Of a stretch of DNA of 38,902 nucleotides, positions 1 to 38,902 are shown piece by piece. The notes under the pieces are model-generated. The model ran no database searches and was not told the origin of the DNA. It saw only the letters and a program-made list of their open reading frames with translations. The first letter of the stretch is position 1; each line of letters starts with the position of its first letter. Where the stretch lies: contig PBSN01000017.1 of NCBI GenBank assembly GCA_002726235.1, forward strand, positions 1 through 38,902. Direction: 5' to 3'. The position numbers were made by a program, and so were the translations under genes. The DNA is from Nitrospiraceae bacterium (GTDB taxonomy: Bacteria > Nitrospirota > Nitrospiria > Nitrospirales > UBA2166).

Positions 1-19
1 AAGGAATTTCCATAGTGCT

Positions 20-1333
20 ATGAAAGGAATATGTGGAGGGGTGTTTGCCATCATCGCTCTCATCGCGTTCGTCGATAGCGCGTATGGTGGGGGAGGGTTG
101 ACTGATTCGGTTCGATTGCTCCAAGCACACGACAAGGCTCTGATTCGTGAGGCCACCGACAAGGTTGTTGTTGTTTACAATGAGCAGATGGGTTCTGGTG
201 TGGTCGTCAGCTCTGCTGGAGATATCCTGACGAATGCGCATGTTGTCGGTGAACATCCCTTTGTCAGGATTCGGTTTTCTGACAGAGGTGAAATGTTGGG
301 AATGGTGGTTGCCCGAGACGAGGTTTCCGATATTGCCCTAGTAAGGGTGAATGCATCTGGCGATCTTCCTTTCATGACCATCGCAGACAATGATGCGCTT
401 GAGCAAGGTGACACTGTCTATTTGTGCGGACATCCCTTTGGCGAGGAATTCGTTTGCATGAAGGGGATTGTCAGCAAACGCTGGACGACCTCTCCAAATC
501 TTGGAAGCGAGTTTTATGGTGAATGGATCAGTGATGCCCCTGTGTTTCCGGGGTTTTCGGGAGGCGCTGCATTCAACCTCCAGGGAGAGTTAGTCGGTCT
601 CCCACATGCGAGGGCGCCAGGCCGCATTGTGCCCGCTGGAATCAGTATTCTCATTCCGCCAGGCCTTATCAAGAAAGCCTATAGGGATTTCGCACAACAC
701 GGGTCGGTTCACTGGGCTCATCTAGGAATTCAAGTTCAGGATATGCCGCAAGCGGTGGCAATGCGACATGGAGTTGGGCTATTTCATGGAGTGTTAGTGC
801 GATCTGTATTGCCAGAGGAGCATGCAGATGGCTTGTTGGAGGAAAACGATATCCTGACCCATTTTGGTCACGCTCGCATCAGACGCATTGATGATTTAAA
901 ACGTGCCGTGCGAGTGAGTGATCCTGGGGATGTGGTCGATGTGACCGTGCTTCGTAATGGCCAGATCATTGCTGTGTCTGTGGAGTTGGGGGAGGGAACA
1001 TTAGCAGTTCTCGATAGTGATGCTTCGGTGGGCCTCAATGTTCACGATGTCTACGGTTTCACATTTCACTTCGATGATGGCTTGAATGCTTGCGTTGTTG
1101 ACTCGGTTGATGAGCATGGTTCAGCGTACCATGCCGGGCTCCAGCCAGGCGTGGTCATCAAAGCATATGACTCTACGGTTCGCCTCACTTCCCGAGCCAG
1201 GGTCGCGCTCTTCTGGAGGGTTCTAAGCTCATTGGACGATGGTGATGGTCTTCGGTTGCGCGTCAGCACCAGTGGCAAAAAAATACCTTTTGAAACAATG
1301 CTGTACAACCCTACCCGTCGAATGTGGTTGTAA
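20..1333 (+). CDS. HtrA/DegP-like trypsin-fold serine protease with PDZ domains
   Basis: A 437-residue exported protease. Residues 1-22 form a hydrophobic signal peptide. The trypsin-like domain (about 40-225) carries a readable catalytic triad: His74 in TNAHVVG, Asp104 in SDIALVRV and Ser180 in PGFSGGAA. The usual HtrA serine motif is GNSGGP, so this site is slightly divergent but keeps the nucleophile. A PDZ domain follows (about 230-325), and a second, weaker PDZ-like region fills about 335-430. The family degrades or refolds damaged envelope proteins in the periplasm. The start is taken at 20; AAGGAA at 1-6 lies somewhat far upstream as a ribosome binding site, and the window begins here, so an upstream start cannot be excluded. 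It stands alone and converges on the malic enzyme gene. The family call is firm; the substrate is unknown. Confidence 0.88.
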   Translation: MKGICGGVFAIIALIAFVDSAYGGGGLTDSVRLLQAHDKALIREATDKVVVVYNEQMGSGVVVSSAGDILTNAHVVGEHPFVRIRFSDRGEMLGMVVARDEVSDIALVRVNASGDLPFMTIADNDALEQGDTVYLCGHPFGEEFVCMKGIVSKRWTTSPNLGSEFYGEWISDAPVFPGFSGGAAFNLQGELVGLPHARAPGRIVPAGISILIPPGLIKKAYRDFAQHGSVHWAHLGIQVQDMPQAVAMRHGVGLFHGVLVRSVLPEEHADGLLEENDILTHFGHARIRRIDDLKRAVRVSDPGDVVDVTVLRNGQIIAVSVELGEGTLAVLDSDASVGLNVHDVYGFTFHFDDGLNACVVDSVDEHGSAYHAGLQPGVVIKAYDSTVRLTSRARVALFWRVLSSLDDGDGLRLRVSTSGKKIPFETMLYNPTRRMWL

Positions 1334-1688
1334 TGCTAAGGGGCTTAGGGGGGGGCGATTGCTGGATGGCCGTTTTTGTGCAGAAACTTTCTTCGTACGC
1401 TAGTCCATTCCTCATCAAGAATCCTTGCACTACTTCGTGAGCGAATTGTTTTCGATCCCTTCTTAAGGGTGCGGGCGGTATTGCTTGGAATCGTCTGTGC
1501 TTTAGCCTAGACCTTACAAGCAAGGCTTCCACCGTTTTATGCCAGATCATCATAAGATGATGGTAGGTTGTGTGCCTAGCGCACTTTCAATGCGTGAGGC
1601 ATGGTGTTGCGTTCACGCAATTGTCCGTTTTGCACACTATGCGGAAAGGGGATGAGGTTTTTCGTTTGATCGTTTGCGGGTTTTGGTA
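1334..1688. other. Intergenic region between converging genes
   Basis: These 355 bases separate the ends of the protease gene and the convergent malic enzyme gene. An 8-base G run lies near 1348. A weak 6-bp dyad (ATCATC/GATGAT) lies around 1545-1560 without a T tract. Reading frames here have no ribosome binding site or recognisable protein content. I see no supported gene. Confidence 0.5.
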
Positions 1689-3157
1689 TTACACGGTCAT
1701 CTTGATTTTCTTGGGCATCCGACGAGCAACACCGGAGTGGTGTGCGGCTTTCAAAACCGCATGGGCAACAGCGGGAGCAACGTGTGAGTTGAAGACACTC
1801 GGAATGATGTAGTCGGCCAAAAGTTCGTCATCGGAAATCAAGTCAGCGATCGCAAAGGCTGCTGCTTGTTTCATCTCCGCATTAATTGTGCTTGCTCGAG
1901 CATCTAGGGCCCCGCGAAAGATTCCAGGAAACGCCAGTACGTTGTTGATCTGGTTGGGATAGTCACTTCGCCCAGTTGCCATGACGGCGACCGCGCCTGC
2001 CGCCTCTTCTGGCATAACTTCCGGCGTCGGATTTGCCATGGCGAAGATGATCGGGGCCTTGTTCATTGTGAGAATGTCGTGGCGTGTGAGTAACGCAGGT
2101 CTGGAGAGTCCCAACAGCATGTCTGCGCCTCGCAGTACATCTGGCAGACTCCCCTGCTGTCGATCCATATTGGTGTTCTCTGCGACCCATCGTTTAACAC
2201 GGTTGGAACCGATATCCCTACCCTCATAAATGGCACCGTGGCTGTCACAGACTACGATGTGTTCCACACCAAAATCCTTTAGCATACGGGTGCAGGCAAC
2301 GGCTGCCGCTCCAGCGCCAGAGACTGCAACTTTCATGTTGCTTGGGTGTCTCCCGGTGAGTTTCAACGCATTGATTAGTCCCGCGAGAACTACGACTGCA
2401 GTCCCGTGTTGATCATCATGAAATACCGGGATGTTCAGTTCTTTATTGAGGCGTGTCTCAATATCAAAGCATTGGGGTGCAGCGATGTCCTCGAGATTGA
2501 TTCCGCCAAAGGTAGGAGCGATTAACCGACAAAATTGAATAATCTCTTCTGTATCATGGGTGTCGATGCACAAAGGAAAGGCGTCCACGCCGCCGAACTC
2601 TTTGAAAAGAACGGCTTTGCCTTCCATGACTGGCATGGCTGCCTCAGCTCCGATATTGCCTAATCCGAGCACGGCGCTCCCGTCCGATACCACCGCAACA
2701 CAGTTCTTGCGGATTGTTAGGGTGAATGCCGTCCGAGGATCATGACGGATGGCTTTGCAAATGCGGGCAACCCCCGGCGTGTAGGCCATAGAAAGCGCAG
2801 CACGGGAATTCAGTCGAATTCTGGAGCAAATCTCCAGTTTCCCTCCTAAATGCATCCGAAATGTATCGTCGGTAGCCGATTGAACCGTGACTCCATTAAT
2901 GTTCTTGATCGCTGCAATCATCGACTGTTCCTGATCCGCAGAATGGCATTCTACAGTGTAGTCACGCACAGTTCGCCCTTTGTGAATATGAACCAGGTCG
3001 ATTGCGCCAATCCCCCCCCCTCTTGAGCGATTACCGTAGAGATAGCGGCAATCCACCCCGGTTCATGAGGATATTCAAGACGCAGAGTGACGGAGTATTG
3101 GGCGCTTGGTGCGGATTTGAATGGCACCGGTAGCTTTTCTTCATCATCGTTATTCAT
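1689..3157 (-). pseudogene. NAD-dependent malic enzyme with N-terminal ACT domain, frameshifted in a G9 tract
   Basis: The enzyme decarboxylates malate oxidatively to pyruvate and NAD(P)H. Two overlapping frames together give one protein. Frame one starts at ATG 3157, behind GGAGG with good spacing, and encodes the start of an ACT domain (YSVTLRLEYPHEPGW, then STVIAQEGGG). Frame two continues with IGAIDLVHIHKGRTVRDYT and the whole catalytic part. The latter has SMAYTPGVA with the catalytic Tyr, [34 protein letters not shown] with the metal-binding acidic residues, the GAGAAA Rossmann loop and FAMANPTPEV. The switch falls in a run of nine G (plus strand 3012-3020). Ten G would restore one frame reading EGGGIGAID, which fits the family. 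A downstream-frame start near 3056 would truncate the ACT domain. It may be a sequencing indel, a real mutation or a slippage site; the catalytic half is otherwise intact. Confidence 0.85.
3012..3020 (-). repeat. Homopolymer tract G9 (C9 on plus strand) at the malic enzyme frameshift
   Basis: Nine consecutive C on the plus strand, read as G9 in the malic enzyme gene. The ACT-domain frame and the catalytic frame meet exactly here. A length of 7 or 10 would join them. Such tracts are prone to slippage in replication, transcription and sequencing. Confidence 0.9.
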
Positions 3158-3573
3158 GATCCCTCCACTTGCCTGTCCTAGTTGGTGGGTACGCAAGACC
3201 AGTACCATCGATACATGCTTAACACTGCCGATGATTCCATGTGGCATGCTTCCACACCGTACAAAAGGAGCCATCGTGCAGGGTATGCCATTTATTGATC
3301 GTGATCTTCTTTTGCCAACGCATTATAACCGGAGTGCACGCTACGTATGCGCGTGAGTGGCCACGATATTTCGTCTCCGTCGACGAATCATTACACGGAG
3401 GCTACGCCGGACGAATGCTATCTGTGCCTTGATTTTCGCTTTTATACCCGCTTGGCATACCGTATGCATGGTTTATCACGTGAGGACACTGAAAAACCCA
3501 TGGAGGTGTCGCTTGTGGTGGATAAATCAGCCAATTTGGCGAGAGAGGTGAGCACGCAGGAAGGAGACTGCAC
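3158..3573. other. Divergent promoter region, malic enzyme / fatty-acid operon
   Basis: These 416 bases lie between two divergently transcribed genes and should hold both promoters. A dyad that also resembles a -24/-12 promoter lies at 3453-3468 (listed separately). Several overlapping plus-strand frames (for example 3347-3580) lack ribosome binding sites and family resemblance, and I do not treat them as genes. The ribosome binding site for the ligase gene, AGGAAGGAG, lies just before 3574. Confidence 0.5.
3453..3468 (+). promoter_or_regulatory. Possible sigma-54-type -24/-12 element or dyad operator
   Basis: The sequence TGGCATACCGTATGCA places GG and GC 12 bases apart, as in sigma-54 promoters (consensus TGGCAC-N5-TTGCA). 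Within it, GCATAC-C-GTATGC (3455-3467) is a perfect 13-base dyad, so a regulator operator is an equally good reading. It lies about 105 bases upstream of the ligase start at 3574. No sigma-54 activator is visible in the window. Confidence 0.35.
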
Positions 3574-5133
3574 ATGGTAAAGAATCGCCTTTTTACCGAG
3601 TGGGATTTCCTAGACAAAAACACCATAAGGTTTGCGCAAATCACGAAGCTGAAGACGTTCTTACGTGACCATGTGATCCCGTTTTCTCATTTTTATCGTG
3701 ATATGTTCAACAAGGCGCACATCGACCCGGAAAAATTTACGTCACTTGATGACCTCAGACAGATCCCATTTACGGCGAAAAACGACTTGCTAGTGACTTC
3801 CGACCACCCGGACCGCGCTCGTGACTTTGTGCTGATTCCCAATCAGAGTCAGCTTTCGAAACGGCCACGTGTGATGTTGCGTGCACTGTTGAGCGGTAAA
3901 GCCCAAGTGAAGGCAGCTCTTCAACGGGAATATCGTCCGATCTTTCTCACCAGCACCACTGGACGTTCAAGCGAACCCATTGGCTTTTTCTACACGGCAT
4001 ATGATCTGGACAACTTGGCATCAGCAGGCAAGCGCCTAGTGGACGTGGTGGGAGCCGTACCTGAGGAGCGTGCCATCAATATGTTCCCATACGCACCACA
4101 TCTCGCTTTTTGGCAGGCCCATTACGCAACAACGGCCTTCGGGGTTTTCGCCGTCAGCACTGGTGGAGGCAAAGCCATGGGGACCGACGGCAATCTTCGT
4201 CTCATGGAAAAGATCCAACCCAACACAGTTCTGGGAATGCCGACGTTTCTTTATCACGTATTGACCCAGGCCGCTGATGAGGGGCGATCGTACCAGAACC
4301 TCACAACGTTGGTTTTGGGGGGTGAAAAAGTTCCGCCTGGCATGCGGAACAAACTCGCGACTCTCGTTAAGTTGCTTAGCGGAAATACCGCCCGTGTTGT
4401 GGCCACTTACGGATTTACTGAAGCGAAAATGGCGTGGGGTGAATGTCCCTTCCAGCTAGATCAACCGGCAAGCGGGTACCATCTCTATCCTGATCTGGGC
4501 CTATTCGAAGTTATTGATCCCGAGTCAGGTGAGGTACTTCCGGAAGGTTCTCCCGGCGAACTAGTCTTTACTCCGCTCGACGCACGAGGAAGCGTTGTCC
4601 TCCGCTATCGCACAGGCGATTGCATTGATGGCGGACTTATCTACGAACCCTGTCCCTACTGTAAGCGGATCGTGCCTCGGCTCGTCGGCAACATTTCTAG
4701 AGAATCGGAAGTCAGGGAGCTTCGATTCGATAAGATCAAGGGGACATTAGTTGATTTCAACGAATTGGAACATCTCCTCGATGACGCCGAGTATATCGGT
4801 GCTTGGCAGGTTGAGCTTCGCAAGATGCACGATGACCCTCTAGAACTCGATGAATTAATTCTACATGTGGAGAGAATCGGTTCGAAGGATGATGAAACGG
4901 TTTCGCGACAGTTGGCTAACCTTGTCGCCGCGCACACAGAAATCCATCCGAACCAAATACTGTTTCACAGCCGGCGCCACATGCGAAAGCGGCAGGGCGT
5001 TGGAGAGGAATTAAAAGAGAAGCGGCTCGTTGATCATCGTCCGAACGGTAGCCATCCTCTTCCGCCACGGGACTCTTCACAATGGCACAACCCGTTGTCG
5101 TGGATATTTAAACGAATGGGGGCAACTCGATGA
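3574..5133 (+). CDS. PaaK-like AMP-forming acyl-CoA ligase (phenylacetate-CoA ligase family)
   Basis: A 519-residue adenylate-forming enzyme, expected to activate a carboxylic acid with ATP and CoA. The P-loop-like motif FLTSTTGRSS lies near residues 124-133, ATYGFTE near 277-283 and the RTGD motif at 346-349. The N-terminal helical part resembles the PaaK/coenzyme F390 synthetase group rather than FadD. A CPYC pair (360-363) follows RTGD, as often seen in PaaK relatives. The start at 3574 has AGGAAGGAG at proper spacing. Its stop overlaps the start of the thiolase gene (ATGA), so the two are probably translationally coupled. The context of thiolase, hydratase/dehydrogenase and acyl-CoA dehydrogenase suggests the substrate enters beta-oxidation. 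Whether it is a fatty, aromatic or other acid cannot be told from sequence. Confidence 0.8.
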   Translation: MVKNRLFTEWDFLDKNTIRFAQITKLKTFLRDHVIPFSHFYRDMFNKAHIDPEKFTSLDDLRQIPFTAKNDLLVTSDHPDRARDFVLIPNQSQLSKRPRVMLRALLSGKAQVKAALQREYRPIFLTSTTGRSSEPIGFFYTAYDLDNLASAGKRLVDVVGAVPEERAINMFPYAPHLAFWQAHYATTAFGVFAVSTGGGKAMGTDGNLRLMEKIQPNTVLGMPTFLYHVLTQAADEGRSYQNLTTLVLGGEKVPPGMRNKLATLVKLLSGNTARVVATYGFTEAKMAWGECPFQLDQPASGYHLYPDLGLFEVIDPESGEVLPEGSPGELVFTPLDARGSVVLRYRTGDCIDGGLIYEPCPYCKRIVPRLVGNISRESEVRELRFDKIKGTLVDFNELEHLLDDAEYIGAWQVELRKMHDDPLELDELILHVERIGSKDDETVSRQLANLVAAHTEIHPNQILFHSRRHMRKRQGVGEELKEKRLVDHRPNGSHPLPPRDSSQWHNPLSWIFKRMGATR

Positions 5134-6422
5134 CAGTAGCTGCACAAAGACTCGTAATTGTTGATGGGGTGCGCACTCCGTTTGCCCGTATGGGAACTGA
5201 CTTGGCAGAACTGGATGCCGATGAGTTGGGCCGCATTGCAGTGCAGGCATTGCTGGGGCGTACGGGAATCGATCCGGACCTGATTGACGAGGTTATCATC
5301 GGCTGCGTTGGGCAGCCGATGGGCGCAACAAATGTTTCCAGGGTTATTGCGCTTCGAGCCGGGATTGCCCGTCACGTACCCGCAATTACCGTGAGTCGAA
5401 ATTGCGCGTCAGGCTGTGAAGCGATGACGCAAGCGTATGAAAAGATGATTGCAGACCACGGATCCATCTTTGTTGTTGGTGGGGTGGAGAGCATGACCCG
5501 TTATCCGTTCGTTTTCAGGCAGACGGCAGCGGCAAAGTTTGGACTTCTCAACAAGGCAAAAACACTCGGACGGAAACTCAATGCGATGACACGTTTTCGG
5601 CCCTCCGATTTCACTCCAAAGGCAGGACTCCTTATGGGCCTGACCGATCCCGTCAGCGGACTTAATATGGGGGAGACGGCAGAACTCATTACGCGAGAAA
5701 ACGGGATTACCAGGGAAATGCAGGACGAGTTTGCCGCAACCTCACACCGAAGAACGATTGCAGCGCGTGAACGATTGACAGAGGAAATGTGCCCCGTGTA
5801 CATCCCACCGAATTTCACGAAGGTCATGACGGAGGACAACGGGCCGCACACCGATCAGTCTGTGGAAGCCCTCGCTACGCTCACGCCCGTGTTCGATCGG
5901 CGAATGGGCACCGTGACTGCAGGTAACTCGTCTCAGATCACGGACGGGGCCGTCGCGCTACTCGTGATGAGTGAAGAAAAAGCGCGTGAACTCGGATATG
6001 CACCCTTAGGCGTTTTGACGGGATATAGCTATACCGGATGTGATCCCGCACGGATGGGTCTGGGGCCGCTCAATGCCATTGCAATGGCCGAACAGCAGAT
6101 TGGTCTCACGGTAAAAGATGCCGATATTGTGGAAATCAATGAAGCATTCGCTGGGCAGGTACTGACCGTGTTGAAACTCGCAGTGTCCAAAAAATATGCT
6201 TCTGATGTCCTTAGGAGAAAGACGCCTCTCGGGGAGATTGCAGGGGACATTCTGAACGTAAATGGCGGGGCTGTAGCCCTAGGTCACCCCGTTGGTGCAA
6301 CAGGTGCTCGGTTGATTTTGACGAGCTTGAAGGAACTACACCGCCGCAAGGTCAGGCGTGCCCTGATATCGCTCTGCGTGGGAGGTGGACAAGGTGCGGC
6401 GCTATGGCTGGAGCGAGTGTGA
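5130..6422 (+). CDS. Thiolase (acetyl-CoA C-acyltransferase, FadI/FadA type)
   Basis: A 430-residue thiolase that cleaves 3-ketoacyl-CoA with CoA to acetyl-CoA and a shortened acyl-CoA. The nucleophile is Cys92 in SRNCASGCEA. GGVESMTRYPF is a conserved loop. The second signature NGGAVALGHPVGATGAR carries the active His, and SLCVGGGQGAA near the C-terminus carries the second catalytic Cys. The length suits a degradative thiolase with an enlarged loop domain (FadI-like). It overlaps the ligase gene by 4 bases and is followed after 30 bases by the hydratase/dehydrogenase gene, so the three should form one transcript. Biosynthetic acetoacetyl-CoA thiolase is a less likely reading given the neighbours. 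Confidence 0.9.
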   Translation: MTVAAQRLVIVDGVRTPFARMGTDLAELDADELGRIAVQALLGRTGIDPDLIDEVIIGCVGQPMGATNVSRVIALRAGIARHVPAITVSRNCASGCEAMTQAYEKMIADHGSIFVVGGVESMTRYPFVFRQTAAAKFGLLNKAKTLGRKLNAMTRFRPSDFTPKAGLLMGLTDPVSGLNMGETAELITRENGITREMQDEFAATSHRRTIAARERLTEEMCPVYIPPNFTKVMTEDNGPHTDQSVEALATLTPVFDRRMGTVTAGNSSQITDGAVALLVMSEEKARELGYAPLGVLTGYSYTGCDPARMGLGPLNAIAMAEQQIGLTVKDADIVEINEAFAGQVLTVLKLAVSKKYASDVLRRKTPLGEIAGDILNVNGGAVALGHPVGATGARLILTSLKELHRRKVRRALISLCVGGGQGAALWLERV

Positions 6423-6452
6423 GGACCTACATCCGCGGGTGGTGATGAGACA

Positions 6453-8558
6453 ATGAGTACACATTTCACATCAGAGATTCTCGACAATGGCATTCGCGTG
6501 GTGACATTTGACACCCCTAATTCGTCGGCGAACGTGTTGAATCTCGCGACACTGCGTGAACTCAGCACCTATATCGAGACGATCACTGCAGATCGGGACA
6601 CGACGGGGCTGATTTTCTCCAGTGCTAAACCAGCCATCTTTATCGCGGGGGCAGATCTTCGCGAGATACAGTGCCTGACAGGTGAGGCGGAACTGCGGAA
6701 GATGATCATGCTAGGACAGTTACTATTCAACGGCATTGCCGATCTTGCGATACCCACAGTGGCTGCAATACACGGAGCATGTCTCGGCGGTGGGTACGAA
6801 CTGTGCCTCGCTTGTGATTACCGGATTGCTTCCAACGACCACTCCACGAAGATAGGTCTCCCGGAGACGATGTTGGGACTCTTGCCCGCATGGGGCGGCT
6901 CAACCAGGCTCCCTCGTCTGGTTGGCTTTCCCAACGCTCTTGATCTCATACTCGGAGGGAAGCAGCTCGCCGCGATTCCCTCTCTTGGTCGAGGCATGAT
7001 CGATGCCGTCGTGCCCCGAGAACATTTGATTCGTTCTGCTGTGCAACATATCTTTAAGGGCCGGCGGTCCAGAACACACTATCCGCTGGTCAACAATTCG
7101 CTTGTCGTACGCGTGATCGCATCCCGAGCTAGAGTGAAGGCGATGAAAATGACCAGAGGGCATTATCCCGCCGTTCCGAAAGCGTTAGAGGTCATGGTGG
7201 AAGGGCTGTCGAAATCTCTTACTGACTCACTTACGCTTGAACGTGTCGCCAGCGTCGAACTCGCTAGGACCTCAGCGTGTCGTAACTTGATTGAGCTCTT
7301 TTTCTTACGGGAGCGAGCGAAACGATGCCACGCGATGCCAAACGACATGCAGAAATCCACCTTCAGAATAGGGGATATTGGGGTCATTGGGGCTGGCGTC
7401 ATGGGTGCGGGGATTGCGCAATGGGTCAGCGCGCACGGGCATAGAGTGATCTTGCGGGATATCAATGAGGACGCAGTGCTTAAAGGCATGGCCGGCATTG
7501 GGGATATCTACAGGCAAGGATTGAGGCGTTACACCTTTGATAGTGCCTCGGCACGACAAGGCATGGATCGGATCTATCCGAGCGCCTGCGAGGTACCACT
7601 CACACGTGTCGATCTTGTGATCGAAGCTGCCGTTGAGAATATGGAAGTAAAGAAACAGATCTTTCAACGACTGGGAGAGTCTACGCGAGGAGATGCCGTG
7701 TTGGCCACCAATACCTCAGCCCTTTCGGTGAGTGAGATAGCCAGAGGTGTCTCACACCCGGAGCGCGTGATTGGGATCCACTACTTCAACCCTGTACATC
7801 GAATGCAGTTGGTTGAAATTGTGCTTGGGGAACAGACCAGTTCTGCCGTCACGGAGCAGGTGCTTCAGTTCGTACAGGGGATCGGTAAATTGCCGGTGGT
7901 GGTGAAGGATAGCCCTGGCTTTCTGGTGAATCGCGTCTTGATGCCCTACCTCATCGAGGCGGTGTCGTTGTTTGAATCCGGAGCCTCCATTTGGGAGATC
8001 GACGAGGCGATGCGCGACTTCGGTATGCCGATGGGTCCTCTTCGTTTGATCGATGAAGTGGGCGTGGATGTGGCATTGCATGTCGCTACGCATATGAGCG
8101 ACGTATTCCGGGACCGAATGACAATCCCGCAGACACTGCTGGCATTAATGGAGCGGGGGTACCTTGGGGGAAAAACTGGCTTGGGTTTTTATATCCATCG
8201 CGCACAGGGAGATCTAAAAGTTAATCGCAGGATCAGGCGTGTGGTGACATCGAATCAAGCGAGGCATATTAATCGGAAGGCGTTGCAGAAGCGTATGGTA
8301 CTTGTGATGGTGAACGAAGCCGCACGTTGTCTGGAGGAAGGAGTTGTATCGATGCCACAGGATGTGGATTTGGCAATGATTATGGGGGCAGGCTTTGCGC
8401 CGTTCACCGGCGGTCCCATGCGTTACGCTGATTCGGTCAAGATACTTCAGGTGGTGGAACAGCTCAAGGGTTTGGCAGAAGACGTCCACGAGCGTTTTGC
8501 GCCGTGCACACTACTTCGGGATATGGCAAAGAGTGAGCAACAGTTTTACGTCCAATGA
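6453..8558 (+). CDS. fadJ: Fatty-acid oxidation multifunctional enzyme (enoyl-CoA hydratase / 3-hydroxyacyl-CoA dehydrogenase)
   Basis: A 701-residue two-part enzyme that hydrates 2-enoyl-CoA and oxidises the 3-hydroxyacyl-CoA with NAD. The N-terminal crotonase domain (1 to about 190) has GACLGGGYELCLACDYRI and GLPETMLGLLPAWGGS. Both catalytic acids are present (Glu116, Glu138). The 3-hydroxyacyl-CoA dehydrogenase domain begins near residue 310 with the NAD loop GVIGAGVMGAGIAQ and has the catalytic His in IGIHYFNPVHRMQL, then KDSPGFLVNRVL. A helical C-terminal part follows. The length matches FadB/FadJ. The ribosome binding site is weak (GGTGGTGATGAG). It partners the upstream thiolase, as FadI-FadJ or FadA-FadB do. 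FadJ rather than FadB is a naming choice, not a proven distinction. Confidence 0.92.
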   Translation: MSTHFTSEILDNGIRVVTFDTPNSSANVLNLATLRELSTYIETITADRDTTGLIFSSAKPAIFIAGADLREIQCLTGEAELRKMIMLGQLLFNGIADLAIPTVAAIHGACLGGGYELCLACDYRIASNDHSTKIGLPETMLGLLPAWGGSTRLPRLVGFPNALDLILGGKQLAAIPSLGRGMIDAVVPREHLIRSAVQHIFKGRRSRTHYPLVNNSLVVRVIASRARVKAMKMTRGHYPAVPKALEVMVEGLSKSLTDSLTLERVASVELARTSACRNLIELFFLRERAKRCHAMPNDMQKSTFRIGDIGVIGAGVMGAGIAQWVSAHGHRVILRDINEDAVLKGMAGIGDIYRQGLRRYTFDSASARQGMDRIYPSACEVPLTRVDLVIEAAVENMEVKKQIFQRLGESTRGDAVLATNTSALSVSEIARGVSHPERVIGIHYFNPVHRMQLVEIVLGEQTSSAVTEQVLQFVQGIGKLPVVVKDSPGFLVNRVLMPYLIEAVSLFESGASIWEIDEAMRDFGMPMGPLRLIDEVGVDVALHVATHMSDVFRDRMTIPQTLLALMERGYLGGKTGLGFYIHRAQGDLKVNRRIRRVVTSNQARHINRKALQKRMVLVMVNEAARCLEEGVVSMPQDVDLAMIMGAGFAPFTGGPMRYADSVKILQVVEQLKGLAEDVHERFAPCTLLRDMAKSEQQFYVQ

Positions 8559-8715
8559 CTGTCCATGGAGGGTGGCGATCTGGAGGCAGAAGGCAGTGAT
8601 TGGAGGATAGTTCTGTAAGGCTTGCGGAGGGCTTAGAAGCGAAACTCCTATTTGCTTCGTGCTGATCTGCTGTCGGTAAGCCATGGGCCACTGTAAACCT
8701 ATATGAGGCGTGATC

Positions 8716-10650
8716 ATGAGCGCAGGGTTAGCAGAAAAAAACGAATCGATAGTCGAATCCGAGGAACTCATCGATACGTCGAAGATGTCCGATGGAAAGC
8801 GGGACGCGCTACAGCTTGCTGAATCCTCACGCGACATTGTCAAGCCGTCTCACAGCTTTGTTTCCCAATTGTTCATGGGGCATGTGGCGTGGGACATGAT
8901 TTACCCATTCAGAGAACAGCCCGCAAAGGACAAGGTTAAGGGAGACGCGTTTCTAGGAGAACTTGAGACATTTCTTCGTGAGCACACGGATCCTGATCAG
9001 ATCGATCAAGACGGTGAGATTCCACAGGATGTCATAGATGCATTGGGCAAGATGGGCGCCTTCGGCATTAAAATTCCCCCTGAGTATGGAGGCTTAGGCT
9101 TATCACAGACGAACTACAGCCGTGCAGCGATCCTGCTCGGGAGTCATTGCGGCAACTTGACTGCCCTCTTGTCTGCGCATCAATCAATCGGCGTACCACA
9201 GCCACTGATCATGTTCGGGACCGTTGAACAGAAGCAGAAGTACCTTTCACGCGTCGCCAAGGGTGAGATCTCTGCCTTTGCATTGACCGAAGAAGGGGTC
9301 GGTTCCGATCCGGCAAAGATAGAAACTCGAGCGGAACCAATTGCGGGAGGCAGTCATTTTATTCTCAACGGAAAAAAACTGTGGTGTACAAACGGCACGC
9401 GTGCTGGCCTTCTGATCGTGATGGCGAGGACGCCGGATGCACTAGTGCGAGGAAAACCCACACGACAAATCACGGCCTTTATCATCGAGACTAACACTCC
9501 TGGGGTCACGGTTGACCTTCGTTGCCGGTTCATGGGTCTCCGATCCCTTTACAATGGAGTCATCCAATTCACGAATGTAAAGGTGCCTCGTGAGAACATT
9601 ATTCTCGGCGAAGGCAAGGGTTTGAAAGTGGCGTTTTCCACCTTGAACACGGGAAGACTGACGTTGCCGGCTGCATGTCTCGGCTTGAGCAAGCGATGTC
9701 TCCAGATTGCGCGAATATGGGCTGACACGCGTGTCCAGTGGGGTGCGGCGATTGGAAAACATTCTGCCATAGCTGCAAAAATTGCGACAATTGCGTCGGA
9801 TACCTTTGCGCTTGAAGCCATGACATTGCTCACGTCATCGCTAGCTGATCGCAAAGAGGGGGACATTCGACTCGAGGCTGCAATGAGTAAGCTATGGGGC
9901 ACAGAAGCGGCTTGGCATATCGTCGATGAAACCATGCAAATCCGAGGGGGAAGAGGCTATGAGACCGCCCAATCCTTGGCAGCTCGTGGGGAAGAGCCAA
10001 TATCCGTTGAGCGCCTCATGCGCGATAGTCGGATTAACCTGATTTTCGAAGGATCCAGTGAAATCATGCGACTCTTTATCGCGCGAGAGGCACTTGATCC
10101 TCATCTGAGGCTTGGGGCTACAGTGATAAATCCGAAAGTGCCGATGGTTGAGCGGATTAGGGCTACGGGAAAAGCCGCGAAATTCTATGCTGGGTGGTAC
10201 GCGAAGCAGTGGTGGCTTTTGGGTGTGCGAATCCCGGCCGGAATGGATCGCCGGCTTGTACCCCATGCTCGTTATGTTGGAAAAACCAGTAAAAAATTGG
10301 CGCGCACGCTTTTTCACCAAATTCTCTGGTATGGGCCAAAGTTGGAGCGAGAGCAGATGATGCTTGGTCGGCTGATGAACGTTGGGACGGAGCTGTTCGC
10401 AATGGCGGCTACCTGCTCGAAGGCACAGGCCCTGCTCACACATGATGGTGATCGCAACGAGATCATTAAGTTGGTAGATTTCTTCTGTCAGGAATCACGT
10501 CTTCGTCTTACGCGAAACTTTCAGGGCATCAACGAAAATAATGATCGTCGTGGATATCGTCTTGCTCGTCAAATTCTCAAGGGGAAGTATGAGTGGCTGG
10601 AGGAAGGCATTGTGGCAAGAACATCAATGTTTGGAACATCGAAGTCATGA
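8716..10650 (+). CDS. Acyl-CoA dehydrogenase with C-terminal extension (VLCAD/FadE-like)
   Basis: An FAD enzyme that makes the 2,3-double bond of acyl-CoA, the first oxidation step of beta-oxidation. Recognisable parts are GAFGIKIPPEYGGLGLS, FALTEEGVGSDPAKIET (FAD and substrate contacts), GLRSLYNGVIQFTNVKVP, and IRGGRGYETAQSL followed by NLIFEGSSEIMRLFIAREAL. The Glu of FEGSSEI fits the catalytic base position. About 170 residues follow the core, as in VLCAD/ACAD9-type enzymes. ATG 8716 is preferred because GAGG at 8705-8708 is correctly spaced for it; the in-frame GTG at 8710 is too close. The gene lies 157 bases after the fadJ-like gene, possibly on the same transcript. The electron acceptor would be ETF, which is not encoded in the window. 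Confidence 0.9.
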   Translation: MSAGLAEKNESIVESEELIDTSKMSDGKRDALQLAESSRDIVKPSHSFVSQLFMGHVAWDMIYPFREQPAKDKVKGDAFLGELETFLREHTDPDQIDQDGEIPQDVIDALGKMGAFGIKIPPEYGGLGLSQTNYSRAAILLGSHCGNLTALLSAHQSIGVPQPLIMFGTVEQKQKYLSRVAKGEISAFALTEEGVGSDPAKIETRAEPIAGGSHFILNGKKLWCTNGTRAGLLIVMARTPDALVRGKPTRQITAFIIETNTPGVTVDLRCRFMGLRSLYNGVIQFTNVKVPRENIILGEGKGLKVAFSTLNTGRLTLPAACLGLSKRCLQIARIWADTRVQWGAAIGKHSAIAAKIATIASDTFALEAMTLLTSSLADRKEGDIRLEAAMSKLWGTEAAWHIVDETMQIRGGRGYETAQSLAARGEEPISVERLMRDSRINLIFEGSSEIMRLFIAREALDPHLRLGATVINPKVPMVERIRATGKAAKFYAGWYAKQWWLLGVRIPAGMDRRLVPHARYVGKTSKKLARTLFHQILWYGPKLEREQMMLGRLMNVGTELFAMAATCSKAQALLTHDGDRNEIIKLVDFFCQESRLRLTRNFQGINENNDRRGYRLARQILKGKYEWLEEGIVARTSMFGTSKS

Positions 10651-10666
10651 TGCTCTGTGAGGAAGT

Positions 10667-11524
10667 ATGGTAATATCTCTTCTAGAACTAGTTGGTGGCT
10701 GGCTTGCAAAGCGCCTCTCGCAACCGCGTGAAAGAGGTGTCCATGTTTCCACCACTAGCCCAGAGATACTCGCTTCAGTGTTGAAGAAAGGTGACGTTCT
10801 CCTTGTTGAAGGCACCAGCCGCTTTGGTCTTGTCGTCAAGTATCTTACTCAATCAACGTGGTCCCACGCCGCGCTCTATATCGGAAATGCTTTGGATCCA
10901 CAGACTGTCGGTGAAGAGGCTCGAGTGCTCGTCGAAGCCGATGTCAACGAAGGAGTTCGCGCGATTCCCCTGAGCATGTACGCGGAACTCCACACTCGCA
11001 TCTGTCGACCCGTGGGGCTTAGACCTGAGGAAATTGATGCGGTCGTCGAGTATGTCATCGGTCGCCTAGGGCATCGATACGACCTCAAGAACATCATCGA
11101 CCTAGGTCGGTATGTTGTACAAACACCTCCAGTGCCACGTCGGTGGAGGCGACAGCTTCTTGCGCTTGGGAGTGGCGATCCGACCAAGGCGATCTGCTCG
11201 TCTTTGATCGCCGAAGCGTTTCAGTCCGTTCATTATCCTGTGTTGCCGGACGTTGAGATTAGGAGATCAAACCACCCAGCATGCGTAGAGTGTCACGAAG
11301 AAATTTTACGTATACGGAATAGCAGTTTGTTCACCCCTAGAGATTTCGATGTTTCACCCTACTTTCGAATCATCAAGCCGACCATTGACCATGAGTTCGA
11401 TCCTCACCAACTGAGGTGGGGGGATCAAACGGAATTAGTGTCGACATGCGATACGATTGAACCGCGTTTTAGCATGAATGGTTGTGGGCGTGAGGAGTCG
11501 GTCGCGGTGCGCGGCATTGTGTGA
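10667..11524 (+). CDS. YiiX/YebB-like permuted papain-fold protein (NlpC/P60 superfamily)
   Basis: A 285-residue protein of the circularly permuted NlpC/P60 (YiiX) group, thought to act as cysteine hydrolases or acyl-transferases on peptides or lipids. KKGDVLLVEG is followed by STWSHAALYIG with the likely catalytic His67, Glu90 lies in VLVEADVNEG, and Cys177 in AICSSLIAEAF is the likely nucleophile. The His-before-Cys order is the mark of the permuted fold. There is no clear signal peptide; residues 3-15 are only mildly hydrophobic. About 90 residues after the core resemble nothing I recognise. GAGGAAG precedes the ATG at short spacing. The gene starts only 16 bases after the acyl-CoA dehydrogenase gene, so it may act on acyl chains, but that is guilt by association. 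Confidence 0.72.
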   Translation: MVISLLELVGGWLAKRLSQPRERGVHVSTTSPEILASVLKKGDVLLVEGTSRFGLVVKYLTQSTWSHAALYIGNALDPQTVGEEARVLVEADVNEGVRAIPLSMYAELHTRICRPVGLRPEEIDAVVEYVIGRLGHRYDLKNIIDLGRYVVQTPPVPRRWRRQLLALGSGDPTKAICSSLIAEAFQSVHYPVLPDVEIRRSNHPACVECHEEILRIRNSSLFTPRDFDVSPYFRIIKPTIDHEFDPHQLRWGDQTELVSTCDTIEPRFSMNGCGREESVAVRGIV

Positions 11525-11628
11525 TGGTCATGATGTGAATTGCCGAGCATGTGAGGGTGGTGGACGTGTGTTTATTAGCGTAGCAACGGTGCCCGATTTA
11601 CAAAAATGGAGTGTGAGGAGAAGAAACA

Positions 11629-12075
11629 ATGCAATTTAACCCTCTGAAGAACATGGCGTGGACAATAGAGTCAGCAATTGTACGAAAAGTTTCAACCATT
11701 GATGAACATCGATCCTGTTTCGAAGCGGCGGAAGTGATGACAAAGGAATTTGTTGGAGCATTGGTTATCACGGATGGGGCTAAGATTGCAGGCATTCTTA
11801 CCGAGCGAGATCTGATGACGAGAGTAGTTGGAAAACACAAGGACCCGGAAAAAGTCAGCGTGCAAGAAATGATGACCACCGACCTGATCAAGGTCAGTCC
11901 GAACGAGACAGCCACGGATTGTCTGAAATTAATGAAACAACATCGATGTCGCCATCTTTTAGTGTTTGATAGCGATGAATTTGTTGGAATCGTTTCTGTG
12001 CGAGATATTTTCATGCTCATGATGGAGGAGCAGAACGAGTTGATTGAACAACTTGAACATTACATAGGCTCCTGA
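11629..12075 (+). CDS. CBS-domain pair protein
   Basis: A 148-residue protein made almost entirely of two CBS motifs. The first runs over about 15-75 (ending GALVITDGAKIAGILTERDL), the second over about 80-140 (MMTTDLIKVSPNETA, then RHLLVFDSDEFVGIVSVRDI). CBS pairs (Bateman modules) bind adenine nucleotides and usually regulate a partner protein; no catalytic domain is attached. GAGGAG lies about 8 bases before the ATG. About 100 bases separate it from the YiiX-like gene, so it may be transcribed alone. A 9-base tandem repeat follows its stop. The partner protein is unknown. Confidence 0.88.
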   Translation: MQFNPLKNMAWTIESAIVRKVSTIDEHRSCFEAAEVMTKEFVGALVITDGAKIAGILTERDLMTRVVGKHKDPEKVSVQEMMTTDLIKVSPNETATDCLKLMKQHRCRHLLVFDSDEFVGIVSVRDIFMLMMEEQNELIEQLEHYIGS

Positions 12076-12089
12076 GAGAATTCGTCTCT

Positions 12090-12130
12090 GTAGTACCTGT
12101 AGTACCTGTAGTACCTGTAGTACCTGTAGT
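12090..12130. repeat. 9-base tandem repeat (GTAGTACCT, about 4.6 copies)
   Basis: Four exact copies of GTAGTACCT lie at 12090-12125, followed by a partial GTAGT. They sit between the converging ends of the CBS-protein gene and gltA. There is no coding sense and no long-unit, spaced structure as in CRISPR. Confidence 0.95.
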
Positions 12131-12167
12131 AGCAACTCAAACTAGTGCCGTGTTTGATCATCATGGC

Positions 12168-13313
12168 TCATGATGCCCGCGTTGTCCGATCCAGAATTTC
12201 CACATAGGGGCGACTCCGTTGACCTTCGTAGATCTGGTCTGGCCGGAACAGGCGATTGTCTTTGTATTGTTCGAAACAGTGAGCGAGCCATCCGGCGACT
12301 CGTGCTATGGCAAACACTGACGTATAGAGATCGGTCTCGATTCCAATGTGGTGGTAGATCAGTCCAGAATAGAAGTCAACATTAGCTGAGATAGCCTTGT
12401 GTCCAACCATCTCGTTCATTGTCCGCTCAACTTCGATCGCGATCTCGTAGAGATGGGATTCAGTCGATCGTTTGCACAAGTTCTTTGCGATGTTTTGCAG
12501 AAATGTGGCGCGAGGATCCTTCACCTTGTAAATGCGGTGGCCAAAGCCCATCACGCGTTCTCTGACCTCAAGTTTTGCGCGAATATAAGCCTTCGCAGCA
12601 CCCGCAGACCCAATGTCATGAAGCATGCCGATGACTTGTTCGTTGGCACCTCCATGAAGCCTCCCTTTCAGGGTTCCGATGGCCGATGCAATGACGGTAT
12701 ACGGATCTGATAGGGTTGAAGCCGTCACGAGCCCGCTGAATGTCGACGCATTCATGGTGTGCTCTGCATGGAGAATGAGGCAGGTGTCCAATGCCTTTGA
12801 CAGCGTAGCGTCCTGCACTTGGCCGGAGCACATGTAGAGAAAATTTGCGGTGTGCGCCAAATCATCTCTAGGCTGTATCGGTTCATCTCCTCTTCGAAGC
12901 CTTGTGAAAGTTGCGACGATGGTCGGAAGTTTGGAGATCAACCGAATGGCAGCCCAGTAGTTTTCTTCGCTACTTTGGGCAGGGGGGGTGGGATAAAACA
13001 TCCCGATAGCCGCCACTGCCGCCTGCAGTGCATCCATCGGGTGTCCCTCTTTGGGGAGGCACTTGATCAGATTGATGAGCTGGTGTCTGAGGTATCGATG
13101 ATGACGGAGGTTGGTGTCGAATTGGTCGAGTTCCCGCTGGCTTGGCAGACGGTCATACAGCAGAAGATAGGTAGTTTCGGAAAACGTGCTAGACTCGGCC
13201 AGCTGTTCAATTGGGATTCCCCGATATTCGAGGATCCCTTGTTGGCCATCAATGAAGCTTATCTTCGATCGAGCGGCAGGAACTCCAGCAAGCCCTGGGA
13301 AGAAATCATGCAT
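12168..13313 (-). CDS. gltA: Citrate synthase
   Basis: A 381-residue citrate synthase condensing acetyl-CoA and oxaloacetate to citrate. SFIDGQQGILEYRGIPIEQLA is the usual N-terminal signature. Catalytic residues are visible: His in LILHAEHTMNAS, His in GFGHRIYKVKDPR and Asp in ISANVDFYSG. KGRLHGGANE and the C-terminal RVAGWLAHCFEQ are typical. The length fits the shorter bacterial/archaeal type (about 380 residues) that does not need the NADH-regulated N-terminal domain of E. coli GltA. It begins 18 bases after the putA stop and has only a distant AGAGGTG, so it is probably coupled to putA. A 2-methylcitrate synthase role is possible for this length class, but no prp genes are nearby. Confidence 0.9.
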   Translation of the reverse strand: MHDFFPGLAGVPAARSKISFIDGQQGILEYRGIPIEQLAESSTFSETTYLLLYDRLPSQRELDQFDTNLRHHRYLRHQLINLIKCLPKEGHPMDALQAAVAAIGMFYPTPPAQSSEENYWAAIRLISKLPTIVATFTRLRRGDEPIQPRDDLAHTANFLYMCSGQVQDATLSKALDTCLILHAEHTMNASTFSGLVTASTLSDPYTVIASAIGTLKGRLHGGANEQVIGMLHDIGSAGAAKAYIRAKLEVRERVMGFGHRIYKVKDPRATFLQNIAKNLCKRSTESHLYEIAIEVERTMNEMVGHKAISANVDFYSGLIYHHIGIETDLYTSVFAIARVAGWLAHCFEQYKDNRLFRPDQIYEGQRSRPYVEILDRTTRAS

Positions 13314-13331
13314 TCGGGGAGTGTATCACCT

Positions 13332-16300
13332 CTAGGCGGTGGTTTTGGTGGAGGGTGGTGCGAATCCGCGACGGAGTGTCTGCTCGGTGATCGATTGGGC
13401 AACCATGAATTGTTTGAGATAGTCGGGTCCACCGGCTTTGGCACCACAGCCTGAAAGGTGAAATCCTCCAAATGGTTGACATCCCACCAAGGCGCCAGTA
13501 ATTCCTCGATTGATGTAGAGATTGCCAACTTCAAGAACTTCTTTTGCATACTCGATGTTTCGCGGACTTCGCGAAAACAATCCCGCGGTCAGGCCATATT
13601 CGATGGTGTTGGCTATCTGCATGGCTTCATCGAAGTCGGAGGCGACCAGAACAGAAAGGACAGGGCCAAATATTTCTTCCTGTGCCAGGCGATTTTCTGG
13701 TCGAACATTGAGGAAGATTTTAGGCGTTACGTACCATCCGTCGTCTGGTACGGACTCCCAGGCATCACACTGCAACGCTTGAACGGCAACCTGCTTTCCG
13801 TGGTTGATATATTCGGTGATGGTGTCTAACGCTTGGTGATCAATCACGGGGCCAATCTGATGGCGTGGATCGTCTGGAGAGCCGATCGAGAGGCTTTTCG
13901 TTGCTTCGACAAGTCGAGAGATGAATGATTCGGAGATCATCGACAGCAGAATGAGGCGAGAGCAGGCTGAACATTTCTGCCCCTGAAATCCGAACGCAGA
14001 TTTGACGACTCCGCGAATGGCCTCATCCATGTCAGCTGTGTCATCGACGATGATGGCATTTTTGCCACCCATTTCCGCAATAACCTTTTTTATGTCTCGC
14101 TGACCATGGCGATGTTTGGCCGCAGTTTCGATGATCTGGAGCCCTACTTGCTTCGACCCAGTGAATGCGATGACGTGGATCTTGGAATGTTCAACAAGGT
14201 ATTGTCCTATATCTGGGCCACCCGGAAGAAATTGGAGAATGCCATCCGGAAGTCCACTCGCCCAAAATACTTCAGCAAGCTTCGCACCTAATACCAGTGA
14301 TCGCTCCGATGGTTTGAACAGTACTCCGTTGCCTGTGACAAGGGCGGCGGCAATCATCCCTGTTGGAATGGCTAAGGGGAAATTCCAAGGTGCCAGTACA
14401 GCCACAAGGCCACGAGCGCGATATTGCTGAATGTTCAATTCACCAGGGTAGTCTCCACATTGCGTGCGATTCCCAATCTGGAGCATTTCTCGTCCGTAGA
14501 ATTCAAGGAAGTCGATAGCTTCAATAACGTCGGCATCGGCTTCCATCCACGATCTTCCAACTTCCAGAATTTCCCATGCGGCGAATTCGAAACGTTTTTT
14601 GCGAAGTTCTTCCGCCGATTGGAATAAGATCTCCGCCCGTGCCCTTGGTTTCGTCGCACCCCACTTATTCTGGGATTCCTTGGCTTGGCTTATCGAGGCC
14701 TCAACATCGTGTTGTGTGGCCATGTACATGTGACCAATGACTTCAGAGGAATGGGCAGGGTTGTGTGAGACTAAGTGCTCTCTGGATGCGGTCACAAAAA
14801 AATCTGGATTACGCGTGTTTGTTTTTTTGAGATGATCCCTTGCCAGACTTAAGGCCGTCTGCATTACCATGCGCGAGCAAGGTTTTGAGAAATCGGTCGG
14901 GGGCTCATTGTGGAATTCCTTTGTTGTTTGCGAACTGTTGTTGGTGGAGCGGGGTTTGTGTTGAGCATTTATGCGTATTGGACTGAGAAGGACCCTGTCA
15001 AGGCCGTCAAACGAGCCGAATTGTTTGAGGAGAACAGATTGGTTTGCGGTGTTTTCGAGCAATCGGCGGACAAGGTATGCCATGCCTTGGAGAAGATCTC
15101 CGATTGGGGTGTACTCACGAAGACGCACGTTGATGTGTTGGAGCGCGTCCTGTAAAGGGGTGGCGATGCCGTGCAACATTTGAATTTCGTAGGCATGTTT
15201 GGGGAGGCCACGCTGTTGGGCCGATACCACCGCGTGAGCGATGCTCCTCACGTTATGGCTTCCGATAGCTGGGCGGATGAGGTTTGTGTGATTGAGAAGA
15301 ACGGCCGTCATTTTTTCGAAATTGGCATCGGTGTCGCTCTTCCGTTCGAACACTGGTGTTGGCCAACCTCGTTGTGCTGCAATGATCTGTTCGTAATCCC
15401 AATACGCGCCTTTAACGAGCCGAATATGAAATGGTTGTCCGCGTTGTGACACCCAGTCGATCAGCTTCCTCACGTCATGCTTGGAATCTTTAAGATATGC
15501 CTGTATGGCAACGCCGGCATATGGGTAGGGTAAGAACTCATCTTCGGTAAAGATCCGCTGAATAATATCCAGGACAAGGTCTTTCAATTGGTGGGTTTCC
15601 ATGTCGATAGTGACGGCTGCAGGAATGGCCTGAGCCGTTCTCAAAATTGCACGCAGTCGAGGAGCTACGCCGCAAAAACTGCCTTCCGGGCTGATTGGAT
15701 CTAACTGGGAATACAACGAGGAAAGCTTCACCGAGATATTTGTTCGGGGAAGTGCGCCGTGCTGATCGTTCTCGATCATGGGCTGAGGTTTCCATGTGCG
15801 GATTGACCGATCGAAAACGGTCAGCGCATCGACATAACGCTGACAATATTGATCTGCTTCTCGCTCGCTTACTGCTTCTTCCCCAAGAAGATCCACAGAG
15901 AACGCTCGTCCGTGATCCCATAGTTTTTTTAGCGGCCGCAACGATCCGGAGACGGTATCGGACACTATAAATTGGCGTGCGAACGATCGCGCCTGGCGAC
16001 GAACAATCGCGGCTACAATTTCTGCACTAGTCCGGTTCTGTGAAAGCATTTCGATGACAACTCTGATTGATTCTGGAAGTGCCTCGGCGGAAAAATATTC
16101 ACGCAATATGCGCACAAGCTGAGCGGGAGTATGGAGGCTTGGCAATACATCAATGAATTGAAACAGGTGGAGTTTGAATGCTTCGTCCTTAAGACAGCGG
16201 TTTAGGATTTCGTCTCGGAGCCAGCTTTTGGTGAGCACGACTGGACGGTGACGTTGGGAAAGACGATGCAACTTTTCACCCAATCTGTGTATGTCTGATT

Positions 16301-16349
16301 CGAGTATGTCTTGGTAGGGCGACGTGGCTATGTTGCTGATAGGCATCAT
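13332..16349 (-). CDS. putA: Bifunctional proline dehydrogenase / glutamate-semialdehyde dehydrogenase PutA
   Basis: A 1005-residue enzyme oxidising proline to glutamate in two steps, passing electrons to quinone through FAD and to NAD. The proline dehydrogenase half (about 60-470) shows AAVTIDMETHQLKD, HIRLVKGAYWDYE, EIQMLHGIA and LREYTPIGDLLQGMAYLVRR. The aldehyde dehydrogenase half (about 520-990) shows LAPWNFPLAIPTGM, FTGSKQVG, the Glu of AEMGGKNAII and the nucleophile Cys793 in FQGQKCSACSR, then EEIFGPVLSVL. There is no N-terminal ribbon-helix-helix DNA-binding domain, so this is a minimal, non-regulatory PutA. The start is a double ATG without a strong Shine-Dalgarno. It lies directly upstream of gltA, so glutamate from proline and citrate entry may be expressed together. 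Confidence 0.95.
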   Translation of the reverse strand: MMPISNIATSPYQDILESDIHRLGEKLHRLSQRHRPVVLTKSWLRDEILNRCLKDEAFKLHLFQFIDVLPSLHTPAQLVRILREYFSAEALPESIRVVIEMLSQNRTSAEIVAAIVRRQARSFARQFIVSDTVSGSLRPLKKLWDHGRAFSVDLLGEEAVSEREADQYCQRYVDALTVFDRSIRTWKPQPMIENDQHGALPRTNISVKLSSLYSQLDPISPEGSFCGVAPRLRAILRTAQAIPAAVTIDMETHQLKDLVLDIIQRIFTEDEFLPYPYAGVAIQAYLKDSKHDVRKLIDWVSQRGQPFHIRLVKGAYWDYEQIIAAQRGWPTPVFERKSDTDANFEKMTAVLLNHTNLIRPAIGSHNVRSIAHAVVSAQQRGLPKHAYEIQMLHGIATPLQDALQHINVRLREYTPIGDLLQGMAYLVRRLLENTANQSVLLKQFGSFDGLDRVLLSPIRINAQHKPRSTNNSSQTTKEFHNEPPTDFSKPCSRMVMQTALSLARDHLKKTNTRNPDFFVTASREHLVSHNPAHSSEVIGHMYMATQHDVEASISQAKESQNKWGATKPRARAEILFQSAEELRKKRFEFAAWEILEVGRSWMEADADVIEAIDFLEFYGREMLQIGNRTQCGDYPGELNIQQYRARGLVAVLAPWNFPLAIPTGMIAAALVTGNGVLFKPSERSLVLGAKLAEVFWASGLPDGILQFLPGGPDIGQYLVEHSKIHVIAFTGSKQVGLQIIETAAKHRHGQRDIKKVIAEMGGKNAIIVDDTADMDEAIRGVVKSAFGFQGQKCSACSRLILLSMISESFISRLVEATKSLSIGSPDDPRHQIGPVIDHQALDTITEYINHGKQVAVQALQCDAWESVPDDGWYVTPKIFLNVRPENRLAQEEIFGPVLSVLVASDFDEAMQIANTIEYGLTAGLFSRSPRNIEYAKEVLEVGNLYINRGITGALVGCQPFGGFHLSGCGAKAGGPDYLKQFMVAQSITEQTLRRGFAPPSTKTTA

Positions 16350-16490
16350 TGATTTGTCATCTGATGATCCAGTGCGGACGCTAGTGCAGTGTCCAAAAAA
16401 TCCCTGTGCGTTTTGTTATTTAGGGTGTGACCCCTGATGGCCTGTAGAGGCTTGAATATTAAATGAGGGTATTACGCCACTTCTTGTTGT

Positions 16491-16562
16491 TTTGGCGGGC
16501 CATCTCTCTAGTGAAAATTTCAATTCAAAAGGCTAAGTCTATCTGTGAGATGGCCCGCCAAA
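16491..16562. repeat. 16-bp perfect inverted repeat with 40-base spacer
   Basis: The left arm TTTGGCGGGCCATCTC (16491-16506) is the exact reverse complement of the right arm GAGATGGCCCGCCAAA (16547-16562). The spacer is AT-rich. If transcribed it would make a strong stem with a 40-base loop. It could be a miniature inverted-repeat element, a paired operator or an RNA hairpin. No target-site duplication or transposase is evident. Confidence 0.9.
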
Positions 16563-16749
16563 CGTTTTCTTGCTAAACAGCGATGTGCCTCCCTATTTTT
16601 GTTTGTTTCCCGACCCGTCCTTTGGCGATGGGTGAAGTCGTTGCGCGTACGAACACGTCTTCTGTGGCTCGGTGTTCTTTATGATCCGAAGGATCTCACT
16701 GGGCACCATACCTTTGATCGATCATGCTCTTAGCAATGAACTAATGGCT

Positions 16750-16860
16750 TCAGGCCTCTCTGTAAGGTAAAGGCCGCTCTCGAGTCCTCAACGCACATAC
16801 GACCCGCTCCGCTGTGGAGGCGATATCTCGCCAAGGCGGACCTGCCTTTAGTTCTTCCAT
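16750..16860 (-). CDS. Putative 36-residue small protein with perfect Shine-Dalgarno
   Basis: An ORF starting at ATG 16860 (MEELKAGPPWRDIAS...) and ending in LPYREA. It is preceded by AAGGAGGTGAT (16865-16875), the full complement of the usual 16S 3-prime tail, with 8 bases from AAGGAGG to the ATG. That is the best ribosome binding site in the window. The peptide is charged, has no membrane segment and resembles no family I know. Just upstream on the same strand lies a startless zinc-ribbon-like fragment, so it may be the surviving part of a decayed operon. The perfect site could also be chance. Confidence 0.35.
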   Translation of the reverse strand: MEELKAGPPWRDIASTAERVVCALRTRERPLPYREA

Positions 16861-16864
16861 ACGC

Positions 16865-16875
16865 ATCACCTCCTT
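16865..16875 (-). promoter_or_regulatory. Perfect Shine-Dalgarno sequence
   Basis: The minus strand reads AAGGAGGTGAT, matching the whole canonical anti-Shine-Dalgarno tail. It is spaced 8 bases (counting from AAGGAGG) from ATG 16860 and is the reason the small ORF is listed. Confidence 0.5.
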
Positions 16876-17208
16876 TTCTCCCCAAAGACCCCAGTACGGG
16901 GAGGACAACTTTAGTTGGACTTCAACCCCCCATCGTCTCAAGATGCACAGGAAATCCCTTCCCACAGGCCGCGCATTGGAAGTAACCTGATTCGACAGGG
17001 CTCTCTAGTGGGGTATCGAAAAATCACCCACTTGCCGTAGAGTTAGCGTAAAATATCGACCCAAGATAGACAATAGACCGAAAGGTTCAACTTTGGTCCA
17101 TGTGTACGGCACATTGGGTACTGGATTTAGTGAACCCATCATGGGGCAGGTTAGCGCGATGCATGCGAAAAACATTGGTGAGTATCAAATTAGTCAAGGG
17201 AAGAGGAG

Positions 17209-18006
17209 ATGAAGGTGGCGTATGTTCAGTTTTCCCCTGCCTTGCGTGATCTTCATGAAACGATTTCTCGCCTTGAAGCTCTGTTTCCTGCGTGCGGTGA
17301 AGCTGATCTTGTCGTACTTCCTGAACTCTGTAACTCCGGGTACAGTTTTTGTTCGAAGAAAGAGGCATTTGACAGTTCAGAACAGATTGAAAATAGTCAG
17401 TTTCTCTCTTTCCTGGGAGCCAGATGTCGTGAATATAGCCTGGATATTGTGACGGGGTTCAATGAGCGTTCTGGAAACACATTGTATAACTCAGCTGTGC
17501 TGATAGGGCCAGAGGGATACGTGGGGAGTTATCGAAAAATGCATCTCTTCATGAACGAGAAGGACTATTTCTGTCCCGGAGATAATGGCCTCCCAGTTTT
17601 TCAGCGACAGAACGCAGTCATTGGACTTCTGGTGTGTTATGACTGGTTTTTTGCGGAAGTGTGGAAAATCCTTGCGTTGAAGGGTGCCGACATCATTTGT
17701 CATCCATCAAATCTAATTCTTCCTGGACTGGCTCAGCAAGGTATACCGTTTCATGCGGTTACCAACCGTGTTTTTATCGTGACGGCAAACCGCATTGGCA
17801 CGGAAGGTTCCTTAACGTTTACGGGGAATTCGTTGATTGTTGATGCGCGAGGCGAAGTCCTTTCACACGCACCTGCTGCAAAAGCCCATGTGGATGTGGT
17901 GTCCATTGATCTAGAACGAGCGAGAGATAAAGCGGTAACCTTTCGAAACCATTTATTCGAAGACCGGAGGCCTCAGGATTATGAAGAGCTCCTATCCATG
18001 CCCTGA
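17209..18006 (+). CDS. Carbon-nitrogen hydrolase (nitrilase superfamily amidase)
   Basis: A 265-residue member of the nitrilase superfamily, which hydrolyses amide or carbamoyl C-N bonds. The catalytic triad is readable: Glu39 in VVLPELCNSGY, Lys110 in GSYRKMHLF and Cys143 in GLLVCYDWFFAEVW. ALKGADIICHPSNL and HAVTNRVFIVTANRIG follow as in the family. The length fits small soluble amidases such as omega-amidases or N-carbamoyl hydrolases; the substrate cannot be assigned. Start choice is uncertain: ATG 17209 directly abuts AGAGGAG but has AAGGG further up, while in-frame GTG 17215 would be ideally spaced from AGAGGAG. It precedes the response regulator gene by 166 bases, and no functional link is evident. 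Confidence 0.85.
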   Translation: MKVAYVQFSPALRDLHETISRLEALFPACGEADLVVLPELCNSGYSFCSKKEAFDSSEQIENSQFLSFLGARCREYSLDIVTGFNERSGNTLYNSAVLIGPEGYVGSYRKMHLFMNEKDYFCPGDNGLPVFQRQNAVIGLLVCYDWFFAEVWKILALKGADIICHPSNLILPGLAQQGIPFHAVTNRVFIVTANRIGTEGSLTFTGNSLIVDARGEVLSHAPAAKAHVDVVSIDLERARDKAVTFRNHLFEDRRPQDYEELLSMP

Positions 18007-18172
18007 CAGGATGCTCTGGAGAAGTCTGTCGGTGGCGTTCTCGGTCTGGTGTCGCCTTCACGTACTTTGGGCACGCTCCTGGGACCAACGGCATTTGTTT
18101 TGTGTGCGCACATTTTGACCATCCTGCTGGCGGAGGGCAGGTGTCCTATTTTAGACATGAAGGATTGACGAT

Positions 18173-18844
18173 ATGACGCATAGCATTCGCGTGGTGATCT
18201 TCTCGGAAGATCGACTGTTTCGTGATGGGCTGGCGAAGTTATTGGACGAGCGTAAGGGCGCTGAACCTCAGATAATACTTTCTGGCGTATTGGATCGTTG
18301 GGAGGAGATCATCGCGTTGAAAGAAAAGGCATTGATCGATGTGGCCCTTCTAGATTACAAACTGTTCAACCGCGACGGTCTTCCCCCACTGTCAACTCTT
18401 TCGTCAGGAGAATGTCCTGTCAAGGCTGTCTGGATTGGGGTGCGGGATCATGAAAGCGACATTATCCCCTGCCTTGAATCGGGCGCTGTAGGCTACATTT
18501 CAACGGATGCTTCTGTCGATGACCTGGTGCATATCGTTACCGCAGTTGCAAATGGGAACTCATGGTGTTCGGATCGATTCGCGGCATTTTTGTTTTCGCG
18601 AATACAAGATTTTTCCAGTGAGAAATGGATGAATGCGCGGGAAGACGCGCAGTTAACAGCCAGAGAGTTTGAAGTGATTGAGCTGCTTGCTGAAAGTCTG
18701 AGCAACAAGGAGATAGCGGAACGCCTGAATATCGAGACTCAAACGGTCAAGAATCACGTCCATCATCTGCTGGAAAAACTTTCCGTTCACAAACGGATGG
18801 ATGCCGTGGCCTATGCGCGGCAGCGCCATTGGTTGCGGCGGTAG
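18173..18844 (+). CDS. LuxR/NarL-type response regulator with atypical receiver
   Basis: A 223-residue DNA-binding regulator. The receiver domain (1 to about 120) keeps the acidic pair Glu12-Asp13 (FSEDRLFRDGL) and the phospho-acceptor position Asp61 (VALLDYKLF). However, the conserved Thr/Ser strand reads VWIGVRD, and the usual GYLLKD is GYISTD, so the invariant Lys is missing. The LuxR helix-turn-helix (about 160-218) is canonical: LTAREFEVIELLAESLSNKE, then IAERLNIETQTVKNHVHHLL. AAGGA lies upstream of ATG 18173. No histidine kinase is adjacent, so it is an orphan. With an altered switch, signalling may not depend on normal phosphotransfer. Target genes are unknown. Confidence 0.88.
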   Translation: MTHSIRVVIFSEDRLFRDGLAKLLDERKGAEPQIILSGVLDRWEEIIALKEKALIDVALLDYKLFNRDGLPPLSTLSSGECPVKAVWIGVRDHESDIIPCLESGAVGYISTDASVDDLVHIVTAVANGNSWCSDRFAAFLFSRIQDFSSEKWMNAREDAQLTAREFEVIELLAESLSNKEIAERLNIETQTVKNHVHHLLEKLSVHKRMDAVAYARQRHWLRR

Positions 18845-19188
18845 TCGAGAAACCTCTACAGGGCATTTGGTAATCATTGAGGCGCGAGGCGAGGTTAAAG
18901 ACGACTCGCTTTGAAGCTGTCTCGCTTTCTGTAATACTAGACACCCTATTCAAGGCTTGACGGTGAACCTCGCGATCAGTTCTACTCCACCCCAAGCCAA
19001 TTCCGCACGGCGATGTAATGCATGTAGAGATTCATTGTTGCAATGAGCAGGCAGACAATCTGAGGTGCCGTTTAGGGTATCGAGGGGATGGGGTGTAAAA
19101 ATTTATCGGCATGGAAGGATTAGGGAAAACTATAAATTGGCATAGAAATGCATTAGCCTAACCAAGGATCATCTGCGAGGTTCTAGGC
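18845..19188. other. Intergenic region upstream of the AT-rich island
   Basis: These 344 bases hold no recognisable gene. Base composition drops toward the right end, near 19090, marking the start of the AT-rich island. A near-match to a -24/-12 promoter at 19138-19152 has one base too few between its elements. GAGG about 9 bases before 19189 serves as ribosome binding site for the next gene. Confidence 0.5.
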
Positions 19189-20070
19189 ATGAACGAGTTA
19201 TTGCACTTTGATTCTGAAAAACAAGAATTTTCATTTAATGAGGATAAATTAAACAATATAGATTTTAGAAGCCTGGCTCTTGGCGAATTATTCCATGCCA
19301 ATAGGTCTTTTGCCATTATAAAAGGTTTTTTAAGTAAAGATGTTGCCATTAAAATAAAAAATTTTTATACAAACTCTCAGAATAAGAATATTTTTGTTAA
19401 AGCTTCGCCAGAGGGAAACTCAAGAATATTTTATTATTTAAACTCGCCATATGTGTACCCTAAATTTGTAGTAAGTTTACTTAAATCATGTATGTTTATT
19501 AAGAATAAGATTTACCAATATCACGATTATTACCAATATTATTGCATGATAAAGAATATTGATCCCAAGGCTTTCAGGGAAGTAGTTGACCTGCAGGTTC
19601 TGCATTCATGGCAGGCTGTATATTGGTACAGAAACAGCGAATCTCATTTTAAACATATAGATAATTATGGTGAACTGGCTTGTTTTTTAATATTATCCGA
19701 GAAAAGTAAAGACTATGATGAGGGAGGCCTTAAGGTTTACTATGAAGGTAGCAGAGGTGACATCTTTTTAGATGATTATTACGAATATGGCGATTTAGTT
19801 TTTCTAGATCAGTCCCAAGTATATCACGAGGTGTTGCCCGTTAAACATAGAGAAAATCAAGTGGGGAGATTGTCGATGTATGTACCCACGATTCCCCCAA
19901 ACTATATGAAAAAGACGCTCTTTTTTGAAGGATTTCCACTTTCCCCGAAGAGTACGACTGGGAATATACCATTTCTTGATAGAGTGTGCGCTATTTACAC
20001 AAGTCTCTTAAAGCGGGAACAAATACACCATTCGAGAGTTAAATTTTGCCATTTTGATACGGTGCTTTAG
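19189..20070 (+). CDS. 2-oxoglutarate/Fe(II)-dependent oxygenase, probable
   Basis: A 293-residue protein with the iron-binding pattern of the 2-oxoglutarate oxygenase superfamily. His156 and Asp158 lie in SHFKHIDNYGE, distal His213 in GDLVFLDQSQVYHEV, and Arg227 in GRLSMYVP is suited to bind 2-oxoglutarate. EGGLKVYYEG between them fits the jelly-roll core. The N-terminal half resembles nothing specific. These enzymes hydroxylate or otherwise oxidise unactivated carbons. The gene is strikingly AT-rich (the 60-base line at 19201 has 13 G/C), unlike its neighbours, which suggests transfer. It lies 19 bases upstream of an FkbM methyltransferase of the same composition, so the two probably modify one surface glycan or metabolite. 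Confidence 0.7.
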   Translation: MNELLHFDSEKQEFSFNEDKLNNIDFRSLALGELFHANRSFAIIKGFLSKDVAIKIKNFYTNSQNKNIFVKASPEGNSRIFYYLNSPYVYPKFVVSLLKSCMFIKNKIYQYHDYYQYYCMIKNIDPKAFREVVDLQVLHSWQAVYWYRNSESHFKHIDNYGELACFLILSEKSKDYDEGGLKVYYEGSRGDIFLDDYYEYGDLVFLDQSQVYHEVLPVKHRENQVGRLSMYVPTIPPNYMKKTLFFEGFPLSPKSTTGNIPFLDRVCAIYTSLLKREQIHHSRVKFCHFDTVL

Positions 20071-20089
20071 GGGCTTCTTCAAAGAGAAA

Positions 20090-21097
20090 ATGAACTATTT
20101 AGATGATCTTGCGCAAATCGGCAATAGTGAACATTTGTATATATACGGCGCTGGTTCATTCGCGCAAATTTTCTTTGATCAAACAAAAAGACATAGAAGC
20201 GATTTAACGGTCATTAATTTTATTGACAAAAACAAAAGAGGTTATTTTAACGGGGTAAAAATTATCCACCCAAGCGACGTGGGCGATGGAACAAAGAAAA
20301 TTATAGTTTGCGTTGGTGTCAGCTTCTGGAGCAGCATCTATTCTGACTTGAAAGATGCCAATCTTCTTTTCAATAACTATCATGATTTCAATGTATATGA
20401 AAGAGGCTGTAAGCTAAACATAGAAAGCTTTGGGTTTGCCGATGAGTTTATCCGTCTTTTTCAAAATTCAAACGATGCCAAATTGAAAATCTACATTGAT
20501 TGTATTAAAAAAAAGAACATAAAATGCATTTCCGTAAAAGGCATTACTGATGATCGATGTAAATTTTATGAGAGAGTGATGGTTGAGCATGGCGATGTGA
20601 TTCTTAATGGAGGAGGCGCATTTGGAAGTGAGAACGCGAAATATCTTTCCTTGACTGGCAGTGCAGGTAAAATTTATTCATTTGATCCTAATCATAGAGG
20701 AAAAACGTTTAGTGAACAGATGGTAATTCACCCGTTCATCTTGTCTGGGAAAACTGGGAAAGTGAATTTTATTTATGATGGTTCTCGAAGTAGAATTGTT
20801 GCTCATGGATCAAGTTTAGAAGACTCAATTGCAATCGATGACCTTGTTTCGGAATGTAGCGTTGAAAGAGTAGATTTCATAAAGCTAGATGTAGAAGGAG
20901 CTGAATTGGATGTTCTTTTAGGTGCTCAAAAAACAATACGTAAATTTCGTCCAAAGCTTGCAATTTCTGTGTACCACTCTGTTGCAGATTTTTATGAAAT
21001 ACCATTTTTCATCGCTGATTTAGTGGACGAATACAAATTTGACTTAGGTATCTACGATACGCAGGGCATAGACACGTACTTGCATGCCCATATATAA
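20090..21097 (+). CDS. FkbM-family methyltransferase with N-terminal Rossmann-like domain
   Basis: A 335-residue SAM-dependent methyltransferase. The FkbM domain (about 165-330) contains DVILNGGGAFGSENAKYLS (motif I region), KIYSFDPN, then the family signature VDFIKLDVEGAELDVLLGAQKTI and PKLAISVYH. The N-terminal 100 residues begin with HLYIYGAGSFAQIFFDQ, a nucleotide-binding-like Rossmann start seen in sugar-modifying proteins. FkbM enzymes O-methylate sugars or polyketides. ATG 20090 is chosen over TTG 20054, which overlaps the previous gene; AAAGAG lies just ahead. It shares the low G+C of its upstream oxygenase partner (21 G/C in the 60 bases at 20641). A role in glycan decoration is inferred. 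Confidence 0.82.
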   Translation: MNYLDDLAQIGNSEHLYIYGAGSFAQIFFDQTKRHRSDLTVINFIDKNKRGYFNGVKIIHPSDVGDGTKKIIVCVGVSFWSSIYSDLKDANLLFNNYHDFNVYERGCKLNIESFGFADEFIRLFQNSNDAKLKIYIDCIKKKNIKCISVKGITDDRCKFYERVMVEHGDVILNGGGAFGSENAKYLSLTGSAGKIYSFDPNHRGKTFSEQMVIHPFILSGKTGKVNFIYDGSRSRIVAHGSSLEDSIAIDDLVSECSVERVDFIKLDVEGAELDVLLGAQKTIRKFRPKLAISVYHSVADFYEIPFFIADLVDEYKFDLGIYDTQGIDTYLHAHI

Positions 21098-21253
21098 ATT
21101 TAAGGGCGGTTTGTACCTAATGTGGGGCAGCACCATAGGTTGCTGAGACAATTTCATTGGTCATATCTCTTCTTAGGGTTAGAGCCAGTGCATCGGAAGC
21201 GCTTCCATTTCTTCATCATATGTGTCTTGTAAGATTGTGTTGATGATTTGTCT

Positions 21254-21283
21254 TTGACATCCTCAAAAACTCTTCGGTATTCT
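21254..21283 (+). promoter_or_regulatory. Sigma-70-like promoter, possibly leaderless
   Basis: TTGACA (21254-21259) is a perfect -35 box, and TATTCT (21278-21283) a fair -10 box at 18-base spacing. The expected start of transcription, about 7 bases on, coincides with ATG 21291. No Shine-Dalgarno is present, so the transcript may be leaderless. Confidence 0.45.
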
Positions 21284-21290
21284 TATTCGC

Positions 21291-21953
21291 ATGTCACCTG
21301 ACTCTTCATCGTCTCGGAAATCCCTGTTTCCCATTCCAGACATCGTTCCCATTTTTCCGTTACCAAATGTTGTTTTGTTTCCATACACCTACATGCCACT
21401 GCATGTTTTCGAATCTCGCTACCGAGAAATGGTGTACGATGCGGCATCACGAGGTCAGTGTGTAGGCATGGCATTGTTGAAGGAAGGGTGGGAAGATCAT
21501 TACGATGATTCGCCTCAGATTTTTGAGCAAGGTACGATTGGTCGCATGGTCAGTGTGAAAAAACTATCTGATGGCCGATACAACATTGTGTTGCAAGGGT
21601 TTAACCGGTGCCTTTACGAGGAACAAGAGGTTTCTACCAGCTATAGACAGGCCAAAATATCTCTTCTTCCTGAAGATGGCTCCAAAACGTTAGATTCTGC
21701 GTTGCTCAGTCACTTGGCACACACGGCAAAAGAATATCTCCTCTCACAGAGAACTGGCGATCAGTATCAGCTAATCGAAGCTGGTAAAATAAGTGATCCG
21801 GTATTGGTTAACAGTTTGTCCGCAGGTCTAGACTTCAGTCCCGATGAGAAACAGTTTCTCCTCGAGTCTAAGACGTTGGCACAACAGGCTGGTCGTCTCG
21901 TAGATTTGCTCCGCTTTAAATTACCGGTGCCGCATTCGCCAACCCAAGGCTAA
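21291..21953 (+). CDS. LON substrate-binding-domain protein
   Basis: A 220-residue stand-alone version of the N-terminal LON (PUA-like) domain. VPIFPLPNVVLFPYTYMPLHVFESRYREMV is the family start (residues about 18-48), followed by GTIGRMVSVKKLSDGRYNIVLQG. There is no ATPase or protease domain. The family is widespread and thought to bind peptides or act as an adaptor; the exact role is unknown. The start is supported by the promoter placement (see 21254-21283) rather than by a ribosome binding site. Its stop overlaps the end of the convergent rlmB by 4 bases, so there is no room for a terminator between the two. Confidence 0.88.
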   Translation: MSPDSSSSRKSLFPIPDIVPIFPLPNVVLFPYTYMPLHVFESRYREMVYDAASRGQCVGMALLKEGWEDHYDDSPQIFEQGTIGRMVSVKKLSDGRYNIVLQGFNRCLYEEQEVSTSYRQAKISLLPEDGSKTLDSALLSHLAHTAKEYLLSQRTGDQYQLIEAGKISDPVLVNSLSAGLDFSPDEKQFLLESKTLAQQAGRLVDLLRFKLPVPHSPTQG

Positions 21954-22759
21954 ATCAAATTTTGTTTTTGCAATTCTTGCTGCCGACGTGCTTCATAAAA
22001 CAGAATCCCAGCTGATACGGCTGTGTTGAGCGCTGAGACCTCGCCGTGTTGTGGAATGCGAACTAGGTGGTCACTATGATTGCACAATGAATTCCGCATT
22101 CCACATCCTTCATTGCCGATAATTAGCGCCGTGGGATTTTTAAGATCACACTCGAATATAGGAATTCCGGAAGAAGCACTTGTTCCCAGCACTTGGATTC
22201 CGCGTCTCTTCGCCACATTGATGATTTCTTCAAGATCTTCAGTGCGCGCGATTGGAATGTGGTTTACGGCTCCGGCGGAACTTCGCGCGACAAGACTAGT
22301 CACACCAACCTGATGCGTTGAGCCGATGAAAACGCCATCAACTCCAAACGCTTCAGCAGAACGAATCAAGGCTCCAAAGTTGTAGGGATCCTGGATAGCA
22401 TCACAGATGACAAGCAGGGGGCATTTTTTGCTCTCGATGATCTGAGTCAAGAGGGGTAGAGATTCTGCGTACGGAAAGGCTGTCATTTTCGCCAGATAAC
22501 CTTGATGTTCTGAGGAATGGCAACGTTTGTGAAGTGATGCGCCAGGCTCTAGATGTACCGCAATGTCGTTTTGTTTCGCTAATACATGAACCACTTCCAT
22601 TTCATCCGGCTCAAGCTGATCAGAACAGTACAATTCAAGGATTGGCCAATTCCAAACACGAAGAGTTTCGAGAACCACATTTCGACCCCACACCCAGCAC
22701 TTTTGATGGTTGCCAAGAAGTGGTGTTTTCTGTTTGCCGCGACGATATCGTTCAACCAT
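21950..22759 (-). CDS. rlmB: SpoU-type rRNA 2'-O-methyltransferase, RlmB-like
   Basis: A 269-residue SPOUT methyltransferase predicted to 2'-O-methylate a guanosine of 23S rRNA (G2251 in E. coli). The N-terminal RNA-binding part starts with VWGRNVVLETLR. The knotted catalytic domain has motif 1 DAIQDPYNFGALIRSAEAFG with the conserved Asn and Arg, motif 2 ALIIGNEGCGM, and motif 3 VRIPQHGEVSALNTAVSAG. The length and all three motifs fit TrmH/RlmB. A TrmH-like tRNA target is the alternative. No clear Shine-Dalgarno precedes ATG 22759, so a slightly different start is possible. It is divergent from the GTPase gene across about 200 bases. Confidence 0.88.
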   Translation of the reverse strand: MVERYRRGKQKTPLLGNHQKCWVWGRNVVLETLRVWNWPILELYCSDQLEPDEMEVVHVLAKQNDIAVHLEPGASLHKRCHSSEHQGYLAKMTAFPYAESLPLLTQIIESKKCPLLVICDAIQDPYNFGALIRSAEAFGVDGVFIGSTHQVGVTSLVARSSAGAVNHIPIARTEDLEEIINVAKRRGIQVLGTSASSGIPIFECDLKNPTALIIGNEGCGMRNSLCNHSDHLVRIPQHGEVSALNTAVSAGILFYEARRQQELQKQNLI

Positions 22760-22967
22760 AATTGGATGAAGAATTTTTCAATTGGGCACTTGCTAGCATT
22801 TTGGAAAAAAATAAAGTGTTTTCCATCAGTTTCTCGCTTCAATTCGTTAACAAAGTCAAACAATAACATAGATTCTCGCAAGTGATGAGAGACATCGGTA
22901 AAATGGGTGGACGTAATCAATGTGACCGCCAAACAGTAGAATTTATTTTCACTAGAAAGGTGTCCCA

Positions 22968-23894
22968 ATGGTGTCTAATCAGAGCTTAGAATCAAGTTCG
23001 CCGCAACATGCTCCTTCGATCGGTATTCCAGCACTTGTGGTCTCTGGTTTTTTAGGCGCTGGAAAAACGACATTGATCCGCAACCTGTTGCAGGACGCTC
23101 AAGCTTGTGGCTACCGCATGGCCGTAGTGTCAAATGAATTTGGTGCGCTAGGAATAGATAAAGCGCTTTTTGGTCAATGGGAAGATGCTCACTATGTTGA
23201 ACTGGAGGGTGGATGTGTCTGTTGCCAGTTGTCTGATGAGTTGCTCACCACTCTTCATGATCTGTGGAAACTCCACAAACCAGATCGCATAATCGTCGAA
23301 ACATCTGGTGTTGCTCTCCCCTTTGAAACTCTTGTGACCTTTTGGCGGGAGCCCATAACTCAATGGGCGGGAGAAGCGTTAGCCGTTGTGGTCGTTAATG
23401 CCGAGCAGCTTGCAGAAGGCCGAGATATCAAAGGCACCGCAGAACAACAAATTTCGTCGGCCGACCTGTTGGTAGTAAACAAGATAGATTTGGTAACAAA
23501 GAAAACTATCCAGCGTCTTGAATTGATGCTTGAGGATATGGCACCAGGAACTCCGATCCTTCGTAGTGTGAATGGTCAGGTTGATCCCGCAATTTTGTTT
23601 CCACCACAACATGCTGGTGTCGGGAGGTCGACTGGCAGGAAAGAGTCAGATGCTTCTCCCTCCCTCCACGAATTATTTGAGGCAGAAGAGATTGTGATCG
23701 AAAACGGTATTGCACGAGATACACTCATGAGACAGTTGCAACAACTCACCTCGCTTCGTGTCAAAGGAGTTGTCCGTACATCTGAAGGGCTTCGATTGGT
23801 TCAAGGCGTTGGCTCACGCATTCAACTGGTTTCTCCGCCTAGTGACCTGCCAGAGAACCTGATTGGCCGAATCGTTGTTATTCGGCGCATCTAG
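22968..23894 (+). CDS. CobW/G3E-family GTPase (metal chaperone type)
   Basis: A 308-residue P-loop GTPase of the COG0523 (CobW, YjiA, Zng) group, which inserts or delivers metals such as zinc or cobalt to client proteins. The Walker A motif SGFLGAGKTTLI lies at about 26-37. The family metal-binding motif GGCVCCQL (CxCC at residues 83-86) follows ELE. IIVETSGVA is switch-like and VVNKIDLV gives guanine specificity. A short C-terminal CobW_C-type domain covers about 225-305. AAAGGTG precedes ATG 22968. It is a single gene divergent from rlmB; no client enzyme lies beside it, so the metal and target are open. Confidence 0.9.
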   Translation: MVSNQSLESSSPQHAPSIGIPALVVSGFLGAGKTTLIRNLLQDAQACGYRMAVVSNEFGALGIDKALFGQWEDAHYVELEGGCVCCQLSDELLTTLHDLWKLHKPDRIIVETSGVALPFETLVTFWREPITQWAGEALAVVVVNAEQLAEGRDIKGTAEQQISSADLLVVNKIDLVTKKTIQRLELMLEDMAPGTPILRSVNGQVDPAILFPPQHAGVGRSTGRKESDASPSLHELFEAEEIVIENGIARDTLMRQLQQLTSLRVKGVVRTSEGLRLVQGVGSRIQLVSPPSDLPENLIGRIVVIRRI

Positions 23895-24314
23895 TGCCTT
23901 ATAAGGATCCAGTCTTGCAATCTCTTGCAATCCTCTGTGCATGGCAGTAGTGGTTTGCATGACTCGGTGGCCTGTTCTTCTTACTTAGCGCAGTGTAATT
24001 CAGATAACTGATGGTTGGTTTCGGCATATGATTTCATGGAGAAAATCAAGGTTTCATCGATGCCATTCCAACTCAAAGATAGGACATCGAGAGACGATGA
24101 CTTTGGAGAGCCACGCTAGTCACGACTTGTCTCGAAGTGTCTGAGTGGTATATTGTTCACATGATTTACATGCGCAACGTGGATAATTGCCAGCAACTTA
24201 GCAATGTAAGTGAGTATTCCATAATTTTCGTTGAGAGGCGAGAAGTGAAATTAGATGAGCAGAGTTTTTTTCTGCACTCTGTTTTTAAGTGATGTGTAAT
24301 AGGCTGGGAAAATC
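23895..24314. other. Intergenic region upstream of the lytic transglycosylase gene
   Basis: These 420 bases contain no supported gene. A short direct repeat CTTGCAATC occurs twice near 23924-23943. A moderate promoter-like pair, TTGTCT (24127-24132) and TATATT (24149-24154) with 16-base spacing, could drive the downstream gene. A weak 5-bp hairpin followed by T5 lies at 24260-24286. Confidence 0.4.
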
Positions 24315-26441
24315 ATGAGGGTGCTTTTCGCTATTGCGCTTCTCTTGATGTTCGCAGTTTCAACCGAAGCTGCGGGGAGTGTGAACTTGTTTCCGCGGTC
24401 GGCAGAACTTGAGCCGGCGGTGACGTTTTGGACGCGAGTGTATACAGAAATTGACACTGGACATGGATTTATTCATGACTCCAAACATCTTGATGTTGTG
24501 TATGCAGTCATCAGTCTTCCTGCTACTCAAAGTCCGCGTGTGCGTGATAAAGCAATCAGAGTAGCCAAAGACAGGTATGCTCAAATTCTCCGTTTGCTGG
24601 CACGTGGAAAACGCTCAAATTTGAGTGTGGAAGCGGAGCGGGTGTTGTCGCTCTGGCCAGATAATGTAAGCAAGAAGACATTACGAAATGCCGCTCGCCA
24701 GCTACGGTTTCAACAGGGCCAAGCTGACAAGTTTCGAGAGGGATGGGTTCGTTCTGGAGTATGGATGCCACATATTCTTCAGGCGCTTTCATCCCAAGAC
24801 TTGCCAGCAGAGCTTGCCGTGCTTCCTCACGTGGAGTCATCCTTTAATCCGAACGCATCTTCGCACGCTGGTGCTGTAGGTCTGTGGCAGTTTACTCGTT
24901 CGACCGGACAGAGGTTTATGCGCATCGATAATGTTGTTGACGAGCGTCGCGATCCATACATGTCGACAATCGCGGCGGTGCAGTTGCTCGAACGAAACTA
25001 TGCCACGCTAGGACACTGGCCATTGGCTCTAACCGCATACAATCATGGAGTGGCAGGTATGCGACGAGCCATTCGCCGCCTGAAAACACATGACATTGCA
25101 ACAATCATTGAACGTTATAAGGGTCGTACGTTCGGTTTTGCTTCTCGAAACTTCTATCCTGCCTTCCTTGCCGCCTTAGCCGTGGATCGAAATGCGTCCA
25201 CGTATTTTGGGCAACTTGAGAGGAGCTTGCCTGTCAGAACCATGACTGCAACGGTCCCCGAATATTTTCACGTGAAAACATTAGAAGTTGCACTAGGCGT
25301 AGGACGTTCTACGCTACGCGAATACAATCCCGCACTTAGAGACTCGGTCTGGACAGGACGAAAATACGTTCCTCAAAACTTTCAGTTGCGGTTGCCTATC
25401 ATTCACGTGGATTCGGATGTGCGTAGCACGTTCACTAATATTCCTTCTAATCAGCGCTTTGCGAAACAGAAACGCGATCGGCATCATCGCGTTCGCCGGG
25501 GGGATACGCTGTCAGGAATTGCTGCACAATACAACACTCGTGTTGCAGCATTGGTGAGCCTGAATGGGATCAATGGAAAACATCTCATCTATGCCGGCCA
25601 AAGGCTTGTTTTGCCTACGACGGAAAAGGCGCATGTGCACACCAAGTCCGTGACACGAGAATCCATCCCTAATGACGGAGAATACGTGGTTAGACGGGGT
25701 GATTCAATCTATCGAATTACACAACGATTTGGTGTTGATGAGCCAACACTGCTTGCGTTGAATCCACTACGAAACCGACATAAACTTGAGATTGGGCAAG
25801 TGTTGCGGTTGAAGGCAGCAAATCTGGACGAGGCAGGTAATTTAGTTCTTGCGGAGGCTAAGCCCACACAGGTTCAGGATGATTCTGGACCACCTGGTAA
25901 GACAACTACCATGCTGCGCGAGACGCATTCTCAGAAGCTGGAGAATAGCGAGGAACTTGATGAGAACGTCCTAGCCACGGCTCAGGTCACGCTTTCTGCT
26001 GATCCTAGTGACTACACAGTTGCTTCAGATCAGACCATTGAAGTGCATGCACTGGAAACCCTTGGATACTATGCTGAGTGGTTGGGCATTCGCACCCAAA
26101 CACTCCGCATCATCAATAACATGGATTTTGGGGAACACGTCGTCAGTGGCACTCGCTTGAAGGTGGACTTTTCTCATGTGTCTGAAGGAATTTTTGAATC
26201 GCGACGTCTTTCCTATCACCAGGATTTGCAGGAAAAATTCTTCCATCAATTCCGCATTCGCGATACGCATCCCCACATAGTACGGCGAGGCGAATCGATC
26301 TGGCTTCTTGCCCAGCGAAAATATCATGTTCCAGTCTGGCTTCTTCGCCAATACAATCCCGATCTTGATTTTCACCGTGTGAGTTCAGGTGCACAGGTTA
26401 ACATTCCAGTCCTGGAGCAAGTTACCGAGACGCCGGGATAA
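24315..26441 (+). CDS. mltD: MltD-like lytic murein transglycosylase with LysM repeats
   Basis: A 708-residue periplasmic enzyme cleaving peptidoglycan glycan strands to anhydro-muropeptides. Residues 1-20 are a signal peptide ending STEAAG, without a lipobox Cys. The SLT domain (about 160-290) shows the catalytic Glu174 in LPHVESSFNP, then HAGAVGLWQFTRSTGQRF and LTAYNHGVAGMRRAI. LysM-type peptidoglycan-binding repeats follow: HHRVRRGDTLSGIAAQYNTR, EYVVRRGDSIYRITQRFG, a degenerate one starting DYTVASDQTIEV, and a last one with PHIVRRGESIWLLAQRKYHV. Four modules are more than E. coli MltD carries. No ribosome binding site stands out. It converges on lgt, 41 bases away. Confidence 0.92.
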   Translation: MRVLFAIALLLMFAVSTEAAGSVNLFPRSAELEPAVTFWTRVYTEIDTGHGFIHDSKHLDVVYAVISLPATQSPRVRDKAIRVAKDRYAQILRLLARGKRSNLSVEAERVLSLWPDNVSKKTLRNAARQLRFQQGQADKFREGWVRSGVWMPHILQALSSQDLPAELAVLPHVESSFNPNASSHAGAVGLWQFTRSTGQRFMRIDNVVDERRDPYMSTIAAVQLLERNYATLGHWPLALTAYNHGVAGMRRAIRRLKTHDIATIIERYKGRTFGFASRNFYPAFLAALAVDRNASTYFGQLERSLPVRTMTATVPEYFHVKTLEVALGVGRSTLREYNPALRDSVWTGRKYVPQNFQLRLPIIHVDSDVRSTFTNIPSNQRFAKQKRDRHHRVRRGDTLSGIAAQYNTRVAALVSLNGINGKHLIYAGQRLVLPTTEKAHVHTKSVTRESIPNDGEYVVRRGDSIYRITQRFGVDEPTLLALNPLRNRHKLEIGQVLRLKAANLDEAGNLVLAEAKPTQVQDDSGPPGKTTTMLRETHSQKLENSEELDENVLATAQVTLSADPSDYTVASDQTIEVHALETLGYYAEWLGIRTQTLRIINNMDFGEHVVSGTRLKVDFSHVSEGIFESRRLSYHQDLQEKFFHQFRIRDTHPHIVRRGESIWLLAQRKYHVPVWLLRQYNPDLDFHRVSSGAQVNIPVLEQVTETPG

Positions 26442-26482
26442 GTGGACGGGATTAAGGATCAGAACAGGTTTATCGCACGGTA

Positions 26483-27316
26483 CTAAAATTTTTGCCTTTT
26501 TTTCGGTTTTTTCTCTCCAGCGGATACCTCAATTGCAGCAGGCTGGTTTTTGTATGCTAGCACTATAAACAGCGCCCCGAGTGCAATCATGGGTGATGAA
26601 AGTAGATGCCCCATGGTGACCCATCCGAATGCAACAAAGCCAATGTGGGCGTCAGGTTCGCGAACAAACTCAACTGCAAATCGGAACACTCCGTAACACG
26701 CGAGAAATAGGCCTGAGACCGCCATCCTAGGACGTGGTCGGGCAGAGTAGATCCATACAATGACAAACAGGACGACTCCCTCTAGCATTGCTTGGTATAA
26801 CATCGATGGATGGCGCAACTCACCGTCGACGTGCGGGAAAATCATTCCCCAAGCCTCATTCGTGGGGCGCCCCCACAATTCTCCGTTGATGAAATTGCCG
26901 ATGCGGCCAGCACCTAAGCCAATTGGAACGAGTGGGACCATGAAGTCTGTGACTTCAAAAAATGCTCGTTGGTTTTTCCGACCGTACAGCCACATGGCAA
27001 AAGCCACTCCCAGAATTCCACCATGAAATGACATCCCTCCTTGCCACACGCGGAATAGTATGAGCGGATCATGAAGAAGTTCGCTGAAATTGTAGAAAAG
27101 AACGTAGCCAACTCGTCCACCAAGCATGACTCCAAGGGCCCCATAAAAAAACATGTCCACAAGGTCATCGGGGTTCCAGGAAGAGTCTGGTTTTGTGGCT
27201 CGAGTGCGGCCGAGCCAGTATCCAGCAAGAAGGCCAACAATATACATCAATCCATACCAATGAATAGCAAAATTTCCAAAACGAATGGCTGCTGGATCGA
27301 TGTCGGGATAAATCAT
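26483..27316 (-). CDS. lgt: Prolipoprotein diacylglyceryl transferase Lgt
   Basis: A 277-residue inner-membrane enzyme that moves diacylglycerol from phosphatidylglycerol to the lipobox cysteine of prolipoproteins, the first lipoprotein maturation step. The family signature GAGRIGNFINGELWG lies at 135-149, and GGMSFHGG with the conserved His98 precedes it. About seven hydrophobic segments can be read, ending before the lysine-rich tail KKPKKRQKF. The start ATG 27316 directly follows the stop of the MutS-like gene (27317), so the two are likely coupled in translation. Family identification is firm. Confidence 0.96.
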   Translation of the reverse strand: MIYPDIDPAAIRFGNFAIHWYGLMYIVGLLAGYWLGRTRATKPDSSWNPDDLVDMFFYGALGVMLGGRVGYVLFYNFSELLHDPLILFRVWQGGMSFHGGILGVAFAMWLYGRKNQRAFFEVTDFMVPLVPIGLGAGRIGNFINGELWGRPTNEAWGMIFPHVDGELRHPSMLYQAMLEGVVLFVIVWIYSARPRPRMAVSGLFLACYGVFRFAVEFVREPDAHIGFVAFGWVTMGHLLSSPMIALGALFIVLAYKNQPAAIEVSAGEKKPKKRQKF

Positions 27317-29101
27317 TTAAACTGCTAGTCCCACTGCACGCATCAACGCTAATGCATTACTCGTTTTGACTACACCAGGACGCATGCGGTAATCGAACTG
27401 AATTTTCCCGTTGTCGACGTGGTATTCAAAATGCATATTCATTACCTGTGGGGACAACGCATTTCCAATGTCCGTCAGTGCCAAATCGTGAGTCGTGACC
27501 AATCCGATTGCCTTACGCTCTAGAAACCGACGGATAATCGCCCTAGTTCCGATCATCCGATCGTGAGAATTCGTGCCGTGAAGAATCTCGTCGAAGAGAA
27601 ACAATACAGGGAGTGGACCGTTTGTCAATGACATCACCTGGCTTACCCTTGTAATTTCTGCATAGAAGCGAGATTGTCCCGCTTGTAATGAATCTTGAAT
27701 GCGAAGGGTGGCACCAATTGACATTCTTGAACATTTCAAACGGTGCGCTCGTACAGGCGCTCCTGCCATCGCCAATACCGCATTGATCCCTACTGTTCTC
27801 AACATCGTGCTTTTTCCAGACATATTCGAACCGCTGATCAATATCATCTTGGCTGGATGGCCGAGGTTAATGTCATTTCGAACGCTGGTTGCGACTGGGA
27901 GAAGTGGATGGCCCAATCCAGCACTCTCAAACAAGAGATTACTCTCTACGACTTCGGGGAACGGATCATCAGGATGTTCATATGCATATCCAGAAAGCGA
28001 GATGAGTGCCTCAAATTCTCCAACCACCATCAGCCATCTCCGCAATGATCCACCTGATATTTCTCGCCAAGCTTCCATGGCTAATGCAATGTGTGTCGCC
28101 CAGAGTACAATCCACGCAATCATGGCGAAGAACTGATTGCGTGTAGAATCGTAAAGGGTAAGCAATCGTATTAACTTTCCAAGTTGCTGTGATGGCTTGG
28201 TTGTTCCGATTTGTAGTTGTTGCTGCAATAGCGTCATTTGGGGGCTGGTAAACGATACAGTTTCGATATATTCTAGAAATTCAGCAAGCAGGGAAAGGTC
28301 TTGTCCGTGTCGGCGGATGTACGACAGAATCTCGTGGACACGCTCCTGAAGGACTTTGGCATACACCCCGTTGATGATTGCTACAAGTAGCACCGGCCCC
28401 AATCCGTACAATCCCAATGCCAATCCAGCAAGACTGATCAACATGATGATCGTCAAAGCGGATATGATCATTCTGTGCCATTTTACATTACTACGGCGTG
28501 GCCCCTCGCTCCATGTCAGTAGCTCCTCAGCGTGAAGCTCTGTACGATGGTTTGGGCCGAGAAGCACTAGCGCTTCCCGAAGATCAAGGTGAGGACATAA
28601 TTTTTTGACAGCAGATTGCCGAGCCAAAATTTCCTCGATGCCTGATGGTTTTTTTAACCATTGCGCCAATGTCTGAACGCCCCCAGATGTTCGTGCGGTG
28701 CACAGAAGCTCAAAAAGTGATCCTGGACCGAATATGTCTAGATCTGCGGCGTAGGGATGTCCCACATCTTGAAGTTCGATTCCTGACACTCCAATCCCTG
28801 CCCATCGGCCTTCCAGCCGTGCAAGGCCATGCTCATAGAACACCACACTTCGTTTGGCATGGTGTAATCGTTTGCGGACCTGCCCATGGAGAAAGAGGAA
28901 AACTCCGAACAGAAACATTGGCATACTAATCCACGCCCAAGATAATGATCCCATTGCGAGTCCTGCAACAACGCCCCCAACGATAAATAGTAGCAGACGA
29001 ACATTCGATATCCACCGGTCACGCTTTGCCCAATGCGCGACATCACCTTGGCGCGCAGTTAGGCGTTGCGAGTATATGATATGCGGCTGATGTGCTGACA
29101 T
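27317..29101 (-). CDS. Membrane-anchored MutS-like ATPase
   Basis: A 594-residue protein with a C-terminal MutS ATPase domain (about 385-590) but no mismatch-recognition domain. Walker A is SGSNMSGKSTML (424-431 core), the MutS-type QSRFYAEI follows, and Walker B is FLFDEILHGTNSHD, then VTTHDLAL. The N-terminus carries two hydrophobic segments (about 33-52 and 56-73), with further ones near 211-245 and 324-343, so it should be membrane-bound. The central helical part fits the MutS core/lever. Such TM-containing MutS relatives are known in several phyla, but their role is unclear; canonical mismatch repair is unlikely. It adjoins lgt with no gap and follows the SSADH gene by 89 bases, so an envelope link is possible. 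Confidence 0.85.
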   Translation of the reverse strand: MSAHQPHIIYSQRLTARQGDVAHWAKRDRWISNVRLLLFIVGGVVAGLAMGSLSWAWISMPMFLFGVFLFLHGQVRKRLHHAKRSVVFYEHGLARLEGRWAGIGVSGIELQDVGHPYAADLDIFGPGSLFELLCTARTSGGVQTLAQWLKKPSGIEEILARQSAVKKLCPHLDLREALVLLGPNHRTELHAEELLTWSEGPRRSNVKWHRMIISALTIIMLISLAGLALGLYGLGPVLLVAIINGVYAKVLQERVHEILSYIRRHGQDLSLLAEFLEYIETVSFTSPQMTLLQQQLQIGTTKPSQQLGKLIRLLTLYDSTRNQFFAMIAWIVLWATHIALAMEAWREISGGSLRRWLMVVGEFEALISLSGYAYEHPDDPFPEVVESNLLFESAGLGHPLLPVATSVRNDINLGHPAKMILISGSNMSGKSTMLRTVGINAVLAMAGAPVRAHRLKCSRMSIGATLRIQDSLQAGQSRFYAEITRVSQVMSLTNGPLPVLFLFDEILHGTNSHDRMIGTRAIIRRFLERKAIGLVTTHDLALTDIGNALSPQVMNMHFEYHVDNGKIQFDYRMRPGVVKTSNALALMRAVGLAV

Positions 29102-29190
29102 AAATCTTTTCCTTTGTTTTAATCACAGAGAGGATTTTGGAAGAAAACTCACGATTACGGAAAAATGCCGGCAATGCCTGACTGTATCCC

Positions 29191-30558
29191 TCATTTGACA
29201 AATACGGTTTTGATGTTCACAAACTCTTTAATTCCATACTGGGAAAGCTCACGCCCATAACCGCTTTTCCGAATGCCACCAAAGGGAAGGCGTGGATCAG
29301 ATTTTACGAACGAATTCACAAAACAACATCCCGCTTCGAGTTCCTCGGAAGCAATGCGTTCCCCTCTTTCGAGATTCCGTGTAAACACGGCTGCGCCAAG
29401 CCCGAAAATCGAGTCGTTTGCCACATCGATGGCTTCCTGTTCATTGTTTACGACAATAATTGCAGCGACCGGTCCGAATAGTTCGTCATCATATGCGGAC
29501 ATTCCCTTTGTGACATCTGTTAGCACCGTGGCTGGATAGAACGCTCCTTTCCCTTCTGGAATTTTACCACCCAACAGACATGTCGCCCCTTTGTCGATGC
29601 ACTGTCTGACTTGACTGTGCAGTTCATCGCGTAAATCATGTCTTGCCATTGGACCTAACGTCGTCGCTGGATCCATGGGATCACCCATGGTTTGTGTTTT
29701 CATATGCTTGATAAACCTACGTTCAAACTCTGTGCGAATTGACTTGACGACAATAAAACGTTTTGCCGCAATGCAACTTTGTCCTGCATTGATCAAACGA
29801 CTTGCTGCACAGGAGGACGCTGCAACTTCAAGATCCGCATCCTCTAGAATGATATAGGGGTCATTGCCTCCAAGTTCCAAGACTGTTTTCTTGACCATAT
29901 CGCCGGCCTTGCTCGCTACGGCCTTTCCAGCTGGAGTGCTACCAGTCAATGTTACCGCTTGGACAAGCGGATGCTCAATCACTGCGCCAACCTTTCCTGC
30001 GCCAATGAGTAGGGTGCGAAAAAGATGCTCCGGAAACCCGGCATCGAGAAAGATGGTTTCTATCGCAAGGGCACAACCTGGAACATTGGATGCGTGTTTC
30101 AGAATGCCTGCATTTCCTGCCATGAGCGCCGGGGCGGCAAATCGGAATACTTGCCAGAATGGAAAATTCCACGGCATTACGGCGAGAATGACCCCAAGAG
30201 GCTGGAAGGTCACAAAACTCCTGGTTGCTTCGGTTTTCACAATCTCCGGCGTCAAAAATGCTTTGGCATTGTCAGCATAATACTCACACACCCACGCACA
30301 TTTTTCAGCTTCCGCTTTGCCATCCTTTGCGGGTTTGCCCATTTCCTGCGCCATAAGTTTTCCATATTCAGCCGCGCGTTCTCTCAATATCCGAGCAACG
30401 TTGTGCATCGCGGCAGTGCGCACAGAAAATTCTATCCGCTTCCATGCGAGGAACGTACGATGTGTCTGCTCCACAAACGTCTCGACCTGATCGTCCGTCA
30501 TCGCATCGTATGCTTTGATGAGTTCGCCCGTTGTCGGATTTACCGATTCAATTGCCAT
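29191..30558 (-). CDS. Sad/YneI-type succinate-semialdehyde dehydrogenase
   Basis: A 455-residue NAD(P) aldehyde dehydrogenase most like E. coli Sad (YneI), oxidising succinate semialdehyde to succinate. LAVMPWNFPFWQVFR and LKHASNVPGCA are close to Sad. The general base is Glu in TVLELGGNDPYI, the nucleophile Cys in NAGQSCIAAKRF, and GPMARHDLRDELHSQV is a Sad-like stretch. ELFGPVAAI and the C-terminal FGGIRKSGYGRELS complete the family pattern. GGAGG lies 8 bases before ATG 30558. Possible roles are GABA or 4-hydroxybutyrate breakdown, or completion of a variant TCA cycle; no GABA transaminase is nearby. The next gene on the strand is the MutS-like one. Confidence 0.88.
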   Translation of the reverse strand: MAIESVNPTTGELIKAYDAMTDDQVETFVEQTHRTFLAWKRIEFSVRTAAMHNVARILRERAAEYGKLMAQEMGKPAKDGKAEAEKCAWVCEYYADNAKAFLTPEIVKTEATRSFVTFQPLGVILAVMPWNFPFWQVFRFAAPALMAGNAGILKHASNVPGCALAIETIFLDAGFPEHLFRTLLIGAGKVGAVIEHPLVQAVTLTGSTPAGKAVASKAGDMVKKTVLELGGNDPYIILEDADLEVAASSCAASRLINAGQSCIAAKRFIVVKSIRTEFERRFIKHMKTQTMGDPMDPATTLGPMARHDLRDELHSQVRQCIDKGATCLLGGKIPEGKGAFYPATVLTDVTKGMSAYDDELFGPVAAIIVVNNEQEAIDVANDSIFGLGAAVFTRNLERGERIASEELEAGCCFVNSFVKSDPRLPFGGIRKSGYGRELSQYGIKEFVNIKTVFVK

Positions 30559-30878
30559 CGTTATTTCCTCCGGTATCGTTTGCCTGCCCTATCAGCAAAA
30601 CGAGTCCTGTGGGATCTTGACCCCCTTCTTGTATCGTACGTTCAGCCATGATATTCATTGCTCGGTATGGACACAAGAGGCAAGATCGATGCAATTTGAT
30701 TATATGGATGCCGCCTAGCAGGTATCCTTTTGCGATGAAGAGCTCTAGGCTTTCCACTGATGATCGCAGGCACTGAGCAAGTACTCGAAGGCAAGGTTGA
30801 TTTTGTGGGCAATTAAGGGAACAGGATTACCCCTTACTGAGATATGATGAAGATGTGTTTTAAAGAGGAGATGATCCC
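30559..30878. other. Divergent intergenic region, SSADH / apaG
   Basis: These 320 bases should carry both divergent promoters. Short frames on both strands (30548-30757 minus, 30515-30718 plus) lack ribosome binding sites and family resemblance. AGAGGAG at 30864-30870 sets the apaG start. I see no further element. Confidence 0.45.
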
Positions 30879-31274
30879 GTGGTATATTCAGAAACGACCC
30901 GATCAATTGTGATCACTGTCTCTCCGACATTCATCGCCAACGAATCCTTTCCCAATACCGGGCACTATACTTGGAGCTATCACATTGAGATTCAGAATGA
31001 AGGCAAGGAACGGGTGCAACTCATCAACCGATATTGGAATGTCGCCGATGCCAATGGACAGGTCAATGAAGTCCGTGGCGAGGGGGTTGTGGGGGTGCAG
31101 CCGGTTTTGAATCCTGGGGAAGGCTTTGAATATACGAGTTTTGTGCCGATTCCAACACCATTCGGGATGATGTCGGGAACTTATGAAATGCTCCGCACCG
31201 ATGGAACCATGTTTAACGCTGTTATTCCAGCTTTCTCACTTGAGAGCCCGGACTTTCAAGCGAGCTTGAATTAA
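30879..31274 (+). CDS. apaG: ApaG (Co2+/Mg2+ efflux-associated protein)
   Basis: A 131-residue single-domain protein of the ApaG family (FN3-like beta fold). Typical stretches are VSPTFIANES, HYTWSYHIEIQNEG, VQLINRYWNVADANG, VRGEGVVGVQPVLNPGEGFEYTS, and FGMMSGTYEM with the glycine-rich turn. The function is not settled; the protein has been linked to cobalt/magnesium tolerance and Ap4A metabolism. The start is GTG 30879, set by AGAGGAG 8 bases upstream; ATG 30871 is out of frame and soon stops. It appears monocistronic. Family identification is firm. Confidence 0.95.
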   Translation: MVYSETTRSIVITVSPTFIANESFPNTGHYTWSYHIEIQNEGKERVQLINRYWNVADANGQVNEVRGEGVVGVQPVLNPGEGFEYTSFVPIPTPFGMMSGTYEMLRTDGTMFNAVIPAFSLESPDFQASLN

Positions 31275-31462
31275 TTAATCTTTACATTCAGCACGTCGTG
31301 ATTTCAAGTATGCAGGTGTTGCCGATGTCCTGATATTCCGTTCCGAGATAGCTTCCAGAAAGTTAAAACCATTAGTGAAACCCCTCTTCGCAGTCCAGCC
31401 TCTTGACGACATAGCTCTGATACTCATCATCTCCGATGAAGATGGCTATCAATCGAAACAAA

Positions 31463-32461
31463 CTACTTCTTTACCTTCCAAACCGAATCCACGAAGTAGT
31501 TGTTTGCATCAAACAGGTGCTCCACAGTGTCATATCCGCTGTTCGCGGCAAGTGCTTTAATTTCATGTTGAGTGTACTTGTAGGAGTGTTCGGTTTGTAT
31601 TGGTTCCCACGCATCGAAATAAAACTTTTTCCCAAGTGCATCAATGGACACAACTTGCCTGCGCGTACTGTAAAGATAGCTCTCGACCGCATGTGTTCTC
31701 GGATTGTATTGTCCCTGCTGGACATAGTGATGCGTAGCAATGTCAGCTCCAAGTTTGTCGTTGATAATATCTAGCAGGTGAAGGTTGAATTTTTCAAACA
31801 GTCCCGTAGGATCGTTATAAGCGGAATAAAGAATTTTTGGGTGTTTCATGAGGTCAAATCCGATCATTACATAATCTCCGTCATTTAGCATTGCGTGGAG
31901 TTTCCGCAGGAACTGCTCAGCTTCGGGAAGTCTCATGTTCCCGATGGTCGAACCAAGGAATAAAACGATATTCCGCTGCTGTGGGTTCTCATCAATTGCA
32001 GCGAGACCGTCAAAATAATCCGCGGCCAATCCTTTTACCTCCAGCGCATTCCCTGAAAATTTTTTCTCCAACGAGGCAATGATATTTTTGATTGCGCCCT
32101 CTGATATGTCGATGGGAACGTAGGTAAATTTCAGATGGCTCTGAATAAAGTGCTCAAGAAGAACCATGGTTTTCCGGCCATCCCCGGCACCTAGCTCGAT
32201 GAGCTTAAAACATTCTTTCGAGAGGAGGTCTGTGATGACCTGTTTATGGGTGTGAAATATCTCAAACTCACATTGCGCGGGATGATATCCCGAAAGCTCC
32301 ATGATCTCGGTAAATATTTCGCTACCGCGATCATCGAATATCAACCACGATGGCAGATGCTTAGGGGTGTTCGATAACCCTTTAAGGACGGCTTGAGCGA
32401 ACTGATCATCCGATCGTTGCGCTGAGGCTCCCGATCGCAAATTGTGATATGCAAATGACAT
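31463..32461 (-). CDS. EgtD-like SAM-dependent histidine (amino acid) N-methyltransferase
   Basis: A 332-residue member of the EgtD family, whose characterised members trimethylate the alpha-amino group of histidine to hercynine in ergothioneine synthesis. LIFDDRGSEIFTEI is the family start, the SAM loop is LIELGAGDGRKT (87-98), and FLGSTIGNMRLPEA holds Asn175. AYNDPTGLFEKFNLHLL and IQTEHSYKY (Glu291, Ser293) match the substrate-binding end of EgtD. The N-terminal substrate region differs: the usual EYYPTR reads GYHPAQ, so the amino acid bound may differ. ATG 32461 is chosen because GAGGAAG lies just ahead; upstream in-frame codons would lack this. No EgtB or other ergothioneine gene is present. 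It is divergent from an HDO-family oxidase gene. Confidence 0.85.
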   Translation of the reverse strand: MSFAYHNLRSGASAQRSDDQFAQAVLKGLSNTPKHLPSWLIFDDRGSEIFTEIMELSGYHPAQCEFEIFHTHKQVITDLLSKECFKLIELGAGDGRKTMVLLEHFIQSHLKFTYVPIDISEGAIKNIIASLEKKFSGNALEVKGLAADYFDGLAAIDENPQQRNIVLFLGSTIGNMRLPEAEQFLRKLHAMLNDGDYVMIGFDLMKHPKILYSAYNDPTGLFEKFNLHLLDIINDKLGADIATHHYVQQGQYNPRTHAVESYLYSTRRQVVSIDALGKKFYFDAWEPIQTEHSYKYTQHEIKALAANSGYDTVEHLFDANNYFVDSVWKVKK

Positions 32462-32573
32462 AGCGCTTCCTCTTTCTGGATGAAACGATGCAGTGTTTGA
32501 TCGACATGAAATTGCTTGATAAAATGCCCGCTCGCATTTCTTATACATTTTTTCATATTTTAATCGCGCCTTG
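32462..32573. promoter_or_regulatory. Shared divergent promoter region of the EgtD-like and HDO genes
   Basis: These 112 bases separate two divergent starts and must hold both promoters, which makes co-regulation likely. The right half is AT-rich (TTATACATTTTTTCATATTT). No -35/-10 pair with good spacing could be fixed. Confidence 0.4.
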
Positions 32574-33644
32574 ATGCATCCTATGAACGTATCATCTTGC
32601 CAATCCGTTGACGAGGTCGATTATTGCGAAGCCGAGAAAGATTTTACGCGCTTGCTTCAACATGAAGATCTTGATCGGAAAATAGACACAACTCCCAAAT
32701 GTGTGGAATTATTTGAGAATACACTGAGCCTCGCGGTATCAGGCGTCTATGAGGAAAACATAAATTTTTCCAAAGCACATCTCTTTCTTCAACGAGTCTT
32801 GTATAGAATTAACCGATTAAAACTGTTTTGGTATGACGATCTTGAGAATTACGCCAATGAAAATTCAGCATTTCTCTTTGCCGTGAGGACAAAAATTGAT
32901 TCCGCATGGCAAGGCTGGGAAGCGCGGGCAACCGATGCCAACTCGTTGAAGCAGATAGATGTCGAGAAGGCACTTCGGAAACGCGTCGCCGAAGATCTTG
33001 ATCCAGAACCATCGCCGCCTGGCCTCTTCTTTCGGAACGAAATGTCGAGTGTCGGATACCGCCGGTTGTTGGCAATCTCCTCTCTGGATGGTTTGGTTGA
33101 AGCCAGCCAATTGTCACGAGTCATTGGGGGAGTAGGAAATGAAGTTCAAGCGATGCTCACCAAAATTTTGCTCGAAGAATACGGTGGCGGAAAACTGGCA
33201 AGAAAACATACGTCCTTCTTTGCGGCAATGCTGAATGAATTTGAGATGAACACCAAGCCGGAAGCCTATTTTGAGATTGTCCCGTGGGAGGTTTTAGCCA
33301 ATATCAACCATAGCTTTACCGTCTGTGAACGCAAACGAAATTTCTTGCGTTATATTGGGAGCCTTCTCTACTTTGAAACTTCAGTTCCTGCAGCGTTTCA
33401 GAACTATAAAATTGCAGGAGAACGTCTCGGATTTAGCCAAAGCGCTATTGGCTACTGGGACGTACACATCAAAGAGGACATCCGTCATGGACAATGGATG
33501 CTAAACGATGTCGCCATTCCCCTTATCGATCGTTATAAAAACTCAGCATGGGAAATTGTGCTTGGATACGATCAACAACGGTTTTTTAGTACCCGCGCCA
33601 GCCAGGCTGTTGCCAGATCAGTGCGGCAGTCTGAGAACGTCTGA
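32574..33644 (+). CDS. Heme-oxygenase-like diiron oxidase/oxygenase (HDO, iron-containing redox enzyme family)
   Basis: A protein of 356 residues whose C-terminal half has the HDO fold pattern. LLEEYGGGKLARKHTSFF supplies Glu202 and His212, YFETSVPAAF supplies Glu268, and YWDVHIKEDIRHGQW gives the diagnostic HxxxDxxH (His298, Asp302, His305). HDO enzymes (UndA, BesC, SznF, CADD) use a non-heme diiron centre for oxidative cleavage, desaturation or N-oxidation, often on amino acids or fatty acids. The N-terminal 150 residues are helical and unassigned. ATG 32574 is preferred over TTG 32571; ATG 32583 is also possible, and no Shine-Dalgarno helps decide. Its divergent neighbour is an EgtD-like methyltransferase, which suggests that an N-methylated amino acid is substrate or product. 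Confidence 0.8.
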   Translation: MHPMNVSSCQSVDEVDYCEAEKDFTRLLQHEDLDRKIDTTPKCVELFENTLSLAVSGVYEENINFSKAHLFLQRVLYRINRLKLFWYDDLENYANENSAFLFAVRTKIDSAWQGWEARATDANSLKQIDVEKALRKRVAEDLDPEPSPPGLFFRNEMSSVGYRRLLAISSLDGLVEASQLSRVIGGVGNEVQAMLTKILLEEYGGGKLARKHTSFFAAMLNEFEMNTKPEAYFEIVPWEVLANINHSFTVCERKRNFLRYIGSLLYFETSVPAAFQNYKIAGERLGFSQSAIGYWDVHIKEDIRHGQWMLNDVAIPLIDRYKNSAWEIVLGYDQQRFFSTRASQAVARSVRQSENV

Positions 33645-33790
33645 CTCTCTCTACAGTACATTACGTGCAACTGTTCATTTTACCCCTTGGCAGCGAAATA
33701 TTATCACTGTCAATTAGGAGAAAGGGCGCGTTGCGTTTTAGAGGTTTTCATCTGGGATAAAAAATGGATGGGCAAGAGATAAGAGAAGAT

Positions 33791-33820
33791 TTCACCCTAT
33801 CCTCCAAACGGTAGGGTGAA
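33791..33820 (-). terminator. Candidate terminator hairpin at the end of the nuo operon
   Basis: TTCACCCTA (33791-33799) and TAGGGTGAA (33812-33820) form a perfect 9-bp stem with a 12-base loop. It overlaps the last codons and stop of nuoN. The bases after it on the minus strand are only moderately T-rich (ATCTTCTCTT), so strength is uncertain. Confidence 0.5.
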
Positions 33821-35296
33821 GGGGTTGGTCGTGGTGATGATGTTTAGGTGATTGAACATCTGGGTAGCGTGGACGGTCCAGTCGATGAATGGTTTAGGGT
33901 AGATCCCCAATATTAATGTGCCGGCTATGGCCACGCTTATGCCCACTGTCATTGTCGGTGAAACCGTTAAGGGTGAAGGATCGGTAGGTTCGTTGATATA
34001 CATCTTCTTCACGACGATCAAGTAGTAGTACATTGAGATCACGACGTTGATCAGGCCGACAATGACCAGTGCAATCAGGCCAGCCTTCATTGCGGCAACA
34101 AAGATGTAGAGCTTGGCAATAAATCCTGCTAGTGGAGGCACTCCGGCCAACGATAATAGAAACAACAACATCGCAAAAGCTAGAAATGGTGAACGCCGGT
34201 TAAGACCATTGTAATCTTCGATCTCTTCGCTGTTGATGATGTGGGCTACCGCGATGACGACGGCAAATGCACCAAGGTTTGCGAAGAGATATGCCCACAG
34301 ATAAAACATGATGGATTCCCCGCCCATTTTGTTCGCAGCCGCGAGCCCAATAACTACGTTGCCTATCTGGGCAATTCCAGAATACGCAAGCAGACGTTTC
34401 ATGTTGCTCTGCGCGATCGCAACGATGTTTCCATAGGTCATTGAAATGATTGCCACCAGAACTAACAACCATACCCACTCTGCGGCAAACCCAGCCAGAG
34501 TGACGAAGAAGATGCGAAGAAGGATGGCTAACGCTGCACCTTTTGGAGCTACTGACAGAAACGCGGTGACCGGCGTAGGTGCCCCGTGATAGACGTCTGG
34601 TATCCACGTATGCAAGGGAACCGCGCCGATCTTGAAGCCCAATGCGGCAAAGAGAAGGAGAAAGCCGGCGATCAGTGCAGCCGAAGGTTCTCCCACTGCC
34701 TGGGCGATATCGGTTAGGATAAGTTTTCCGGTTGCCCCATAAATCAAACTAATCCCGAAAGCTAGTATTCCTGCGGTAAAGGCTCCGAGAATAAAGAATT
34801 TCAGTCCCGCTTCGTTGGATTTGGAGTCTTCACGAAGATAGGCCACTAAAATATAGAAGCCGAAGGTGGTGAATTCCAATGTAACGAAGATGCTGACGAG
34901 GTCATTGGCTGAGGCCATAAGCATTGCGCCGAGTGCCGACATCAAGACGAGAAAATAGTACTCCCCCCTAAATGCAGGGAATCGTTCGACTGACTCGATT
35001 GACATGGAAACAACAAGAATAGTCGATGTCACGATGAAAATTTTGAAATATATCGCCATGGGATCGAGGACGTACATCCCATTGAACAGGGTTCCGGTTT
35101 TCCCGTTGATGTAAAACCAAATAAGTGTGACCAGTGTGGCACATAGTCCGACGATGCTGAGATTGCCAATAACTTTTTTGTCTACATGCGAGGGAATGGC
35201 ATCAACGGCCAATAACATGCAGATCCAGAGGGTCAAAAAGATCTCCGGTAACAGGAGGAGAAGATCCGCGCTGGACAGAGAGAGGGTGAAGTTCAT
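33797..35296 (-). CDS. nuoN: NADH-quinone oxidoreductase subunit N
   Basis: A 499-residue antiporter-like membrane subunit of complex I, with about 14 transmembrane segments and one proton channel. The key charged residues are in place: Glu in IFVTLEFTTFGFYILVA (TM5), Lys in AALGFKIGAVPLHTWIPDVYHGAP (TM7) and Lys in FLSVAPKGAALAILLR (TM8). The start overlaps the nuoM2 stop by 4 bases (ATGA), and GGAG lies 7 bases ahead. It is the last gene of the operon and is followed by a hairpin. Length and motifs are normal for NuoN. Confidence 0.95.
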   Translation of the reverse strand: MNFTLSLSSADLLLLLPEIFLTLWICMLLAVDAIPSHVDKKVIGNLSIVGLCATLVTLIWFYINGKTGTLFNGMYVLDPMAIYFKIFIVTSTILVVSMSIESVERFPAFRGEYYFLVLMSALGAMLMASANDLVSIFVTLEFTTFGFYILVAYLREDSKSNEAGLKFFILGAFTAGILAFGISLIYGATGKLILTDIAQAVGEPSAALIAGFLLLFAALGFKIGAVPLHTWIPDVYHGAPTPVTAFLSVAPKGAALAILLRIFFVTLAGFAAEWVWLLVLVAIISMTYGNIVAIAQSNMKRLLAYSGIAQIGNVVIGLAAANKMGGESIMFYLWAYLFANLGAFAVVIAVAHIINSEEIEDYNGLNRRSPFLAFAMLLFLLSLAGVPPLAGFIAKLYIFVAAMKAGLIALVIVGLINVVISMYYYLIVVKKMYINEPTDPSPLTVSPTMTVGISVAIAGTLILGIYPKPFIDWTVHATQMFNHLNIITTTNPFTLPFGG

Positions 35297-36888
35297 GGAA
35301 GAACTCCAGCTTCGATTTCACCGTGAATCTTGGCAAGTAATGGTTCGACGCTCGATCCGATGACGTCGATGAACTGACCGGGGAATATACCGAAGTAAAT
35401 GGTACAAGCGATCATAACCAAGAGTGGCATACGGTTTACAAATCCGTTGGCGTCTTGGACATGGGCCCATTTCATCTCGGTCTCATAGGGGATTGCTTTC
35501 CCTGGCTCCCAGAAAAATACACCACGAAGCATGCGTAGTAGATACGCTAAGGTCACCACGATGGCGAGCACAGCGATGATGGTCTGCACCGGATATTTGT
35601 CCCAGCTTCCAATCAAGATCATAAGTTCGCCAATGAAGCTGACGGTCCCCGGCAGTCCAAATGACGCGGCGACTGCAACCACAAAGCAACCGGTTGCAAA
35701 CGGCATCTTGCGGGAGAGCCCTCCAAGTGAGGGAATATCGCGGGTATGTGTCTGGTCATATACCCATCCGGCAAGAGCAAACAACAGGCCGGTCGCCATC
35801 GCGTGTGCAAACATATAAAGTACTGCGCCTGTCAAACTTACATATGTAAGGGCGGCCATGCCTAAGAATACATAGCCCATGTGACTGGAGCTGGAGTATC
35901 CAATGACGTACTTAGTGTCATTCTGGGAATAGGCGACCCATCCGCCATAGATGATGCTGAAGACACATAGTATTGCAGCGATTGGCATCAAGTCTCGTGT
36001 GGCTTCAGGAAGGATCTCATATCCGACTCGGATGATTGAGAAGTGTCCGAGTTTCATGAGCACACCAGCGTGCAGCATGCTGGTGGCTGCTGGTGCCGCA
36101 GCATGCCCGACGGGTGACCATGAATGTAGTGGCCATAGCGGAGCGATGGATGCAAATCCGAAGAAAATAAGCAGCCAGATAATCGTGGCCATGGTGCCGG
36201 AGAACTCGGAGTGTTCTGCGAGGGTCGGAATATCAAAGGTATTGAGTCCAGATCCTACGTAAATCAGCAAGATTCCCAACAAGGCTACCACTGCGCCGGC
36301 GGAGAGAAACAACACCAGCTTCATTGCGGCATATTCTTTGCTGTTTGAGGTGAAATTCATGATAAACCCGACGAAATCTCGTTTCTGTGTATCTTTCATC
36401 TCGTTGTAATTCTTGGTATGGCTTCCCCACATTCCAAGGAGCAGATACATTGGAAGCACCGAGAGCTCATAGAAGAAATACAAGAAGAATAGATCAAGCG
36501 AGACGTATACGCCGATTGTCGCAGCGGCAAGGATAAGCAAGGAGATATAGAACTCCTTCAGTCGATCTTTGATATGCCATGAAATAAAGGTTCCAGTGAA
36601 TAGCAAGATCGAGGATGCCAATACTAGCGGTACTGCGATCCCATCCACGCCAAGGGCGAAGGCAATGCCGAGATTTTCCGACCATTCAAAACGTTGGACG
36701 AATTGATAGCCTCCAACCGTGGGGTCATAGGCGTACAAGAGGTAAAAGGACAAGATAAACGAGACAAAGGACGATCCCGCTGCAATCATCTGAACCAGGA
36801 ACCGTTGCCGGTTCGGAACGAAGATCAGCGCTACGGCGCCAAGTACCGGCGTAAATAGAATCAGTGGGAGAAGCCAAGCATCAATCAT
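35293..36888 (-). CDS. nuoM: NADH-quinone oxidoreductase subunit M, second copy (divergent)
   Basis: A 531-residue antiporter-like subunit, the second of two adjacent NuoM proteins as found in 2M complex I. Glu141 of TM5 (LYFFYELSVLPMYLLLG) and Lys279 of TM8 (LMKLGHFSIIR) are kept. At TM7 the neighbouring NuoM1 reads FFGFASKAPIFPLHTW, whereas this protein reads FFGFASIAPLWPLHSW, so the central lysine is Ile248. About 24 extra residues (roughly 155-185, containing KNYNEMKDTQKRDFVGF) lie between TM5 and TM6. It overlaps both neighbours by 4 bases. It may pump differently or serve a structural role in a longer membrane arm; the effect of the lost lysine is inference. Confidence 0.93.
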   Translation of the reverse strand: MIDAWLLPLILFTPVLGAVALIFVPNRQRFLVQMIAAGSSFVSFILSFYLLYAYDPTVGGYQFVQRFEWSENLGIAFALGVDGIAVPLVLASSILLFTGTFISWHIKDRLKEFYISLLILAAATIGVYVSLDLFFLYFFYELSVLPMYLLLGMWGSHTKNYNEMKDTQKRDFVGFIMNFTSNSKEYAAMKLVLFLSAGAVVALLGILLIYVGSGLNTFDIPTLAEHSEFSGTMATIIWLLIFFGFASIAPLWPLHSWSPVGHAAAPAATSMLHAGVLMKLGHFSIIRVGYEILPEATRDLMPIAAILCVFSIIYGGWVAYSQNDTKYVIGYSSSSHMGYVFLGMAALTYVSLTGAVLYMFAHAMATGLLFALAGWVYDQTHTRDIPSLGGLSRKMPFATGCFVVAVAASFGLPGTVSFIGELMILIGSWDKYPVQTIIAVLAIVVTLAYLLRMLRGVFFWEPGKAIPYETEMKWAHVQDANGFVNRMPLLVMIACTIYFGIFPGQFIDVIGSSVEPLLAKIHGEIEAGVLP

Positions 36889-38462
36889 GGCAACGCTACA
36901 AATCTGGTTGAAGGGCTCACGCGATCGACCACAGCCTGAACCGATGCGTCCATCATTTCAAAAAACGGGGCCGGATACAGCCCGATCCAAAAGATCATTA
37001 TCGTTAAGGATAGCGCAATAACCCATTCTCGTGGATTGAGATCGCGCAGGGTGGAAACGGGTCGCTCGCCCTTTAGATCATTTTTGATCACCGTTTCTTG
37101 TGGCGGCGCCAACATCGCACGTTCGTAATACCACATGATGTAGGCCAACCCTAAGATCACACCTAACACGCCTATTGCACCAAATGCCCAATGCACTTTA
37201 AAGGCGCCGAGGAGAATCAGAAACTCTCCGACGAAACCGTTGGTTCCAGGGAAACCGACCGACGCCAGTCCAATTACAAGAAAAAACCCTGCCAGGGCAG
37301 GCATCGGCGTGACGAGTCCACCGTAGCGCGTCAAGTCATCCTGTAGACCTCGTGAGTACAGAAATCCGGCAATGAAAAAAAGGCCTGTGGTGGTGAACGC
37401 CAGGTTGATCATCTGCAGTAATCCGCCTTGCAATCCGTGGAAATTCAGTGTGAATAAGCCGAGGAGGACGAAGCCAAGATGACTAATACTCGAAAATGCG
37501 AGTAGGCGTCGCAAGTCGGACTGTGCGAGCGCGACAAACGCTCCATAGATAATACCCACCAGAGCCAAGATCGACAGGGGAATCAGGAGCGCGCGTGAGG
37601 CATCTGGAAGCAACGGAATACTGAAGCGTAAAAATCCATAGGTTCCCAATTTAATCCCAGCCAATGCCACTGAGATGGCAATCGGGCCGGATGCCAACGT
37701 GTTTGCCAGCCAAGTATGAAGCGGAAAGATCGGGGCTTTGGACGCAAAGCCGAAAAATAGGAGCAGAAAGACAAGCAACTGTTTCCCCTCTGACATTGGA
37801 ACTGTCAGGAGAGCGAGAAAATCAAAGGAATGCGTTGGCTGAATGCCCTGTGCCAACGCTACTTCTTGATAGTTCAAATCCAAAATGATGATTCCTACCA
37901 GCATCAACATACTTCCGGTCAGGGTATACAACACGTATTGAAGTGCCGCATGCTCCTTGAGCTTTCCAGTTCCCCACAACTTGATGAGGAAGTAGCTTGG
38001 GATAAGCATCAGTTCCCAGAAGACGAAGAAGAGGACAAGGTCAAGAGAGACGAGAATGCCCATTATTGTCGCCTGAAGTGCGAGCAAGGCCATCACATAT
38101 CCCTTAACTTTCTCAATAGCAAGGTCCCACGAGAAGAGCATGGTGAGCAGAGATAACAAGGCTGTGACGCCAACGAACAGGACGCTGATGCCATCGATCC
38201 CTATGTGGTAACTGATGCCGATTGCAGGGATCCAGTCTGCCTGCTCAACGAATTGCATTGCGGCGGTATGCGACTTAAAGGTAACGAGTAGCCAGACCGT
38301 GAGTAATAATTCAATGCCGGTGATGGCAATTCCTGTAATACGAATCAGAAATTCATCCGACTTCAACATCCAGACAAGCATTGCTCCTATTAGTGGGAGA
38401 AATACCAGGACAGAGAGAACCGGAAAACCTATTTGCGTGGCTGCGAAAATTTCTTCAAGCAT
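36885..38462 (-). CDS. nuoM: NADH-quinone oxidoreductase subunit M, first copy
   Basis: A 525-residue antiporter-like subunit of complex I. The channel residues are Glu150 (FFVFWELMLIPSYFL), Lys242 (FASKAPIFPLHTW) and Lys271 (AGIKLGTYGFLRF). The usual WLPDAHTEAP after TM7 is replaced by WLANTLASGP, an uncommon form. About 14 membrane segments can be read. It starts 16 bases after the nuoL stop without a clear Shine-Dalgarno and overlaps nuoM2 by 4 bases. Together with the second copy and NuoL, NuoN, it would give the enzyme four antiporter-like units instead of three. Confidence 0.94.
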   Translation of the reverse strand: MLEEIFAATQIGFPVLSVLVFLPLIGAMLVWMLKSDEFLIRITGIAITGIELLLTVWLLVTFKSHTAAMQFVEQADWIPAIGISYHIGIDGISVLFVGVTALLSLLTMLFSWDLAIEKVKGYVMALLALQATIMGILVSLDLVLFFVFWELMLIPSYFLIKLWGTGKLKEHAALQYVLYTLTGSMLMLVGIIILDLNYQEVALAQGIQPTHSFDFLALLTVPMSEGKQLLVFLLLFFGFASKAPIFPLHTWLANTLASGPIAISVALAGIKLGTYGFLRFSIPLLPDASRALLIPLSILALVGIIYGAFVALAQSDLRRLLAFSSISHLGFVLLGLFTLNFHGLQGGLLQMINLAFTTTGLFFIAGFLYSRGLQDDLTRYGGLVTPMPALAGFFLVIGLASVGFPGTNGFVGEFLILLGAFKVHWAFGAIGVLGVILGLAYIMWYYERAMLAPPQETVIKNDLKGERPVSTLRDLNPREWVIALSLTIMIFWIGLYPAPFFEMMDASVQAVVDRVSPSTRFVALP

Positions 38463-38478
38463 AATTAATAAACAGAGT

Positions 38479-38902
38479 TTATCTAAAGACGTTTCCTGTT
38501 GGCGGTCCGTATGCCCAGATCCAGAATAAAGTGAGGTTTGCTAGCACAACGAAGCCAAAAATAATAATCAACGCATAGTGATGTACCATTCCGGTTTGAA
38601 GCAATCTCAAGGCACGTGCCCAGAGATGAGAGGCATATCCAGTCAAGTTGAGGCCTGCATAAATGACATGTTTTTCAATCCATGCACTTGAATTTGCTCC
38701 GTAACTGTTCATGACAGCCACGCCGTTTATGATTCGATCAATGACGAGTCTGTCAAACGCGAATGACCATTTAGCCATTTGTTTGGTCGCGCTGATGCCG
38801 ACAGTGCGATACGCTTCACTGATCATATTTTCCGTAGCGACGACGGGTGTGTCAGCTATCCAGCTATACAATTTTGCAGCTTTGCGATAGACCCAGTCCG
38901 TA
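38479..38902 (-). CDS. nuoL: NADH-quinone oxidoreductase subunit L, C-terminal part (cut by window edge)
   Basis: The reading frame is open to the end of the window (reading TDWVYRKAAKLYSWIADTP at the edge) and encodes the C-terminal end of NuoL. The part seen includes KWSFAFDRLVIDRIINGVAV, an amphipathic stretch near WIEKHVIYAGLNLTGYASHL that would belong to the long lateral helix region, and a last membrane segment (YALIIIFGFVVLANLTLFWIW). The channel-bearing part lies outside. It precedes nuoM1 by 16 bases, in the standard L-M-N order. Identification rests mainly on this position plus the C-terminal pattern. Confidence 0.85.
   Translation of the reverse strand, partial: TDWVYRKAAKLYSWIADTPVVATENMISEAYRTVGISATKQMAKWSFAFDRLVIDRIINGVAVMNSYGANSSAWIEKHVIYAGLNLTGYASHLWARALRLLQTGMVHHYALIIIFGFVVLANLTLFWIWAYGPPTGNVFR

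Follow-up and report, generated by a model that had tools for sequence, protein, structure and literature searches.

A Divergent EgtD-Fold Methyltransferase and an HDO-Family Diiron Protein Form a Conserved Gene Pair: A Candidate Module for N-Methylation and N-Oxygenation

Introduction

What is the role of an EgtD-fold methyltransferase whose gene stands back to back with that of a diiron enzyme of the HDO family? The question is raised by contig 17 of a Nitrospirales-type genome (PBSN01000017.1, from a Nitrospiraceae bacterium), on which the two genes lie between apaG and nuo genes; the stretch analysed, all 38,902 nucleotides of it, is referred to here as the window. The original prediction saw in the pair an amino-acid betaine pathway, in which the HDO enzyme acts on an N-methylated amino acid made by the EgtD homologue and yields a modified betaine, an alkene or an N-oxide rather than ergothioneine. 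The pair is likely to be new to the literature: no description of it was found in the literature searched, although this is weak evidence of novelty because subscription papers are poorly covered.

The Locus

The methyltransferase gene occupies positions 31463 to 32461 on the reverse strand and encodes an EgtD-fold, SAM-dependent protein of 332 amino acids, an assignment based on PF10017, on the structural model and on the starts of its relatives. Its reading frame is open up to 32548, and the ATG at 32461, which is preceded by AGAGGAAG and whose equivalent most relatives use, is the likely start. The HDO gene runs from 32583 to 33644 on the forward strand and encodes a diiron N-oxygenase-like protein of 353 amino acids, assigned from PF14518, its ligand set and its model; alternative earlier starts are a TTG at 32571 and an ATG at 32574. 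The two facing reading frames thus lie where they were first described, separated by an intergenic region (32462 to 32582) of about 110 bases, or 109 to 121 depending on the start.

This region contains a promoter-like site that reads toward the HDO gene, TTGATC-N17-TAAAAT, with a TG before the second hexamer (32497 to 32525, forward strand). Since seven promoter-like sites were found in the region and 4.4 are expected by chance, this site alone is weak evidence. Ten of 11 Nitrospirales relatives, however, have an identical site in the corresponding position. Elsewhere in the window are genes for an acyl-CoA dehydrogenase (8710 to 10650) and a PutA-type proline dehydrogenase/aldehyde dehydrogenase fusion (13332 to 16349), which suggest the use of organic substrates by this small Nitrospirales genome.

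The Methyltransferase

The methyltransferase scores 300 bits against PF10017 and 270.7 bits against TIGR03438, the EgtD model, which is under the curated cut-off of 290.9. Its AlphaFold2 model (pLDDT 86) superimposes on EgtD with a Z score of 37.4 over 322 residues at 28% identity, and no other fold exceeds 16. When 39 pair-linked sequences were placed in a tree with 20 ordinary EgtDs, the two groups split with 100/100 support. Judged by its sequence, the methyltransferase belongs to a distinct clade and is not the EgtD of ergothioneine synthesis.

EgtD binds the α-amine of histidine through N166 and the carboxylate through Y56, Y206 and S284, while the imidazole is held through a water on T213, near E282 (PMC8593015). 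In the alignment, the equivalents of Y56, N166, Y206, E282 and S284 are kept in all 39 pair-clade sequences; Asn175, Glu291 and Ser293, which the original prediction had singled out, are correct when numbered from the ATG at 32461. On the other hand, all 39 have F in place of T213 and S in place of M252, positions at which ordinary EgtD has T or S and M or I, respectively, and Y39 is replaced by F in 31 of the 39. The pair methyltransferase therefore lacks the full histidine-pocket set of EgtD (Y39, Y56, N166, Y206, T213, M252, E282, S284). That M252 is a known specificity position follows from PDB entry 4pip, an M252V/E282A variant of EgtD solved with tryptophan. Thus, the comparison with the histidine pocket gave a divided answer: the side-chain pocket is altered, but the amino-acid clamp is not. 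We infer an amino-acid α-N-methyltransferase of altered side-chain specificity. Its substrate is likely to be an amino acid and, given the rebuilt side-chain pocket, probably one other than histidine.

Could the methyltransferase nevertheless be a second histidine-specific EgtD, with the HDO protein replacing EgtB as the oxygen- or sulfur-inserting partner on hercynine? The conserved equivalents of E282 and S284 would agree with this, as would the searches for EgtB. Neither an EgtB above cut-off nor a DinB_2 domain was found in the 1.87 Mb genome (about 91% complete; the DinB_2 positive control matched), so a check for egtB elsewhere in this genome came out as the original prediction had it. 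The 77 relatives likewise gave no EgtB over cut-off, but the positive control was also unmatched in that search. Next to the pair there is no EgtB-, EgtC- or EgtE-like gene, as was noted at the outset, and the combination that marks an ergothioneine locus, an EgtB with DinB_2 plus FGE-sulfatase domains together with EgtD, is not found. However, the same genome encodes a separate, canonical EgtD (G000:C3:8275-9261, locus L033; 326.1 bits, above the TIGR03438 cut-off). Ordinary EgtD is present in more than 40 of 77 Nitrospirales genomes, about 30 of them without the pair, and the changes at T213, on the imidazole side, and at M252 occur in every member of the pair clade. Moreover, we know of no HDO that inserts sulfur, and we give this explanation very little credence. 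Ergothioneine function was rejected as the main reading on the strength of the canonical EgtD elsewhere in the genome and the differing pocket residues. In Nitrospirales with an ordinary EgtD, either hercynine may be the end product or sulfur may be inserted by a different step. The canonical gene at L033 adjoins nuo genes, with no EgtB nearby.

The HDO Protein

The HDO protein matches PF14518 with 92 bits, and no other domain was found; NCBIfam holds no model naming its family. The PF14518 fold is accompanied by the three histidine and three carboxylate ligands that define the superfamily, and by one carboxylate more: E173, E199, H209, E265, H295, D299 and H302 in the 353-residue numbering make up a 3H/4C set, and none of the seven varies among 77 homologues. 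The metal motif had been called full with Glu202, His212, Glu268 and HxxxDxxH at 298 to 305; these positions are right when counted from the ATG at 32574, but the seventh ligand was missed. Counted from the TTG at 32571, the set reads E177, E203, H213, E269, H299, D303 and H306, and the alignment with SznF then runs at an offset of exactly 12 through the ligand region: E203, H213 and E269 fall on SznF 215, 225 and 281, H299, D303 and H306 on 311, 315 and 318, and E177 on E189. These SznF residues are metal ligands. The additional glutamate characterizes a 3H/4C subset of about a quarter of HDOs, first recognised in SznF (PMC13108848), and the equivalent of SznF E189 is present in our protein.

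In PDB sequence searches, whether with the single sequence or with the family profile, only RohS, SznF and HrmI, all N-oxygenases, rose above noise. The AlphaFold2 model (pLDDT 91.6, 77 sequences) is nearest in fold to HrmI (Z 33.4 over 329 residues), SznF (28.9) and RohS (26.8), and Foldseek ranks 1 to 18 are all N-oxygenases. FlcD comes next with a Z of 24.4, followed by a step down to CADD (18.5), BesC (17.9), UndA (16.3) and AetD (15.1). FlcD is an HDO that excises an oxime carbon, and its good match means that the fold does not prove N-oxygenation. With this in mind, sequence and model together indicate a protein that looks like an N-oxygenase and not like a decarboxylase or alkene former.

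How close are these likenesses? RohS, the 2-aminoimidazole N-oxygenase of azomycin biosynthesis, is the closest PDB sequence match to the family profile, and both are stand-alone HDOs; yet identity is about 20%, the N-terminal domain is longer in our protein, and no azomycin genes are seen in the window. HrmI, a lysine N6-oxygenase, is closest in fold but only 18% identical, and its ligand set is 3H/3C (PMC13108848), whereas that of the present family is 3H/4C. SznF has the 3H/4C ligands as well, and its helical N-terminal domain is as long as that of our protein. It differs in possessing a C-terminal cupin domain, which our protein, ending at residue 353, lacks; therefore, the rearrangement step of SznF, which forms an N–N bond, is not expected here.

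These comparisons bear on the possibility that the product of the methyltransferase is a betaine, either hercynine or some other trimethylated amino acid, and that the HDO protein then oxidatively cleaves, desaturates or decarboxylates it to an alkene or a smaller betaine. The superfamily does contain C–C cleaving enzymes, BesC and UndA, the six core ligands are in place, and the genes are adjacent. But the folds of BesC, UndA and AetD rank far below those of the N-oxygenases, none of the three is matched in sequence, and the extra carboxylate is of the SznF type, so that we hold betaine cleavage to be unlikely. There is also a chemical constraint: once a nitrogen is fully trimethylated, it lacks a lone pair and cannot be N-oxygenated. 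Consequently, the alkene or betaine N-oxide products that were originally foreseen become less likely for an N-oxygenase-like HDO.

Distribution of the Pair

Of 77 Nitrospirales genomes, 14 have the HDO gene, and these 14 and no others have the pair-type methyltransferase, taken as a match of 295 bits or more. The other PF10017-like proteins in these genomes score no more than 197 bits and are ordinary EgtDs. An identical distribution has a probability of 1.2e-15 under random draws, a figure made too strong by the relatedness of the genomes. In Nitrospinota, 42 of 77 genomes have the HDO gene, 36 the methyltransferase, and 34 both; the two with the methyltransferase only are accounted for by a 31-residue fragment and by a gene cut at a contig edge. 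The same search found no ordinary EgtD in the 77 Nitrospinota genomes. Many of the genomes are metagenome-assembled, which makes absences uncertain and some organism labels possibly wrong. One contig labelled Ignavibacteria (L045), whose copy of the pair is 75% identical, falls within Nitrospirota and is probably a binning error.

At every locus where the contig holds both genes, they are adjacent and divergent, and the flanking genes vary from genus to genus; the adjacency that the original prediction wished to see in relatives is indeed conserved, in unrelated surroundings. Methyltransferase and HDO are thus a conserved two-gene unit, far beyond chance. A larger conserved cluster was considered and rejected, as only these two genes recur across genera. 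Strict obligate pairing was likewise rejected, since the HDO gene occurs without the EgtD-fold methyltransferase in eight Nitrospinota genomes and in cyanobacteria, and without the pair-type enzyme in many genomes of other lineages as well. For the same reason, the HDO protein may, but need not, act on the product of this methyltransferase.

Exchange of the Partner

A contig scan gave 80 HDO loci, which belong to Nitrospirota, Nitrospinota, Cyanobacteria, Acidobacteriota, Binatota and further groups. The EgtD-fold partner is divergently next to the HDO gene in 41 of the 80 (one being a fragment), and in about 30% no recognised methyltransferase adjoins it, in some cases on account of a contig end. 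In a tree of the HDO proteins, all those with the EgtD-type partner fall on one side and those with other partners on the opposite side.

What, then, accompanies the HDO gene in cyanobacteria, where the EgtD-fold partner is absent from the HDO loci? Most have, adjoining the HDO orthologue, an unrelated methyltransferase of class I whose NPPY motif is typical of amino-group N-methyltransferases; the PDB sequence neighbours of this protein include HemK. Across 292 cyanobacterial genomes, the HDO gene is present in 22, and the NPPY-motif methyltransferase in 21 of those 22 and nowhere else, the single exception being a degenerate match (E 5e-4). In four cyanobacteria (L083, L098, L101, L115), a carboxylate-amine ligase of the YbdK/GCS2 type adjoins the HDO gene. 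Four (G097, locus L198; G286, G314 and G463, loci L195-L197) carry an additional HDO-like copy that is diverged or broken, and the broken one in G097 is flanked by an NPPY-motif methyltransferase.

In L079, L090 and L097, the gene after that of the HDO encodes a methyltransferase of yet another, third type (Methyltransf_25). In four loci of the Acidobacteriota/Binatota type (L082, L085, L106, L111), the HDO gene is followed first by a GT2-like gene and then by one for a PLP-dependent decarboxylase, with a four-base overlap between HDO and the next gene in three of them. This is a different pathway on the same HDO, whose neighbours again point to amino-acid chemistry. Taken together, the exchanges indicate that the HDO is the constant part and that its partner, usually a methyltransferase, is exchangeable.

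It could be argued that each enzyme has a molecule of its own to act on and that shared regulation is their only link, for instance as part of a defence against oxidative stress. The HDO DtpC of Acinetobacter, linked to catalase, serves in stress protection (PMC13232832), and some genomes have the HDO gene without this methyltransferase. Regulation alone, however, would predict neither the matching presence and absence in two phyla nor the substitute methyltransferase of cyanobacteria, and this explanation seems to us quite improbable.

A Proposed Module

We propose, with somewhat more confidence than doubt, that the two enzymes form a module for N-methylation and N-oxygenation, which acts on a non-histidine amino acid to give a small N-modified one, in the manner of SznE and SznF. 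An amino-acid substrate, N-oxygenation and the action of both enzymes on one compound are all inferred. The methyltransferase would grip an α-amino acid by its ammonium and carboxylate groups, as EgtD does, and methylate the α-nitrogen. The HDO protein would bind two irons through the seven-ligand SznF set, activate O2 as a peroxo-diferric species, and N-oxygenate the same compound at an amine or guanidine nitrogen, giving a hydroxylamine, a nitroso or nitro group, or an oxime. Since a quaternary nitrogen is closed to it, the HDO protein must either use a different nitrogen or act while methylation is still incomplete.

The precedent is streptozotocin biosynthesis, where SznE methylates arginine and SznF N-hydroxylates it (PMC11705231), that is, the same partnership of methyltransferase and N-oxygenase on an amino acid. 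The methyltransferases differ: SznE is an arginine-guanidino methyltransferase, and the enzyme here has the EgtD fold. With EgtD itself, the methyltransferase has in common the fold and the clamp for the amino-acid zwitterion; it differs in its separate clade, its score under the EgtD cut-off, its changed side-chain pocket, and an HDO partner instead of EgtB.

Implications

It is possible, and we suggest it only tentatively, that Nitrospirota, Nitrospinota and many cyanobacteria, the last with a non-homologous methyltransferase, make a widespread, undescribed amino acid that is both N-methylated and N-oxygenated, with the HDO as shared core and the methyltransferase as exchangeable part. To our knowledge, very few HDO enzymes have known substrates. 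The superfamily exceeds 10,000 members (PMC13108848), and in the clade described here, the fold of a closely linked partner indicates the type of molecule concerned, an α-amino acid. Partner fold and replacement by an unrelated methyltransferase in cyanobacteria together yield a short list of testable reactions. If the proposal is true, it would be a new route by which reactive organic nitrogen, as hydroxylamine, nitro or NO-releasing compounds, enters microbial communities. Among the hosts are lineages of nitrite oxidisers and cyanobacteria, and an organic N-oxygenation product in them would bear on nitrogen chemistry.
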